64,000 nt of DNA from Terricaulis sp. (lineage in GTDB: Bacteria; Pseudomonadota; Alphaproteobacteria; Caulobacterales; Aquidulcibacteraceae): the NCBI GenBank assembly GCA_024707365.1, contig JANPZV010000004.1, positions 124,001 to 188,000 on the forward strand, read 5' to 3'. Below the pieces are notes generated by a model. That model made no database searches, was not told where the DNA came from, and saw only the letters and a program-made list of their open reading frames with translations. Each line of letters starts with the position of its first letter. The first letter of the stretch is position 1. The translations under genes were made by a program, and so were the position numbers. Shown here one piece after another: positions 1-64,000 of the stretch.

Positions 1-317
1 TCACCCGCGATCCGAATTTCAAAGCCGAAGGCGCGCGCGTCTATACCGATCTTGCCGCCGCCATCGCCGCTGCGCGCGCGATGGCGCAGCAGGGCGGCGC
101 TGAGGAGGTCTGCATCATTGGCGGCGCGCAATTGTATGAAGCGACGCTGCCGCTTGCGGATCGCATCATCCTTACCGAAGTAAACCTCGCGCCCGAAGGC
201 GATGCGCGGCTTGCGCTCGATCTCAGCGATTGGGCCGAGATGAGCGCAGAGCACGCGCCGCGCGGGGAGAAGGACGACGCGGATTTCACGATCCGCGTGC
301 TGCATCGCAACAAATAG
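1..317 (+). CDS. folA: Dihydrofolate reductase, C-terminal part (5' end outside window)
   Basis: About 104 residues are readable from base 3 in one open frame to a TAG stop. DHFR reduces dihydrofolate to tetrahydrofolate with NADPH in the cytoplasm. The segment CIIGGAQLYEATLPLADRI matches the DHFR region around the NADPH-binding glycine pair (IGG-x3-Y), followed by the typical LTEV strand and the C-terminal beta strands. Only the last two thirds of the protein lie in the window, so the start and the N-terminal catalytic residues cannot be seen. thyA often lies upstream of folA, but that DNA is not included. Confidence 0.9.
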   Translation, partial: TRDPNFKAEGARVYTDLAAAIAAARAMAQQGGAEEVCIIGGAQLYEATLPLADRIILTEVNLAPEGDARLALDLSDWAEMSAEHAPRGEKDDADFTIRVLHRNK

Positions 318-371
318 CGCATCACCCAAGGGTATGATTTACGCGCCCGCGCGTGGCGCTAAGCTCAGCCC

Positions 372-1283
372 ATGGACATCGAAATTCTCTGCGAAGGGCT
401 CGGCTTTCCCGAAGGCCCCGTCATCATGCCGGATGGCTCTGTCATCCTCGTGGAAATTCAGCGCAAAACGCTAACGCGCGTGTGGAACGGCAAGCGCGAA
501 ACCATCGCTGAAATCCCAGGCGGCCCCAATGGCGCCGCGCTCGGCCCCGATGGCGCGATCTACATCACCAATAATGGCGGCTTTGAATATCACGATATCG
601 GCGGGCTGCTCATTCCCGGCCACGCGCCGCCCGATTACGATACGGGCCGGCTTGAGCGCGTTGATCTCAACACCGGCAAAATCGAGCGGCTTTATGATGC
701 AATCGACGGCCAACGCCTCTCAGGCCCCAATGATCTTGTGTTCGATAAAGCCGGCGCGATCTGGTTCAGCGATCTTGGCAAAACCTATCCGCGCAGCCTT
801 GAGCGCGGCGGCCTGTATTACGCCAAGCCCGATGGCTCGCTGCTGCGTGAAATCGCCATCGGCGGCACGGGGCTCAACGGCGTCGGCCTCTCTCCGGATG
901 AAAGCGTCGTCTACGCCGCCGAAACCGAAACCGGAAAGCTCTGGGCGTTTGATGTGACGGGCGAAGGGCAAGTCGCCCCCGGCGGGCTCGGCGCCATTGG
1001 CCGGCATGTGTTCACCTATCCGGGGCATGTCTATTTCGACAGCCTCGCCATGCAGGCCGATGGCGCAGCGTGCGTCGCCACCATTCTCAATGGCGGTGTC
1101 AGCATCATCCAACCTGACGGCCAATTCAGCCATATCCCGCTGCCCGATCCGCTGGTCACGAACATCTGTTTCGGCGGCGCCGATATGCGCGACGCCTATG
1201 TGACGCTTTCTGGAACCGGCAAGCTGGCGAAGCTGCGCTGGCCCACGCCCGGCAAGCGGCTCAATTTCAATCCGTATCCGTGA
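372..1283 (+). CDS. SMP-30/gluconolactonase/LRE-family protein
   Basis: 303 aa beta-propeller of the SMP-30/regucalcin family, whose members hydrolyse sugar lactones using one bound divalent metal. The expected metal ligands appear as a Glu in GFPEGPV (about residue 14), an Asn in SGPNDLVF (about 118) and an Asp in GVGLSPDES (about 178). Propeller repeats such as PDGAIYITNNGG are visible. There is no signal peptide, so it is probably cytoplasmic. The gene stands alone, 54 bp after folA and 70 bp before pyruvate kinase. The family call is firm; the natural lactone is unknown. Confidence 0.85.
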   Translation: MDIEILCEGLGFPEGPVIMPDGSVILVEIQRKTLTRVWNGKRETIAEIPGGPNGAALGPDGAIYITNNGGFEYHDIGGLLIPGHAPPDYDTGRLERVDLNTGKIERLYDAIDGQRLSGPNDLVFDKAGAIWFSDLGKTYPRSLERGGLYYAKPDGSLLREIAIGGTGLNGVGLSPDESVVYAAETETGKLWAFDVTGEGQVAPGGLGAIGRHVFTYPGHVYFDSLAMQADGAACVATILNGGVSIIQPDGQFSHIPLPDPLVTNICFGGADMRDAYVTLSGTGKLAKLRWPTPGKRLNFNPYP

Positions 1284-1353
1284 TAAGCTCTAACATGCTG
1301 GACATCCGCCCCCGCGCGCATTGAATGGCGCCGTAAGGGGAGATTCTCGCACG

Positions 1354-2766
1354 ATGCGCGCACGCGATTGTAAAATCGTCGCCACCATGGGCCCGGCGTC
1401 CGATCCGCCGGAACGGCTGGCGATGCTGATCCAGGCTGGGGTGGATTGCTTCCGGCTCAATTTCAGCCACGGCGCCAAGGAAGATCACGCCCGCCGCATG
1501 GCCGCGATCCGTGAGGCGGAGGCAAAAGCCGGCGCGCATGTCGGCGTATTCGCCGATCTGCAGGGGCCGAAAATCCGCGTCGGCGCGTTCGAGGGCGGGG
1601 AGATCAAGCTCCGCTATAACGAGATCGTCACGCTGGAAGCCTCCACCGAGCCCGGCGGGCCTGGCCTCATCCGCCTGCCGCACCCGGAGATCGTGCAGGC
1701 GCTGGAGGAGGGCGATATCCTCAAGCTGGATGACGGCAAATTGCAGATCACCGTCACCGAGGTGGGCCGCACGCAGCTGAAAGCGCGCGTCGATTTTGGC
1801 GGCGTGCTGAAAAACCAGAAGGGCCTCAACGTGCCCACGCGCCGCATCCCGATCTCGGCGCTGACGGAGAAGGATCGCGAGGATCTCGTCTACGCGCTCG
1901 ATCTTGGCGTCGATTACATCGCGCTTTCTTTCGTGCAGCACCCGGAAGATGTGCGCGAGGCGCGCGGCCTGATCGGCGATCGCGCCGGCATCATCTCGAA
2001 AATCGAAAAGCCCAGCGCGCTGCAACAGATCGATGAGATCGTGGACTTGTCAGATGCGGTCATGGTTGCGCGTGGCGATTTGGGCGTTGAGCTGCCGCCT
2101 GAGCTTGTGCCGATCGCCCAGCGCCAGATCATCCGCGCCGCGCGCGCGGCGGGCAAGCCGGTCATCGTCGCCACGCACATGCTGGAAAGCATGGTCGATG
2201 CGCCCACGCCCACGCGCGCGGAAGCCTCCGATGTGGCCACGGCCGTCTATCAGGGCGCGGATGCGGTGATGCTCAGCGCCGAAAGCGCCGTGGGCCGGCA
2301 TCCGCAAAGCGCGGTGGCGATCATGGACCGCATCATCCGCGCGGTGGAAAGCGATGAGGAATATTGGGCCGGCCTGCCGCGTGACATGACGCCCCCGCAA
2401 GCCACCACCGCCGACGCGATCGCGCTTTCGGCGCGCCACATCGCCGATACGATCGGCTGTTCCACCATCGTGGCCTTCACCGCCACCGGCTCATCGGCCA
2501 TCCGCGTCGCGCGCGAGCGCCTGCGTTGCGGCGTCATCGGCCTCACGCCCATGACGGAAACCGCGCGCCGGCTCAGCCTTGTCTGGGGCGTGCGCGCGAA
2601 GGTGACGGAGGATGTGGCCAACGTCGAGGATATGGTGGAAAAAGCCGACGCCGCCGTGCGCGAACTCGGCGTGGCCGAAGCCGGCGACCGCGTCGCCATC
2701 ATCGCCGGCATCCCGTTCGGGCGTGCGGGCAAGACGAACATGATCCGCGTGCTCAAGCTGGAATAG
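1354..2766 (+). CDS. pyk: Pyruvate kinase
   Basis: 470 aa cytoplasmic enzyme converting phosphoenolpyruvate and ADP to pyruvate and ATP in the last step of glycolysis. Motifs in order: LNFSHG near residue 30, FADLQGPKIRVG near 70, the catalytic Lys in IISKIEKPS, and the signature MVARGDLGVELP around 230, then HMLESM and TRAEASDVA. The length is normal for the family. The frame is open from a TTG at 1321, but ATG 1354 is chosen because AGGGGAGA lies about 12 bases upstream and the conserved N-terminus (DCKIVATMGPAS) begins directly after it. The frame is unbroken, unlike many neighbours. Confidence 0.96.
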   Translation: MRARDCKIVATMGPASDPPERLAMLIQAGVDCFRLNFSHGAKEDHARRMAAIREAEAKAGAHVGVFADLQGPKIRVGAFEGGEIKLRYNEIVTLEASTEPGGPGLIRLPHPEIVQALEEGDILKLDDGKLQITVTEVGRTQLKARVDFGGVLKNQKGLNVPTRRIPISALTEKDREDLVYALDLGVDYIALSFVQHPEDVREARGLIGDRAGIISKIEKPSALQQIDEIVDLSDAVMVARGDLGVELPPELVPIAQRQIIRAARAAGKPVIVATHMLESMVDAPTPTRAEASDVATAVYQGADAVMLSAESAVGRHPQSAVAIMDRIIRAVESDEEYWAGLPRDMTPPQATTADAIALSARHIADTIGCSTIVAFTATGSSAIRVARERLRCGVIGLTPMTETARRLSLVWGVRAKVTEDVANVEDMVEKADAAVRELGVAEAGDRVAIIAGIPFGRAGKTNMIRVLKLE

Positions 2767-2771
2767 GGCGC

Positions 2772-3840
2772 TCAGACCACTCTGATGCTTGGCGCCGGCT
2801 TGCCGAGCCGCGCCACGTTCGCCAGCGCCGCCGCCGCGATCGCGCGGAAGCGTTCGCTCAGCTTATGCTCCGGCGCGCTCGCCACCAGCGGCGCGCGCCT
2901 GCGTCTGCGCTTTGGCGCAAAGCCACCTCGATCGGCAGTTCGCCCAAAAACGGCGTGCCCGCTTCCTCGGCCACGCGTCTTGCGCCGCCTTCGCCGAAAA
3001 TGTGCGTGCGCGCGCCGCTCGCATCCTCGAAATAGGCCATGTTCTCGATCACGCCCAAAACCGGCGTGTGGGTTTTCTCAAACATGGCGATGCCGCGTCG
3101 CACGTCTGCCAGCGCCATTTCCTGCGGCGTGGAAACGATCACCGCGCCCGCCAGCGCCGCGCGCTGGGCCAGCGTCACCTGCACATCGCCCGTGCCCGGC
3201 GGCAGATCCAGCACCAGCACGTCGAGATCGCCCCAGGCCACCTCATCCAGCATCTGCCGCACCGCGCTTGTCGCCATCGCGCCGCGCCAGATCATCGCCT
3301 GGCTCGGATCGACCAGATAGCCCACGCTCATGGTTTTCAGCCCATGCGCCTCAAGCGGGTTGAGCGATTTATCCGGGTTCATCTGCGGCTTGCGGCCGGC
3401 CACGCCCAGCAGCGTCGGCGCGGAGGGGCCATAAACGTCAAGATCAAGCAGCCCCGTATTCATCCCCAATGAGGCGAATGCACAGGCGAGGTTCACCGCC
3501 ACGGTGGACTTGCCCACGCCCCCTTGGCGCTCGCCACCGCGATCACATGCTTTACCGCACCGATGCCGGCTTTCGCCGCTTCATGCGCGGTGAGCACGGC
3601 GGTCACGCCCGCCACGCCCGGCGCGCTTTTCGCCGCCGCTTCGGCCTTTTCACGCAGCGCGACATATTGCGCGGCCGCATGCGCCGGCGCCTCGATGGTG
3701 AACGAGACCTTGCCGTCCTCGCGCACGTTTAGCCCCGAAATGCGCCCAGACGTGAACAAACCCTTGCCGCTCAAAGGGTCATTTATCGCATCGAGGCGCT
3801 TTTCTATCTGTTCCTGCGTCAGCGCCAACTGGTTGTTCAT
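2772..3840 (-). CDS. mrp: Mrp/NBP35-type P-loop ATPase, Fe-S cluster carrier (two frameshifts in this sequence)
   Basis: Iron-sulfur cluster carrier/scaffold ATPase of the ApbC/Mrp family, about 355 aa when rejoined. It starts at 3840 with a MIP18-type N-terminal domain (about residues 1-95), then the deviant Walker A motif GGVGKST, then the ATPase core (LPPGTGDVQVTLAQ, VIVSTPQEMALADVRRG). The frame breaks inside Walker A: the run at 3519-3523 has five C (five G on the coding strand) where GGVGKS needs six. A second break at the CG-run near 2889-2898 (two extra bases) scrambles the last 45 residues. The corrected C-terminus ends PAPSIRVV at the stop at 2772. It is convergent with pyk. Confidence 0.9.
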
Positions 3841-3958
3841 GCTTGATCCTTTAGCACATGAGCCACATATCGGCGCGCGTGGGGGCTTCGCAAGCCGCCC
3901 GGCTCAGCCGCCAGAATTGGCGCGCGCAACCTCCAGAACCGGCGGGGAAACGAAGCGA

Positions 3959-5074
3959 ATGCCTTGGAATGACCAATCGGGCGGCGGCGGCCAAAGCGGC
4001 GGCCAGGGGCCCTGGGGCTCCGGCCCGCGCCGGCCATGGGGCCAACCTCCGCGCCAGCCGCAGGGGCCGCAAGGGCCCGATCTCGACGATATGCTGCGCC
4101 AATTCCGTGACCGCATGGGCATGGGCGGCGGCGGCGGGGCAGGCTCGGGCGGCCGCAGCGGGCGTCCGTTTCCGTGGCCGCTTCTGGCGGTGGTTTTGTT
4201 CGGCGGCTGGCTGCTGAGCGGGCTCTACACCGTTGACGAAGGCGAGCGCGTGGTTGTCACGCGGCTGGGCGATTACAACCGCACCACAGGCCCTGGCATC
4301 CATTGGCGCGCGCCCGCGCCTTTCGAGGCGGGCCAGAAGGTCAACGTCACCGGCCAGCGCACCGATGAGATCGGCTTCACCACGGTGAACCGCCAAACCC
4401 GCGACAACCCTGACGAAAGCCTGATGATCACCGGCGACCGCAACATCGTCGAGGTCCATTTCCGCGTGGTCTACAATATCGAAGATGTCGAAGACTTTGT
4501 CTTCAACGTGCGCAATCCGGTCAACAATCCCAACACCGGCGAGCTTGGCGCGGTGCGTCAGGTGGCTGAAAGCGCGATGCGCGAAGTGATCGGCCAGCGC
4601 CAGCTTGAGCAGATCATCACCACCGATCGCGCCGCTGTCGAACAATCGGTTGAAGAGCTTACCCAGGCCACGCTCAACGATTATCAATCGGGCGTGCGCG
4701 TGTTGCAGGTTGAGTTGCTGCGCGCCGCAGCGCCCGGCGCGGTGATCGAAGCGTTCAACGATGTCGTCAACGCCGGCCAGGACGCTGAAACCCTCACCAA
4801 CAACGCCCAGCGCGATACCGCCCGCATCGTCAGCGAAGCGGAAGCCTATCGTGAGCAAGTGGTGCGCGAAGCCACTGGTGAAGCCGAGCGTTTCACAGCG
4901 GTCTACGACGAATATCGCCAGGCCCCGCAAGTCACGCGCGATCGCATCTACACCGAGACGATGGAAAACGTGTATCGCCGCGGCAATCTGATCATTCTCG
5001 ATCAGCGTGGCGGCGCGGTGCCCTATCTGCCGCTCGACGGGCTTGTTCGCCGCCAGCCGGAGGCTCAGCGCTGA
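3959..5074 (+). CDS. hflK: HflK, SPFH-domain subunit of the FtsH-modulating HflKC complex
   Basis: 371 aa membrane protein that forms the periplasm-facing HflKC cage around the FtsH protease. The N-terminal 65 residues are Gly/Pro/Gln-rich and cytoplasmic. One transmembrane helix follows (FPWPLLAVVLFGGWLLSGLY, about residues 64-84), then the SPFH domain beginning VDEGERVVVTRLGDY, and a coiled Glu/Ala/Arg-rich stalk near 280-330. The frame stays open far upstream; ATG 3959 is chosen because the family N-terminus MPWNDQSGGGG begins there. Its TGA overlaps the hflC ATG by one base, so the two are translationally coupled. degP lies nearby on the same strand. Confidence 0.95.
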   Translation: MPWNDQSGGGGQSGGQGPWGSGPRRPWGQPPRQPQGPQGPDLDDMLRQFRDRMGMGGGGGAGSGGRSGRPFPWPLLAVVLFGGWLLSGLYTVDEGERVVVTRLGDYNRTTGPGIHWRAPAPFEAGQKVNVTGQRTDEIGFTTVNRQTRDNPDESLMITGDRNIVEVHFRVVYNIEDVEDFVFNVRNPVNNPNTGELGAVRQVAESAMREVIGQRQLEQIITTDRAAVEQSVEELTQATLNDYQSGVRVLQVELLRAAAPGAVIEAFNDVVNAGQDAETLTNNAQRDTARIVSEAEAYREQVVREATGEAERFTAVYDEYRQAPQVTRDRIYTETMENVYRRGNLIILDQRGGAVPYLPLDGLVRRQPEAQR

Positions 5075-5922
5075 TGCAACGCAATCTTCTCATCATCGCG
5101 GGCGCCGCCTTCTTCGTGCTGATCCTGATCGGCCAGTCGATGTTCATCGTCCGCCAGGATCGCCAAGCCATCGTGCTTCGTTTTGGCGAATACGTCCGCA
5201 CCATCAACGCCCCTGGCGAGGATGAGCCGGGCCTCTATTTCAAGATGCCCTTCGTCGAAAGCGTGGTGATCTATGATCGCCGCAATCTCGGCATCACGCT
5301 GGGCGGGCAGGCTTATGTCGCTTCCGATCAGGAGCGCCTGATCGTGGACGCCATGGTGCGCTGGCAGATCGCCGATGCGCGCCGCTTCTATCAAAGCGCC
5401 TTCACCGAGCAGGGCGGGGCCGATCGGCTTGAGGTCTTTACCGAAGCGGCCATGCGCCGCGCGCTGGGCGCGGCCACCTCGAACGACATCATCTCCGGCC
5501 GCCGCGCCGCTTTGATGCAGGCGATCGAGGAAGATCTCAACCGCTCGGCCGCCACCGAGCTTGGCGTGCGCGTCGTTGACGTGCGCATCCGCCAAGCCGA
5601 TCTGCCGGACGAAACCCGCGAGCGCGTCTATGAGCGCATGCGCTCGGAGCGCCAGCAGGTCGCCGGCCGCATCCGCGCCGAAGGCGAACGCGACGCCACC
5701 ATCATCCGCGCCACCGCCCAAGAGCAGGCCGCGCGCCTGCGCGGGGAGGGCGACGCCGAACGCGCCCGCATCTTCGCCCGCGCTTATGGCCGGGACGCGG
5801 AATTCGCCGCCTTCTATCGCTCCATGCGCGCTTATGATGTCGCCATCGACGCCAACACCCCGATCGTGGTGCCGCCCGATAGCGATTTCTTCCGCTACAT
5901 GCAGCGCCGCCGGGCGCAATAG
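5074..5922 (+). CDS. hflC: HflC, partner SPFH protein of HflK
   Basis: 282 aa, second subunit of the HflKC complex that restrains FtsH. An N-terminal signal-anchor helix (LLIIAGAAFFVLILIGQSMFI, split here only for reference) occupies residues 3-23. It is followed by the SPFH domain (VRQDRQAIVLRFGEYVRT) and an alanine/arginine-rich helical region near 180-240 containing ERQQVAGRIRAEGERDA, typical of HflC. The start codon overlaps the hflK stop in TGATG, confirming the operon. The frame is intact. Confidence 0.95.
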   Translation: MQRNLLIIAGAAFFVLILIGQSMFIVRQDRQAIVLRFGEYVRTINAPGEDEPGLYFKMPFVESVVIYDRRNLGITLGGQAYVASDQERLIVDAMVRWQIADARRFYQSAFTEQGGADRLEVFTEAAMRRALGAATSNDIISGRRAALMQAIEEDLNRSAATELGVRVVDVRIRQADLPDETRERVYERMRSERQQVAGRIRAEGERDATIIRATAQEQAARLRGEGDAERARIFARAYGRDAEFAAFYRSMRAYDVAIDANTPIVVPPDSDFFRYMQRRRAQ

Positions 5923-5957
5923 CTGGCGGCCGAGGGCGCGCGAAGTAAGCTGCGCGC

Positions 5958-6389
5958 ATGCGAGTCGTCTTGGACACCGACGTCGTCGTGCGTGCGCTGC
6001 GGAGCCCGCAGAGCGCATCCGCCGCACTGATCAGGGCGGCGCGCACGCGGCGCGTGACCTTACTCGCCAGCCTTGCCAACGTGCTTGAATATGAAGCTGT
6101 GCTGGGCCGTCCTCAGATCGTCGCCGGCACGCCGTTTACGCCGGAGCAAGGCGCGCGCTATGCGCGGGCGGTGGCGGCGCTCTGCGATCCGGTGATCATC
6201 GACCGGCGCTGGCGGCCGCGCCTTAAGGATCCCGGCGACGAGCACATCCTGGAAGCGGCGCTCAATGGCCGTGCTGACGCTCTCGTGACCTTTAACCGCC
6301 GTGACTTTGCGGGCGCTGCCGAACTCGGTTTGAGGTTGGCGCTGCCCCGTGATATTCTGATGGAATTGGAGGATGACGATGGCCGATGA
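5958..6389 (+). CDS. PIN-domain toxin, COG1569-type
   Basis: 143 aa putative ribonuclease toxin. The N-terminus MRVVLDTDVVVRAL carries the first catalytic Asp pair of PIN domains. A conserved Glu lies in NVLEYEAVLGRP, and acidic residues in LKDPGDEHILEAAL and VTFNRRDF complete the metal-binding pocket, so it looks catalytically competent. PIN toxins cleave RNA. The downstream small gene overlaps its 3' end and is the presumed antitoxin, giving the toxin-first order. It lies 35 bp after hflC on the same strand and could be partly co-transcribed with it. Confidence 0.8.
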   Translation: MRVVLDTDVVVRALRSPQSASAALIRAARTRRVTLLASLANVLEYEAVLGRPQIVAGTPFTPEQGARYARAVAALCDPVIIDRRWRPRLKDPGDEHILEAALNGRADALVTFNRRDFAGAAELGLRLALPRDILMELEDDDGR

Positions 6390-6627
6390 CGCCGCCATCC
6401 ATGTGCGCAAGGAACTGGGCGAGGCGCTTGCGGCCGAGGCCGCGCGCGCGGGCGTGAGCGTGGAGGCGCTCGCGGAGGAAGCGATTGCGCGTCATCTCGA
6501 AGCCCGCAAGACGCTGGCGCACTTCGCCGCGCTGAAGGCCAATGCCGATCTTGACCTGTTGGACCGCGTGCTCTCGCGCCAGGGCGGAGAAGCGCCGGCG
6601 GAAGACGACCGCGTCCCTGCGCGCTGA
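6379..6627 (+). CDS. Probable antitoxin of the PIN-domain pair
   Basis: 82 aa acidic/alanine-rich helical protein ([20 protein letters not shown], then LAEEAIARHLEARKTLAHFA) resembling short ribbon-helix-helix antitoxins. There are two in-frame ATGs at 6373 and 6379. GGAGG at 6368-6372 touches the first but sits six bases before the second, so 6379 is preferred. It overlaps the toxin stop (6387-6389), so synthesis is coupled. It would neutralise the toxin and autorepress the pair; DNA binding is inferred from family habit, not seen directly. Confidence 0.65.
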   Translation: MADDAAIHVRKELGEALAAEAARAGVSVEALAEEAIARHLEARKTLAHFAALKANADLDLLDRVLSRQGGEAPAEDDRVPAR

Positions 6628-6638
6628 CGCAAAGCTCA

Positions 6639-8059
6639 ATGTCCCCTCCGAAAACCTCGTTTCTCGGGCTTCTCGCCGCCTTCGCGCTGATCGCGCTTTT
6701 TGCCGCGCCTGCGGGCGCCCAGGTGCGCCACGCATCGGAAGGCTATGCCGATCTGGTGGAGCGGCTTTCGCCCGCTGTTGTGAACATCGCCACCCGCCAG
6801 CGCGTCGCAGGCATGACGGACATGCCGCAATTGCCGCGCGGCGGCGCGGGCCAGGGGCAGGCGGAAGCCGCCGTCACCTCGCTCGGCTCGGGCTTCATCA
6901 TCTCGGCCAATGGGGTCGTCGTCACCAACAACCACGTGATCGAAGCCGCCGATGCGATCGAGGTGATCTTGCAGAACGGCCAGCGCTTTGAAGCCGCCGT
7001 CGTCGGCCGCGATCCGGCCACCGACATCGCGGTGCTGCGCATCGCGCCCGCCGCGCCGCTGCCGTTCGTCAATCTCGGCGATAGCGACACCGCGCGCGTC
7101 GGCGATATCGTGCTCGCCATCGGCAATCCGTTCGGGCTTGGCGGCTCGCTTTCAGTGGGCGTGGTTTCGGCGCGCAACCGCAATATCGAAGCGGGCCGCT
7201 ACGATGATTTCATCCAGACGGACGCCGCGATCAATCGCGGCAATTCCGGCGGGCCGCTGTTTGACATGAGCGGCGATGTGATCGGGGTGAACACCGCGAT
7301 CCTCTCGCCCACAGGCAGTTCCGTCGGCATCGGCTTCGCCACGCCGACATCCATCGTGCGCCCGGTGGTGGATCAATTGCTGCGCTTTGGCGAAATCCGT
7401 CGCGGCTGGCTTGGCGTGCGCCTCGCCAATGTCACTGCGGAGATCGCGTCCCGTTCCGGCTGGCGCGGGGCGGGCGGGGCCGTCATCACCCGCGTCACCC
7501 CTGGCGGCCCGGCTGAGCGCGCGGGCCTGCGCGCCGGCGATGTGGTGATCCGTTTCGCTGGCCGCGAGGTCGCCGACAGCCGCGCGCTCACGCGCATGGT
7601 GGGCGAAAGCGTGGTGGGCGAGGCGGTGGCCGTCGAGATCATGCGCAACGGCCGCCAATTGAACATCGCAGCGAATATCGAGCGGCTGATCGAGGCCGAA
7701 GGCGGCGCCCGCATCGCCAGCGGCGGCACGGCCGAGCATTTCCGCCGTGACGATGGCGGCCCGCGCTCAGGACGCATCTTCGGCATCGCGCTTTCAGAAC
7801 TCGATCCCAGCCTGCGCGAAGAATTCCAGATCGAGCCGAGCGTGCGCGGGCTTGTCGTGCTGAATGTCGATGTCGGCGCGGCCAATGGCGCGGTGCTGCG
7901 CGCGGGCGACGTGATCGAGGCGATGGGCTTTGAGCGCGTGGACACAATCGCCGGCGCGCGCGATGTCGCCGGCCGCGCCGCGATCGGGAAAGCGCCATCG
8001 TCATCCGTATTCTGCGCGACGGCGCTGTCACGTATCGGCGCTTGCTGGCGCGCTCTTAG
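6639..8059 (+). CDS. degP: DegP/HtrA-type periplasmic serine protease (frameshift near C-terminus)
   Basis: About 473 aa protease/chaperone exported to the periplasm. The signal peptide covers residues 1-27 (LLAAFALIALFAAPAGA). The catalytic triad is visible: His in TNNHVIEA, Asp in DPATDIAVLRI, Ser in NRGNSGGPLFD. Two PDZ domains follow (GGPAERAGLRAGDVVI near 280; GRIFGIALSELDPS onward near 380). As written, the frame ends at 8066 with an unlikely tail. A one-base loss around 7976 would restore RDRESAIVIRILRDG and a stop at 8057-8059, which fits the second PDZ domain. It follows hflKC, a common quality-control neighbourhood. Confidence 0.9.
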
Positions 8060-8159
8060 GGATTAGGGGTTAGGGATTAGGGATTGGGGGCATGCGCGCA
8101 ATGCAACCCGGTTTCTCCCTAACCCCTAACCCCTAACCCCTAATCCCCAATCAATCCCC
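8057..8159. repeat. G-rich telomere-like inverted repeat between convergent genes
   Basis: The left arm (8057-8090) is built of TTAGGG, ATTAGGGG and ATTAGGG units. The right arm (8118-8159) is the complementary array of CCCTAA and CCCCTAA units, separated by about 27 bases. RNA from either strand would fold into a long hairpin, and the single strands contain at least four runs of three or more G, so a G-quadruplex is possible. The arms contain the degP stop (left) and the HAD-phosphatase stop (right), so it probably acts as a bidirectional terminator. Confidence 0.8.
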
Positions 8160-8789
8160 GCACGTCATCCAACGAACGCACCACCAGCGCTTTCGCGCGC
8201 ATTTCATCATCCGCCGCCAGCAGATCGGGGATCATCACCGTGACGCACCCTGCCGCATGCGCCGAACGCACGCCCGCATGGCTATCTTCCAGCGCCAGCA
8301 CGTCCATCGGCGCAAGCCCAAGCGCGGCGCTGGCTTTGAGGTAAGGCTCAGGATCGGGCTTGCCGTTCACGACATCATCGCGCGTCACCACGTTATGAAA
8401 CCGCGCGCCCAGCTTATGCGCCTTAAAATGCCGTTCCACCCAAGGCCGGCGCGAGGAGGTGGCCAGCGCAAACGGCGTGCGCGCTTCATCCAGCGCGCCC
8501 ATCAGCTCCAAAACGCCCGTTTTCAGCGGCGCCGCGCGCGCTCGCCCACATAGGCGCGGGTGGCTTCGATGAAGCGATCAAGCGGAAAATCCGCGCCGTA
8601 ATAGGAAAGCAGTTGCGCATCATTGGCTTCGCGGTGATTGCCCACCAGCGCAAGAAACTGCGCCTCGCTCATGCTGAGGCCAAACTGGCCAATCGCGGCG
8701 AAATGCGCTTCGCGCACCAGGGCTTCTGAATCAATCAGCGTGCCGTCGAGATCAAACACGACGCCCTTGGGGCGGCGGGGCAAAGTCAT
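8140..8789 (-). CDS. HAD-superfamily (subfamily IA) phosphatase, frameshifted
   Basis: About 216 aa hydrolase resembling beta-phosphoglucomutase/phosphoglycolate phosphatase-like enzymes. Motif I, FDLDGTLIDSE, with the nucleophilic Asp, is near residue 13. Motif II is ALATSSRRPWVE, motif III the Lys in VNGKPDPEPYL, and motif IV LALEDSHAGVRSA. The reading frame breaks in the CG-run around 8530-8541, where two bases appear extra; rejoining gives GERAAPLKTGVLELMG. The start at 8789 lies inside the upstream lipoprotein gene (overlap of about 38 bp). The last codons (GLIGD, stop) are encoded by the G-rich repeat array itself. The substrate is unknown. Confidence 0.82.
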
Positions 8790-9546
8790 TGTGTGCGATA
8801 ATCCGCGCAATCGGGAAGGGTTCGCTTGGCATATAGGGCCCGCGTCGCCATTCCAAGCAAAGCGATCGCGTGATCGTGCAGCCTTCATCAATGCGCCACA
8901 CCAAATCCGCCGCTGTGAGCGCCCCGCGCTCTGCTGCATCTTCACTGCGGCTCACCGCGCCGGGAAAGCTCGCCGCTTGCGTTTCATAACGCAGCACCGG
9001 CCAGCCGGCGGCGTTGGCGGGATCAAGCGAAATATGGCTCGAAAAGCGATAATCGTCATGGCAAGCGCCGCGCCGGGCGCGCGTGTCCGCTTCTGAAAAG
9101 CATGCCCGGATCAGCGCATCGCCCGCCTGTTGCAGCGTCAGCACCGCAAGAGCTGCGCCGTCGGCGAAGCGATAGAGCACAAGCACCGCTTGCGATGCGC
9201 CGCCCCCGGAATATGCATCGCTCGTGCGCCACACCTGCCCCAGCAGCACCGGCCCGCCTGGCTCTGCAAGCCGCACCACAAAGCCCCAGGGCGCAGGCTC
9301 GGCCCGATCATCGGGCGCGGGCGCCTCAAGGCTCTGCCCATCCGCACGCCGAAACACGCCCGCTTCAACACACCATGCGCCGTCAAACGTGCAGCGCTCG
9401 TCCATATCCCCGCCCAGCGGCTCGATGCGGTTGCCGGCTTGATCGGCGCCGGCGGAAACCGGAAGCAGCATGCCGGGCGGGGCGGGCAAATCCGGCGTGC
9501 TCGCGCATGCGCCCAGCAGCGCCGCCGCCAAAATCAAAATCCGCAT
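8752..9546 (-). CDS. Putative lipoprotein of unknown function
   Basis: 264 aa with a lipobox: MRILILAAALLGAC, with the Cys at about residue 14, predicts lipid attachment in the envelope. I do not recognise the mature domain. It is rich in short beta-type segments (WGFVVRLAEPGGPVLLGQVW, VLVLYRFADGAALAVLTL) and contains several Cys (CTFDGAWC, GACHDD, GCTITRSLC) that may form periplasmic disulfides. The ATG at 9546 overlaps the serB stop in TGATG, so it is in an operon with serB and the HAD phosphatase. Confidence 0.7.
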   Translation of the reverse strand: MRILILAAALLGACASTPDLPAPPGMLLPVSAGADQAGNRIEPLGGDMDERCTFDGAWCVEAGVFRRADGQSLEAPAPDDRAEPAPWGFVVRLAEPGGPVLLGQVWRTSDAYSGGGASQAVLVLYRFADGAALAVLTLQQAGDALIRACFSEADTRARRGACHDDYRFSSHISLDPANAAGWPVLRYETQAASFPGAVSRSEDAAERGALTAADLVWRIDEGCTITRSLCLEWRRGPYMPSEPFPIARIIAHNDFAPPPQGRRV

Positions 9547-10436
9547 CACGCAAACTCCGCGCGCCGATAGCCTTGGAAGAAGAGCGCCGCTTCAAGCGAG
9601 GCGTGATCGATCTTCGCATCGGCCTCCGCCGCCACCAAAGGCTTGGCGCGGTACGCAATCCCAAGCCCGGCCGCCTTGATCATATCAAGATCATTGGCCC
9701 CATCGCCGATCGCCAGCGCATCAAGCTCGCCCGCGCCAATCGCGGCCGCTTCTGCGCGCAGCGCCTCAAGCTTGGCCGCGCGGCCGAGGATCGGCTCCTG
9801 CACAAGCCCTGTAAGCGCCGCGCCATCATCGAGCAGCACGTTGGCGCGGTGATCGGCAAAGCCGGCCGCTTTCGCCACGCGCGCTGTAAAGAACGTGAAC
9901 CCGCCCGAAACCAGCACGCAGCGCGCGCCATGTTTGGCCATCGTCGTCACCAGCGTGCGCGCGCCGGGGTTCAGCCGCACGCGCTCGTCATACGCTTTTT
10001 GCAGCGCATCGAGCGCCAGCCCTTTCAGCTTGCCCACGCGCTCGCGCAGCGCCGGCTCGAACGCCAGCTCGCCGGCCATCGCCCGCTCGGTGATCGCCGC
10101 GATCTCGGCTTTAAGCCCAGCATAATCGGCCAGCTCATCGAGGCATTCCACATTGATGATGGTGGAATCCATATCCGCGATCAGCAGCTTCTTGCGCCGG
10201 TTTTGCGCCGGCGTAATCGCCCAGTCCACCGGCAGGCCCTTGACAGCGTGCGCGGCTTCTTCCGCCAGCTCCTCATCCAGCGCCGGATAGATCCATTCCG
10301 CGCTTTCCCAGCCCGAGAGCACATCCGGCGGCGGCAGCTTCCGCGCCAGCGCCACCCGCCCCAGCATCAGCAGCGCCTCGCGGTAAACGGGCTTATCCTC
10401 CGGCGGCGCGACAAAGGTGAGGGCGTGTTCAGTCAT
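9546..10436 (-). CDS. serB: Phosphoserine phosphatase
   Basis: 296 aa cytoplasmic enzyme hydrolysing phosphoserine to serine, the last step of the phosphorylated serine pathway. After an N-terminal regulatory region of about 80 residues, the catalytic core shows motif I LLIADMDSTIINVECLDELA, the GELAFEPALRERV region, motif II VLVSGGFTFFTARV and motif IV AIGDGANDLDMIKAAGLGIA. The ATG at 10436 (MTEHALTFVAPP) is favoured over an upstream start because family proteins begin this way. It is divergent from miaA, with a 49-bp intergenic gap for both promoters. The frame is intact. Confidence 0.95.
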   Translation of the reverse strand: MTEHALTFVAPPEDKPVYREALLMLGRVALARKLPPPDVLSGWESAEWIYPALDEELAEEAAHAVKGLPVDWAITPAQNRRKKLLIADMDSTIINVECLDELADYAGLKAEIAAITERAMAGELAFEPALRERVGKLKGLALDALQKAYDERVRLNPGARTLVTTMAKHGARCVLVSGGFTFFTARVAKAAGFADHRANVLLDDGAALTGLVQEPILGRAAKLEALRAEAAAIGAGELDALAIGDGANDLDMIKAAGLGIAYRAKPLVAAEADAKIDHASLEAALFFQGYRRAEFA

Positions 10437-10485
10437 TGAGCCCTGCTCATAGGCGAGGGCGGCGAGATAGGCTACTGCACCGCGG

Positions 10486-11402
10486 ATGAAACCGGCCATC
10501 CTCATCCACGGCCCCACCGCCAGCGGTAAGTCCGCGCTCGCGCTGGCGCTGGCGGCGCGCCTGGACGGTGAGATCGTCAACGCCGATTCCATGCAGGTCT
10601 ACCGCGATTTCCGCATTCTCACCGCGCGCCCCAGCGCGGAGGAGGAGGCCCGCGCCCCGCACCACCTCTATGGCCATATCGATGCGGCTGAGCTTTATTC
10701 CGCCGGCCGCTGGCTGGGCGAAGCGCTCGCCGCCATCGAAGCCATCCAAGCGCACGGCAAAACCGCAATCCTCGTCGGCGGCACCGGGCTTTATTTCAAG
10801 GCGCTCACCGAAGGCCTTGCCGACATCCCCGCCGCCGATCCCGAAATCCGCGCCGCCTTGCGCGAACGCGCCGCACGCGAAGGCGCGCCGGCGCTGCATG
10901 CCGAACTCGCGGCGCGCGACGCAATCACCGCCGCGCGGCTTGAGCCGAACGATGCCCCCGCATCCTGCGCGCGCTCGAGGTGCTGGAAACCACCGGCGAA
11001 AGCATCAGCGCGCTGCACGCCAACACCAAAGCCCCGCTCGCGCCCGATCAATGGCGCGGCTTTGCGCTGACGCCTGATCGCGAGGCGCTTTACGCCGCCA
11101 TCAATGGCCGCTTTGAGTCCATGCTTGCAGCCGGCGCGCTCGATGAGGTGCGCGCCTTCGCGGCGCGCGATCTCGATCCTGCGCTCCCGGCCATGAAAGC
11201 CCACGGCGCGCCCGCGCTGATGGCGCATCTGCGCGGGGCGTTAAGCCTTGCCGACGCCGCCGCCATCGGCCAGCGCGACACCCGCCGCTACGCCAAGCGG
11301 CAATTCACCTGGATCGCCGGCCAAGCACCCAATTGGCCGCGCCTGCCCGCGCCCGATCTCGAAGCCCGGCTCGCCGCCATCCTCGCTGAAGCCGGCGGTT
11401 GA
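10486..11402 (+). CDS. miaA: tRNA dimethylallyltransferase (one frameshift)
   Basis: About 305 aa enzyme adding a dimethylallyl group to A37 of tRNAs reading UNN codons. Motifs: P-loop [16 protein letters not shown] near residue 8, then [25 protein letters not shown] and, after the break, VLETTGES and [11 protein letters not shown]. The frame is lost at the C-run 10955-10959: five C are present where [12 protein letters not shown] requires six. With one C restored the protein is full length. It is divergent from serB. Confidence 0.93.
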
Positions 11403-11460
11403 CGGGGGCGCCCCAAGCGGTGATTTTGCCCGGCCTTCCAATCAGGGGCGGGGAGATAAG

Positions 11461-12335
11461 ATGCGGATTTTAGCTGTCGTTTTCGCGAGCGCCGCGCTTT
11501 TGGCCGGCCCCGCCGCCGCGCAAAACCTCAGCCTCCGCGCGCCCGGCTGGGCAAGCCCCCTGATCGCCGCCGATTCAACCCCGACGCTTGGCGGGCGCGC
11601 CGCGCTCGGCGCGGAGGGGATCGAAACCTCCGTCCGCGTCACCATTGCGCCCAATCCGGGCGGGGTGGCGCGTGTGATCCGCTTTGACGCGACGGCCAAC
11701 GGCCCGGTGCTGGCGCTGCGCCGCTTCACCGGCCACCCCACCACCGGCTGGTGGCTCTGGGGCCCCGATACGCCTTACGTCTCCACCCCCACCGCCGCGC
11801 AAGCGCAAGAGCTCGCCGCCCAAGCGCGCGCGCTTTCCGGCGTCTCCGGCGTTGTCGGCGGCGGTGCGCAAAATTGCCCCGGCGGGGAGCAGGCGTTCAT
11901 CGAAATTTTCGCAGGTGGCCGCGCCACCTCGCTGACGCGCGCTTGCGTGGGCAATACCGATGCGGCGGGCCGGCTTGTGCTGCGCCTCTCCGAACTCGCC
12001 GGTTCGCGCGACAATGAAGAGCTGGACGCCGCCGCCCAGCGCGAATTGCTGGAAGCCGATCCGCCTTCTCCGCCAAATCCCGCGCCGATGGCGCCGCCGC
12101 CGCGTTCGACGCGTACGCCGCCTACAACGCCGTGCGCTCGCCCTGGCCCGCCGGCGCGCGCCTGGAATGGACGCCGGAAACCGCGCGCGTCTCCTCGCGT
12201 GGCGATATGGGCTGGACCTATGGCCAAGCCCGCGTCACCGCCAGCGGCGCCACCAGCCAGCGCCGCTATGTCCGCATCTGGACGCGCGATTTTGAGGGCA
12301 ATTGGCGCTACGCGTTCGACGCGCCAGTGCAATAG
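11461..12335 (+). CDS. Secreted protein of unknown function (frameshifted)
   Basis: About 290 aa when rejoined. ATG 11461 follows GGGGCGGGGAG and starts a clean signal peptide (VVFASAALLAGPAAAQ). The N-terminal part contains RFTGHPTTGWWLWGPDTPYV and a Cys pair (NCPGGEQ, RACVGNTD). The C-terminal part, in another frame, reads FDAYAAYNAVRSPWPAGARL, then GDMGWTYGQARVTA and YVRIWTRDFEGNWRYAFD, which has the look of an NTF2/SnoaL-like (DUF4440-type) fold. One G missing around 12061 (PAFSAKSRADG) joins the two. The NTF2-like call is inference from pattern only. Confidence 0.65.
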
Positions 12336-12337
12336 GC

Positions 12338-12874
12338 TTAGCCCGAAAAGCCGCCTTCATCCAAAAACGCCTGCTCCTCAGGCGTGGTGATGCGCCCCAT
12401 CACCGCGTTGCGATGCGGGAAGCGGCCAAAGCGCGTGATCACGTCGCGATGCACGATGGCGTAATTGAGGTAATTCTCATCGCCCAGGGCCTCGAACAGC
12501 AAAACGCTGCGCGCCTGCTCGTCCAGATCCTCCGCATGCTCAAACGGCAGATAGAAAAACGCGCGCACCTCAGGCTCAAACGCCTCGTCAAACTCGCGCG
12601 CCACCGCGCGCTCGGCCACATGCAGCGCGCGCGGATCGGTGGCGAAGGCGTGCGCGGAGCCGCGATAGATGTTGCGCGGAATCTGATCGCAGAGAAGGAT
12701 CAGCGCCAATGCGCCCGTGGCGCTTTGCTCCCACTCGGCAAAGCCTCCGCGCGCGGCGGTAAGATGCGCGGCCTCGAAATTGAGCCGCAAATCGGCGTCA
12801 AACCCGTCATCCTTGGCGAACCATTTCTGCGGGCCCGCTTCGATCCAGAAATTCACGATGGTTTCAGGCGTCAT
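12338..12874 (-). CDS. DUF924-family protein
   Basis: 178 aa, all-helical, cytoplasmic. The family hallmarks are present: VNFWIEAGPQKWFAKDD at the start, LILLCDQIPRNIYRGSAHAF near 60, FYLPFEHAEDLDEQ near 105, and FGRFPHRNAVMGR near 148 with a conserved His. DUF924 proteins have a TPR-like fold and no established reaction. It is convergent with the preceding secreted-protein gene (stops 2 bp apart) and divergent from ilvC with about 110 bp between starts. Confidence 0.88.
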   Translation of the reverse strand: MTPETIVNFWIEAGPQKWFAKDDGFDADLRLNFEAAHLTAARGGFAEWEQSATGALALILLCDQIPRNIYRGSAHAFATDPRALHVAERAVAREFDEAFEPEVRAFFYLPFEHAEDLDEQARSVLLFEALGDENYLNYAIVHRDVITRFGRFPHRNAVMGRITTPEEQAFLDEGGFSG

Positions 12875-12930
12875 GGCGGCGCACTCGGGTGGCGAAGCAG
12901 CGGCTTCCGGGGTAAAGCAACGGACTTTAA

Positions 12931-13965
<1,035 letters not shown>

Positions 13966-13969
<4 letters not shown>

Positions 13970-15512
13970 TCGATCCCGGCCTCACGCGCCAAGGCCGCCG
14001 CCGCTTCACGGACGCTACGCTTATCGGTGTCGCGATCGACCATGAAATTCGCCTCGCGCATCGCCTCGACCGGGATGGCGCCAATAGCGGCTCAAGCGCA
14101 GCGATCAGCGCCTCATCATCCGCGCGCGCGGGCGAAAGCAGCAGCACCGCATCATAGGGCGGCAGCGCGCCGCGCGTGTCCTCAAGCACGATAAGATCAA
14201 GCGCAGCGATCCGCCCATCGCTGGAAAAAGCGGAGATCACGTCAACGTCCCCATCGGCGATCGCGCGATACATGAAGGTCGATTGAAACTCGCGGCGTTC
14301 GGCAAAGCGCAAGCCATAGCCATCGCGCACGGCGGCCCATTCCTGGCGGCCGAAAAACTCGAAATCGCCGCCGATCCGCAGGCGCGGCGCCACGCGGGCG
14401 AGATCGGCGATGCTGGAAACGCCCAAAGCCTCCGCCCGGTCGCGGCGCATCGCCAGGGCGTAGGCGTTCTCAAAGCCAAGCGGGCCGAGCGCGCGCACGC
14501 CATGGGTTTCAAGCAGCCAGGCCGACATGTCCTCAAACAAATCGCCGCGCGCGGGCTGATCGGTGCGGCCCATCTGCATCGCCCAGATCGTGCCCGAATA
14601 ATCGACATAGACGTCGATTTCGTTGGCCGCGAGCGCGCGGAACACCACGCTGGAGCCGAGCCCGGTGCGCCGCTGCGCGCTGAGGCCGTGCTCATTCAAT
14701 TCGTCGCGGATGAGCTGGGAGAGGATGTATTGTTCGGTGAAGCTTTTGGCGCCGATGACATACCCCGCGCGCGCACCGGCCAAGCTCGGCGCAAGCGTCA
14801 GCACCACGCCGAGCGCGAGCCCCGCCGCGCCCGCAAGCACGCGCCTGCGTTCGCGCCGCGCGACCCCGCTTTCGATCAGCGCCAGCAATTGATCGACGAT
14901 CAGCGCCAGCGCCGCGGCCGAAGCGCAGCCAAACAGCACAAACACCCAGTTTTCAGTTTGCAGGCCGGTGAAAATGTAATTGCCGAGGCTTGTCTGACCT
15001 ACCGGCGTGGAAAGCGTTGCTGTGCCGATGGTCCACACCGCTGCGGTGCGCACGCCCGCCATGATCACCGGGGCGGCCAGCGGCAATTCAACGCTGAGCA
15101 GCATTTGCCGGCTCGTCATGCCCACCCCGCGCGCCGCTTCGCGGATGTCGGTGTCCACGCCCTGCAAGCCGGCCACGGTGTTGCGGATGATCGGCAGCAT
15201 CGAATAGAGCGTGAGCGCCAGAAGCGAGGGCAAAAACCCAAGCGCGGAAAATTGCAGCCCAAGCCCGCTCGTCGCCGCCGAAAGTGCAAGCAAAACCGGG
15301 TAAAACAGCGCAAGCAAGGCAAGGCTTGGGATCGTTTGAATGACGCTCGCCAGCGTCATCACCGGCCAGCGCACCGCCACGTTGCGGTAGGCAAGGATCG
15401 CCAGCGGCAGCGATAAAAGAAGCCCCAGCGCCATCGCCGAGGCGCTGAGCATCACGTGCTGGGATAGGTAGTCGGGCAGGCGCGCCCACGCTGTTGCGAA
15501 GCGGTCATCCAT
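13966..15512 (-). CDS. ABC importer permease fused to substrate-binding domain, glycine betaine/OpuC or EgtU type (one frameshift)
   Basis: About 515 aa. The N-terminal 210 residues form a permease with five to six helices and the EAA-like loop DIREAARGVGMTSRQMLLSV. A seventh helix (about 220-240) leads to a periplasmic solute-binding domain (IGAKSFTEQYILSQLIRDEL, VDYSGTIW, ISAFSSDGRI) of the OpuAC/ProX type. Such fusions import betaine, choline or carnitine; EgtU-type fusions import ergothioneine. The frame breaks near 14080, where one G is missing (LLGAIPVEAMREANF). The corrected stop is at 13966. The start at 15512 overlaps the stop of the upstream ATPase gene by eight bases. Confidence 0.85.
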
Positions 15513-16284
15513 CGGCCAGTCTTTCGCGCACGCGCTTGGCCTGCCGGCGCGGCATGTCCAGCAAGGCGCGCACCTGCGGCGGCGCATCGCCGCCGGCAAG
15601 ATCAGCCGGCGCGCCAAGCGCGATCAGCTTGCCATCGGCCATCACCGCCAGCCGATCGGCCAATAACAGCGCCTCTTGAATATCGTGCGTGATCATAACG
15701 CTGGTGACGCCCAGCTTGTCGTGCAGCGCGCGATAGGCTGATGTCAGCGTGTCGCGCGTCAACGGATCAAGCGCGCCGAAAGGCTCGTCCATCAAAACAA
15801 TGCGCGGCCGCGCCGCAAGCGCGCGCGCAACGCCGATGCGCTGGCGCTGCCCGCCCGAAAGCGCGGCGGGCATGCGCGCCGCATAGTCCGCCGCCGGCAG
15901 CTCAACAAGGTCAAGCAATTCGCGCGTGCGCGCCTCGATCTGCTCGCGCGGCCAGCCGAGCAAGCGCGGGGTCACGGCGATGTTTTCGGCGATGCTGAGA
16001 TGCGGAAAAAGGCCAACGCCCTGGATCACATAGCCGATGCGCCGGCGCAGTTCGTGCGCGGCAAGGGCGAAAGCGCTTTGCCCTTCAATCAGCACCTCGC
16101 CCAGATCAGGCTCAATCAGCCGATTGATCATGCGCAACGTGGTGGTTTTGCCCGAACCTGAGCCGCCGATAATCGCCAGGAATTCGCCCTCGGCGACATC
16201 GATCGAGACAGCATCCACCGCAAAGGACGCGCCGCCGTCGAAACTCTTGCGCACGCCACGGAGTGAGATGGCGGGAGAAGACAT
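15505..16284 (-). CDS. ABC importer ATP-binding protein, ProV/OpuCA type
   Basis: 259 aa ATPase energising the fused permease/binding protein encoded immediately downstream. Walker [15 protein letters not shown] is near residue 39, the Q-loop is in [13 protein letters not shown], the signature [16 protein letters not shown] near 137, Walker [14 protein letters not shown] and the switch His in [14 protein letters not shown]. The enlarged C-terminal CBS pair of classical ProV is absent, so osmotic gating by CBS domains is not expected. ATG 16284 ([10 protein letters not shown]) is preferred over ATG 16302. Confidence 0.9.
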
Positions 16285-16373
16285 GCCCTGGCCTAGCCGC
16301 ACGCGGGGCCAAACGCAAATCTTGCGCCCGCATGCGCGAAATGGTGGAACGGGCGCATCAAAGGTTTTGCATT

Positions 16374-17569
16374 ATGTCCATCGGCACCCCGCTTTCCCCG
16401 TCAGCGCTCCGCGTCATGCTCCTTGGCGGGGGCGAGCTCGGCAAGGAGGTGGTGATCGAGCTTCAGCGCCTGGGCGTTGAAACCATCGTCGTCGATCGCT
16501 ACGCCAACGCGCCCGCGCAGCAAGTCGCGCACCGCGCGCATGTCATCGACATGACGGACGCAAAAGCCCTCCGCGCCCTGGTGGAGCAAGAGCGCCCGCA
16601 TCTCATCGTGCCAGAGATCGAAGCCATCGCCACCGATGAGCTGGTGCGCATTGAAGAAGCGGGGCTCGCCGCCGTAATCCCCACCGCCAAAGCCGCGCAC
16701 ATCACCATGAACCGTGAGCGCATCCGCGTGCTCGCCGCCGAAGCGCTGGGCCTGCCCACCTCGCCCTACGCCTTCGCCGCTTCGCTGGAGGACATGCAAG
16801 CCGCCGTCGCGCGCATCGGCTTTCCCTGCTTTGTCAAGCCGGTGATGAGCTCATCCGGCAAGGGCCAAAGCCGCCTCAAAAGCCAAGAGGATGTCGCCCC
16901 CGCTTGGGAGCACGCCATGAGCGCGGGCCGCGTGAAGCAGCCGCGCGTGATCGTGGAAGGGCAGGTGATGTTCGATTTTGAAATCACGCTGCTCACCGTG
17001 CGCTACGCCAGCGGGGGCCGCGCCAGCACGGCCTATTGCGCCCGATCGGCCATGAGCAGGTCGATGGCGATTATGTCGAAAGCTGGCAGCCCCAAGCGAT
17101 GAGCGCCGCTGCGCTGGAAAAAGCGCAAGCCATCGCCGGCAAGGTCACAGAAGCATTGGGCGGGTTCGGCATTTTTGGTGTTGAGCTGTTCGTGAAAGGC
17201 GATGACGTCTGGTTCTCCGAGGTAAGCCCGCGCCCGCACGATACCGGCCTTGTGACGCTCGCCTCGCAAACCCAAAGCGAGTTCGCTCTGCATGCGCGCG
17301 CAATTCTTGGTTTGCCGGTTGATGTGTCGCTGGCCAGCCCCGGCGCCAGTGCGGTGATCTATGGCGGGCATGATGCTGAGGCGATCGCCTTTGAGGGCGT
17401 GGCCGAAGCGCTCGCCGCGCCCGAAAGCGATCTGCGCCTGTTCGGCAAGCCAGAGAGCTTCAAAAAGCGCCGCATGGGCGTCGCCCTCGCGCGCGGCGCT
17501 GGCGTTGACGAAGCGCGCGCCCGCGCCAAAGCCGCCGCCGCCGCCGTGCGGCCTGTTCCGAATTCATAA
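16374..17569 (+). CDS. purT: Formate-dependent phosphoribosylglycinamide formyltransferase (one frameshift)
   Basis: About 398 aa ATP-grasp enzyme that formylates GAR with free formate in purine synthesis, an alternative to PurN. Visible parts: [20 protein letters not shown] (N-terminal fold), [12 protein letters not shown], the ATP-grasp lysine region [15 protein letters not shown], and after the break [13 protein letters not shown] and the C-terminal [15 protein letters not shown]. The break is at 17041-17043, three C where [13 protein letters not shown] needs four. ATG 16374 is chosen by the family N-terminus. Transcription is divergent from the ABC importer. Confidence 0.94.
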
Positions 17570-17658
17570 TTCAGCAAGGCGCGCTTTAGGGTTTTGTTGA
17601 TGTTTTGTGCAGTGCGCAAAACGAAGCCCTAATCATGTTCTGCTAAAAGCCCCCCACG

Positions 17659-19275
17659 ATGGGGCCAATTGTGCGCGGTTTTGAAGGCGATCAGGGCAAG
17701 GAGCATGTGCGGCGCGCATGGATCGGCGTTGGCGCGCCGATACTGGGGCTTGTGGTGCTGGTCATCGCGCTCGCGATCGCCACATTCGCCAGTTTCGCCC
17801 GCCAGCAGGATGAGGCCTACGTCGTCAACACCCAGCGCTTGGCGCAGAACGCGCTGGACGCGCGCGCCGCAGCGCTCGCGGCGATGATGATCGAATACGC
17901 CAATTGGGACGCCGCCTATGAAAACGTGAGCCGCGCCTGGAATGACGATTTCGTCGCAGCGAATTTTTACTCCAGCGTCGTCGACTCGCTGATCATTTTG
18001 CACTCCGGCGGCGAGGTTCGCCATCGCTGGTTCCACGCCGATGTCGCCGATGCCCCAGCGCTCGAGCGGCTGGCTGTGGACGCGGTGCATGCGATGCCCG
18101 ACCTTGCGTTGCTCGCGCGCGCGCCGCGTGCGGAGCAAACCGTCGCGCATACGTTCGCGATCCACAATGGGGCGCTTGTCATCATCGCCGTGGCGCCCAT
18201 CACGCCGGAGGATAACGCCGCGCGCATGATGCAAACGCGCAGGCTGGGGCTGGATTATGTCGTCGCGGTGAATGTGCTGCGCCCGGCGGAAATGGCGGCG
18301 TTGGCCGAAATCCTGGATCTCACCGATCTGAGCGTTAGGGCGCAGGTCGATGCGCCGGGCTTTATCGCCGTGCCGGTGAAGGCCGCGAATGGCCAGGCGG
18401 TGGCGGCGCTGCAATGGCGTCGGCACTATCCCGGCTCGGAGACATTTCAGAATAAGATTATCCCGGTGGTGCTGGGCCTCTTGGGTGTCGGGTTTCTGAC
18501 GCTCTTGCTTGCGCGCCACCTCGTCGCGCGCCAAATCGCGGCCGCTGCGCGCGCGCGGGCGGCGCTTGAATCCAGCAACGAGAAATCCGAATTCCTCCGC
18601 CGCGTCAGCCAGGAATTGCATGCCCCGCTCGACGCCGTGATCGGCTATGCGGAGCTGGTGCGGGAAGAAACCTCCCAGCCGGCGGTGCGCGATGACGCCA
18701 CGCAGATCATCACCGCCGCGCGCGCGCTATCGGGCATGCTGAAAGATATCATCGATCAATCCGAACTTGATGTCGGCAAGATGCGCATGAAGCTCGATAT
18801 GACGCCGATCGCTGGCCTGCTTGCGGATGTGCAGGGGCTCATGCATCCTTTCGCTAAGGCGGCGGATGTGCGCCTTATCGTCTCGCAGGATGCGTCCGCG
18901 CTTTACGCTTATGCGGACTACGCGCGTTTGCGCCAGTGCTTGATGAACCTCATCGGCAATGCGATTAAGTTTTCACCACGCGGCGGCGCCGTGCGCGTCC
19001 GCGCGAGCTGCCTGGCGTCAATGATCCGTATCGAGGTGAGCGATAGCGGCCTTGGCGTTCCGGCCAATGACGTCACATCAATCTTCCGCCCGTTCAGCCA
19101 GGCCAATGCGGGCGCAAGCGCCGCCCATGGCGGATTGGGGCTGGGCCTCTCCATCGCCCAATCGCTTGCCAGGGAAATGGGCGGAGATCTCACCGTGCGC
19201 AATGAGCCGGGCGCGGGCGCAGTGTTCTGCCTGGATACGCCGGTCGCGCCGGCTCAAATTATGGGCGCGGTCTGA
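17659..19275 (+). CDS. Membrane sensor histidine kinase with CHASE4-like sensor and non-canonical H-box
   Basis: 538 aa. Helix 1 is at about residues 24-46, a periplasmic sensor at 47-270 resembling CHASE4 (EYANWDAAYENVSRAWNDDF), and helix 2 at about 273-291. A dimerisation segment near 306-370 and a HATPase domain follow, with N-box LMNLIGNAIKFSPRGG, G1 SDSGLGVP and G2 HGGLGLGLSIAQSLAREMGG. In the H-box the canonical SHELRTPL is SQELHAPL: the phospho-acceptor position (residue 318, codon CAG at 18610-18612) is Gln, with a His only three residues later. It may be a pseudokinase, a phosphatase or a non-standard kinase. No response regulator is adjacent. Confidence 0.88.
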   Translation: MGPIVRGFEGDQGKEHVRRAWIGVGAPILGLVVLVIALAIATFASFARQQDEAYVVNTQRLAQNALDARAAALAAMMIEYANWDAAYENVSRAWNDDFVAANFYSSVVDSLIILHSGGEVRHRWFHADVADAPALERLAVDAVHAMPDLALLARAPRAEQTVAHTFAIHNGALVIIAVAPITPEDNAARMMQTRRLGLDYVVAVNVLRPAEMAALAEILDLTDLSVRAQVDAPGFIAVPVKAANGQAVAALQWRRHYPGSETFQNKIIPVVLGLLGVGFLTLLLARHLVARQIAAAARARAALESSNEKSEFLRRVSQELHAPLDAVIGYAELVREETSQPAVRDDATQIITAARALSGMLKDIIDQSELDVGKMRMKLDMTPIAGLLADVQGLMHPFAKAADVRLIVSQDASALYAYADYARLRQCLMNLIGNAIKFSPRGGAVRVRASCLASMIRIEVSDSGLGVPANDVTSIFRPFSQANAGASAAHGGLGLGLSIAQSLAREMGGDLTVRNEPGAGAVFCLDTPVAPAQIMGAV

Positions 19276-19298
19276 TTTTTTATTCGCGGTGAGGCGCC

Positions 19299-19403
19299 AT
19301 GCAGCGCCGAACCTTCATCGGCGCAGGCGCGGCGCGTTACGCCAGGCGAATTTCGCGCAGCCGCTCAAACAGAAAATCCTGCGCACTGATCGGCGTCGGG
19401 TAG
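19299..19403 (+). pseudogene. Short Tat-signal-like ORF, possible 5' gene remnant
   Basis: ATG 19299 is preceded by a good ribosome-binding site (GGTGAGG, 5 bases upstream). It encodes MQRRTFIGAGAA, which has the twin-arginine signal look (R-R-x-F-I then small residues). The frame then runs into the antisense of the 2OG-oxygenase gene and stops at 19403 after 34 codons. The best reading is the surviving 5' end of an exported-protein gene cut at a rearrangement junction. Chance cannot be excluded at this length. Confidence 0.35.
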
Positions 19404-20274
19404 CGGTCAGGGTGATCCGCATCGACGCAAGCGGGCAGCGTCTTGATCAGATAATCGGGCGCAAAGTGCAGGAAAAACGGGATCGAATAGCGCGGCAGGT
19501 GCGCCCGATCGGCCGCAGGGTTCACCACGCGATGGGAGGTGGAGGGCAGCTTGTGATTGGTCAGCCGCTGCAGCATGTCGCCGATATTGACCACCAGCGC
19601 GCCCTCGGGCGGGCTCACGTCCAGCCATTCGCCTTCGCGGGTCAGCAATTGCAGGCCCGCTTCCTCGGCGCCCAGCAGCAGCGTGATGACGTTGATGTCC
19701 TCATGCGCGCCCGCGCGCACGCCGGTGGGGTTCGGCGGTGTGGGCGGATAGTGCAGCAGGCGCAGGATCGAATTGCCGTCCTTCACCGGCGCTTGGAAAA
19801 ATCCGCCGGCAGATCCAAAAACAGCGCGATCGATTCCAGCAGCTCAAGCCCCAGCGCATCGAGCGCCTGGTATAGCCCGTACACATCGCGCTCAAACGTC
19901 ACGATCTCCTCGGGCCACACATTCTCCGGCATGAACGGGCGATAGCGGTGCCCATCAGGCAGTTCGCGCCCCACGTGCCAGAATTCCTTGAGATCCACCG
20001 CGCTCGCGCCCTTGGCCGCCTCGACGCCGAACGGGATATAGCCGCGCTGGCCTGCGCCGCCGGCTTGGTGATAGCGCCGCTTCACCGCGTCCGGCAGCGC
20101 GAAGAAGGCTTTGGTCGCCGCCAGCGCCCGGCTGATCGTCTCGGGCGCGAGGCCATGATCGCGCACCACGGCGAAGCCGAAATGGGCGTAGCTCTCGCCC
20201 ATTGCACGCGCGAAAGCTTGAGGATCGGCGCGGCGGTCGCGCATGGACAGGGCGGGCAGGGCGTTCAGACTCAT
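19337..20274 (-). CDS. 2-oxoglutarate/Fe(II)-dependent oxygenase, isopenicillin N synthase-like (one frameshift)
   Basis: About 312 aa. The N-terminal DIOX_N domain (HFGFAVVRDHGLAPETI, FFALPDAVKRRYHQ, GQRGYIPFGVEAAKG) is followed by the catalytic jelly roll. The iron ligands are His and Asp in AGAHEDINVITLLLG and His in PSTSHRVVNP, with the oxoglutarate Arg in LPRYSIPFF. The frame breaks at the A-run 19797-19801 (five where LPADFFQAPVKDG needs six). Family members hydroxylate or desaturate small molecules; the substrate is unknown. Confidence 0.88.
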
Positions 20275-20372
20275 GGCCCCTATCTCGCCCCGCCACGCCG
20301 CCGACGCAATCGGTTAACGCGGCGTTTACGATTCGAGGCCGAGCTTCCGCCCGAAGCAGGGAGCGCGCGCTT

Positions 20373-20810
20373 ATGGGCTTATTTTTCTTCGGTCCGCACC
20401 GCTGGCGCGGCGAAAGCGGCCGGCGCTATCGGTTCAAATGCGTCTTGACCGCCAATGGCATGCCCAAAGCGGGCGAGGGCGGGATTTATATTTTTGTCCG
20501 CCGCCGTTGGGCGTTCTTCCTTGAACCGCTCTATGTCGGCAAGGCGGCCGACCTGCGCAACCGCTTGCGCGGTCACGAAAAATGGGGCCGCGCCTATTGG
20601 TATTACGGCGCGACCGAGCGGCACGTGCTTGGCCCGATCCGCGATGAGGTGGATCGCCGCCGCATCGAGGAAGACCTCATCCGCAAGCTCAAGCCGCGGA
20701 TGAACGATGTCTCCATCCCCAAGGCCAAGGCCCCCGCGGCCAAGCGCACCGCCGCCGCCGCCCGCGCGTTCGATCTCGGCGGCATTTTAGGCCGCCGCCG
20801 CGCCGCCTAA
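20373..20810 (+). CDS. GIY-YIG-type nuclease-like protein
   Basis: 145 aa. The short GIY-YIG core is visible: GGIYIFVRRRW (GIY strand), EPLYVGKAADLRNRLRGHEKW (YVG strand plus the catalytic Arg helix), and an acidic IEEDLIRKLKPRMND where the metal-binding Glu is expected. The Lys/Ala-rich C-terminal tail may contact DNA. ATG 20373 (MGLFFFGPHRWRGES) is preferred because upstream sequence in frame is not protein-like. Function beyond nuclease-like fold is not known; it may act in DNA repair or be a stand-alone domain protein. Confidence 0.7.
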   Translation: MGLFFFGPHRWRGESGRRYRFKCVLTANGMPKAGEGGIYIFVRRRWAFFLEPLYVGKAADLRNRLRGHEKWGRAYWYYGATERHVLGPIRDEVDRRRIEEDLIRKLKPRMNDVSIPKAKAPAAKRTAAAARAFDLGGILGRRRAA

Positions 20811-20869
20811 AGCGCCAGCTGAGCGCCCCGGCTTGACCGCCGCCCCGCGCCGCGCGAGAGCCGGAACGC

Positions 20870-21630
20870 ATGAGCGATCCCGCGCCACCTGAGAGCCCGC
20901 CGCCGCCACCAAAAGGGCTGGGGGCGAAGTTCTCCGATTTCATCAACAACATGGATGCGCGCGCCTGGCGGGCGGTGGCGATGTCGCTCGGCATGGTGGT
21001 TGTCGCGGCGATCATTCTGGTGGTGGGCCGCCTCTATTACGGCGCCGAGGTCGAAGCCTTTATCGACAACACCTTGGGCGAGGCGCGCCGCGCCCATTGG
21101 GGCCTGCCCGTCGCCATTCTGGTGTTTACGCTCACCGCGTATGTCGCCGCGCCGCAGATCGTGTTGATCGGCGCCTGCGTGGTGGCGTTTGGGCCGGAGC
21201 AGGGCTTCTGGTTTTCCTGGATCGCCACCATCGTCTCGGGCGCGGCCACGTTTTTCACCGGCCGTCTCACCACCGCCGAAACGCAAAAGCGCTTCGGCGG
21301 CGCAACGGGCGGGCGCTTCACCCGCTTCATGGGCAAGAACGGCTTTCTCGCCAGCCTGATCGTCCGCTTTTTGCCCACCGCGCCGTTCGTGGTCGTCAAC
21401 ATGGCGTTCGGCGCCGCGCGCGCGTGGGGTTCTTCGCTTTTATCGGCGGGCTCGCCATCGGCGTGCTGCCGAAAACCGCCATCGTCGCCTTCGCCGGGGA
21501 TGGCATCCTCGATGCGCTGGAAGGCCGGCTGGGCTCGGCCGCGCTGATGGGCGTCATCGCCATCACGCTTTGGCTGTTCGTAGTGGTGATCGTGCGCAAA
21601 TGGATCCGGCGGCAAAATCCGGGGCTCTAA
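20870..21630 (+). CDS. TVP38/TMEM64 (VTT-domain, DedA-related) membrane protein (one frameshift)
   Basis: About 253 aa inner-membrane protein. A proline-rich cytoplasmic start (PESPPPPPKGLG) is followed by a helix near 38-56 (VAMSLGMVVVAAIILVVG). The VTT domain contains VAAPQIVLIGACVVAFGPEQ and the signature FLASLIVRFLPTAPFVVVNM. The break is at 21426-21429 (four G, five needed): AWGFFAFIGGLAIG continues in the next frame to the stop at 21628. The wider DedA/VTT superfamily includes lipid carriers; the exact role here is not established. Confidence 0.85.
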
Positions 21631-21669
21631 GCCCCTAGCCCGCGCCGCTTGCCGCCCTATGATCGGCTT

Positions 21670-22970
21670 ATGCGCATCGTTCTTCTTTCCGTGCTCGCCT
21701 TGGCCGCCGCCTGCTCCTCTGATCCGGGGCCGGATTTGGGCTATGGCGTCAATCCGCAGCTCGCCGCCCCGCACGGCGGCCTGTTCCCCACCATCAACAC
21801 CGCGCGCGCCATCGGCTGGGCGCAAGGGGCGGGGCCCGTCGCGCCCGCCGGCTATGGCGTCACCCGCTACGCGGAAGGGCTTGAGCATCCGCGCTGGCTC
21901 TACGTGTTGCCGAACGGCGATGTGCTGGTCGCGCAAAGCTCGACCCGCCCCACGCGCGGCGGCGGCCTTGTCGGCTGGATCGGCAATTCCATGCAGCGCC
22001 GCGCCGGCGCCATCGAAGAGCAAAGCCCGATCGCATCACCCTGCTGCGCGATAGCAACGCCGACGGGATCGTCGATGAAACCCATCTGTTCGCCGAAGGG
22101 CTGAACCAGCCGTTCGGCATGGCGCTTGTCGGCGGGCATCTTTTCATCGCCAACACCGATGCGGTGCTGCGCTTTGCTTACAGCGAAGGCCAAACCCGGC
22201 TCGAAGGCGCGGGCGAGGCGATCCTTGATCTGCCGTATCACGAAGCGGCCAACGGCCATTGGACGCGCAGCCTTGCTGTCTCGCCCGATGGCGCAAAGCT
22301 CTACGTCGCGGTGGGCTCGGTTTCCAACGTGCCCGAAAACGCCGAAGCGCTGGCGCTGGAAGAGGGGCGCGCGGCGGTGTGGGAATTCAATCCCGATGGA
22401 AGCGAAGCGCGCCTCTACGCCACCGGCTTGCGCAATCCTGTCGGCATGGAATTTGAGCCGCAAACGGGCGTGCTCTGGGTCGCGGTGAATGAGCGCGACA
22501 TGCTGGGCGACAATCTCGTGCCCGATTACATGACCAGCGTTGAGGACGGCGCCTTCTACGGCTGGCCCTATTATTATTTCGGAACCCATCGCGATGCGCG
22601 CGTGGAGATACCCGCCAATGTGCGCCTGCGCGAACCGCTTGCGCCCGATTACGCGCTCGGCAGCCACACCGCTTCGCTGGGGCTTCATTTCTACAGCGCC
22701 GAAGCGCTCGGACCCGCCTATCAAGGCGGAGTGTTTATCGGCCAGCACGGTTCTTGGAACCGCCGCCAGCGTGTCGGCTACAAAGTCGTGTTCGTGCCCT
22801 TCGCCAATGGCCGGCCAAACGGCGAGGTGCAGGATTTCCTCACCGGCTTCCTCAATGCGCGCGGCGAAGCGCAGGGGCGGCCCGTGGGCGTCATCACCGA
22901 TCGCACCGGCGCGCTGCTGGTGGCCGATGATGTGGGCGACATTATCTGGCGCGTTGCGCCAGTACGCTGA
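21670..22970 (+). CDS. PQQ-dependent sugar dehydrogenase-like lipoprotein, sorbosone dehydrogenase family (one frameshift)
   Basis: About 433 aa beta-propeller. The lipobox LALAAACSS predicts attachment to the envelope. Family motifs: RYAEGLEHPRWLYVLPNGDV, GLNQPFGMALVGGHLFIANT, HWTRSLAVSPDGAKLYVAVG, ATGLRNPVGMEFEPQTG, GAFYGWPYYYFG and GQHGSWNRRQRVGYKVVF. These proteins oxidise aldoses or sorbosone with PQQ. No pqq synthesis genes are in the window, so cofactor supply is unknown. The break is at 22026-22028, three C where SPDRITLLRD needs four. Confidence 0.87.
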
Positions 22971-22976
22971 ACCTTT

Positions 22977-22996
22977 CCCTCCCCGAGAGGGGAGGG
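22977..22996. terminator. Hairpin between convergent genes
   Basis: Perfect 8-bp stem CCCTCCCC/GGGGAGGG with a GAGA loop, 7 bp after the dehydrogenase stop and 8 bp before the end of the convergent protease gene. There is no clear U-run on either strand, so it may act as a weak bidirectional terminator. It also resembles the core of the CTCCCCC...GGGGGAG repeat family seen at 63.2 and 63.7 kb. Confidence 0.55.
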
Positions 22997-23004
22997 ATGC
23001 GCGC

Positions 23005-24577
23005 TCACCGCACGCTGCAGCGCCACACCAGCCTTTGCCTTGGCGCGCCTTGCGCAAAGCGCATCAGCGTTTCATTGCGCCGCGCCACCGCTTCTGAAAG
23101 CCCGTCGCCCTCGCAGCCGCGCCCCACGCTCGATTGCGCCACCGCCTGGTTGGCCGCATCGAAATCGGCGTCATTGAGCGGGTACCGCTCACGCTGGAAT
23201 TCGCCGCTGGCCGGATCGATCGTCAGCACGTCAAGCGCGCGCGCCTCGCCCAGCTACGATCGCGCGCTGAAAGCGCCCGCCTTCGCTCGGCGCATAGAAG
23301 GTGCGCTCGTTCACGCACAGCGCGCCGGACGCGGCAAAGCTCATGTCCGAAACCCCCTTGCGCGCCGACGCTGGCCTCGCGATCCAGCGCGCAGCTCACT
23401 TGCCCGGCAAAGCGCGGCGTGTCGGCGATCTTGGCTTCCCCGCTTGCGCCTTGCGCGCGCCAGAGCGCGGCCCCCGCCATCACCACCAGCACCGCCGCAG
23501 CCGTCGCCCCCAGCACCACCGCCACCAGCCCCATGCGCCGGCGCGGCGCATGCTCGCGCTCGTGCAGATCCAGCGCCGCCTCAGCTTCCGCCGCATGCGC
23601 AGGGCGGGGGCGCCGGTTCAGCACCACAGCGCCCAGCACGATCACCGCCACAAACAGCGCCAGCGTGCCCGCCATCAGGATCACCACCGCGATGCGGGTG
23701 AGCCGGTCTGCGGTTTCCAGCTTTTTCTCAAGCTCTTCGTTTTGCCGCTCCAGCGCCCCGATCGTAGCTTCGCGCTCGGCGGTGATGCGCGCCTCCAGCG
23801 GCAGGCAGCGCTCATCGGAGAGGTTGGGGCTGATGCCGGCTTCATCGAGAAATTGCAGCAGCTGCGCCGCGCGTGGGAGACCCCGCGCGTCTCGCGCGTA
23901 TCGGCCCCGCTCACATGCCAGGCGTTCACGCCCAGCACGCGCCCGCACTCGTCCAGCAGCGGCCCGCCGGAGGAGCCGGAGGAAATCACCGCTTCATGGT
24001 TGATGGTGGGGATCGCATCGCCCGTCGGCGCCCGGTCCCGTAGCGCCGCGATCCGGCCGGAGGTGCGCGAAGCCGGGGTCGGGCGCAGCAAATCGGCGCC
24101 CGAGGCGCCCTGGTAATCCACATCCGGGTAGCCCATCGCCAGCACCGCATCGCCGGGGCTGGGTTCAACTGTGGATATTGTCAGCGCCGGCAGGTTCGGC
24201 CCTTCGCGGAACTCAAGCAGCGCCAATTCATTGAGCGGCGAGTAGCGGATGATCCGCGCATTCACCAAGCCGTCGCCCTGCGGCGGAACAATCGCCACGC
24301 CATATTCGGGCCGCTGCCGGGCAGGGGCCACCACATGCGCATTGGTGACAACCAGATTTGGCGCCACCACAAAGCCCGAGCCTGAGCCGTAAAGCATTTG
24401 CCCGTCGGGCGTTTCCAGGATCACCACCACGCGCACGATGCCGCGCTCGGCCTCGTCGATGCTGGTTTGCGCCGCCGCCGAGCCCGCCAGCGCCACAAAA
24501 AGCGCCGCCGCCACAAACTTTATCAGCTTTGCGATCAAGCGTTTCCCCGCCACCCCGGCGCAACGTGCACCGCACAA
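23005..24577 (-). CDS. Trypsin-like serine protease with membrane segments and extra C-terminal domain (three frameshifts)
   Basis: About 520 aa when rejoined. A signal peptide (KFVAAALFVALAGSAAAQ) precedes a trypsin-like domain: His in VVTNAHVVAP, Ser in ISSGSSGGPLLDE. The acidic residue sits in LNELALLEF, i.e. Glu where the catalytic Asp is usual. After DERCLPLEARITAER, a coiled-coil (LERQNEELEKKLETAD) leads to a helix (VVILMAGTLALFVAVIVLGA) and a second helix (LVAVVLGATAAAVLVVMAG), then an unknown domain ending RLVWRCSV. Breaks: CG-run near 23867-23875, near 23358-23366, and near 23250-23260. The start is uncertain (ATG 24577 or a later TTG/GTG). Confidence 0.75.
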
Positions 24578-26015
<1,438 letters not shown>

Positions 26016-26040
26016 CCGGCGTTAGAAAAGGCGCCGCATC

Positions 26041-27204
26041 GTGGCCAGACGCAGGAGCGGATTTCGTCGCGCGGGCGCTGGGCGCAAGCTCACCCTCGGC
26101 GTGATCGTGGCCGCGCTGCTGGCGCTCGGCGCGGTGGGCGCTGTTGTGTATCAATCGGGCCAGCCTGCAAGCGTCGGCCAGCAGGTCGGCGATGACATCG
26201 CCACCGGCGGCGGACGCGTCGCCACCGGCCCGGTGCGCGCGGGCGAGGGGTTTGTGTCCCGCCTCCTGAACATGTGGGACGCCACCGCCCGCATCGAAGC
26301 GCTCGAAAAAGAAAACCGCGATCTGCGCGCCTGGCGCGATCTGGCCGAGCGCCTGGCAGAGCGCAACGCCCGCTACGAAGCCTTGCTGCGCATGCCCGAG
26401 GATGCCTTCGGCGCCGGGGCGGATGTTTCCCAATCCATCGCCGCCCAACTCGTGCTCGATAGCGGCGGGCCGTTCACCCGCACACTGGTGGCCAATGCCG
26501 GCGCAGATCACGGCGTGCGCGTGGGCTATATCGCGGTGAACGAAAACGGCTTGGTGGGCCGCGTGGTGTCCGTTGGCCGCCGCTCGGCGCGCGTGCTGAT
26601 GCTGGATGATTACACCTCGCGCATCCCGGTGATGGGCGAAGCCAGCCGCGTGCGCGCGGTGCTGGCCGGGCAAGCCACGCGCCCGCCAGAGCTCATCACC
26701 CGGCCGTTCCAGATGCAGGCGCCGATGCTGGATTTCATCGTCGGCGCGCAAAGCCTGCGCGAAGGCGAGCGCGTGATCACCTCCGGCGATGGCGGGCTTT
26801 ATCCGCGCGGCATCCCCGTTGGCGTGGCGCGCCGCGATGGCTCTGGCCAATGGCGCGTGGCGCTGGCCGCCGCGCAGCAGCCGATCGATTTCGTGCGCAT
26901 CCTTCCTTATGTGGGCGTCGAGCGCCCGGAGGAGAGCGCGGTGGTCGGCGATGGCCCGCCGCGCGCGGCGGATTCTTCGGTCTCCGCCATCGGCACGCAA
27001 ACCATGGCGCCGCCGCCCACCTATCAGGCCGCGCCCCCGCCGGCGCCGCGCCCGCAAGCGCCAGCGCAACAGCCGGCCGCGCCGCGTCCGCAGCCCGCGC
27101 CCGCGCAGCCCACAACGCCGCAACCCGCGGCGCCGCAGCCGGCCGCGCAGCAACCCGCAACACCGCAGCCCGCCGAGCCCGCGCCAGCGGAGCCGCAAGA
27201 GTGA
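26041..27204 (+). CDS. mreC: Cell-shape protein MreC
   Basis: 387 aa bitopic membrane protein; the periplasmic part links MreB filaments to PBP2/RodA. GTG start at 26041. Arg-rich N-terminus (RRRSGFRRAGAGRK), one helix (TLGVIVAALLALGAVGAVVY), a coiled-coil (IEALEKENRDLRAWRDLAER) and the beta domain (GYIAVNENGLVGRVVSVGRR, VITSGDGGLYPRGIPVGV). The last 70 or so residues are low-complexity Pro/Ala/Gln repeats (QPAAPRPQPAPAQPTTPQPA type), longer than usual. Its TGA overlaps the mreD GTG. Confidence 0.95.
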   Translation: MARRRSGFRRAGAGRKLTLGVIVAALLALGAVGAVVYQSGQPASVGQQVGDDIATGGGRVATGPVRAGEGFVSRLLNMWDATARIEALEKENRDLRAWRDLAERLAERNARYEALLRMPEDAFGAGADVSQSIAAQLVLDSGGPFTRTLVANAGADHGVRVGYIAVNENGLVGRVVSVGRRSARVLMLDDYTSRIPVMGEASRVRAVLAGQATRPPELITRPFQMQAPMLDFIVGAQSLREGERVITSGDGGLYPRGIPVGVARRDGSGQWRVALAAAQQPIDFVRILPYVGVERPEESAVVGDGPPRAADSSVSAIGTQTMAPPPTYQAAPPPAPRPQAPAQQPAAPRPQPAPAQPTTPQPAAPQPAAQQPATPQPAEPAPAEPQE

Positions 27205-27719
27205 CGCGCGCGCCGAACCAGCGCGTGCTGCGCGCTTTCGGGCTCGTGCTCGCCATCGCCAGCGTCATTCTTCCGGCTTTGCCGATGGGGCCGCTGTTTG
27301 CGCAGCCGCCTTTGCCGCTTGCGGTGCTCTGGGCCGCCTATGGCTGGGCGGCGGAAGATGAAGCCGGCTGGCGCGCGCCCTTGCTGCTCGCGGCTTTGGG
27401 CCTGCTGCATGATCAAATGGCGGGCGGCCCTTACGGGCTGTTTGTGGCGCTTTATCTCAGCGCCTATCTTATGGGACGTATCGTGGCGGCGGCGATGTCG
27501 GCGCCTAACCTTGTTTCGCTCTGGGGCGGTTTTATCGTCACGGCTTTGCTCTCCATCGTGATCGCCTGGCTGCTCGCGCCGATCGGGCTTGGCCGGCAAG
27601 TCGGCATCGGCCCGTACGCCGAGGCCGCGCTCATCACCGCGATCCTCTTCCCGCTCGTGCGCCCGCTTTACATGAGCGGCGTCGGCGCGCGCGCGGCCCA
27701 GCCGGGGGCGCGGCGATGA
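27201..27719 (+). CDS. mreD: Cell-shape membrane protein MreD
   Basis: 172 aa, five to six transmembrane helices, inner-membrane partner of MreC. The GTG start at 27201 overlaps the mreC stop (GTGA), and the stop overlaps the mrdA ATG (ATGA), so translation is coupled in both directions. Recognisable segment: AALGLLHDQMAGGPYGLFVA, the conserved MreD loop. Much of the frame is open upstream inside mreC, but the coupled GTG is the natural start. Confidence 0.93.
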   Translation: MTRAPNQRVLRAFGLVLAIASVILPALPMGPLFAQPPLPLAVLWAAYGWAAEDEAGWRAPLLLAALGLLHDQMAGGPYGLFVALYLSAYLMGRIVAAAMSAPNLVSLWGGFIVTALLSIVIAWLLAPIGLGRQVGIGPYAEAALITAILFPLVRPLYMSGVGARAAQPGARR

Positions 27720-29708
27720 AGAAGCCCAAAAAAGTCGGCTCAACGCTGCCCAAGCGCGACTCCAACGTGATCTTCAGCCGCCGCGCCGCGCTGCTTTCAT
27801 TCGCCGGCGCGGGCGTGATGGGCACGATCCTGTTCCGCATGGGTCAGCTTCAAGTTTCGGACGCGCTCAACCGGCAATACTCGCTCGCCGCCGATGAAAA
27901 CCGCTTCGATACGCGCATCATCCCGCCGCCGCGCGGCGTCATCTATGATCGCTTTCGGCGCGGTGCTGGCGCAGACCAGCAAGGATTACCAGGTCTCGAT
28001 CCTCCAATCGGAGGTCGAAGATCTTGAAGGCGTGCTGAACAACGTCGCCGAAATCCTGGGGCTTGACGCCGAATGGGCGCGCCGCGCCGCCATCCGCGTG
28101 CGCGGCGGCTCGCGCTATGAGGCCCAGCCGGTGCGCGAAGGGCTCACCTGGGATGAGTTTAACGCCATCAATGTGCGCCTGCCGGAATTGCCTGGCGTTG
28201 TCGCCAATTCGGCGGATGTGCGCGCTTATCCGTACGACATCGTCTACGCCCACCCGATCGGCTACGTGCAAAAGCCGGCCCAGCGCGATATTGATCGCGC
28301 GCTCGAAAACGAAGCCACCGGCCGCGCCCGCGCGGTCTATCTGCGCAATCCGCATGTCCGCATCGGCCGCTCGGGCATGGAAGCGCAGATGGAGGATGAG
28401 CTCCACGGCCTTCCCGGCTTCCGCAAAGTGATCGTCAACGCGCGCGGCGTGGAGCAGGGCGAAGACGTGAGCGAGCGGCGCGAGCCCGTGCGCGGCGCAG
28501 GCCTTGTGCTCACGCTCGATCACGAGCTTCAGCGCGCGGCGATGGAAAGCTTCGGCCAGGATCAGGCCGGCTCGGCCGTCGTCATGGACATCTATAACGG
28601 CGATTTGCTGGTGATGGCCTCCGCGCCCGGCTTTGATCCGAACCTCTTCGTCAACGGCATCGCCCAAGAGCCGTTCCGCGTGCTCAACGAGGATCAGAAA
28701 AAGCCGCTCTTTCATAAGAGCGTGACAGGCACGTACGCGCCGGGCTCCACCTTCAAGATGATCGTCGCCATCGCCGCCAAGCAGGCGGGCATGGCCGATG
28801 ATTTCCACGTCAGCTGCCCCGGCTATTTCAGCTATGGCGGGCGCGCTTTCCATTGCTGGCGCCGGGGCGGGCATGGGCGCATCAACATGCGCAACGCCAT
28901 GAAGGCGTCCTGCAACGTCTTTCACTACCAGGCCGCCCTGATCGCGGGCCCTGAGCGCATCGCCGCCGTCGCGCGCCAGTTCGGCTTTGGCCAGACTTAT
29001 GACATCGATGTCCCCGGCGTGGTCGCAGGGCTTGTGCCTGATCCAACCTGGTGGCGCGAAAACCGCCGCGAAGGCTGGACGGGCGGCCTCACGCTGAACT
29101 ACGGCGTCGGCCAAGGCGCATTGCAAATCACGCCGCTCCAGCTCGCCGTCGTCGCCGCGCGCATCGGCAATAACGGCCACGCCGTGATGCCGCGCCTGAT
29201 CCGCGAAGGGCCGGGCGTCATCGATCCGCCCACGCCGCCGGATATGTCGGAGATTGACGCGGGCCATCTCGCCGCCATCCGCGAAGGCATGTTCGCCGTC
29301 TGCAACGAAGGCGGCGGCACCGCGCTCAGCGCCGGCAATCTTGGCCTCGTGCGCCATCCCGAAACCGGCGTCGCCGAAATTGAAGCGCCGCACAATCGCG
29401 GCTGGCCGCGCGTGCAAATCGCCGGCAAAACCGGCACCGCCCAAGTGCGCGCGCTCACCGAAGCCACGCGCGGCCGGCACTTTTCGCAAATCGAATATCG
29501 CTTCCGCGATCATGGCCTGTTCTGCTGCTTTGGCCCCTGGCATGAGCCGCGCTACGCCTGCGCCGTGGTGGTTGAGCATGGCGGCGGCGGCTCTGTCGCC
29601 GCTGGCCCCATCGCCCGCCGCATCATGCGTGAAACCCTGCTGCGCGATCCCGCGCGCCGCGCGCCTGCGCGGCTCGCCACGCTTGAGCCGGATCGGAGGC
29701 AGGCATGA
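27716..29708 (+). CDS. mrdA: Penicillin-binding protein 2, elongasome transpeptidase (one frameshift)
   Basis: About 664 aa. Cytoplasmic tail, one helix (ALLSFAGAGVMGTILFRMG), then a pedestal domain (RIIPPPRGVIYDRFG) and a transpeptidase domain. Catalytic Ser-Lys is in YAPGSTFKMIVAIA, SxN in KASCNVFHYQ, and KTG in IAGKTGTAQVRAL. It crosslinks peptidoglycan with RodA during elongation. An extra T at 27953-27955 (three where DRFGAVLAQ needs two) breaks the frame at residue 80. Two Cys (HVSCPGYF, FHCWRRGG) flank the active-site lid. It overlaps mreD and rodA by four bases each. Confidence 0.95.
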
Positions 29709-30851
29709 GCATCAGCCTCGGCGCCAATCCGAACACCTTGTTTGAGCGCTTCCGCCGCCTCAATTGGGGCATCATCACGCTTTTATGCGCCATCGCCTTC
29801 GTTGGCGTGCTGATGCACTTTTCGGTTTCTTCCGGCGCGTGGACGGATATGCCGCTCACGCATGGCATGCGTTTCGGCATTCTGCTGATTGTGGCGGTTC
29901 TCGCCGCCATGTTTCTCGATGCGCGCTTCTGGCTCGCGATCGCGTATCCGCTTTACGGCATTGCGCTCATCTTGCTTGTCGGCGTTGAGCTTATTGGTGA
30001 AACGCGCATGGGCGCGCAGCGCGCTGGCTTTCGCTTGGGCCTGTGTCGCTGCAGCCTTCGGAATTTATGAAAATCGCCATCGTCCTGGCGCTGGCGCGTT
30101 ATTATCACCAGCTCGATCCGCGCAAGAGCGGCACGGTGCTTTGGGCCATCCCGGCGTTTCTGATGATCGCCGTGCCGGTGGGGCTGGTGATGCACCAGCC
30201 GGATTTGGGCACATCGCTGATGATCCTGTTCGCCGGCATCTGCGTGATGTTTTTGGGCGGCTTGCTTTGGCGCATCATCGCCGCCGGCGCGCTTGTCGCC
30301 GTGGGCGGGGCGATTTTCGCCTACAGTTCGATCCTGCACGAATATCAGCGCGATCGCGTGAACGTGTTTCTCGGCATCACCGATGATCCGCTGGGCGCCT
30401 CGGCTATCACGTCATGCAATCGAAAATCGCGGTGGGCTCGGCGGGCCTCTTCGGCCGCGGCTATCTGCAAGGCACGCAAAGCCAGCTCGATTTCCTCCCC
30501 GAAAAGCACACCGATTTCATCTTCACCATGATCGTGGAAGAATTCGGCCTCGTCGGCGGGGCGGTGGTGCTTGGGCTTTTCGCCGCGCTCATGGCGCTCG
30601 CCATGCAAGTAGCGCTGCGCGCGCGCTCCTTGTTTGGCAAGCTCACCGCCGCCGGCATGGCCGCCACGCTCGCGTGCTACGTATTCATCAACACCGCTAT
30701 GGTGATCGGGCTCGTGCCCGTCGTCGGCATCCCGCTCCCGCTGCTCTCCTATGGCGGCACCGCGATGGTGACGCTGATGGTCGGCTTCGCCATCGTGCTT
30801 TCAATCGACCTGCACCGCGATCAAACCGGCGCGCGCGGGTGGTTGTGGTGA
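29705..30851 (+). CDS. rodA: Peptidoglycan glycosyltransferase RodA (two frameshifts)
   Basis: About 381 aa SEDS-family polymerase with ten or so helices, partner of PBP2. Motifs: LGPVSLQPSEFMKIAIVLAL, MHQPDLGTSLMILFAGI, FLPEKHTDFIFTMIVEEFG and the C-terminal VGIPLPLLSYGGTAMVTLM. The frame is lost at 30017-30026 (two extra bases in a GCGC run, before WLSLGPVSLQPSE) and at 30402-30403 (two G where GASGYHVMQS needs three). Last gene of the elongasome operon; it ends just before a G-rich hairpin. Confidence 0.95.
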
Positions 30852-30857
30852 CGAGAA

Positions 30858-30903
30858 GGGCAATAGGGAATGGGCAATAGGCAATTGTCCCATTGCCCAT
30901 TGC

Positions 30904-30920
<17 letters not shown>
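30858..30920. terminator. G-tract inverted repeat between rodA and pip
   Basis: The left arm (30858-30887) consists of GGGCAATAGGGAATGGGCAA-type units; the right arm (30888-30920) is its imperfect reverse complement (CCCATTGCCCATTGCC and so on). The two arms abut, making a long hairpin on either strand. It carries the pip stop codon (30904-30906). By position it would terminate the elongasome operon and pip from opposite sides. It is built on the same plan as the element at 8.06-8.16 kb, though with different units. Confidence 0.7.
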
Positions 30921-31895
<975 letters not shown>

Positions 31896-32034
31896 TTACG
31901 AGCCTGACGCGGCGCAAGCAAGGCAGCCCCACTCGACGGGCCCCCGTCCGCCGCGTTAGAGCGGGCGCGCAACGGCTATTTGCCCAGGACGCCTTGAGCC
32001 CGCTTTCCTCCCCGCCGCACGGGTCACGCTTGTC

Positions 32035-33170
32035 ATGTCATGCCTGTTCGGCACGACGGGCGTGGTCATGGTGTTTTTGCCGCGCTGGCTTGAGGTCGAG
32101 CGCGGCCTCATGGGCGCCGAAATCGGGCTTGTGCTCTCACTCGCGCAATTCGCGCGCGTGCTCACCGGGCCTTTGATCGCCTTCTGGGCCGATGGCGCCG
32201 GTGATCGCCGCACGCCGCTGCGCGTGGTGGCCGCCGCGTCTTTGATCACGTTCGCGGCGTTTTTCTTGGTCGCGCGCGATTTCTGGTCGCTGCTGGTGAT
32301 CGGCTTTATCGCGCTCACGCTGTTTCAGGCGCTGACGCCGCTGGTGGAAGCATCGCTGCTGCGCGCCACCGCCAGCGGCAAGATCAGCTACGGCCTCGCG
32401 CGCGGCATTGGTTCTGTCGCCTTTATCGCCGCCAACATTCTCGGCGGGATCGTGGTGGCGCAATTTGGCGTGGGCGCCATCGTCGTGTGGGTGCTCGCGG
32501 CCATCGCCGCCATTTTGACGACGACGCTTGCGGCGCTGCAGCCAGATCGGCCGGCCACGCGCCCGCGCGCGGGCGTGACCGCGTGGCCGCGCTTGGCGCG
32601 CTGATGCGCTCGCGGCAATTTGTGCTCGTGGTGCTGGCCTGCGGGCTGATCCAAGGCGCGCACGCGTTTTACTACGCCTTCTCCACCATCGCCTGGCGCA
32701 CGCAAGGCGTATCGGCCGAAATGGTCGGGATGTTGTGGGGCGTGGCGGTTGCGGTGGAGGTGGCGCTGCTCTGGAGTCTTGCGCCGATCGAAGCGGCGGG
32801 TTTCGCCTGAAGCGCTGATCCTTGCTGGCGCGCCGGCGGCGCGGTGCTGCGTTGGAGCGTCATGGGCTTTGCGCCCGATGGCGGGTGGCTTTGGCTGTTG
32901 CAGGGGCTGCACGCGCTCTCGTTCGCGGCCACCCATGTCGGCGCCATGCGCCTCATCTATCGCGCCGCGCCCGATAACGCCGCAGCGATGGCGCAGACCA
33001 TCTATTCATCTTTCTCGGGCGGGCTTTTGCTGGGCGCGGCCACGCTGCTTTCAGGATGGCTTTACGATTGGGGCGGGGTCGCCGGCTATTGGGCCATGGC
33101 CGCGATCGCCGCGCTTGGCGGCTTCTGCGCCTTGTTCTTGCTGCAAAAGCCAGCGGTAAACGCGCGTTAA
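32035..33170 (+). CDS. MFS transporter, PPP/NHS-like (about three frameshifts)
   Basis: About 380 aa, roughly 12 helices when rejoined, resembling the MFS_1-like group that includes HcaT (phenylpropionate) permeases. Recognisable parts: CLFGTTGVVMVFLPRWLEVE, GPLIAFWADGAGDRRTPLR, LTPLVEASLLRATASGKISY (with the typical YGLARGIGSVAF loop), FYYAFSTIAWRTQGVSAEMV, and LHALSFAATHVGAMRLIYR near the end. Breaks lie around 32570-32585, 32798 and 32830. The start is uncertain: ATG 32035 is used, but the first helix may begin about 10 codons earlier (EPAFLPAARVTLV). The substrate is unknown. Confidence 0.75.
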
Positions 33171-33278
33171 ACTTTCCCCTGATGCGCGAGCTTCGCGCAC
33201 CACGCGCGCGGCGCATCTTTGCCTAATATTTTCTGTTAGCTCCTACATTGGCGCTCAAAGCTGCGTTTGAGGGAACTT

Positions 33279-34412
33279 ATGGCCGCTACGGCCGCATATG
33301 AGCTGATCGAGGCCGAGGACGCTGCGCCCACTTTGGCGCTGCGCGGAGATTGGACGGTGGACACCATCGCCGATCTCGAGGACGAGCTGCGCCCGCTTGC
33401 CGCCCAGCTTGCGCCGGGCGCGGCGCTCGATGTCGCCCAGCTTGGCCGTTTCGATGTCGCCGGCGCCTATTTGATTGACCGCACCTTCCGCGAAGGCCCG
33501 GCCGGAGAGGCCCGCATCGCCGTGCGCGGCGCCCACGCCAACGCGCTCACGCTGCTGGCCGCCGCGCGCAAGGCCGCCGTCGCGCCCGCGCCGCCGCCGG
33601 AGCATCCGCACGGCTTTAAAGGCTTTCTCGAAACCGTGGGCCGCGGCGTCAGCGCCATCGGCGAAGAAATCATCGAAACCGTCGGCTTTCTCGGCGAAAC
33701 CCTTGTCGTGCTGGCGCGCCTTGTGCTGCGGCCGCAGCGCATCCGCTGGGTGTCGGTGGTGCACATCATGGAATCGGCGGGGCTGAACGCGCTGCCCATC
33801 GTGATGCTGCTTTCGTTCTTCATCGGGCTTGTCGTCGCCTATCTCGGCGCGCGCATCCTCGGGGATTTCGGCGCCTCGGTGTTCACCGTGGAATTGGTGG
33901 CCTTCTCCATGCTGCGCGAATTCGCCGTGGTGATCACCGCGGTGTTGCTCGCAGGCCGCACCAATAGCGCGTTCACCGCCGAAATCGGCGCCATGAAGAT
34001 GCGCCAGGAAATCGACGCCATGCGCGTCATGCGCATCGATCCGATGGAGGCGCTTGTCGCCACGCGTGTCATCGCCATGCTGGTGATGACGCCGATCCTC
34101 ACTTTCGCGGCGATGATGGCGGGCATTTTCGGCGGGCTCCTTGTGTGCTGGGGCGCGCTCGGCGTCAGCCCCGCCATGTTCTTCGCCCGCATCTCCGAAA
34201 CCGTGCCGGCGCAGCATTTCTGGGTGGGTTTTGTCAAAGCGCCGGTGTTTGCGCTCGTGCTCGCCGTGATCGGCTGCAAGCAGGGGCTTTCGGTCGGCGG
34301 CGATGTCGGCTCGCTTGGGTCGCGCGTCACCACATCGGTGGTGCAGGCCATTTTCATGGTGATCCTGATTGATGCGCTATTTGCGCTCTGGTTCTTGGAG
34401 ATGGATTGGTGA
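33279..34412 (+). CDS. mlaE: MlaE-family lipid ABC permease with N-terminal STAS domain
   Basis: 377 aa. Residues 1-95 form a STAS/MlaB-like domain (TLALRGDWTVDTIADLEDEL, LDVAQLGRFDVAGAYLID). The permease follows with five or so helices and the MlaE loop AGRTNSAFTAEIGAMKM-RQEIDAM. It works with MlaF and MlaD to move phospholipids between membranes. The STAS part replaces a separate MlaB. ATG 33279 has GAGGGAA just upstream; the preceding 108 bp include an AT-rich patch (CCTAATATTTTCTGTTAG) suited to a promoter. Confidence 0.93.
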   Translation: MAATAAYELIEAEDAAPTLALRGDWTVDTIADLEDELRPLAAQLAPGAALDVAQLGRFDVAGAYLIDRTFREGPAGEARIAVRGAHANALTLLAAARKAAVAPAPPPEHPHGFKGFLETVGRGVSAIGEEIIETVGFLGETLVVLARLVLRPQRIRWVSVVHIMESAGLNALPIVMLLSFFIGLVVAYLGARILGDFGASVFTVELVAFSMLREFAVVITAVLLAGRTNSAFTAEIGAMKMRQEIDAMRVMRIDPMEALVATRVIAMLVMTPILTFAAMMAGIFGGLLVCWGALGVSPAMFFARISETVPAQHFWVGFVKAPVFALVLAVIGCKQGLSVGGDVGSLGSRVTTSVVQAIFMVILIDALFALWFLEMDW

Positions 34413-35161
34413 GCCAGGATATCGCCATCCGCGTGCGCGGCCTTGTCACGCGCTTCGGCAAGCAGGCCGTCCATGACGGGCTCGATCTCGACGTGCGCGT
34501 GGGCGAGATCCTCGGCGTTGTCGGGCCATCGGGCACCGGCAAATCGGTGCTGCTGCGCGAGATCGCCGGCCTTGATGCGCCCACCGAAGGCGAAATCAGC
34601 TTCCCGCACGCCGAAAGCGAGGGCCGCACGCCCCGCATGGGCGTGATGTTTCAGGATGGCGCGCTGTTTTCCAATCTCACCGTGCTTGAAAATGTCGAAG
34701 CGCCGCTGCGCGAGCACATGCATTTCTCGCCCGAGCTGCGCGCGGAAATCGCCGCGCTCAAGCTCTCCATGGCCGGCCTTGGCGCCGATGCGCATCACAA
34801 GCGCCCGGCGCAAATTTCCGGCGGCATGCGCAAGCGCGCCGCCGTCGCCCGCGCGCTCGCGCTTGATCCTGAATTGCTGTTCCTGGATGAGCCCACCGCC
34901 GGCCTTGATCCGATCAGCGCCGAAAATTTCGACATCATGGTCAAGGAACTGGCGAGCGCTTTGGGGCTTACCGTGTTTCTGGTGACGCACGATGTCGATA
35001 CGCTGCACGCGGTCTGCGATCGGGTCGCGGTGCTCTATGGCGGCAAGGTCGCCGCGATTGGAACGATCCCGGAAATCACCGCAGACGCTAAAGGCTGGGT
35101 GAAAGAGTATTTTTCAGGTCCGCGCGGACGCGCGGCTCTGCGCGCCGCAGGAGGCGGTTGA
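34409..35161 (+). CDS. mlaF: MlaF-family lipid ABC transporter ATPase
   Basis: 250 aa ATPase of the Mla/MCE lipid transporter. Walker A VGPSGTGKSVLLREIAGL, signature QISGGMRKRAAVARALALDP, Walker B LLFLDEPTAGLDPISAE and switch His VTHDVDTLHAVCDR. GTG 34409 overlaps the mlaE TGA (GTGA); a TTG one codon earlier is possible. The stop overlaps the mlaD ATG in TGATG. Confidence 0.93.
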   Translation: MSQDIAIRVRGLVTRFGKQAVHDGLDLDVRVGEILGVVGPSGTGKSVLLREIAGLDAPTEGEISFPHAESEGRTPRMGVMFQDGALFSNLTVLENVEAPLREHMHFSPELRAEIAALKLSMAGLGADAHHKRPAQISGGMRKRAAVARALALDPELLFLDEPTAGLDPISAENFDIMVKELASALGLTVFLVTHDVDTLHAVCDRVAVLYGGKVAAIGTIPEITADAKGWVKEYFSGPRGRAALRAAGGG

Positions 35162-36024
35162 TGGAAACCAAAGCACACTTTGTCCGCATTGGCGCGGCCA
35201 CCGTGCTCGGCTTTTTGCTGGTCATGATGTTCGCCGCCTGGATATCCAGCTCCGATCTGCGCCGCGGCGCGCACGAATACGACATCGTGTTCGATGATCC
35301 CGTGCGCGGCCTCACTGTCGGCGGCGAAGTCCGCTATAACGGCATCAAGGTGGGCGAGGTGCGCAATCTGCGCATCGATCCCGACAACACCGCCCGCGTT
35401 ATCGCGCGCGTGCGCATTTCCTCGGATGTGCCGGTGCGCGAAGATAGCGAAGGCCAGCTTGAGCCCATCGGGCTCACCGGCGTCACGCTTATTCAGCTTT
35501 CCGCAGGGCAGGGCGATGAATTGCGCCCATCGGGCTTTGGGCCGCCGCCGCAATTGCGCGGCCGCGGCAGCCAGATCGACATCATCATCAGCCAGGGCGA
35601 AAACATCGTCATGCGCGCCAGCGAAGCCATGGCCGCCGTGCGCGATCTGCTGACGGATGAGAACATCGCGCGCGTCACCCGCATCATCGAAAATCTCGAG
35701 ACGGTCTCGGCGCAACTGGCTGACACCCAATCCATCGTCACCCAATCTGGCCAAGCCGCCGTGGCTGTCACCGCCGCGGCGCAGGATTGGACGCAGCTTT
35801 CCGCGCAATTGCGCCGCGATCTCGCCGCGCTCGATGAGGTGATGGGCGAGATCAACAACGCCGCCGCCACCGCTTCAGGCGAAACCCTGCCGGAGCTGAC
35901 GCGCGCCGCCGATGAAATCCGCCGCGCCGCCGCCGCCATCACGCGCGTGGCTAACGGCCTTGACGAAAACCCCTCTGTCCTCACGCCGCAAGCGCCGCGG
36001 CCCACCGTGGAGCTGCGCCCATGA
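35161..36024 (+). CDS. mlaD: MlaD-family MCE-domain lipid-binding protein
   Basis: 287 aa periplasmic protein anchored by one N-terminal helix (FVRIGAATVLGFLLVMMFAA). The MCE domain spans about residues 38-115 (VFDDPVRGLTVGGEVRYNGI, VGEVRNLRIDP, PIGLTGVTLIQLSAG). A long helical region follows (TVSAQLADTQSIVTQSGQAA), which in relatives forms the needle/coiled barrel. It forms a hexameric ring on the MlaEF complex. The ATG overlaps the mlaF TGA by one base. Confidence 0.92.
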   Translation: METKAHFVRIGAATVLGFLLVMMFAAWISSSDLRRGAHEYDIVFDDPVRGLTVGGEVRYNGIKVGEVRNLRIDPDNTARVIARVRISSDVPVREDSEGQLEPIGLTGVTLIQLSAGQGDELRPSGFGPPPQLRGRGSQIDIIISQGENIVMRASEAMAAVRDLLTDENIARVTRIIENLETVSAQLADTQSIVTQSGQAAVAVTAAAQDWTQLSAQLRRDLAALDEVMGEINNAAATASGETLPELTRAADEIRRAAAAITRVANGLDENPSVLTPQAPRPTVELRP

Positions 36025-36638
36025 TGCGCGTGACATTTCTCCTTCCGCTGCTTGTGCTCGGCGGCTGCATCACGCTTTTGCCCGAGCCGCCGCCGCCGCC
36101 GCGCGTGTTCACGCTGGACGCCGGCGATGTCGCGCGCAGCGAAAGCCCGCGCCTGAGCGCCAGCCTTGGCGTCGCCAATCCCGATGGCGAGCGCGCGATC
36201 CTTGGCGCCGATCTCATCTGGCGCACCGGCCAGGAGATCGCTTATGTCGGCCAAACGCAATGGTCCGGCCGGGCCGATGATGCGCTGCAATCGTTGCTGA
36301 TCGAAACCATCGCCCGCCAGGGCCGCTTTACCGGCGTCACCCGTTCGGGCGAAGCGCGCAATGATTTCGACATCCGCTGGGAGGTGCTCGATTTTGAAAT
36401 CGATAGCCAAACCATGCAGGCGCGCTTCCGCGCCGATGTGCGCCTGATGGCCTCGCCGGGTCGGCGCCTCATCGCGCAGGAAATCATCAGCGCCGAAGCG
36501 CCCGTCTCGGATCGCTCCGCATCGGTGGCCGCTCAAGCGCTTGCGCGCGCCGCCCGTGAAGGCGGCGCGCGCATTGGCGTGTTTGCATCTGATGCTGTCG
36601 CCGCCGAGCTCGCGCGCCGGGCGGCGTCCGCCGATTAA
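36021..36638 (+). CDS. ABC-type transport auxiliary lipoprotein (PqiC-like)
   Basis: 205 aa outer-membrane lipoprotein of the ABC_trans_aux family. Lipobox FLLPLLVLGGCITLLPEPP with the Cys near residue 16; the core shows RVFTLDAGDVARSESPRLSA, LIWRTGQEIAYVGQTQW and VLDFEIDSQTMQARFRADVR. It presumably docks the MCE system on the outer membrane, as PqiC does for PqiB. It overlaps mlaD by four bases. Its TAA lies in a TTAA shared with the stop of the convergent gene. No MlaA or MlaC gene is present here. Confidence 0.85.
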   Translation: MMRVTFLLPLLVLGGCITLLPEPPPPPRVFTLDAGDVARSESPRLSASLGVANPDGERAILGADLIWRTGQEIAYVGQTQWSGRADDALQSLLIETIARQGRFTGVTRSGEARNDFDIRWEVLDFEIDSQTMQARFRADVRLMASPGRRLIAQEIISAEAPVSDRSASVAAQALARAAREGGARIGVFASDAVAAELARRAASAD

Positions 36639-38453
36639 GCCAGCGCAGCGTCGATCAACAGATAAGCGCGCACCAGATCGGAGGCCTGGCCTTTCTTATC
36701 GCTCTTGGCGAGTTCGGGCCGGGCGCGGAAGGCTTGCGCCACCGCAAGCGCGCCCGCATGGCGGCGCATGTGGCGGGCGATGCGGTTGACCGCCACCGGC
36801 GCCGCATCCATCACCGCATCGCGACGGGCGGAGGGGCCATGGCGCGAAGCGCGGGCGATCATGTCAAGATCGGTCGCGGCCAGCACCTCGTCCACGTCCA
36901 CGCCCGATTCAATCACAAGCTCCACCGCGTCAGCTTGCAGCATCGCGTCGGCTGATTTTTCCGGGCGATCGCCGAAATCGACGAGATCGAACAGTTCCTC
37001 CACGGTTTCGTTCGCGGCGGCGGGAAGGGTCTCCACATCTTCGCGCGCGGGCATGAAATTGGCCCAGCCGCCAAAGCCTTTGAACATGCGCTTGGGCTCA
37101 GCCTGCGGCGCGGGGCGCACAGGCGGGCGCTGCGTGCGCGCCACGGCCGCATTGGCCGCAACGTGCAGACGCGAGAACGAATCCACCGGATCGGCCGGCT
37201 GCGCGGCGCGCTGAACCACACGCTCTTCGCGCTTGGGCGCAAGCGGGGCTTTCTTCGCGCCGGCGGTGGCGGCAAGCGCGGTGAGGCGCTTTTCCAGCGT
37301 GGCCGCGTGGCGTTCAGCCGCCGCTTGGCTTTCTTCGGAAGCCAGGCGCGCCGCTTCCGCCGCTTGCTTGAGCGTCGCCAGCGTATCGTTCGCCGCTTCC
37401 TGCATCTGCGCCGCTTCCGCGCGGATCAGTTGCGCGGCGCGCTTGGCCTCGAACACGGCGCTGCGCGTGGTTTCACGCACCGCGCTCGCGGTCTCGTTCG
37501 CGGTAAGCACCGCTTCGGCGGTCGATTTCTTCGCCGTCTCGGTAAGGCGCGTGGCTTCGGCCAGGCCGTCGAGCATGTCCGTCATCGTGCCGTTGAGCGA
37601 AGCGCTGGCGGCGGCGGCGACGTCCGCAGCGTGCTGGATGTCGGCGGTGCGTTCGCCCAGCGCGGCGGCGGAGGTCTGGAACGCGCCCATATGGCTTTCG
37701 AGCGCAGCTTCCGCCGAATTGATCTCGGTGCGCACCAGCTTGGAGGCTTCGCGCATCAGCCGTACCTGGCGGCCCACGGAATGGGCCAGCGATTCAGTTT
37801 GCGATTTGAGATCGCCGTTCAGCTCCAGCAGCGCGTCGTGCTCGCTGCGCAGGGCGCTGGCCATGATCTCGGTGTTCTCGCGCGAGGCGCACACGGCGCT
37901 GTCCATCAGCGAGGCGTTGCGTTGGGCGGCGCTTTCCAGCTCCGCCAGGCGGCTCATCGCGGTGGACACTGCATCGTTGAGCGCTTCGATCTCGTTGCGC
38001 ACGCTGCTGGCGATGCGCTGGGCGTTGGCGCCTTCATCCTCGAACGGGGCGCGCGCAGCCTTGGCTGCAAGGCTGGCGGCGATGCGGCGCGCTTTGAGCG
38101 CTTCGCCCGCAGCAGAAGCGGCCACCCAGAACAGCAGCGCCGGCCCAAGCGCGAGCGCGGCGAGCCCCGCCTGCATCGCAGGCTCAAGCCGCATCAGCCC
38201 ATCTGCGCCATAATAGCCGAACGGCAGCCCCACAGCGGCGGCGAGCCACGCCAGCGAGGCGGTCCCGCCCATGAAGCCGGCCCATGAAAAGCCCCCCGCG
38301 CACCTCTGCCGGCGCTTCGGGCTCAATGTCCAAGGCGCGCGGTTCCGGCGCGGCGAAGCTCATCTCCTCAAGCGGATCGTCGATCGCTTCGGGCGCATCG
38401 CCGAACAGCTCGAACGGATCGCGTTCGTCCTTGTCGTCATCATTGATATACAT
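36635..38453 (-). CDS. TipN-like membrane/coiled-coil protein (one frameshift)
   Basis: About 606 aa. An acidic N-terminus (MYINDDDKDERDPFELFGDA) is followed by two helices (FMGGTASLAWLAAAVGLPF; MQAGLAALALGPALLFWVAA), then a long alanine/glutamate-rich coiled coil (about residues 140-400) with SAEAALESHMGAFQTSAAAL-type heptads. A C-terminal domain (EELFDLVDFGDRPEKSADAM) ends in SDLVRAYLLIDAALA. Two N-terminal helices plus a long coiled coil is the architecture of TipN, the Caulobacter new-pole marker that works with TipF; homology is inferred, not shown. One extra G at 38292-38297 breaks the frame near residue 55. Confidence 0.55.
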
Positions 38454-38542
38454 GGCCGCAAACTCCGGCGCCGCGCGCGAGGCGGCGTTAACCCGGCGTC
38501 TGCAACGCCCATGCCAATGGCGCGAGTAGGGTTCTCGCGTGG

Positions 38543-38567
38543 AGTTTGCGCCAGATTGGCGCAAACT
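38543..38567. promoter_or_regulatory. Perfect 25-bp palindrome upstream of the TipN-like gene
   Basis: Arms AGTTTGCGCCA and TGGCGCAAACT around a GAT centre, 90 bp before the start of the TipN-like gene and upstream of it in its reading direction. The length, symmetry and short centre suit an operator for a dimeric repressor. As RNA it would have a three-base loop, short for a terminator, and no U-run follows. Confidence 0.55.
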
Positions 38568-38596
38568 GCTTGCTCACAGCCCAGCCCAGGCGAACA

Positions 38597-38625
38597 GCGC
38601 GTGCGTTCATCATGAACGCACGCGC
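38597..38625. terminator. Perfect 29-bp palindrome after the secreted-protein gene
   Basis: Arms GCGCGTGCGTTCA and TGAACGCACGCGC around a TCA centre, 28 bp past the stop of the 38653-39168 gene in its direction. It could be that gene's terminator hairpin (13-bp stem, no U-run) or a second operator for the TipN-like gene. It is distinct in sequence from the palindrome at 38543. Confidence 0.5.
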
Positions 38626-38652
38626 CGCCGCGCCATGCCATGGCAGCTTGGT

Positions 38653-39168
38653 TTATTGCTGCGATCGCGCGCGATGCTGGCCGAGCACCGTGCGGGTGGC
38701 GGTCACGCGCACGCGCCTTGTGCTGGGATTGAGCTGCTGGGGGCGTTCGTTGGTGCAGGCGATGTTGAACGCGGTTTCCATCGCGCTGCCGGCGTTAATC
38801 GTGACATCCGTATTCAACGGATAAGCGGCAAGTTGCCGCCCATCGGCCGCGTAAAGCGCCGCATCGGCGATATTGATCCGCCGGGCGGCGCAATCGGCCA
38901 CCCCGTTCATATCCTCCCACGCCACGCTGACATCCCCGGCCGTGCGGGCGTTCTCAAGATAATAGGTGTTGATCTGGATCGCGCGCTGGCCGCCGCGCAG
39001 CCCTTCGGGCGGGGTGACAAAGCTGATGCGGTCGCCCTGGTTGGAGAGCAGATAGGCGGGGCCAAGCTGCTCTTCCATGTCCACGTTCTGCGCCGCCGCC
39101 GGCGCGGGAATGAGCATGAGGCCGAAGGCGAGGCCAAAGGCGGCGAAAGCTTTTATCGCTATTTTCAT
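38653..39168 (-). CDS. Secreted protein of unknown function
   Basis: 171 aa. The signal peptide MKIAIKAFAAFGLAFGLMLI ends at PAPAAAQ. The mature protein has one Cys pair (VADCAARRIN and NIACTNERPQQ), likely a periplasmic disulfide, and ends RTVLGQHRARSQQ. I do not recognise the domain. ATG 39168 is chosen because the signal peptide begins there, six codons inside the longest frame. It lies between the TipN-like and TipF-like genes, all on the minus strand. Confidence 0.65.
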   Translation of the reverse strand: MKIAIKAFAAFGLAFGLMLIPAPAAAQNVDMEEQLGPAYLLSNQGDRISFVTPPEGLRGGQRAIQINTYYLENARTAGDVSVAWEDMNGVADCAARRINIADAALYAADGRQLAAYPLNTDVTINAGSAMETAFNIACTNERPQQLNPSTRRVRVTATRTVLGQHRARSQQ

Positions 39169-39244
39169 GCGGGTCTCCGGTCGCAAGCAAGAGAACTCTC
39201 GCTAACCATCGCGCCCGCGCGCGTCTCCCCCTCGAACGGGGGGC

Positions 39245-40531
39245 TTAAGCCATCCTTCCGCGCGCCAGCATGATTTCACGCGGCGGCTGCGTCTCTTCGA
39301 GCAGGCTTTCCTTGATCGGGCGCGGCGCGCCGAAGAGGTGGCCTTGCCCAAACGGCGCTTCAAGATCGAGCGCTTCGAGCACCAATTGCTCGTTCTCAAT
39401 CCGCTCTGCGATGAGATCAATGCCGTAGCGCTGGAAGATCGCCGAAATATCCGCCGCCGCGATCTCGCGCGTGATCGCCGAGCGCGGCCGCAAGCCTTGG
39501 CGCACGATCTGCTCTGTCAGCGTTTGCGCTGAAATCTTGATATACTTAACGCCCGCGCGCTCAAGATCGGGCAGATCGATCTCGACATTGCTCACCTTGT
39601 CGATCGAAAAACGGAAGCCAAGGTCCACCAGCTTCGCCATCGCCCGCGCCTCGATCGAGGTGCGCATTTCAAACGAAGCTTGCGGGATCTCGAAAATCAC
39701 GCTGCCGGCGAGATCGCGGTTTTCCCGCATGAAATCGAGGAATTGCGGGAAGAAGTGCTCGTCCGAGAGCGCCGAGGGCGAAAGGTTGCAGAAAATCCCC
39801 ACGCGCCGATCCTGCTTCATCAGCTTGCGCACGATCTGCACGCAGCGAAACAAGAGCACGTTGTCGATCGTCGGCATCAGCCCCGCATCTTCGGCGGCGG
39901 GAATAAATTCTTGCGGCAGGATCAGCCGGCCATTGGAATCCTTAAGCCGCGTAAACCCTTCATAATAAGCTGTCTTGCGCTGCGGCAGCTGCACGATCGG
40001 CTGCAAGTGCAGCTCGACGCGGTTTTCCAGCAGCGCTTCGCGCACCATGTCCATCGGCCCGTGCGCCGCGCCAGGGCCGATCGCGGTGATATTGCCCGCC
40101 GCTTCGATGCGCTGCAGCCGCGCATCCATCGCCGCGCCCAGCTTATCGACGATTTGGTCAATCAGTTTTAACTCAAGCGGCGGCTCGTGGCCGATCTGCG
40201 CTTGCTGCGGCCCCGGCAGGGCGAAGGCGGTGTGCGCCTCCACCTGATCGAGCCGGGTTTGCACCGCGTCCATATCGGCGCTGATCTCGCGTTGCGTATG
40301 GCGCAGCCGCTCCACATCCTTGGAGACGCGCTTCTCCGCCGCGCTCGCCCGCGCCGCCGCCGCTGACGCTGTGATGCCCGCATGCGTGACTGCGCACGCG
40401 CAGAAGAGGCCAATGCCGCCGAGGAAGGCGCCGCCCAGGCCCTCGCCGCCAATGCGCTGCAGCGCCAGCCCCACCACCACCGAGATGAGGGCGTAGCCGA
40501 TATAGAGAATGACGTGCGTAATGATGGGCAT
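39245..40531 (-). CDS. tipF: TipF-like protein: two helices, coiled coil, degenerate EAL domain
   Basis: 428 aa. Two helices (ITHVILYIGYALISVVVGLA; GGAFLGGIGLFCACAVTHAG) and a coiled coil (KRVSKDVERLRHTQREISAD) lead to an EAL domain from about residue 155. EAL motifs are degenerate: EAL is EGF in AYYEGFTRLKD, the Asn (FCNLSPSAL) and the FEI Glu survive, but DDFG is SIDKVSN (second Asp replaced by Lys) and KID is KIS. This matches TipF of Caulobacter, an inactive EAL c-di-GMP receptor that places the flagellum. The call rests on architecture and motif loss. ATG 40561 is an alternative start. Confidence 0.65.
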   Translation of the reverse strand: MPIITHVILYIGYALISVVVGLALQRIGGEGLGGAFLGGIGLFCACAVTHAGITASAAAARASAAEKRVSKDVERLRHTQREISADMDAVQTRLDQVEAHTAFALPGPQQAQIGHEPPLELKLIDQIVDKLGAAMDARLQRIEAAGNITAIGPGAAHGPMDMVREALLENRVELHLQPIVQLPQRKTAYYEGFTRLKDSNGRLILPQEFIPAAEDAGLMPTIDNVLLFRCVQIVRKLMKQDRRVGIFCNLSPSALSDEHFFPQFLDFMRENRDLAGSVIFEIPQASFEMRTSIEARAMAKLVDLGFRFSIDKVSNVEIDLPDLERAGVKYIKISAQTLTEQIVRQGLRPRSAITREIAAADISAIFQRYGIDLIAERIENEQLVLEALDLEAPFGQGHLFGAPRPIKESLLEETQPPREIMLARGRMA

Positions 40532-40609
40532 AATTTGCCGTCCGAATCTGTCGTGTTCCATCAGGCGAGCCGGGCGGTTGCGAGAGTCTTAACAAAAACA
40601 ATCGATGGC

Positions 40610-40638
40610 TTGACGAAATTATTGCATGCCGATAATTT
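40610..40638 (+). promoter_or_regulatory. Sigma-70-type promoter for the DUF2975-HTH operon
   Basis: TTGACG (40610-40615), a 17-bp spacer and TAATTT (40633-40638), 41 bp upstream of the ATG at 40680. This is the best consensus promoter in the window and sits in an AT-rich island (40585-40680) unlike the surrounding DNA. The opposite strand of the same island must serve the TipF-like gene. Confidence 0.65.
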
Positions 40639-40679
40639 ATTCTCGCTTTACTTAATTCGGGCTCTCGGAGTTCTTCATC

Positions 40680-41210
40680 ATGACACTCGCCGCCTCGGCC
40701 CCGCTCGCGCGCGCGCAGAAGCTCGCCGCCGCCTGCCAGGTGATCGCCATCATCGCCGCGATCGTGCTTTTTGTGTCCGCGGCGCTGGATGTGTTTTTGC
40801 CGCCTTTGGCGCTGTTGGGCGGGCTTGAGCCCGGCTGGGCGGGCGCGGCCGCGTTCATCAACTTGATCGGCGCCCGCGCGATCCTCGCCGCGCCCGTGAT
40901 CATCCTCGCCAGCGTCTGCCTCGATCTGCGCAAGGTGCTGAGCGATTACGCCGAGGGCCGCTTCTTTACCCAGCGCGCCGCCAAGGGCGTGCGCAAAACC
41001 GGGGAGGGCGTGCTCTGGGCGATGGCGTTCAAATGCGTGATCTCGCCCACGCTTTATGGCGTGATCGCCGAAGGCGCGCGCGGGGCGCCGGATGTGCGGA
41101 TTGAATCGTTCGATCTTGGCCTCATCGCGCTTGGCTTCTTCATCATGATGATCGGCCGCGTGCTGGAAGCGGCGGCGGCCATCAAGGCCGAGAATGACGA
41201 AATCGTCTGA
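40680..41210 (+). CDS. DUF2975-family membrane protein
   Basis: 176 aa with four helices: AACQVIAIIAAIVLFVSAAL, INLIGARAILAAPVIILASV, VLWAMAFKCVISPTLYGVIA and LGLIALGFFIMMIGRVLEAA. A conserved SDYAEGRFFTQRAAKGVRKTG loop is typical (RFF). DUF2975 proteins are almost always coupled to a small XRE/YozG regulator, as here: the stop overlaps the next ATG in TGATG. The function is unknown; the pair may form a membrane-coupled regulator. Confidence 0.85.
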   Translation: MTLAASAPLARAQKLAAACQVIAIIAAIVLFVSAALDVFLPPLALLGGLEPGWAGAAAFINLIGARAILAAPVIILASVCLDLRKVLSDYAEGRFFTQRAAKGVRKTGEGVLWAMAFKCVISPTLYGVIAEGARGAPDVRIESFDLGLIALGFFIMMIGRVLEAAAAIKAENDEIV

Positions 41211-41422
41211 TGCGCATTGTCGTTACGCTCGATGTCATGCTGGCGCGCCGCAAGATGCGCGCGAAGGATCTGGCCGAACGCGTCGGCATCACCGAAGCCA
41301 ATCTCTCTTTGCTGCGCACCGGCAAGGTCAAGGGCGTGCGCTTTGAAACGCTGGCGAAGATTTGCCAAGCGCTGGAGTGCAAGCCGGGCGATTTGCTGGA
41401 TGTGGAGGAGGGGGAAGCTTAG
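41210..41422 (+). CDS. Small HTH (XRE/YozG-like) transcriptional regulator
   Basis: 70 aa. The helix-turn-helix AKDLAERVGITEANLSLLRT is followed by GKVKGVRFETLAKICQALEC-type helices and the KPGDLLDVEEGE end typical of YozG (COG3655). It is translationally coupled to the DUF2975 gene. It probably represses its own operon or acts when released by its membrane partner; this is inference from the recurring gene pair. Confidence 0.87.
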   Translation: MRIVVTLDVMLARRKMRAKDLAERVGITEANLSLLRTGKVKGVRFETLAKICQALECKPGDLLDVEEGEA

Positions 41423-41439
41423 CGCGCGCAAGTCTACGC

Positions 41440-41540
41440 ACCCATCCCCGGATTGGCCGCAGGCCAAGTCCGGGGCCCATCACCTCAATCGCTTGTGTTC
41501 CTGGCCCCGGCCCGCCGCTTCGCGCCGCCCGGGGATGGGT
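41440..41540. repeat. Palindromic repeat, family A copy 1
   Basis: 101 bp with perfect 12-bp terminal inverted repeats ACCCATCCCCGG/CCGGGGATGGGT. Inside, a left hairpin pairs CCCCGGATTGGCC with GGCCAAGTCCGGGG (one bulged base), followed by the shared core CCCATCACCTCAATCGCTTG and a right GC hairpin. It lies between the HTH gene and the convergent TauE gene, where it may terminate transcription. Confidence 0.8.
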
Positions 41541-41546
41541 GTGTGT

Positions 41547-42299
41547 TCACCCGCCCGCGAACAACACCGCCGCCTGCGCCAGATACACAACGCCCAGCAC
41601 GCTCAAAATCCAGTGCGTCCAGCGCAGAAAGTTCACGTCGCTCATCGCATCAAGCGCCTTGCCGCCCGCCCACGCGCCCAGCATGGCGAGCGGCGCCGCT
41701 GCGATGAAAAACCAAAGCGGCGGCAGCCCGCTTTGCGCCGCGCCCACCAGCGGCAAGCCGTAAAAGCCAATCTTGGCGATATGCGCCAAAGCCTGGGTCG
41801 CCGCCTTGGTGGCCACGATCTGATGCCGGCTCAGCGCCGTGCGCACGAAAAACACGTCCAGCAGCGGGCCGGCCACGCCCGCCAGCATGTTCAGCCCCGT
41901 CACCGAAAATCCGCACGCAATCGCGTGCGCGGTTTTGTTCGCATCCAGATTGAACGCGCCCTTCGGAATCCACGCCAGCCACGGCACAAGCCCCAGCAGC
42001 AGATACACAAACGCCTTGTTCGGATTGTACGTCAGCGAAAACAGCACAGCCGCCGCAACAGCCGATCCCGCCGCATAAAGCCCGATGATCCGCCAGGCGA
42101 TATATTTGCGATGCAGCACCGCGCGCGCGCCGTTGGAAATCAGCTGCACCGCCCCGTGCGTCACCATCGCCGCACTCACCGGCAGCGCCAGCGTCAGCGC
42201 CCCCATCAGCATGATCCCGCCCGCCATGCCGAACACGCCCGAAACCGTCGCCGTGATCAGCACGGCGGCGAGCAGCGAAAAACTTGTCAGCAAAGCCAC
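41547..42299 (-). CDS. TauE/SafE-family anion exporter
   Basis: 250 aa, seven to eight helices, inner membrane. The first TauE repeat LITATVSGVFGMAGGIMLMG and the second SVTGLNMLAGVAGPLLDVFF carry the family's glycine-rich motifs. Members export sulfite, sulfoacetate or similar organosulfur anions; the substrate here cannot be told. It is monocistronic, flanked on both sides by family A palindromic repeats. The frame is intact. Confidence 0.88.
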   Translation of the reverse strand: MALLTSFSLLAAVLITATVSGVFGMAGGIMLMGALTLALPVSAAMVTHGAVQLISNGARAVLHRKYIAWRIIGLYAAGSAVAAAVLFSLTYNPNKAFVYLLLGLVPWLAWIPKGAFNLDANKTAHAIACGFSVTGLNMLAGVAGPLLDVFFVRTALSRHQIVATKAATQALAHIAKIGFYGLPLVGAAQSGLPPLWFFIAAAPLAMLGAWAGGKALDAMSDVNFLRWTHWILSVLGVVYLAQAAVLFAGG

Positions 42300-42647
42300 G
42301 CGCGCCTCCTAGGGTTTGGAGAACGGCGCGGCGGGGTGCGCCCCGGCAAGCCGCGCATGCGGCGCTCGCGTCAGCGAAAATTTACGCGCGCTTTGTTCAA
42401 AACGCAAAGGCCTCCACCTTCTCCCCCTCGCAGGGGGCGCTCGGCGGGGAAGCAAGTAACGTCCGTGGCTGGCCCGGAGCGGACGCTCGCGATTTTGTTT
42501 TCCACCCATCCCCGGATTGCGCGAGAGCGCAAGTCCGGGGCCCATCACCTCAAACGTTTGCGTTCATAGGCTCCGGGCTCGCAGCTTCGCTGCGCCCCGG
42601 AGATGGGTTGTTTCTCTTCCCGGCGAAAAGCGAACCTCGGAGCGCGC
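42300..42647. other. Intergenic region with repeat copies
   Basis: 348 bp between divergent/convergent neighbours with no credible protein. It contains a family B-like core at 42421-42438 (CTCCCCCTCGCAGGGGGC) and a full family A repeat at 42504-42608 (separate entry). A TTTTGTTTT patch near 42493 is the only AT-rich stretch. Confidence 0.6.
42504..42608. repeat. Palindromic repeat, family A copy 2
   Basis: 105 bp. Ends ACCCATCCCCGG and (right) GGAGATGGGT, imperfect inverted repeats. The left hairpin is CCCCGGATTGCGC/GCGCAAGTCCGGGG around GAGA, then the core CCCATCACCTCAAACGTTTG, then the right hairpin around GCAGCTTCGCTGC. It sits before the GNAT gene 3' end. Confidence 0.8.
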
Positions 42648-43238
42648 TCACCCAGCCGCTCCAAGCCGCGCCTCAAGCCCCGCCTTCACCGCCGGCCACT
42701 CTTCCGCGATCACCGAAAACCAAGCCGTATCGCGCAAGCTCCCATCGCCGCGCCGCATATGTTTGCGGTGCACGCCCTCAAAGCTCGCGCCCATTTTCAG
42801 CATCGCCGCGCGCGAGTGCGCGTTGAGCGCATCGGTTTTCAGCTCCACCCGCTCGGCCCCGCACGCAAACGCATGGCCCAGCAGCAAAAGCTTCGCAGCC
42901 GGGTTCACAAATCCGCCTTGCGCCGCGCGCTGATACCAGGTGGAGCCGATCTCCACGCCCGCATCGCGCGCGCGGATATTGAGATAGCAGCTCTGCCCAA
43001 CCACTGCGCCATCGGCCAGCACCGCATGCGCGATTGAGCGCCCGGCCGCTTGGTCAGCCATCAAGAGATCAAACCACGCGCCATAGCCTTCGCGCGCCAT
43101 GGGGAAGGGCATGTGCAGGAACAGCTCCGGCTCGGCCGCCGCCAGCGCGGCAAGCGGCGCCCGGTGGCGCGGCTCCAGCGGCTCAAGCCGCACGCGCCCA
43201 TATTCAAGTGCCCTTGCGGCAAGATCCATCACGCGCAT
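42648..43238 (-). CDS. GNAT-family N-acetyltransferase, RimJ/RimL-like
   Basis: 196 aa cytoplasmic acetyltransferase. N-terminal [20 protein letters not shown], beta-4 region [21 protein letters not shown], the acetyl-CoA loop region [20 protein letters not shown] and the C-terminal [20 protein letters not shown] are as in RimJ/RimL-type enzymes that acetylate proteins or small molecules. ATG 43238 and ATG 43229 are both possible starts. Confidence 0.87.
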
Positions 43239-43309
43239 TGCTCCCTCTGCCTCGGCGCTTTAGCTTGCGCCGCACAATTAGAGACGCGCCAGCACCGAGG
43301 ATACGCCCC

Positions 43310-44594
43310 ATGCATTTCGAGCACTCCGATAAAGCCAAGCTGTGGATTGAGAAAGTCCAGGCTTTCATGGATGCGCATGTCTATCCGGCCGTGCCGGTCT
43401 ACGCCGCCCAGCAACGTGAGGGCGGGCGCTGGAAGGTGCTGCCGATCGTGGAGGAACTGAAAGCCAAGGCCAAGGCGCAAGGGCTTTGGAACATGTTCAT
43501 GCCGCCATCGAGCGGCCATCCCAAGGTCGATGAAAGCTTCATGTTCGAGAGCCCAGGGCTTTCCAATCTCGAATATGCGCCGTTGGCCGAGATCATGGGC
43601 CGCGTCAGCTTTGCGCCCGAGGTGTTCAATTGCTCGGCCCCCGATACGGGCAATATGGAAGTGTTTGAGCGCTACGCCACGCTTGAGCAGAAGGAAAAAT
43701 GGCTGCGCCCGCTGATGAACGGCGAAATCCGTTCGGCATTTTTGATGACAGAGCCTGCGGTGGCCTCATCGGACGCCACCAATATTCAATGCGAGATCAA
43801 GCGCGATGGCGATGAATACGTCATCAATGGCCGCAAATGGTGGTCCTCCGGCGCGGGCGATCCGCGCTGCAAGATCGCCATCCTGATGGGCAAGACCAAT
43901 CCTGAAAACCCAAAGCACAGCCAGCAAAGCCAAGTGCTGCTGCCGCTCGATACAAAAGGCGTGAACATCCTGCGCCCGCTCACCGTGTTCGGCTATGACG
44001 ATGCGCCCCACGGCCACATGGAGATCGAGCTGAAGGACGTCCGCGTCCCGGTCGAGAATCTGCTGCTGGGCGAAGGCCGCGGCTTTGAAATCGCGCAAGG
44101 GCGCCTCGGCCCTGGCCGCATCCACCATTGCATGCGCACCATCGGCGCGGCCGAAGCTGCGCTCGAGGCGCTCTGCAAGCGCGTCACCTCCCGCGTCGCC
44201 TTCGGCAAAACCATCGCCGAGCATTCTGTCTGGGAAGAGCGCATCGCCGATGCGCGCATCAATATTGAAATGACGCGCCTGCTCGTGCTCAAGGCCGCCT
44301 ACATGATGGATACGGTGGGCAACAAGGTCTCCAAAAACGAGATCGCCATGATCAAGGTCGCCACCCCGCGCATGGCGCTGGAGATTATCGACAACGCCAT
44401 GCAGGCCCATGGCGGCGCGGGCGTCAGCCAGGATTTCGATCTCGCCAATTCCTATGCCGGCATCCGCACGCTGCGTTTCGCCGATGGCCCCGACGAGGTG
44501 CACGCCCGCTTCGATCGCGCTCAATGAGCTTTCGCGCCATGGCTGGAGCCCGAAGCGCAAAAGCGAAGGCGCCTCGCTGCCCGGCCCGCGCTGA
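43310..44594 (+). CDS. Acyl-CoA dehydrogenase (frameshift near C-terminus)
   Basis: About 428 aa FAD flavoenzyme, alpha-beta dehydrogenation of an acyl-CoA. N-terminal helical domain ([20 protein letters not shown]), flavin-binding [32 protein letters not shown], and C-terminal [20 protein letters not shown] and [13 protein letters not shown]. It resembles the ACAD10/11-like group. An extra T at 44510-44511 truncates the protein at 44527; removing it gives [17 protein letters not shown] and a stop at 44592-44594 overlapping the next gene. The family's extra N-terminal kinase domain is absent. Confidence 0.92.
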
Positions 44595-44974
44595 TGCAGT
44601 TTGCGCTTTGGCTCAGCGCGGCGGCGCTTGTCATCGTCATCGTGCTGGGCCTGCGCGCTTTCATCGATCCGCAATGGGCCGCGCGCGTGTTTCGTGTTGA
44701 GGGCACGAGCGGCTTGGGCGCGGCGCTCGCCGGCGCGCATGCCGGCGCCCTCATTTTCACCGCGCAATATCTGCTCAACGGCCATTATCTCGTCGGCGTC
44801 ATCGCCGCCGGCGCGCTCGCCGCGCTCGCCGCCGGCTGGGGCGGGGCTTTCGTCAGCGAGGTTGTTGCGCTTATCCGCAAAGCCCCGCGCGCGCACGTTT
44901 ACGTCGTCGCAGCCAAACTCGCCATGACCCTCGCTGCCGGCGCGCCCTGGCTGCTGTGGCGTTTCGGCGGCTGA
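44594..44974 (+). CDS. Small membrane protein, DUF4345-like
   Basis: 126 aa with four helices (LWLSAAALVIVIVLGLRAFI, LGAALAGAHAGALIFTAQYL, VGVIAAGALAALAAGWGGAF, VYVVAAKLAMTLAAGAPWLL). The layout and length resemble DUF4345 proteins, but I cannot confirm the family. The ATG overlaps the corrected stop of the acyl-CoA dehydrogenase (TGATG), so the two are probably coupled. Confidence 0.6.
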   Translation: MQFALWLSAAALVIVIVLGLRAFIDPQWAARVFRVEGTSGLGAALAGAHAGALIFTAQYLLNGHYLVGVIAAGALAALAAGWGGAFVSEVVALIRKAPRAHVYVVAAKLAMTLAAGAPWLLWRFGG

Positions 44975-44991
44975 TTTGCTAAGCTGCTGCT

Positions 44992-45243
44992 ATGAAAACG
45001 CTGACCGTTCAAATCTCGGATGAGGCGGCTCGAAAGCTTGCCGAGCACGCCTCGCAAAACGGCAAAACCCCCGAGGAGTGGGCGACCCGCCTTGTCGAAG
45101 AAGCCTTTGACGATTCATGGCTTTCTGATCTCAGCCCGGAGGATCGCGCCGCCATCGAACAAGGCTGGGATGAGGCCGAGCGCGGCGACACCATCCCGCA
45201 TGAAGAAATCGTCGCGGAGATGCGCCAGAAATTCGGATGGTGA
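44992..45243 (+). CDS. ParD-like antitoxin
   Basis: 83 aa. The N-terminus MKTLTVQISDEAARKLAEHA has the ribbon-helix-helix pattern (beta strand then helix); the acidic C-terminus (WDEAERGDTIPHEEIVAEMR) would wrap the toxin. It overlaps the toxin gene by seven bases. Expected to bind DNA upstream and repress its own operon. Confidence 0.8.
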   Translation: MKTLTVQISDEAARKLAEHASQNGKTPEEWATRLVEEAFDDSWLSDLSPEDRAAIEQGWDEAERGDTIPHEEIVAEMRQKFGW

Positions 45244-45512
45244 TCACATGGTCGCCGCGTGCGACGCGCGAGTTTCGCGCCATCGTGAGCTACCTTGAGA
45301 AGCGAAGCCGGGCGGGCGCTTCGCGCGTTACATCTCGAATTCTAAAGCGTGTCGATGATTTGCTGCTTATCCCAGAGCAAGGCGCGCCTGTTGGGCGCGG
45401 CACGCGGCGGCTTGAGGTGACGCGTACGCCGTATCTCGTTTTCTATCGTGTTATGGATGATGAGATCGTGCTTATCGGCATCGTGCATGGAAAGCGTCGC
45501 CGCCGGGCCTAG
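45237..45512 (+). CDS. ParE/RelE-superfamily toxin
   Basis: 91 aa basic protein. Family features: ITWSPRATREFRAIVSYLEK at the start, a middle LEVTRTPYLVFYRVMDDEIV and the C-terminal IVLIGIVHGKRRR. ParE toxins poison gyrase and RelE toxins cut mRNA on the ribosome; the PYLVFYRV and VHGKRR pattern is common in ParE-like members. Its TAG lies within a CTAG shared with the stop of the convergent DUF486 gene. Confidence 0.85.
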   Translation: MVITWSPRATREFRAIVSYLEKRSRAGASRVTSRILKRVDDLLLIPEQGAPVGRGTRRLEVTRTPYLVFYRVMDDEIVLIGIVHGKRRRRA

Positions 45513-45867
45513 CTCGCTTTCCCCAAAAACACCACGCCCGCGCCCGCCGCGATCAGCGCAAAGCCCAGGAAATGGTTCCAGCCCAGCGGCTCGCGCAAGA
45601 ACAACCACGAGAATAGGATAAACACGCAAAGCGTGATCACTTCCTGCATCGTTTTCAATTCCGCCGTCGAATACACCGCATGCCCGATCCGGTTCGCCGG
45701 CACGGCGAGGCAATATTCGATAAACGCAATCCCCCACGCCGCCACGATGGCGATCAGCAGCGGCGTCGATTTGAATTTGAGATGCCCATACCACGCAAAC
45801 GTCATGAACACATTGGAAGCGACCAGCAGCAAGATGGGCGCGATCTGGGGGAGGTGAGCAAAGGCAT
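45509..45867 (-). CDS. DUF486 (DMT-superfamily-like) membrane protein (one frameshift)
   Basis: 119 aa, four helices. The family signature LLLVASNVFMTFAWYGHLKF follows the start; then VAAWGIAFIEYCLAVPANRI, LKTMQEVITLCVFILFSWLF and FALIAAGAGVVFLGKA. ATG 45867 (MPLLTSPQIAPILLLV) is reached only if the run at 45847-45851 (five G, i.e. five C on the coding strand) is lengthened by one. Transport substrate unknown. Confidence 0.85.
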
Positions 45868-45904
45868 GGGCGCTCCGGATGCGGAATCGACCCCATCATA
45901 CACC

Positions 45905-46026
45905 ACCCATTCCCGGATTGGCGCGCAGCGCCAAGTCCGGGACCCATAACCTCGATCCCCCGCCAGCTGCGCGCGGCCTGAAACGATGGTGCTTATGGGT
46001 CCCGGGCTCGCCGCGCCGCGCTCGGC
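45905..46026. repeat. Palindromic repeat, family A copy 3 (right arm divergent)
   Basis: The left half is typical: ACCCATTCCCGG, hairpin GATTGGCGC/GCGCCAAGTC around GCA, then GGGACCCATAACCTCGATCC. The right arm keeps ATGGGTCCCGGGCTCG but lacks the mirror-image end and runs into the end of queD. Probably a truncated copy. Confidence 0.7.
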
Positions 46027-46032
46027 TAAGCC

Positions 46033-46554
46033 TCAAAAATCATTGATGCTCATATCCGCCCGCCACGGCCAGCTTCGCGGGCTCAACCCACAGATCGCCG
46101 GATTGAAATTTTCCCGATCGATCCGCACCGTATTGGTCGGCGTTTCCTCAATGCGCACCTCGCGCACCACGAACGGCAAGCGCTCGGCCTCCACGAACGC
46201 GCTGAGCTTCAAATAAAAGCACGCCGCCAGCGCCTCGGTGGTGGGATCGCCCGGAAACGTCATGATTTGGCTCAGCCGCTGCGGCTCGTTCGCACGGAAA
46301 AACCCGATCAGCGGATCGTCCTCGCGCAGATGCAGCGTGTGATCCACATGCCCGTCGATCCAGCCGTGCCAGCGTTGCTTCACCGCCTCAAACGGCGCAG
46401 CCGAATTGGTGTCGGAAAAGCGAAACGCCCCCACCGGGTCAAGCCGCACGGTCACGAACTCATTGTGCCCATGCGGGATCGCGCATTTGGGGCTGTCGGT
46501 CGCCAAAAGGCGATGCGCCATCGCGTAGCGACGGGTAAATTCAAGGCTAGCCAT
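46033..46554 (-). CDS. queD: 6-carboxy-tetrahydropterin synthase-like protein
   Basis: 173 aa. Zinc ligands are one His in MAHRLLA and two in the PHGHNE motif, with a catalytic Cys in SPKCAIPHGHN and a substrate Glu in RIEETPTNT. QueD converts dihydroneopterin triphosphate to 6-carboxy-tetrahydropterin in queuosine/7-deazaguanine synthesis. The protein is longer than minimal QueD (about 120 aa) because of an inserted region near 60-110. No queC or queE gene is nearby, so a QueD paralogue role is possible. Confidence 0.83.
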   Translation of the reverse strand: MASLEFTRRYAMAHRLLATDSPKCAIPHGHNEFVTVRLDPVGAFRFSDTNSAAPFEAVKQRWHGWIDGHVDHTLHLREDDPLIGFFRANEPQRLSQIMTFPGDPTTEALAACFYLKLSAFVEAERLPFVVREVRIEETPTNTVRIDRENFNPAICGLSPRSWPWRADMSINDF

Positions 46555-46632
46555 GTCATTCCTCGGGGCATTCCCGCAGCACAGACGGGCGCTCGCGCCG
46601 CTTTAAGCCCGCACGCCCCCCGCGCGCAATAT

Positions 46633-47565
46633 TCAGAACCAGCCGCGCCATTTGGCGATGCCGAACAGCACAGCGGGCGCGGCCAGCATCAGAAGTGCGC
46701 CCACCCAAGGCCCCCAGGGCGCGGCAAACCAGGTCATATGCGCGAAATTCATCCCGAAGATCGAGGCGATCAGCGTCGGCGGCACGAACGCGATGGTGGC
46801 CAGCGAAAGCGCTTTGAGCACATCGGCCTGGGTGGCGTTAATCAAACCCAGCGCCCCATCCTGCAGATAGGAAATCCGCGTTTGCAGCGTCTCGGCCACG
46901 CGCTCAAGCTCAACCACATCGCGCGACAGCGCCCGCAGCTTGGCCGGCTCAAGCCCATGATTGGCCGCCACCGAGAGCGCATACGCGAGCAGCCGATTGA
47001 GGCTCGAAAGGCTTTCATGCGCCAGCGCCGTCATCATGCCGATTTTGCCGAGCGCGCGCAGGCTCTCGCGCAGATCGGGCTTTGCATCCGGCGTGAACAC
47101 TGCGGCCGATTGCTCATTGGCGTGGCGGGTCATCTCCGCCAGCATGTCGGCCAGCCGCTCGGCCGCGCCTTCGATCAGCGCTAGCAGCACGTCAACGCCA
47201 TTGGCCGCCGAGCCCAGCCGCGCCGAGGCGCGCCCTTGGCCCACCTCAAACGCGCGCGGCCGTATCTGCCGCACGGTGACGAGTTGCCCCTTGGCCAAGA
47301 TGAACGTCACCGCGCCGGAGATAAACAAGCCTTCGTCACGCCGCCCCAGCAGCGTGGCGGTGAGATGCAGCGCGCCGTTTTCCTCATAAAAGCGCGCGCT
47401 TTCCTCAAACGCCGTGCGTTCGGCTGGCGTGGGCACGTCGATGCCGAGCTCTTCTTCGACCTCGCGCTCTTCGCTTTCGCTCGGGTCTTCAAGGTCAAAC
47501 CAGATTGCATCCGGCGCCTCGCAAGAGGCGCTCTCGGCTCCGCCGCGGGTGATGACGCGCAACAT
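46633..47565 (-). CDS. CorA-family divalent cation transporter
   Basis: 310 aa. A large cytoplasmic alpha/beta domain (IWFDLEDPSESEEREVEEEL) and long helix (LRALSRDVVELERVAETLQT) precede two C-terminal helices, with the pore signature GMN in IASIFGMNFAHM. It imports Mg2+, Co2+ or, in ZntB relatives, Zn2+. The second helix ends directly with the short basic tail KWRGWF. Single gene, intact. Confidence 0.93.
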   Translation of the reverse strand: MLRVITRGGAESASCEAPDAIWFDLEDPSESEEREVEEELGIDVPTPAERTAFEESARFYEENGALHLTATLLGRRDEGLFISGAVTFILAKGQLVTVRQIRPRAFEVGQGRASARLGSAANGVDVLLALIEGAAERLADMLAEMTRHANEQSAAVFTPDAKPDLRESLRALGKIGMMTALAHESLSSLNRLLAYALSVAANHGLEPAKLRALSRDVVELERVAETLQTRISYLQDGALGLINATQADVLKALSLATIAFVPPTLIASIFGMNFAHMTWFAAPWGPWVGALLMLAAPAVLFGIAKWRGWF

Positions 47566-47609
47566 GAGCCCTGCCTAGCCTGATTTGCCCGTGAAAAGGA
47601 GAGGGCGCC

Positions 47610-48923
47610 TCAATCGTTCCGGTGCACCGCCCCGCGCGCCATCACAAAGCGCATGGCGTTTTCCAGCGCCGCCACATCCGCCAGCGGATCGCCGTCCACC
47701 GCGATAATGTCAGCCGAAAAGCCCGGCGCGATGCGGCCCGCCACTTGCCCCAGCTGCAAATGATTGGCGGCGTTCACCGTGGCCATCTGGATGGTTTGCA
47801 GCGGGCTAAAGCCCGCCTCCACCAAAAGCTGGAACTCGCGCGCATTCATCCCATGCGGGGAAACCCCGCTATCGGTGCCAAAGGCGATGCGCACATTGTT
47901 TTCCCGCGCAAACCGCCCCATGCGCGCCATGTCCGCGCCGGCCTGGCGCGCTTTGGCTTCTTGCGCCGCCGTCAGCACCCCGCCTTGCTCGGCCAATTGC
48001 AGCACCCACCAGCCCGCCAGCAGCGTCGGCACAAGATAGCGATCGCCTTGGCGCAGCAGGCGCACGCTTTCGCGGTCGAGATAGGTGCCATGCTCGATCG
48101 AATCCACGCCCGCGCGCAGCGCCGCATTGATCCCGTCCGCGCCGTGCGCGTGCGCGGTCACGCGCCGGCCCATCGCATGGGCGGCGTCCACCACGGCGGC
48201 AAGCTCGTCATTGCTGAATTGCTGATTGAGCCCGGTTGCGGTGTTGGAGAGCACGCCTCCGGTGGCGGCGATCTTGATGATGTCCGCGCCCGCCTGAACC
48301 TGCCGCCGCGTCGCGCGCCGGCACGCATCCGCGCCCGAGCATGCGTTCGGCGAACGCAAGGCGTCGAGCACGTCGGGCGCAAAGCCGTTCGCATCGCCGT
48401 GGCCGCCATCGATGGAAACGCCCGCGCCCGCCGCGATCAGGCGAGGCCCCGCCGCGCGGCCCTCCGCGATGGCGCGCCGCAGCCCGAAGATCGCATCATT
48501 GGGCCCGCCAAGATCGGCCACGGTGGTAAAGCCGGCATGCAGCGTCGTGCGCGCATTCTGCGCCGCCCGCAGCGCGTAATCGGAAGCGGTGAGCGTAACA
48601 GCATCGACGATCTGGCTCGGGCTGCGCTCCACGCTGCGCAAGTGCACGTGGCTGTCGATCAGCCCCGGCAGCACAAAGCGGCTGCGCTGATCGATCACCT
48701 CCGCGCCCGCGCGGGTCACATAGCCGGGCTCGACGCCCACGATGCGCCCATCGGCGCCCACTAAAATCGAGTGCTCGCTCAGCACGCGCCCCGTGCTCGG
48801 ATCGGCCAGCAGCCGCCCGGCATGGATGATTTGGCTCACCGCCGGCTGCTCTTGCGCAAAGGTTGAGCCCGCCAGCGCCGCAACCGCCAAGGCCCCCGCC
48901 AAAATCATCGCCCGCCGCAACAT
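47610..48923 (-). CDS. Exported amidohydrolase (imidazolonepropionase-like/Xaa-Pro dipeptidase type)
   Basis: 437 aa. Signal peptide MILAGALAVAALAGSTFAQ. Metal-site residues: HxH in LIDSHVHL, a Lys in DIIKIAATGG, His in RVTAHAHGADG and SIEHGTYL, Asp in FGTDSGVSPHG. The product resembles the periplasmic dipeptidases/prolidases and organophosphate-acid-like hydrolases of the amidohydrolase superfamily. A Cys pair (NACSGADACRRA) is unusual. Substrate unknown. Confidence 0.9.
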   Translation of the reverse strand: MLRRAMILAGALAVAALAGSTFAQEQPAVSQIIHAGRLLADPSTGRVLSEHSILVGADGRIVGVEPGYVTRAGAEVIDQRSRFVLPGLIDSHVHLRSVERSPSQIVDAVTLTASDYALRAAQNARTTLHAGFTTVADLGGPNDAIFGLRRAIAEGRAAGPRLIAAGAGVSIDGGHGDANGFAPDVLDALRSPNACSGADACRRATRRQVQAGADIIKIAATGGVLSNTATGLNQQFSNDELAAVVDAAHAMGRRVTAHAHGADGINAALRAGVDSIEHGTYLDRESVRLLRQGDRYLVPTLLAGWWVLQLAEQGGVLTAAQEAKARQAGADMARMGRFARENNVRIAFGTDSGVSPHGMNAREFQLLVEAGFSPLQTIQMATVNAANHLQLGQVAGRIAPGFSADIIAVDGDPLADVAALENAMRFVMARGAVHRND

Positions 48924-49047
48924 CGCATCCCCTCAAGGTTAATTCTCTTCCCCGCTTAGTTCCGCCGCAGCGCGCGCGCCGTCAAGCGATCGCCCATCCA
49001 GCGCCAAAAGTTGACGGCGCGGCCAACGCGCCGCAAACAAATCGCCC

Positions 49048-49738
49048 ATGGCGCAAGGCAAGGATTTGGAGGCGGTGGCGGCCGCCCTCGCAAAATCGGA
49101 ACTCATGGCCGCCCTCAGCGAAGAAACGCGCACGCGGCTCGCCCGCGCCGGCGCGCCCTGCGCGCTTGATCCTGGCGCGCTCTTGTTTGCGCGCGGGGAA
49201 AAGGGCGATGCGCTTTACGTGCTGCTTGAAGGGGAGGTGGAGGTCCGCACCTCCAACGAAGCGGGGCGCGACGTGCGCCTCGCCGCGCTCAAGCCCGGCG
49301 CGCTGATCGGGGAGATGGCCGTGCTCGACGGCGGCGCCCGCAGCGCCGACATCGCCGCCATCCGCCGCTCGCGGCTGTTGCGCATCTCGCGCGATTCCGC
49401 GCTCGCCGCTTTGGAAAGCGAGCCCAAGGCGCTGCTGAAGCTGATCTCGGAATTAAGCCGCCGTTTGCGTGCGGCGAACACCAGCCTTGAAGACGCGCAG
49501 CTGCTCGATCTCGGCGGCCGGCTTGCGCAGCGCCTGCTCGATGAAGCGGGCGATGGATCGAGCATCACCATCACCCAAACCGAGCTCGCGCGCCGCATCG
49601 GCGCCAGCCGCGAAAAAGGTGAACCGCAAGCTGCATGAATGGAGCGATGCGGGCTGGATCAGCATTGGCCGCGCCGGCATCAAGCTGGTGGCGCGTGATT
49701 CCCTTGTCGCGCTGATCAAACAATCCCGCGCCAATTAA
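49048..49738 (+). CDS. Crp/Fnr-family transcriptional regulator (one frameshift)
   Basis: About 229 aa. A cyclic-nucleotide-binding domain (LFARGEKGDALYVLLEGEVE, PGALIGEMAVLDGGARSADI) lacks the Arg-Ser pair of cAMP receptors at the usual PxxxxxRS spot in simple form (GGARSAD is close), so a cAMP role is possible but unproven. The helix-turn-helix ITQTELARRIGASREKVNRK follows a linker helix. An extra A at 49613-49617 (five, four needed) breaks the frame in the recognition helix; the corrected protein ends VALIKQSRAN. Confidence 0.87.
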
Positions 49739-49772
49739 AAAAGCGGCCAGCGCTTTCGCGCCAGCCGCTTTT
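49737..49772. terminator. Bidirectional intrinsic terminator
   Basis: AAAAAAGCGGC and GCCGCTTTT form the outer stem, with an inner GCGC-TTTC-GCGC hairpin. The A-run and T-run give U-tracts on both strands, so it can end both the Crp-like gene and the convergent cold-shock gene. It starts within the Crp-like stop codon. Confidence 0.82.
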
Positions 49773-49794
49773 CCAAGCCTAAACGCAAAAGCGC

Positions 49795-50001
49795 TTAATC
49801 AACTTGAATGTTCGTCGCCGCATCGCGGCCTTGGCGGTCACGCTCGAGCTCGAACGAAACCTTTTGCCCGTCGGCCAGGCGCGAAAGGCCGGCGCGCTCA
49901 AGCGCGGAAATGTGCACGAACACATCCTTGCCGCCGCCATCGGGGGCGATGAAGCCGAAGCCTTTGGTGGTGTTGAAAAACTTAACGGTGCCGGTAGCCA
50001 T
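49795..50001 (-). CDS. cspA: Cold-shock domain protein
   Basis: 68 aa single CSD. RNP1 [11 protein letters not shown] and RNP2 VFVHISALE are clear; start [17 protein letters not shown] at 50001 follows a GGAGAAGC ribosome-binding site. It binds single-stranded RNA/DNA as a chaperone. A long upstream open frame exists, but codons before 50001 are not family-like and probably form a long 5' untranslated region typical of csp genes. Confidence 0.93.
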
Positions 50002-50171
50002 GGGCTTCTCCTTTAAAAACAGCCAGCGGGGCCCTTCCCCGGCAGGCGACGATTTTCGAAGGAAACAGCAACACCTGGCGCAAACGCGAAGGATCAGCGT
50101 GACGCGACGAGGATCGATCCCGCCCATATAGAGCCCTGGTGTGGCAAAGCAATGGCGGGATGCGAAAAGGC

Positions 50172-50226
50172 GCCATCCCCCTATAGGGGGAGGCGGCTCG
50201 CGGCGGCGCCGCGAGACGGAGGGGCG
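50172..50226. repeat. Palindromic repeat, family B solo copy
   Basis: CCCCCTATAGGGGG hairpin, then GGCTCGCGGCGGCGCCGCGAG and ACGGAGGGG. The plan (C5/G5 hairpin, second GC hairpin, trailing GAGGGG) is the same as in the copies that bracket the DUF559 gene at 63.2 and 63.7 kb. No gene is attached here. Confidence 0.65.
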
Positions 50227-50266
50227 GGCGCAAAAGCGGGGATAGCGCGCGCTCTATCCCCCACCT

Positions 50267-50353
50267 CTGGACCGCCGCGCCCTCGCCGGCATGTGTGAAA
50301 CCCGCACAAAGCCTGCCGTTTGAACCATGCCGGCGAGGGCGCCGGCGGTCCAG
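50267..50353. repeat. Inverted repeat, family C copy 1
   Basis: Arms of about 26 bp: CTGGACCGCCGCGCCCTCGC at the left and its near-complement ending GGCGCCGGCGGTCCAG at the right, spaced by about 34 bases. One mismatch/indel separates the arms. Confidence 0.75.
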
Positions 50354-50887
50354 ACTCAAAAATCTATCCGACCGGTTTCACACCGCGCTTAGTTTCTCCC
50401 CGTTCAGATCACGGGAGGCGGTTGTCGACACCAGACCAATCACGATCCGAACGCGGTTTGAGCGTGATGCGATCAATGGTGGCGACATCGGCGATCGTGG
50501 CCCCGGTGAGAAACAGGGAAGCCGGGATTCCTTGCAGAGCATGGTGATCTGCAAAGCACGCCAGCCGGGAACGACTGCAAGGTGCTAAGCGCGCCTGGAT
50601 ACCCAGCGTCGCGGTTTCGGTGGCGAGTTGAAACGCCAAGGGGAGGAGACCCTGCCGAGCAACCGTCTTATCAACGTATGGCCACCCAGGGCGACACTGA
50701 ACGCTGCACGCAGGCGCCGGCTGCAAAACAATCCGCGCGGGGCGCGCTCTAAGCGCAAACCCAAACTAAATTCTCACGCGTAGCTTAAAGCGCGCCCCGC
50801 TCTTCCTCCTTCGCGCTGCGCGCTTCGGAGGGCTTCGCCCACTTATCTCCGCAAGCGCCGCGCGCTGTGCGGATAAAAGCGCACGAC

Positions 50888-51105
50888 AGCGGAGCGCCGG
50901 CTTCCAGCCGGCATCACGACACACAACCGCTTCAGAACACCCTCCACCCATTCCCGGGGCGATGCGCAGCATCGAGCCCGGGACCCATCACCGCAAACGC
51001 TTGAGGTGATGGCTCCCGGACGGCGCTGCGCGCATCCGGGAATGGGTGGTGTTTAACCTTGAAAGATTGAGACGCCGCATGCCGGCTGGAAGCCGGCGCT
51101 CCGCT
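50888..51105. repeat. Family D inverted pair enclosing a family A repeat
   Basis: A perfect 27-bp inverted repeat, left 50888-50914 (AGCGGAGCGCCGGCTTCCAG and on) and right 51079-51105, encloses the family A element at 50946-51047. Each arm is itself a hairpin (GCCGGCT/AGCCGGC around TCC or GGA). Nested organisation suggests one repeat inserted into another or a composite mobile palindrome. Confidence 0.75.
50946..51047. repeat. Palindromic repeat, family A copy 4
   Basis: 102 bp with perfect 12-bp terminal inverted repeats ACCCATTCCCGG/CCGGGAATGGGT, core GGGACCCATCACCGCAAACG, and inner hairpins around GATGCGCAGCATC and GGCGCTGCGCGC. Same plan as copies 1-3. Confidence 0.8.
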
Positions 51106-51116
51106 ACGGTGCTTAC

Positions 51117-51209
51117 TTGGACCGCCGGCGTCCTCGCCGGCATGGCTATTGGCCCCACACGCTTGCGCAAACGGATAAAGCCCTGCCGGCGAGGGCGCCG
51201 GCGGTCCAG
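51117..51209. repeat. Inverted repeat, family C copy 2
   Basis: Left arm TTGGACCGCCGGCGTCCTCG and right arm GAGGGCGCCGGCGGTCCAG, about 27 bp each with two mismatches, around a 39-base spacer. Same arms as 50267-50353 with an unrelated spacer. Confidence 0.75.
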
Positions 51210-51360
51210 GCACGCGCTCCAACCCAGTGACGCCCGTCACATCGCACGCGCCGCCGCATCGCTAGTCTCACCCCATAGCCGCTTCGCCGCCGCCCTGATC
51301 CAGCGCATGGCGAGCCGGCAAGGGAAGCGCCGCACGAGCCCCGCGGCGCTTCCAACACTT

Positions 51361-51392
51361 AAGGGCGCGGAGAGGCTCCCCTCCGCGCCCTT
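51361..51392. terminator. Hairpin at the end of mutY
   Basis: Perfect 12-bp stem AAGGGCGCGGAG/CTCCGCGCCCTT with loop AGGCTCCC, touching the mutY stop at 51392-51394. GC-rich and without a long U-run; probably the mutY terminator. Confidence 0.65.
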
Positions 51393-52441
51393 CACTGTGT
51401 TCCCAAATCCGTCGCCTTGCGAAACACAGTCGGCAGCGCGCTGACATCGCCCCACCAGCCGTCATTCGGCGGCGCGCCCTTGGCGGCGTAGACATCCAGC
51501 GTCAGCGCAAAATGCGTGAACACGTGCCGCACCGCGCCAAGTCTATTCCACGCCGCCGCAACCGGCGCCTGCGCAAGCGCCGAGGCCTCATCGAACGCCG
51601 CTTCGCGCCATTCCGTCGTCGGCAGGCCGGCCATGCCGCCCAGCAGGCCCTTATCGGGCCGGCGCACCTGCCACACCCGCGCCCCGCGCTGGAGCACGAA
51701 CACCGCGCCATGCCGCTCTGGCCGGGCCGGCTTGGCCGCCTTGCGCGGATACGTCTCCGGCGCGCGCGCCGCCCGCGCGGCGCACATCGAAGCCCAAGGG
51801 CAGGCAGCGCATTTCGGCGCGCGCGGCGTGCACACGGTGGCGCCCAGATCCATCAGCGCCTGGGCCCAATCGCCGGGCCGGCGGCCGGTGACGAGTTCGC
51901 CGGCCAGCGCCTTCAGCTCCGCCTTGGCGGCGGGCAGGGGCGTCTCCACCGCATAAAGCCGGCTCATCACCCGCTCGACATTGCCGTCCACCACATTGGC
52001 CGCGCGCCCGAACGATCGCCGCCACCGCCGCCGCCGTATAGGGGCCTACCCCGGCAGCGCCCGCCAGCCTTCCTCGGTGGTCGGAAAGCCCTCCGCCGCC
52101 AGAATTTGCGCCGCCGCGTGCAGATTGCGGGCGCGGGAATAATAGCCAAGCCCCGCCCAGGCGCTCAGCAGATCGTCCCGCGCGGCCCCCGCCAGCGCCG
52201 CCACATCCGGCCAAGCCTCTGTAAAGCGGAGGAAATAGCCGGTGACGGCAGCCACAGTCGTCTGCTGCAGCATGATCTCGGAGAGCCACACCCGGTAAGG
52301 ATCGCCAAGCCCCCCGCGCACCCGCCAGGGCAGGTGGCGGCCGCCCTGGTCGTACCAGGAAAGCAATGATTTCCTCAACTTATCCCGAGTCGTGATCGGC
52401 TTATCCACAGAGGGGCGGAGGCGAGGCGCAGGCGCGGGCAT
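51392..52441 (-). CDS. mutY: Adenine DNA glycosylase (two frameshifts)
   Basis: About 350 aa repair enzyme excising A opposite 8-oxoG. Visible: HLPWRVRGGLGDPYRVWLSE, IMLQQTTVAAVTGYF, helix-hairpin-helix ALPGVGPYTAAAVAAI, Asp of VDGNVERVMSRL, and the 4Fe-4S ligands in CTPRAPKCAACPWASMC (C-x6-C-x2-C-x5-C). The C-terminal MutT-like domain (AVFVLQRGARVWQVRRPDKG, HVFTHFALTLDVY) recognises 8-oxoG. Breaks: 52048-52051 (one C short on the plus strand) and about 52012 (two bases short) between helix-hairpin-helix and catalytic Asp. Divergent from dciA. Confidence 0.93.
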
Positions 52442-52490
52442 GGGCGGATTTACTCTTTGTTCATCGATTTACGATTCGCTTCGAGGTCTC

Positions 52491-53030
52491 ATGTCACTGC
52501 GCGACCGCTTCCAGCCGCCCCAGGCGGCCAACGGGCCCGATATTCGGGCTGAAGCGCGCGCGTCCCAGGCGCTGGCCGCGCATCGGGGCAGGGGCGCCAT
52601 CGCGCCTGCGCCCACCGCGTCCAAATCCATCACCGCCCTGATCCGGCCCTTCGCCAAGAAAGCCGGCTTCTCGCTGCGCGAATTGCAGCGCAATTGGCGC
52701 GAGATCGCCGGCGAAAGCTTCGCCCGCTCCACGCCCGAAAAACTGGTCGCCGGCACGCTGACGCTGCGCGTGCCCGGCGCGCTCGCCCGTTCCTGCAGCA
52801 GCAGATCCCGCTGCTGATCGAGCGACCTCAACCATGCCGGCGCCAAGGTCAAGGCCATCCGCCTCGAACAGCGCGCCGCCCCGCGCAAGGCCGACGCCAA
52901 TATCGCCCCGCTCAAGCGCCCGCTCGCGCCCGAGGAGGAGGCAGCCCTGGCGCAAGCGCTTGACCATGTCGGCGATCCGGCCCTGAAATCGGCGCTGCTG
53001 CGGCTTGGGCGCGCGGTCAAGCAGGGCTGA
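52491..53030 (+). CDS. dciA: DciA-like (DUF721) protein (two frameshifts)
   Basis: About 179 aa. The DUF721 core RELQRNWREIAGESFARSTP, then TLTLRVPGALAPFLQQQIPL is recognisable; the DciA family loads the replicative helicase in bacteria lacking DnaC. Breaks: 52786-52788 (three C, four needed) and about 52826 (one extra C), after which GAKVKAIRLEQRAAPRKADA continues to the stop at 53028. The position between mutY and the DsbA-like gene is conserved in alphaproteobacteria. Confidence 0.87.
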
Positions 53031-53086
53031 GGTTTCCTCCCCGGCCAAAGCCACTATGCCTCCCGCCCGTATCCAGGAGGATTTGC

Positions 53087-53772
53087 ATGTTCGCACTCGG
53101 TCGTCGTTCTCTCTTGCTCAGCGCGGGGGGCGGTTGCGCTGCTCACAGCCTGCAATGGCGGCGCCGGCGGCCAGCTGACGGACGATGACGTCGTGCTCGG
53201 GGACGCGAACGCGCCCGTCACGCTGATCGAATATGCGTCCTCCACCTGCCCGGCCTGCGCGGCGTTCCATGAGCTTGCCTGGGAGCGGCTCAAGGCTGAT
53301 TTCATCGATCGCGGCCAGGTGCGCATGGTGTTCCGCGAATTCCCGACCCCGCCCGAGGCGGTCGCGCTCGCCGGCTTCCAGATCGCCCGCTGCGGCGGCG
53401 CCAGCCCGGAGGATTATTTCGTCCGCGTCAGCGAACTGTTCCGCCAACAACAAGCCACGCTCGGCTCGGGCTCGATGGAAGGGGTGCGCCGCAAGCTGCT
53501 GGAAATCGGCCAGGCGACCGGCCTGTCGGAAACGCAGATCACCGAATGCATCGCCGATCCCGAAGGCGCGGCGCGCATCCGCCGCATCGTCGATGGCGCG
53601 CGCCCCCTTCGCCATCAGCGGCACGCCCACGCTGATCATCAACAATCAGAAATATGATGGCGCGATGTCGTGGGAGGCGATCTCCGCCGCGCTGATCGCC
53701 GCTGGCGCCGCCGCGCCGCCGGCCGCACCGGCGGAGGCCGCTCCCGCCGAAGCGCCGGCCGCGCCTGAGTAA
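53087..53772 (+). CDS. DsbA-like thioredoxin-fold lipoprotein (two frameshifts)
   Basis: About 229 aa. AGGAGG (53075-53080) precedes ATG 53087. The signal ends in a lipobox ([10 protein letters not shown]). The thioredoxin fold has active site CPAC in [20 protein letters not shown], and the cis-Pro loop [16 protein letters not shown]. It probably oxidises or isomerises periplasmic disulfides. The tail is Ala/Pro/Glu-rich ([19 protein letters not shown]). Breaks: 53125-53130 (one G too many) and 53595-53603 in a CG-run. Confidence 0.87.
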
Positions 53773-53786
53773 AGCCAAGGCCGCCC

Positions 53787-56700
53787 GTGAACATCACAGA
53801 GCTTCGCCTCACGGGCTTCAAGAGCTTCGTCGAAACCGCGCGCGCGCCTGTTGAGCCTGGGCTCACAGGCGTTGTCGGCCCCAATGGCTGCGGCAAGTCC
53901 AATCTGCTCGAGGCGGTGCGCTGGGTGATGGGCGCCACCAGCGCCAAATCCATGCGCGCCGCCGATATGGAGGATGTGATCTTCGCCGGCACGGCGGGCC
54001 GCCCCGCGCGCGAGCATGCGGAGGTCACGCTCGTGCTGAACGAAGCCGCTGGCCGCGCGCCCGCGCCGTTCCACAAGGATGATGTGCTTGAGGTGACGCG
54101 CCGCATCCGTCGCGGGCTTGGCTCCACCTATCGCATCAACGGCAAAGAGGTGCGCGCCAAAGACGTGCAATTGCTGTTCGCGGACGCAGCCACCGGCGCA
54201 AACTCGCCGGCGCTGGTGCGCCAAGGGCAGATCAGCGAACTGATCGCCGCTAAGCCGCAAAACCGCCGCCGCATCCTCGAAGACGCCGCCGGCATCGCGG
54301 GCCTCTACGCACGCCGCCATGAAGCCGATCTCAAATTGCGCGCGGCGGAAACCAATCTCACGCGCCTCGATGAAGTGCTGGCGGAAATCGAAGCCCAGGC
54401 GCTGAGCCTCAAAAACAAGCGCGCCAAGCCGAACGCTATCGCGGCCTCGCGCAAACGCTGCGCGAAACCGAAGCGCTGCTGCTCTATCGCCGCTGGATCG
54501 AAGCGCGTGAGCGCAACGCCGAAGCGCAAACGCATCTGCGCGAAGCCGAACGCGCCGTGGCCCAAGCCGCCGCCGAGGCCAGCGCCGCCGAACGCGGCGC
54601 CGAAGATGCGCGCGAGGCGCTCGCCCCGCTGCGGGAAGAGGAGGCCGTCGCCGCCGCCGTGCTGCGCCGGCTTGAAGGCGTGCGCGTTGGCCTCGAACGC
54701 GATCTCGCCGAAGCGCAGGCGGCGATCGAACGCTGCGATGCGGATGCCCAGCGCGCGCAAGATGAAACCGCGCGGCTACAAGCGCTGCAAGGCGATGCGC
54801 AAGAGGCGCTCACGCGGTTGAGCGCGGAGGCTGAAACGCTCGCGCCCGCCGCCGGCGCCGATGGCGCGCTCGCCGCCGCAGAAGCCGCTGAGAAACAAGC
54901 CGCCGCGCAGCGCGCTGAGGCCGAAGCGCGCTACGAGGCGCTCGCCCAAGCCGCCGCCGCCGCCCGCGCCCGCGCCCAAGCCTTGGCGCAAACTGCAGCC
55001 CAAGCGCGCGGCCGGCTTGAGCGCGCCAATGCGCGCAAAGCCGAAGCCGATCGCCAGATCGCATCGCTTGCGCCGCTCGATGAAGCCGCGCTCAACGCAG
55101 CGCGCGCCAAAGCCGACGCCGCAAGCAAAGCCGCGAGCGAAACCCGGCAAGCGCTCAACGCCGCCGAAGCCGCGCTCAAAAAAGCCGAAGCCGCCGATGA
55201 GGCCGCCTGGCGCCGTTCCGCGCCGCGGAAAGCGCATTGAAGGAATTGGAAGCGGAGGTGCGTGCGCTCGATAAGCTCGCGCCGCCCGCGAATGAAAAAT
55301 TTCCGCCCGTGCTGGCGGCCATCGAGGTCGAGCCCGGCTATGAGCGCGCGCTCGCCGCCGCGCTGGGCGATGATCTTGATGTCTCCACCAACGCCGCCGC
55401 GCCGCGCATTGGGCCGGCGCCGAAGCGCCCGCGCCGCTTCTGCCGCCAGCGGCGCAAGCGCTTGCGGGCTTGGTCAAGCTCCGCCCGCGCTCGCTGCGCG
55501 GCTTGCGCTGATTGGCGTGGTCGAAGCCAAAGAGGGCGCAAGCCTCGCCAAGCACTTGCCGCCCGGCGCGCGGCTCGTCTCGAAAGAGGGCGATCTCTGG
55601 CGCTGGGATGGCCTCGTGCGCCGCGCCGATGCGCCGCAACCGGCTGCTGCGCGGCTCGAACACAAAAACCGCCTCGCCGCCGCGCGCGCCGAACTCGCCA
55701 GCGCGGAAGAGAAACTCCAACGCGCCAAAGCCGCGTGGGAAAGCGCCAAAGCCGAACGCGCCGCGCTCGATTCCAAAGCGCGCACGCTGCGTATGGACGC
55801 GCCGAAAGCCGCCGCAGCAGCGGCCGACGCCGCGCGTGAGATCGATCGCCTGGAAGCCGAACGCGCGCGCCAAGCCGAGCGCCGCGCCGATCTGCAAACG
55901 CAGGCGCAAACGCTGCAAGCAGAAATCGCCGAAGCCGAAGCCGCTGTGGCCGAAGCGCAAAACGTCGATGCCGGCGAAGCGGTGGATGAAGCCGCGCTCA
56001 GCGCCGCGCGCGCAAGCGTTGAAACCGCCCGCGCCGCCGCTGCGCAAGCTTCCGCCACCACGCAAAGCCTGGTGCGCGAACGCAGCTTGCGCGAAAATCG
56101 GCTCAAAGCCATCGCGGCGGAAACCATGCAATGGCGCGCCCGCATCGATAGCAGCGGCGCGCGGCTCAAAATGCTGAGCGCGGAGCTCGACGCCATCGAA
56201 GCGCGCCGCGATGCGGCCAAAGCCGCGCCTGAGCAAGCGCGCGCCAAGCTCGAAGCGCTGATGGAAGAAGCCGGCGCCGCCGAAGCGCGCCGCAAAAGCG
56301 CGTCCGATGCTGTCGCCGAAGCGGAAACCGCAGCGCGCCTCGCCGCCGAAGCCGCGCGCGGCAAGGAAGAGGCGCACGCCAGCGCCCGCGAGCGCCGCGC
56401 CGCCGCCGAAGCGCATGCGGGCGCGGCGGGCCAGCGCGTCGAGGATGTTGTCGCGCTCGCGCGTGAGCAAACTGACTGCGCGCCCGAAGAGCTTGCTCCG
56501 CGCGCCGGCGCGCTGCTGCACAGCGCGTTGGGCGAAGGGCCGCTCGCGGAAATTGAGCGACGCTTCGATCGCCTTAAATCAGAGCGTGACGCCGCAGGCC
56601 CGGTGAACCTCCGCGCTGAGGAAGAACTCGCCGAAGCGCAATCGCGCATCGATAGCCTCACCACTGAAAAAGAGGATGTGGCCCAAGCCGTCGCCAAGCT

Positions 56701-57217
56701 GCGCGGCGCCATCACCAAGCTCAACAACGAAGGGCGCCTGCGCCTCTCGCGCGCGTTCGAGGAAGTGGACGCCCATTTCGCGCAATTGTTCGCCACGCTG
56801 TTTGAGGGCGGGCGCGCGAATTTGAAGCTCACCGAAAGCGATGATCCGCTGGAGGCGGGGCTTGAGATTTTCGCCGAGCCGCCGGGCAAGCGGCTCACCA
56901 ATCTTTCGCTGATGTCAGGCGGGGAGCAGGCGCTCACGGCCACGGCGCTGATCTTCGCCGTGTTCCTCGCCAATCCCGCGCCGCTCTGCGTGCTCGATGA
57001 GGTGGACGCCCCGCTCGATGACGCCAACGTCGATCGGTTCTGCCGCATGCTGGAAGAGATGAAGCGGCTGGCGCGCACGCGCTTCATCGTCATCACGCAC
57101 AATCCCGTCACCATGTCGCGCATGGATCGGCTCTATGGCGTGACGATGCCCGAGCAGGGCTTAAGCCAGCTCGTCAGCGTTGATCTGCAGCGCGCCCAGG
57201 CGATGGCGGCGGAATAA
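53787..57217 (+). CDS. smc: Chromosome segregation protein SMC (about four frameshifts)
   Basis: About 1143 aa condensin ATPase. GTG start at 53787. Walker [21 protein letters not shown] near residue 27; QGQISELI and [15 protein letters not shown] follow; long alanine-rich coiled coils; a hinge near residues 490-580 ([20 protein letters not shown]); second coiled coil; C-terminal signature [20 protein letters not shown] and Walker [20 protein letters not shown]. Breaks near 54418-54425 (two extra bases), 55210-55216, about 55405 and about 55475-55490. No scpA/scpB in the window. The hinge region is the least certain because two breaks lie in it. Confidence 0.94.
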
Positions 57218-57250
57218 GCGCCGCGCGTGATGCGCGGCGCTCTCCCAATA

Positions 57251-57604
57251 TTACGACGCAGTTGAGCTGCCCAGTTGCACCAGCCCTTGCGTGCTGAAGC
57301 GCTCACACGCTTCGTTGCGGCGGCTGCGCAATTCTTCGATGCTCAGCGAGTTGGCGCGGGCGCGCGTGGCGCGATTGATCTGGCGCACCTGATCGGTGAT
57401 CGCCGGCGGGCGGCGGCGCGCTTCGGCGGCGTCACGCAGCGCGGTGAAATTGGCGCCGTCGCCCTCCAATTGGCGCAGCTCAGCAAAAGCAAGGCAGCGA
57501 TTGGCGGCGAGGAAAGCCGCATCGCTCATGCGCTCTTGCGCATTGGCCGAAAGCGGCGCCAGCAACGCGGCGGCGGCGATGGCGGCGGCGAATACGTGTT
57601 TCAT
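57251..57604 (-). CDS. Small secreted protein of unknown function
   Basis: 117 aa. ATG 57604 follows GGGAGAT and begins the signal peptide MKHVFAAAIAAAALLAPLSA. The mature part is helical and Arg/Ala-rich with two Cys (NRCLAFAELRQ, NEACERFST), a common pattern in Caulobacterales periplasmic proteins. No domain recognised. It is convergent with smc and downstream of ccrM on the same strand. Confidence 0.65.
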   Translation of the reverse strand: MKHVFAAAIAAAALLAPLSANAQERMSDAAFLAANRCLAFAELRQLEGDGANFTALRDAAEARRRPPAITDQVRQINRATRARANSLSIEELRSRRNEACERFSTQGLVQLGSSTAS

Positions 57605-57777
57605 TTGTATCTCCCAGTGATTCAAGTTCACGCGGGGGAGATGCCGGCCAAATGCTGCTTGGATGTGTCCGCATGCAGCGTTTGCGACGGAGTGCGTGCG
57701 TCGTACGACGAGCGCACAACATGCGCTGCAATCGGCGAAAAACGGCCTATCGCTACCGTGCTTGCGTCATCGCTGCG

Positions 57778-58926
<1,149 letters not shown>

Positions 58927-58935
58927 TCAGCCGGG

Positions 58936-58981
58936 GATTCTCGCTTGACGCGAATCAGGAATCAACAGGCCGAAATGACTC
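58936..58981 (-). promoter_or_regulatory. Cluster of four GANTC sites upstream of ccrM
   Basis: GATTC at 58936-58940, GAATC at 58952-58956 and 58959-58963, GACTC at 58977-58981, i.e. four sites in 46 bp, 18 bp before the ccrM start. Beyond them (58999-59010) is a GTTAAC-containing stretch on the minus strand side followed by an A/T-rich run, where a CtrA-like half site could sit. In Caulobacter, GANTC in the ccrM leader makes expression depend on hemi-methylation; the same feedback is inferred here. Confidence 0.7.
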
Positions 58982-59021
58982 AGGTGCAGAAAATTTTTCG
59001 CGTTAACGAATTGGGCGGCGT

Positions 59022-59789
59022 TTAGCCCGCCGCCGCCCGCGCCTTGAGCCGCCGCATCAGCGACCAGAGGTAAATCACGAAGAAGAAATACATAAAGCAT
59101 TCCTCCATCTCGCTGGCGCGGCCGATGAAGGTTTCCAGCCGGAAGCCCTCGACCCAAGTTTCGACGCCAAGGCGCGTCAGCGTTTTATCAATCGATTTCG
59201 GCGCGCCGGCGATGAAGGCGAACACCACAGGCGGCAGCGACGCCAAAGTCGGGGCCCACCACCAGGGATTATCAATCAGCCCGCGCCCCTTGCGCGCCCA
59301 TTTCAGCAGCGGATGAACGATGCCGCCCGCCACCATGCCGAGATAAAGCACGTTGCGCGGCAGCTGATCGAACAGCGCCGAGGTGTTGTGCAGATTGGTT
59401 TCGAGTTGATCGTTATTGTCAGCGAACCAGCCGCCGACGCCCCAGCGGAAATAATGCTGCCCCCAGCTTGTCTCTTCGCCCAGCAGATACAGCACGCCAA
59501 GGAATACAACGCCCATCCAAATCCGATATGGCGTGCTCTTGGAGCGCGCCAGCATCGTGGCTGACATCACGAGCGCAATCGCGAGGAAGATATTCTGCGA
59601 GGTCTCCGCAAGGCCGAACTCCCAGTTCGGCTCGCCCGTCACCGGGTGGCGCGCGGGGCCTTGCCACAAGAGCTCATGCGGGATGAGCAGCGCCGAAGCC
59701 ATGTAGACGGCGTAAAGCCCAAGGCACAGCAAAAGCACAAAGCGAACGGAAAGATCGCCTGAATCGGCGCCTGTGCGGGAATGCGTCAT
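59022..59789 (-). CDS. Polytopic membrane protein of unknown function
   Basis: 255 aa with six or so helices (FVLLLCLGLYAVYMASALLI; NIFLAIALVMSATMLA; IWMGVVFLGVLYLLGEETS and others). A conserved-looking loop LGEETSWGQHYFRWGVGGWF lies between helices 3 and 4, and a WWWAPTLASLPPVVFAF helix near 195. I do not recognise the family. It sits between ccrM and rnhB on the minus strand, but with a gap to each. Confidence 0.7.
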   Translation of the reverse strand: MTHSRTGADSGDLSVRFVLLLCLGLYAVYMASALLIPHELLWQGPARHPVTGEPNWEFGLAETSQNIFLAIALVMSATMLARSKSTPYRIWMGVVFLGVLYLLGEETSWGQHYFRWGVGGWFADNNDQLETNLHNTSALFDQLPRNVLYLGMVAGGIVHPLLKWARKGRGLIDNPWWWAPTLASLPPVVFAFIAGAPKSIDKTLTRLGVETWVEGFRLETFIGRASEMEECFMYFFFVIYLWSLMRRLKARAAAG

Positions 59790-59849
59790 GCGCGGAAAGT
59801 AGGCGCGCGCGGGCTCTGCGTAAACCGCGCTGCGACACCCGCGCTTCGC

Positions 59850-60421
59850 CTAAGCGGCTTGCCCTGCGGCGAGGCGCACCGGTTTGAAGCTGCGCCGATG
59901 GATCGGCGAGGGGCCAAGCTCGGCCAGCGCGCGCTGGTGCTCGGGCGTGCCGTAGCCCTTGTGCCGCGCGAAGGCATAGCCCGGATATTGCGCGCAAAGA
60001 GCTGTCATCATCCGGTCGCGCTCCACTTTGGCTATGATCGAGGCGGCCGAAATGCAGGCGACGTAGGCATCGCCATCGATGATCGTTTCCACCGGGCAGG
60101 GCATGTCGGCGGGCGCGGAATTGCCGTCGATCAACGCGGCGGCCGGGGCTGGCCCAGCCCCGCCACGGCCCGGCGCATGGCCAGATAGGTGGCTTGCAGG
60201 ATGTTGATCTGATCAATCTCGGCCGGCTCTGCGAGGCCCACCGCGACGATGGCGCAAGCCCGGATCGCCAGCGCCAGCTCCTCGCGCGCCTCAGCGCTGA
60301 GCTGTTTGGAATCGGCCAGCCCCTTGGGGCGGCCCTTGGCCGGCAGGATCACCGCGGCAGCCACCACCGGCCCCGCCCAAGGCCCGCGCCCCGCCTCGTC
60401 AATCCCGCAAATCCCACGCAT
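59850..60421 (-). CDS. rnhB: Ribonuclease HII (one frameshift)
   Basis: About 190 aa enzyme removing RNA from RNA-DNA hybrids and single ribonucleotides. Catalytic acids in [20 protein letters not shown], then [20 protein letters not shown], and after the break [20 protein letters not shown]-type core and [20 protein letters not shown]. One C short at 60153-60155 (three, four needed) restores [17 protein letters not shown] 60421 ([13 protein letters not shown]) is the natural start although the frame is open further up. Confidence 0.93.
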
Positions 60422-60562
60422 GGCCGCACTTGGCGCGGATTCCTGGTGAAGCGCAAATCCGTCAAGCAGGCTGGATTTTTTGCTAAGGGTGCTTGACTGA
60501 ATTGCTCTGGCATGTAAATGAAACTTGTCTAACGGACAAGGTTGCCCGACGGAGGCAGGGGG

Positions 60563-60646
60563 ATGAAGGGTCGGAAGAAGCTGCGGACCTATTGGCTGGC
60601 GATCGCGGCGGCCATGCCGGCGGCCCGGCAGGAGCGCGGGCAATGA
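60563..60646 (+). CDS. 27-aa small ORF coupled to downstream membrane protein
   Basis: ATG 60563 follows GGAGGCAGGGGG, a strong ribosome-binding site, and encodes 27 residues beginning [20 protein letters not shown]. The stop overlaps the next ATG in ATGA. It is basic with a short hydrophobic segment; it may be a leader peptide that couples translation or a real small membrane peptide. Too short for homology by eye. Confidence 0.45.
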
Positions 60647-61053
60647 GCTGCGAGTTTCCTGAAAGAGCCAAGCAGGCGGGCCGGCGCTATACGCGCGGCA
60701 TGCTGCTGGCGGGCGGGCTCTATATGGCTTTCGTCGCGCTGGGCGTTGTGGTGATCCGCCAGATGGGCCCGCCGCAATGGCTGGTGATCGTGCTGGCGCT
60801 GCTGCCGGTGTTGCCGGCGCTGTTGATGCTGCGCACGTATCTCACGTTTTTCCGCGCGCTCGATGAATTTCAGCGGCGCGTGCAGTCCGAAGCTGCGCTC
60901 ATCACGCTGGGCGTGGTGACGCTGGCGGCGTTCGCTTACGGCTTTCTCGAAGCCTGGGCGGGCTTTCCGCATCTGCCGCTGGTCTGGGCGATCCCGGCGG
61001 TGATCGTCACCTGGGGCGTCTCGGCGTTCTTCGTGCGGGCGCGCTATAAATGA
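60643..61053 (+). CDS. Small membrane protein of an HTH-coupled pair
   Basis: 136 aa with four helices ([80 protein letters not shown]) and a charged loop [19 protein letters not shown], which resembles small proteins usually found beside XRE regulators. Both ends overlap neighbours by four bases (ATGA). Function unknown; it may sense or transmit a membrane signal to the regulator. Confidence 0.65.
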
Positions 61054-61265
61054 GAAACCGGCTCAAAGTGCTGCGCGCGGAGCGCAATTGAGCCAGGCGG
61101 ATTTGGCCGAGCGGCTCGATGTCTCGCGCCAGAGCGTGAACGCGATCGGAGACGGGCAAGTACGATCCATCGCTGCCGCTGGCGTTCAGAATCGCCCGCG
61201 TGTTCGGGCTCACGATCGAGCAGATTTTTATCGAAAACGACAACGCCGCCGAAGCGGCGGAATAA
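61050..61265 (+). CDS. Small XRE-family regulator (two compensating frameshifts)
   Basis: About 71 aa. The start [13 protein letters not shown] is followed, after a missing G at 61090 (WSQAD), by LAERLDVSRQSVNAIETGKY, the standard HTH, and PSLPLAFRIARVFGLTIEQI. An extra G at 61148-61149 restores the frame, so the two indels cancel. ATG overlaps the previous stop. Such regulators normally repress their own operon. Confidence 0.85.
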
Positions 61266-61303
61266 TCATCTCTTACCTGATCAAAGCACGCCAAGGAGAA
61301 ACC

Positions 61304-62215
61304 ATGCTTGCACATCTGACCAAACGCGCCGCGCTGGCGGCTTGCGCGCTTCTTGCGCTCGGCGCTTGCGCCACCACGCCCGCGGCGCAGGATTATGGAA
61401 CGGGCCCCGCGCTCTATGTGGCGCGCGATGCCGATTCCACCATGTATCTCTACGGCACGATCCACCTGCGCCGCGCGGGCGAGCCGTGGGGCGGCGCGCA
61501 TGTGGACGCAGCGCTCAATTCCGCCGAAACGGTGTGGACCGAAACCGAGATCAACGCCGCAGCCGAAGCGAACGCCCAACAAGTGGCGCTGCGCCTGGGC
61601 ATGGCGCCGGCCGATCAGCCGCTCTCGAGTTGGCTTAGCGAGGATGAGCAGGGCCGGCTTGCGGCGCTTTACACCCGCCTTGGCCTGCCGCCCGGCGCGC
61701 TTGAGCCGATGCGGCCCTGGATGGCTTCGCTGACGCTCAGCATCATCCCGATGCTGCAGGCCGGCTTTGATCCGCAAGCGGGCGTTGACCGCGCCATCTC
61801 GGCCTGGACCCAAGCCAATGGCCGTGAGGCGCGCTGGTTTGAAACCGCCGAAGAGCAGATCGGCTTCTTCGCGGGGCTGAGCGATGAGGCGCAGAAGGAA
61901 ATGCTGATCTATTCGATCGACGAGGCCGAAAGCGCGGGCGAGCTTGTCGAGGCGATGACCGCGGCCTGGGAAACCGGCGATATGAACGCGCTTGAAGCGC
62001 TGGTGATCGGCGAAATGCGGGCCGATTTCCCCGAAGCGTATGAGGCGATGTTTACCCGCCGCAACGCCGCTTGGGTCGAGGTGCTGACGCAGGAATTGGC
62101 CGGCTCGGGCGTTGATTTCGTCGCGGTGGGCGCAGGCCATCTGGTGGGGCCGGAAAGCGTGATCGAGATGCTGCGCGCGCGCGGCGTCACGGTTGAGCGC
62201 ATCCCGGCGCGTTAA
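61304..62215 (+). CDS. TraB/GumN-family lipoprotein
   Basis: 303 aa. AAGGAGA precedes ATG 61304; lipobox LLALGACATT with the Cys near residue 23. Family motifs: MYLYGTIHLRRAGEPW near 50 and VDFVAVGAGHLVGPESV near 270, which contain the conserved Gly-His pairs thought to bind metal in Tiki/TraB-like putative proteases. The middle is helical. Substrate unknown; envelope location predicted. Confidence 0.87.
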   Translation: MLAHLTKRAALAACALLALGACATTPAAQDYGTGPALYVARDADSTMYLYGTIHLRRAGEPWGGAHVDAALNSAETVWTETEINAAAEANAQQVALRLGMAPADQPLSSWLSEDEQGRLAALYTRLGLPPGALEPMRPWMASLTLSIIPMLQAGFDPQAGVDRAISAWTQANGREARWFETAEEQIGFFAGLSDEAQKEMLIYSIDEAESAGELVEAMTAAWETGDMNALEALVIGEMRADFPEAYEAMFTRRNAAWVEVLTQELAGSGVDFVAVGAGHLVGPESVIEMLRARGVTVERIPAR

Positions 62216-62220
62216 GGGGC

Positions 62221-62262
62221 CCGCCCGCGCCTGAATGGACTCTTGAATAAGGGGGCGGGCGG
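62221..62262. terminator. Hairpin between the GumN-like gene and glyQ
   Basis: CCGCCCGC (62221-62228) pairs with GCGGGCGG (62255-62262) followed by CTTTA. The 26-base loop is long. It may terminate the upstream gene or regulate glyQ, whose ATG is at 62281. Confidence 0.4.
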
Positions 62263-62280
62263 CTTTACCCGTCTGCCCCC

Positions 62281-63156
62281 ATGTCCAACCGCCCGCCCCG
62301 CTGTTTCCAGGATGTGATCCTGACGCTCCAAAACTATTGGGCCGGAGAGGGCTGCGCGATTTTGCAGCCTTATGACGAGCAAGTGGGTGCGGGTACGCTG
62401 CATCCGGCCACCACGCTGCGCGCGCTGGGCCCCAAGCCGTGGCGCGCAGCTTACGTGCAGCCCTCGCGCCGGCCCAAGGATGGCCGCTATGGCGAGAACC
62501 CGAACCGGCTGCAGCACTATTACCAATTTCAGGTGATCCTGAAGCCGAACCCGGCGAACCTGCAGGCGCTTTACCTCAACTCGCTCGCCGCCATCGGCAT
62601 TGATCCCTTGCTGCACGACATTCGCTTTGTGGAAGACGATTGGGAAAACCTGACTGTCGGCGCCTGGGGGCTTGGCTGGGAGGTGTGGTGCGATGGCATG
62701 GAAGTCTCGCAATACACCTACTTTCAGCAAGTCGGCGGGCTCGATGTGCGACCTGTGTCGGGCGAGTTGACGTACGGGCTTGAGCGGCTGGCGATGTACG
62801 TGTTCGGTGTTGATCGCGTGTACGATCTGCCGTTCAACGATCCGGACAGCCCGTATCCGCTGACCTACGGCGATGTGTTTCTCGAAAACGAGAAGCAGCA
62901 ATCGCGTTTCAATTTTGAACTCAGCGATCCTGAGCAAAACCTGCGCTGGTTCGGCGATGCGGAAGCGACGGCCAAGCGCTTGCTGGACGCGGGCGCGGTG
63001 CTGCCGGCGTTTGATTACACGTTGAAGGCGTCGCACTTGTTCAACTTGCTCGACGCGCGCGGCGTGGTGAGCCCCACCGAACGCCAAAGCTTCATCGCCC
63101 GCGTGCGCGATCTGGCCAAAGGCTGCGCGAGCGCTTGGGCGGAGAGCCAGCAATGA
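62281..63156 (+). CDS. glyQ: Glycyl-tRNA synthetase alpha subunit
   Basis: 291 aa catalytic subunit of the bacterial alpha2beta2 enzyme. Motif 1 [40 protein letters not shown] (motif 2), and [20 protein letters not shown] (motif 3) are all in place; the C-terminus [13 protein letters not shown] is normal. The stop at 63154-63156 overlaps the ATG of a DUF559 frame; glyS follows only after that insertion. Frame intact. Confidence 0.97.
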
Positions 63157-63749
63157 CGCCGCAAGATGAGGCGCGCGCACCAGCCCTCCCCCTCGATGGG
63201 GGAGGCGCCGCGAAGCGGCGGAGGGGGTGCGCCCGCTGGCGTCAAAGGCTTTGCGCTCAAGGGCGCCGCCGCCAAGGCGCGCTGGATCAAGTCGCGCGCA
63301 AAAAAACGCTGCGCACGCAAACAACGCCGCACGAGCGCGCGATGTGGCGTTTGTTGCATGAGGGCGAGCTGGCCGCGCTGAATTGGCGCAAGCAGGCGCC
63401 GTTTGGCGGATCTGTGCTCGACTTTGTGTCTCATCCGGCGCGTCTGGTTGTGGAAGTTGATGGCGCGCAGCATGCGCAGGCCGGCCAGGCGCTGCACGAT
63501 GCGCAGCGAACAGCCGCGCTTGAGCGCGAGGGGTATCGCGTATTGCGGTTTTGGAATGTCGATGTGGTGAAGGCGAAGACTGGCGTGTGGGACGCAATAT
63601 ATCAGGCGGCGATGCAAACGGCGGCGCATCGGCGCATGGAGCGGTGGCGTCGGGATGACGCCTTGCGCGCCAGGATCGTGAATGATGGCGGGTCTCACCC
63701 CCTCGGTCACGCTGCGCGTGACAGCTCCCCCATCGAGGGGGAGCAATAA
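63153..63749 (+). CDS. DUF559 endonuclease-like protein inserted between glyQ and glyS
   Basis: Frame of up to 198 aa. The DUF559 core is unmistakable: [40 protein letters not shown], and [17 protein letters not shown], with Asp and Glu positions of the Vsr/PD-(D/E)xK-like fold. It is flanked by two exact inverted copies of a palindromic repeat (63185-63229 and 63696-63743) that the open frame reads through at both ends. The true start is unclear: ATG 63153 would translate the left repeat, and an alternative frame joins at the A-run 63300-63306 ([11 protein letters not shown]). Function unknown; a nuclease is inferred. Confidence 0.78.
63185..63229. repeat. Palindromic repeat, family B, left copy flanking DUF559
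   Basis: Core CTCCCCCTCGATGGGGGAG (7-bp stem, TCGAT loop), then the hairpin CGCCGCGAAGCGGCG and AGGGGGTG. Exact inverted match of the 19-bp core to the copy at 63725-63743. Confidence 0.85.
63696..63743. repeat. Palindromic repeat, family B, right copy and glyS ribosome-binding site
   Basis: CACCCCCTC, then palindrome GTCACGCTGCGCGTGAC, then CTCCCCCATCGAGGGGGAG. Oriented opposite to the left copy. Its last bases GGGGGAG lie five bases before the glyS ATG (63749) and are the only plausible ribosome-binding site for glyS. Confidence 0.85.
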
Positions 63750-64000
63750 TGCCCCAGCTCTCATCGAACTTTTCTCCGAAGAAATTCCGGCGCGCATGCA
63801 AAAGCGGGCGGAAGAGGATTTCGCGCGGCTGATGGGCGATAAGCTCAAGGGCGCGGGGCTTGAGGCCAAGGCGATTCAAACCTTTTCCTCGCCGCGCCGG
63901 CTTGGGCTTGTGATCGAAGATCTGCCGGCGAAAGCCGCCGACGTGAACGAGGAAAAAGAAAGGCCCGCGCGTGGGCGCGCCCGATCAGGCGGTGGCGGGC
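63749..64000 (+). CDS. glyS: Glycyl-tRNA synthetase beta subunit, N-terminal part (3' end outside window; two frameshifts)
   Basis: ATG 63749 overlaps the DUF559 stop (TAATG). The corrected N-terminus LLIELFSEEIPARMQKRAEE, then FSSPRRLGLVIEDLPAK, is typical of GlyS, which binds tRNA-Gly and completes the alpha2beta2 enzyme. One C is missing near 63759-63763 and another indel lies near 63955-63962 (KGPRVGAPDQAVAG in the last frame). Only about 83 codons are in the window. Confidence 0.9.

Follow-up and report, generated by a model that had tools for sequence, protein, structure and literature searches.

We have found that genes of the DUF559 family often lie between inverted copies of a palindromic element of the PIT/BoxC type, in a 64,000-nucleotide stretch of Terricaulis sp. 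DNA (the window), across its genus and in other bacteria. Gene and element are associated well above control levels, the paired elements point their heads outward, arms and tails follow a mirror rule, gene and element co-occur among genomes, homology between units at unrelated sites is limited to the unit, and occupied sites are polymorphic. Judging from sequence, we consider it probable (roughly 0.7) that DUF559 is the cognate nuclease of these PIT elements, a Vsr- and homing-endonuclease-like candidate that would mobilize or maintain them in the manner of RAYT and REPIN, with unrelated parts.

The large DUF559 family has no assigned function. The G/C-rich BoxC/PIT elements (PIT for potential intrastrand triplex) were on record in E. 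coli by the 1990s and mark unstable loci. In RAYT/REPIN systems, a Y1 HUH nuclease gene is bracketed by palindromes, gene-less inverted pairs are dispersed, and subfamilies of gene and repeat are matched. Our results suggest that DUF559 is the missing partner that spreads the BoxC/PIT repeat. Listings from the open-access subset of PMC, preprints excluded, showed no publication linking DUF559, PF04480, COG2852 or ycjD with palindromes, RAYT, REPIN, BoxC or triplexes.

The DUF559 frame and its flanking elements in the window

The window contains the following features.

62281..63156, + strand: glyQ, glycyl-tRNA synthetase alpha, left neighbor (ORF; PF02091, E 7.5e-138)
63153..63749, + strand: DUF559 frame (ORF and PF04480), running through both repeat elements
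63294..63608, + strand: DUF559 domain, 105 aa, predicted nuclease with a PD-(D/E)XK/Vsr-like fold (Pfam, alignment and structure model)
63749..64000, + strand: start of glyS, right neighbor, extending past the window end (PF02092, E 6.3e-16)
63185..63227, + strand: left triplex-type element, tail inward (sequence; rule tested on elements beside DUF559 genes), with pyrimidine arm CCTCCCCC 63185-63192, loop 63193-63197, purine arm GGGGGAGG 63198-63205, second hairpin 63206-63220 and mirror tail GGAGGGGG 63220-63227
63698..63744, - strand: right triplex-type element, inverted, tail inward (sequence and core matches), with head 63724-63744, second hairpin 63706-63722 and tail 63698-63705
50175..50226, + strand: solo element of the same type, with head TCCCCCTATAGGGGGA, second hairpin and tail GGAGGGG (read from sequence)

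The initial annotation had placed a DUF559 frame between glyQ and glyS, coupled to both, and the window does give Pfam matches to PF02091, PF04480 and PF02092 in that order. The PF04480 match (E 4.9e-29, residues 54-158) scores 100.8 bits against a cut-off of 20.6, which places the frame in the family. At the 5' end the TGA of glyQ overlaps the ATG at 63153, and at the 3' end the TAA at 63747-63749 overlaps the glyS ATG at 63749. The longest ORF of the DUF559 frame opens with TTG at 63135. In the source assembly, glyS is broken into several frames in comparison with the glyS of a relative (L052:10350-11942, from the window end onward), and the split is likely due to assembly indels in an essential gene. 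The DUF559 reading frame upstream of 63294 may be shifted as well, which makes its N-terminal frame uncertain; the domain itself, at 63294-63608, is an uninterrupted open frame.

The 19-bp core reported at 63186-63204 (+) and its exact inverted copy at 63725-63743 were both verified. Only two further matches to the core with up to 3 mismatches occur in the window, at 39225 and 42421 (3 mismatches each), and the chance expectation from 100 shuffles is a mean of 0.01 matches. A chance origin of the inverted pair is excluded at the sequence level. Related solo cores had also been proposed at three positions; the one at 50172 is a full element (+), the one at 22977 is a bare head, and the one at 42421 is weak. 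Strict palindrome matches across the 64-kb window total three. The pattern CTCCCC-N3-12-GGGGAG occurs 123 times genome-wide and its reversed control 3 times.

Predicted folds of the element and of the DUF559 protein

The elements consist, in order, of a pyrimidine arm, a loop, a purine arm, a spacer (2-3 nt or a second hairpin) and a tail that tends to mirror the purine arm. A perfect mirror G pattern was found downstream of 257 of 748 unique asymmetric-arm entries, compared with 70 for the direct pattern and a mean of 31 (maximum 42) for permuted arms; since both strands of each palindrome were read, a tail is possible for roughly half of the entries at most. The pairings G*G:C, A or T*A:T, and T*C:G are obeyed throughout by 73 of 116 distinct arm/tail pairs, where random non-G letters are expected to give 36 (maximum 46). 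Opposite A, the tail carries A (140), T (91) or C (17). Opposite C, it carries T in 16 of 37 cases, C in 13 and A in 8, so the C-to-T part of the code is modest. As read from the letters, this rule is the code of a predicted purine-motif intrastrand triplex, and because arm and tail follow it we assign the elements to the BoxC/PIT/TM type. Folding of the G-rich arm and tail into a G-quadruplex was considered as well; it does not predict mirrored letters, though arm and tail may still adopt it as an alternative fold.

PIT/BoxC/TM class II elements, as far as their published description goes, have the same order of pyrimidine arm, loop, purine arm, loop and reverse-Hoogsteen tail as the elements studied here. 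The E. coli TM pattern CCCTCNCCCN3-6GGGNGAGGGN3GGGNGAGGG (Holder et al. 2015, PMC4666352) matches one element subfamily of the present set. The second loop is 3 nt in the E. coli motif, whereas both window elements carry a hairpin there; the same replacement is seen in many other elements, while some have 2-3 nt, and the arms vary by subfamily. In the available text of the same paper, inverted pairs number five in MG1655, and the TMECO triplex formed in vitro while in vivo footprinting gave no support for its stable formation. That text gives neither a function, nor a mover, nor a class of flanking genes, and it cites earlier triplex-motif work by Maher and colleagues; the words DUF559 and endonuclease are absent from the main text (PMC4666352).

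In an alignment of 47 diverse DUF559 sequences, R7, E14, D43, E54, D56, G57, H60, D69 and R85 are invariant. The AlphaFold model has a mean pLDDT of 88.8, and its nearest solved folds are NGO0050 (3hrl), the homing endonuclease I-Bth0305I (3r3p) and Vsr (1cw0). NGO0050 is also close by sequence profile (E 8.9e-37), and I-Bth0305I resembles DUF559 in both fold (Foldseek TMq 0.71) and sequence profile (E 5.6e-6). By modelled fold and by residues E14, D43, E54, D56 and H60, DUF559 fits the Vsr/EDxHD branch of the PD-(D/E)XK group and is a predicted nuclease. Unlike homing endonucleases it comes with no intron or intein, and the window copy stands alone in glyQ-glyS between inverted repeats. In the bracketed gene, Pfam matched only DUF559 and, below threshold, MTES_1575; a Y1 (HUH) transposase domain was not among the matches.

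Caulobacter VsrA, which contains DUF559, is required for a DNA-damage response when the methyltransferase ScmA is absent (PMC12907096), and because of this role at least one DUF559 protein seems to act on DNA in cells. The available text of that paper, in which the term "palindrom" does not occur, interprets VsrA as a methyltransferase-linked mismatch-repair enzyme (PMC12907096). Vsr and VsrA share their fold family with the DUF559 studied here, and VsrA adds a link to DNA damage in cells; it differs in that its authors set it in mismatch repair.

Association of DUF559 genes with the elements

A bracket score was defined for each DUF559 domain as the best inverted match between its 300-bp flanks, with a threshold of at least 16. 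In the genus, 27 of 30 genomes carry DUF559, with 106 matches; 105 were examined (one short fragment overlapping another match was omitted), and 100 were scored, the other five being without full flanks. The threshold was reached at 71 of the 100 places, with 29 below it, and in 6 of 2632 shifted windows from the same loci; because many genus loci are orthologous, these places are not independent events. With 250-bp flanks, 47 of the 60 best-scoring genus places passed compared with 3 of 1581 shifted windows. When the test was anchored on ORFs, 25 of 49 DUF559 ORFs were bracketed as opposed to 9 of 674 others, and to 5 of 362 non-DUF559 ORFs of similar length. The density of pyrimidine-arm heads is 6.28/kb within 100 bp of DUF559, 3.4 at 100-200 bp, 0.93 at 200-300 bp, and 0.05-0.15 per kb past 300 bp. 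A check attached to the original proposal, that DUF559 genes be flanked by inverted repeats more often than other genes, thus came out clearly in favor of it, whether shifted positions or other ORFs serve as the reference. Genomes carry several divergent, mostly bracketed DUF559 copies, with a maximum of 11 matches in one genome. The source genome has four, each flanked on both sides by palindromes about 180 bp or less from the domain; three score 56, 17 and 19, and the fourth (L050) scores 13, below the threshold, yet has palindromes on both sides.

Outside the genus, a class-level search returned 30 loci, 28 of them with full flanks, of which 12 scored at least 16 and 16 scored less; none of the near shifted windows reached the threshold (maximum 13). 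Seven genomes selected for multiple DUF559 copies gave 17 of 20 places at or above 16, five of the 20 duplicating class-level loci. A further 80 loci from named genomes, 7 of them without flanks, were retrieved with six DUF559 domains that are themselves bracketed. In this biased sample, 26 of 32 alphaproteobacterial loci scored at least 16 (1 of 881 shifted windows), as did 30 of 41 loci from elsewhere (2 of 1082), the latter including, by record title, Beta-, Gamma- and Deltaproteobacteria, Chloroflexi, Omnitrophota, Marinimicrobia and more. In a plasmid collection, 39 records have a DUF559 match, and four of the eight inspected reached the threshold (Pseudanabaena 57, Sinorhizobium meliloti 102, Azospirillum 24 and Deinococcus 47). 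The others scored below it (Picosynechococcus 13, Synechocystis 10, and two E. coli chromosomes 8 and 9) but still show G/C-rich palindromes adjoining DUF559. The association spans Proteobacteria, Chloroflexi and other groups, down to single loci in Cyanobacteria and Deinococcus.

Across 185 loci (105 from the genus and 80 named), heads lie on both sides of DUF559 at 119, on one side at 49 and on neither at 17. Orientation of the outermost elements was read with the mirror-tail rule. At the 85 loci where both could be oriented, 66 have heads out, 3 have heads in and 16 have both elements pointing the same way; where each side has just one oriented element, 45 of 49 loci are heads out. Gene-less pairs more than 1 kb from DUF559, with a median of 120 bp, have the same arrangement: heads point outward in 24 of the 32 that could be oriented. 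Given this shared arrangement, a DUF559 unit resembles one of these pairs with a gene added inside. The pairs are dispersed inverted palindromes with defined ends, as REPINs are, and the DUF559 unit has terminal inverted repeats, as MITEs and DNA transposons do. Copies of two gene-less pairs of the source genome recur genus-wide, with sharp edges near query positions 506-618 and 1733-1862.

Gene and element also co-occur. Among 241 alphaproteobacterial genomes, 80 have any DUF559 match and 57 a full-length one by a cut of E<1e-25, which was chosen after the list was seen and by which partial matches count as absent. At least 4 heads are present in 51 of the 57 genomes with full DUF559 and in 20 of the 184 without (OR 70), and at least 10 heads in 42 and 13, respectively; fewer than 4 occur in 6 of the 57. 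The reversed control pattern totals 41 with and 40 without full DUF559. In 23 families that include both states, heads are up with DUF559 in 19, down in 2 and tied in 2. Similarity of elements correlates with that of DUF559 proteins across 53 named loci, nearly all from separate genomes (Mantel r 0.27, with 0 of 2000 permutations as high), a correlation that could come from shared ancestry.

A tblastn search found two E. coli chromosomes, and the single DUF559 place in each is ycjD, between sapF and fabI. The "plasmid" records NZ_OL790696.1 and NZ_CP141089.1 (4.8 and 4.9 Mb) resemble E. coli chromosomes. Elements adjoin ycjD on one side only, and the scores of 8 and 9 are background. Record KE47 has 16 heads in 4.94 Mb, two of them 25 and 219 bp downstream of the ycjD domain, where 0.0008 heads are expected; H240 has 33, one of them 192 bp downstream. 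A ycjD match is present in 3365 of 5426 E. coli genomes, K-12 MG1655 included. Motif counts in the available published text are 23 for MG1655 and 29 for 55989, both with ycjD, and 1 for IHE3034, in which ycjD is not beside fabI; as a comparison of three strains this agrees with a DUF559-element link and points the same way, short of proof. The E. coli among 14 control genomes gave no PF04480 match, and it may lack ycjD or the gene may have been missed. The seven genomes retrieved without ycjD at this site offered no clean empty site; they have an efflux operon beside fabI instead. At L346-L352 and L360, a TetR regulator and an RND efflux operon adjoin fabI where others have sapF-ycjD.

Probable mobility, proposed mechanism and alternative explanations

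The units of L078 (genome G003) and L084 (genome G026) lie at unrelated sites; their alignment, at 78% identity, opens with the first base of the left head and ends 3 bp beyond the right head. No further BLAST match longer than 150 bp was found within 4 kb of these units, and they share no flanking homology. Comparison of the glyQ-glyS junction among relatives had been suggested as a check, and the junction proved polymorphic. Within the genus, glyQ is present in 28 of 30 genomes, and of 26 readable junctions 10 are empty, 8 hold DUF559 (with two repeat subfamilies), 1 holds repeats without DUF559 (in G026) and 7 hold other genes. These differences may be gains or losses, in either direction. 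The other genes are found at L145, L158, L159, L160, L161, L162 and L163, and the junction looks like an insertion hotspot. Five genomes (G004, G006, G012, G016 and G028) have a further DUF559 match at a distance of about 2.8-3.1 kb from the glyQ copy, apparently beyond glyS. A gene-less pair in a coding-sequence linker (L049:4406-4517, with orthologues among L362-L389) is present in several species and absent from others. The linker pair is cut down to one head in G003, and G023 has a RAYT-type repeat in the same linker. No clear target-site duplication was seen by eye at the glyQ-glyS and linker junctions. From the sequence comparisons we infer that the unit, of the form [head-tail> DUF559 <tail-head], is mobile; the REP-like mobile cassette first put forward appears well supported by junction polymorphism together with inverted-repeat bracketing.

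We propose that DUF559 would recognize the folded single strand of its own element (hairpin plus third strand) whenever the element becomes exposed, as may happen at a replication fork, and would then nick or break the DNA at or beside the element. Repair or copying would move or copy the inverted pair, either with the gene, as an autonomous unit, or without it, as a REPIN- or MITE-like miniature. Landing sites would be intergenic or tolerant, such as the glyQ/glyS overlap.

The strongest competing explanation, though an unlikely one, is that the pairs are older or otherwise moved, and that DUF559, as a free-standing homing endonuclease, enters pairs already in place: it would cut them and be copied in through recombination involving the repeat arms. 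The nearest characterized structure is indeed a homing endonuclease, I-Bth0305I; DUF559 does lie within a heads-out pair; and gene-less pairs exist, including the one at glyQ-glyS in G026. However, gene-free glyQ-glyS sites comprise ten without an element as against that one pair, L078 and L084 have no common flanking homology, and elements are mostly missing from genomes without DUF559.

Less probable again is a host repair function, by which a Vsr-like DUF559 processes triplex-forming repeats that another agent spreads, its adjacency being regulatory or tolerated. The Vsr fold of DUF559 is in keeping with such a function, as is the need for Caulobacter VsrA in a DNA-damage response of cells without ScmA (as described in PMC12907096), and co-occurrence is also compatible with a role in clearing repeats. 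Under this explanation one would not expect heads-out elements bracketing the gene at short range, the several divergent and mostly bracketed copies per genome, or homology limited to the unit as in L078 and L084.

It is very improbable that the elements are ordinary REPs moved in trans by Y1 transposases. Y1_Tnp matches do occur in 16 of 30 genus genomes, at 34 places, and within the genus the density of heads correlates with that of Y1_Tnp (rho 0.45), less than with that of DUF559 (rho 0.58). Many Y1_Tnp loci also count as bracketed by the inverted-match score, which RAYTs should do, but the repeat involved is mostly a different one: of 30 loci retrieved, 25 were inspected by eye, and most carry GGACCGCCGGCG...CGCCGGCGGTCC and similar. 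That repeat is lacking at L117, L133 and L136, and L133 is flanked by PIT-type elements. Heads of the DUF559 type are also numerous in Y1-free genomes (G001 with 65, G009 with 63 at 87% completeness, and G008 with 133 at 57%). A RAYT origin was set aside, as the flanks of Y1_Tnp loci mostly show a different repeat. Most Y1_Tnp genes among L109-L138 have palindromes of their own beside them, built around CGCCGGCG or a similar sequence, and for this reason two REP-like systems seem to coexist in the genus. CGCCGGCG fits the Caulobacter ScmA methylation motif YGCCGGCR, which is probably a coincidence. Chance or position bias, with repeats piling up between genes and DUF559 being short genes with intergenic flanks, is refuted by the controls, since elements are often intergenic but, within the same loci, bracketing is rare both for shifted windows and for other ORFs, and the orientation is ordered.

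The likeness to RAYTs and REPs that the initial annotation drew holds for the logic and fails for the kind of element. DUF559 units share with RAYT/REPIN a bracketed nuclease gene, dispersed gene-less inverted pairs and matched subfamilies. They differ in that the enzyme is of the PD-(D/E)XK type instead of HUH, and in that the repeats are of the PIT/BoxC triplex type, with a mirror tail, while most RAYT-type genes have another repeat.

Our preferred reading remains DUF559 as the candidate nuclease of the PIT elements. We hold it slightly better than an even bet that DUF559 and PIT/BoxC form one widespread triplex-recognizing mobile system that spreads its own gene and gene-less pairs. If so, we know of no earlier mobile system based on a triplex, and ycjD would be the E. 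coli enzyme for BoxC/PIT. The tie to DUF559 makes the question of what BoxC/PIT elements do and what moves them directly testable in E. coli K-12 through ycjD, and the DUF559 family gains a likely substrate. The findings suggest a second origin of the RAYT/REPIN way of life, one in which neither the enzyme nor the DNA fold is related to those of the first.
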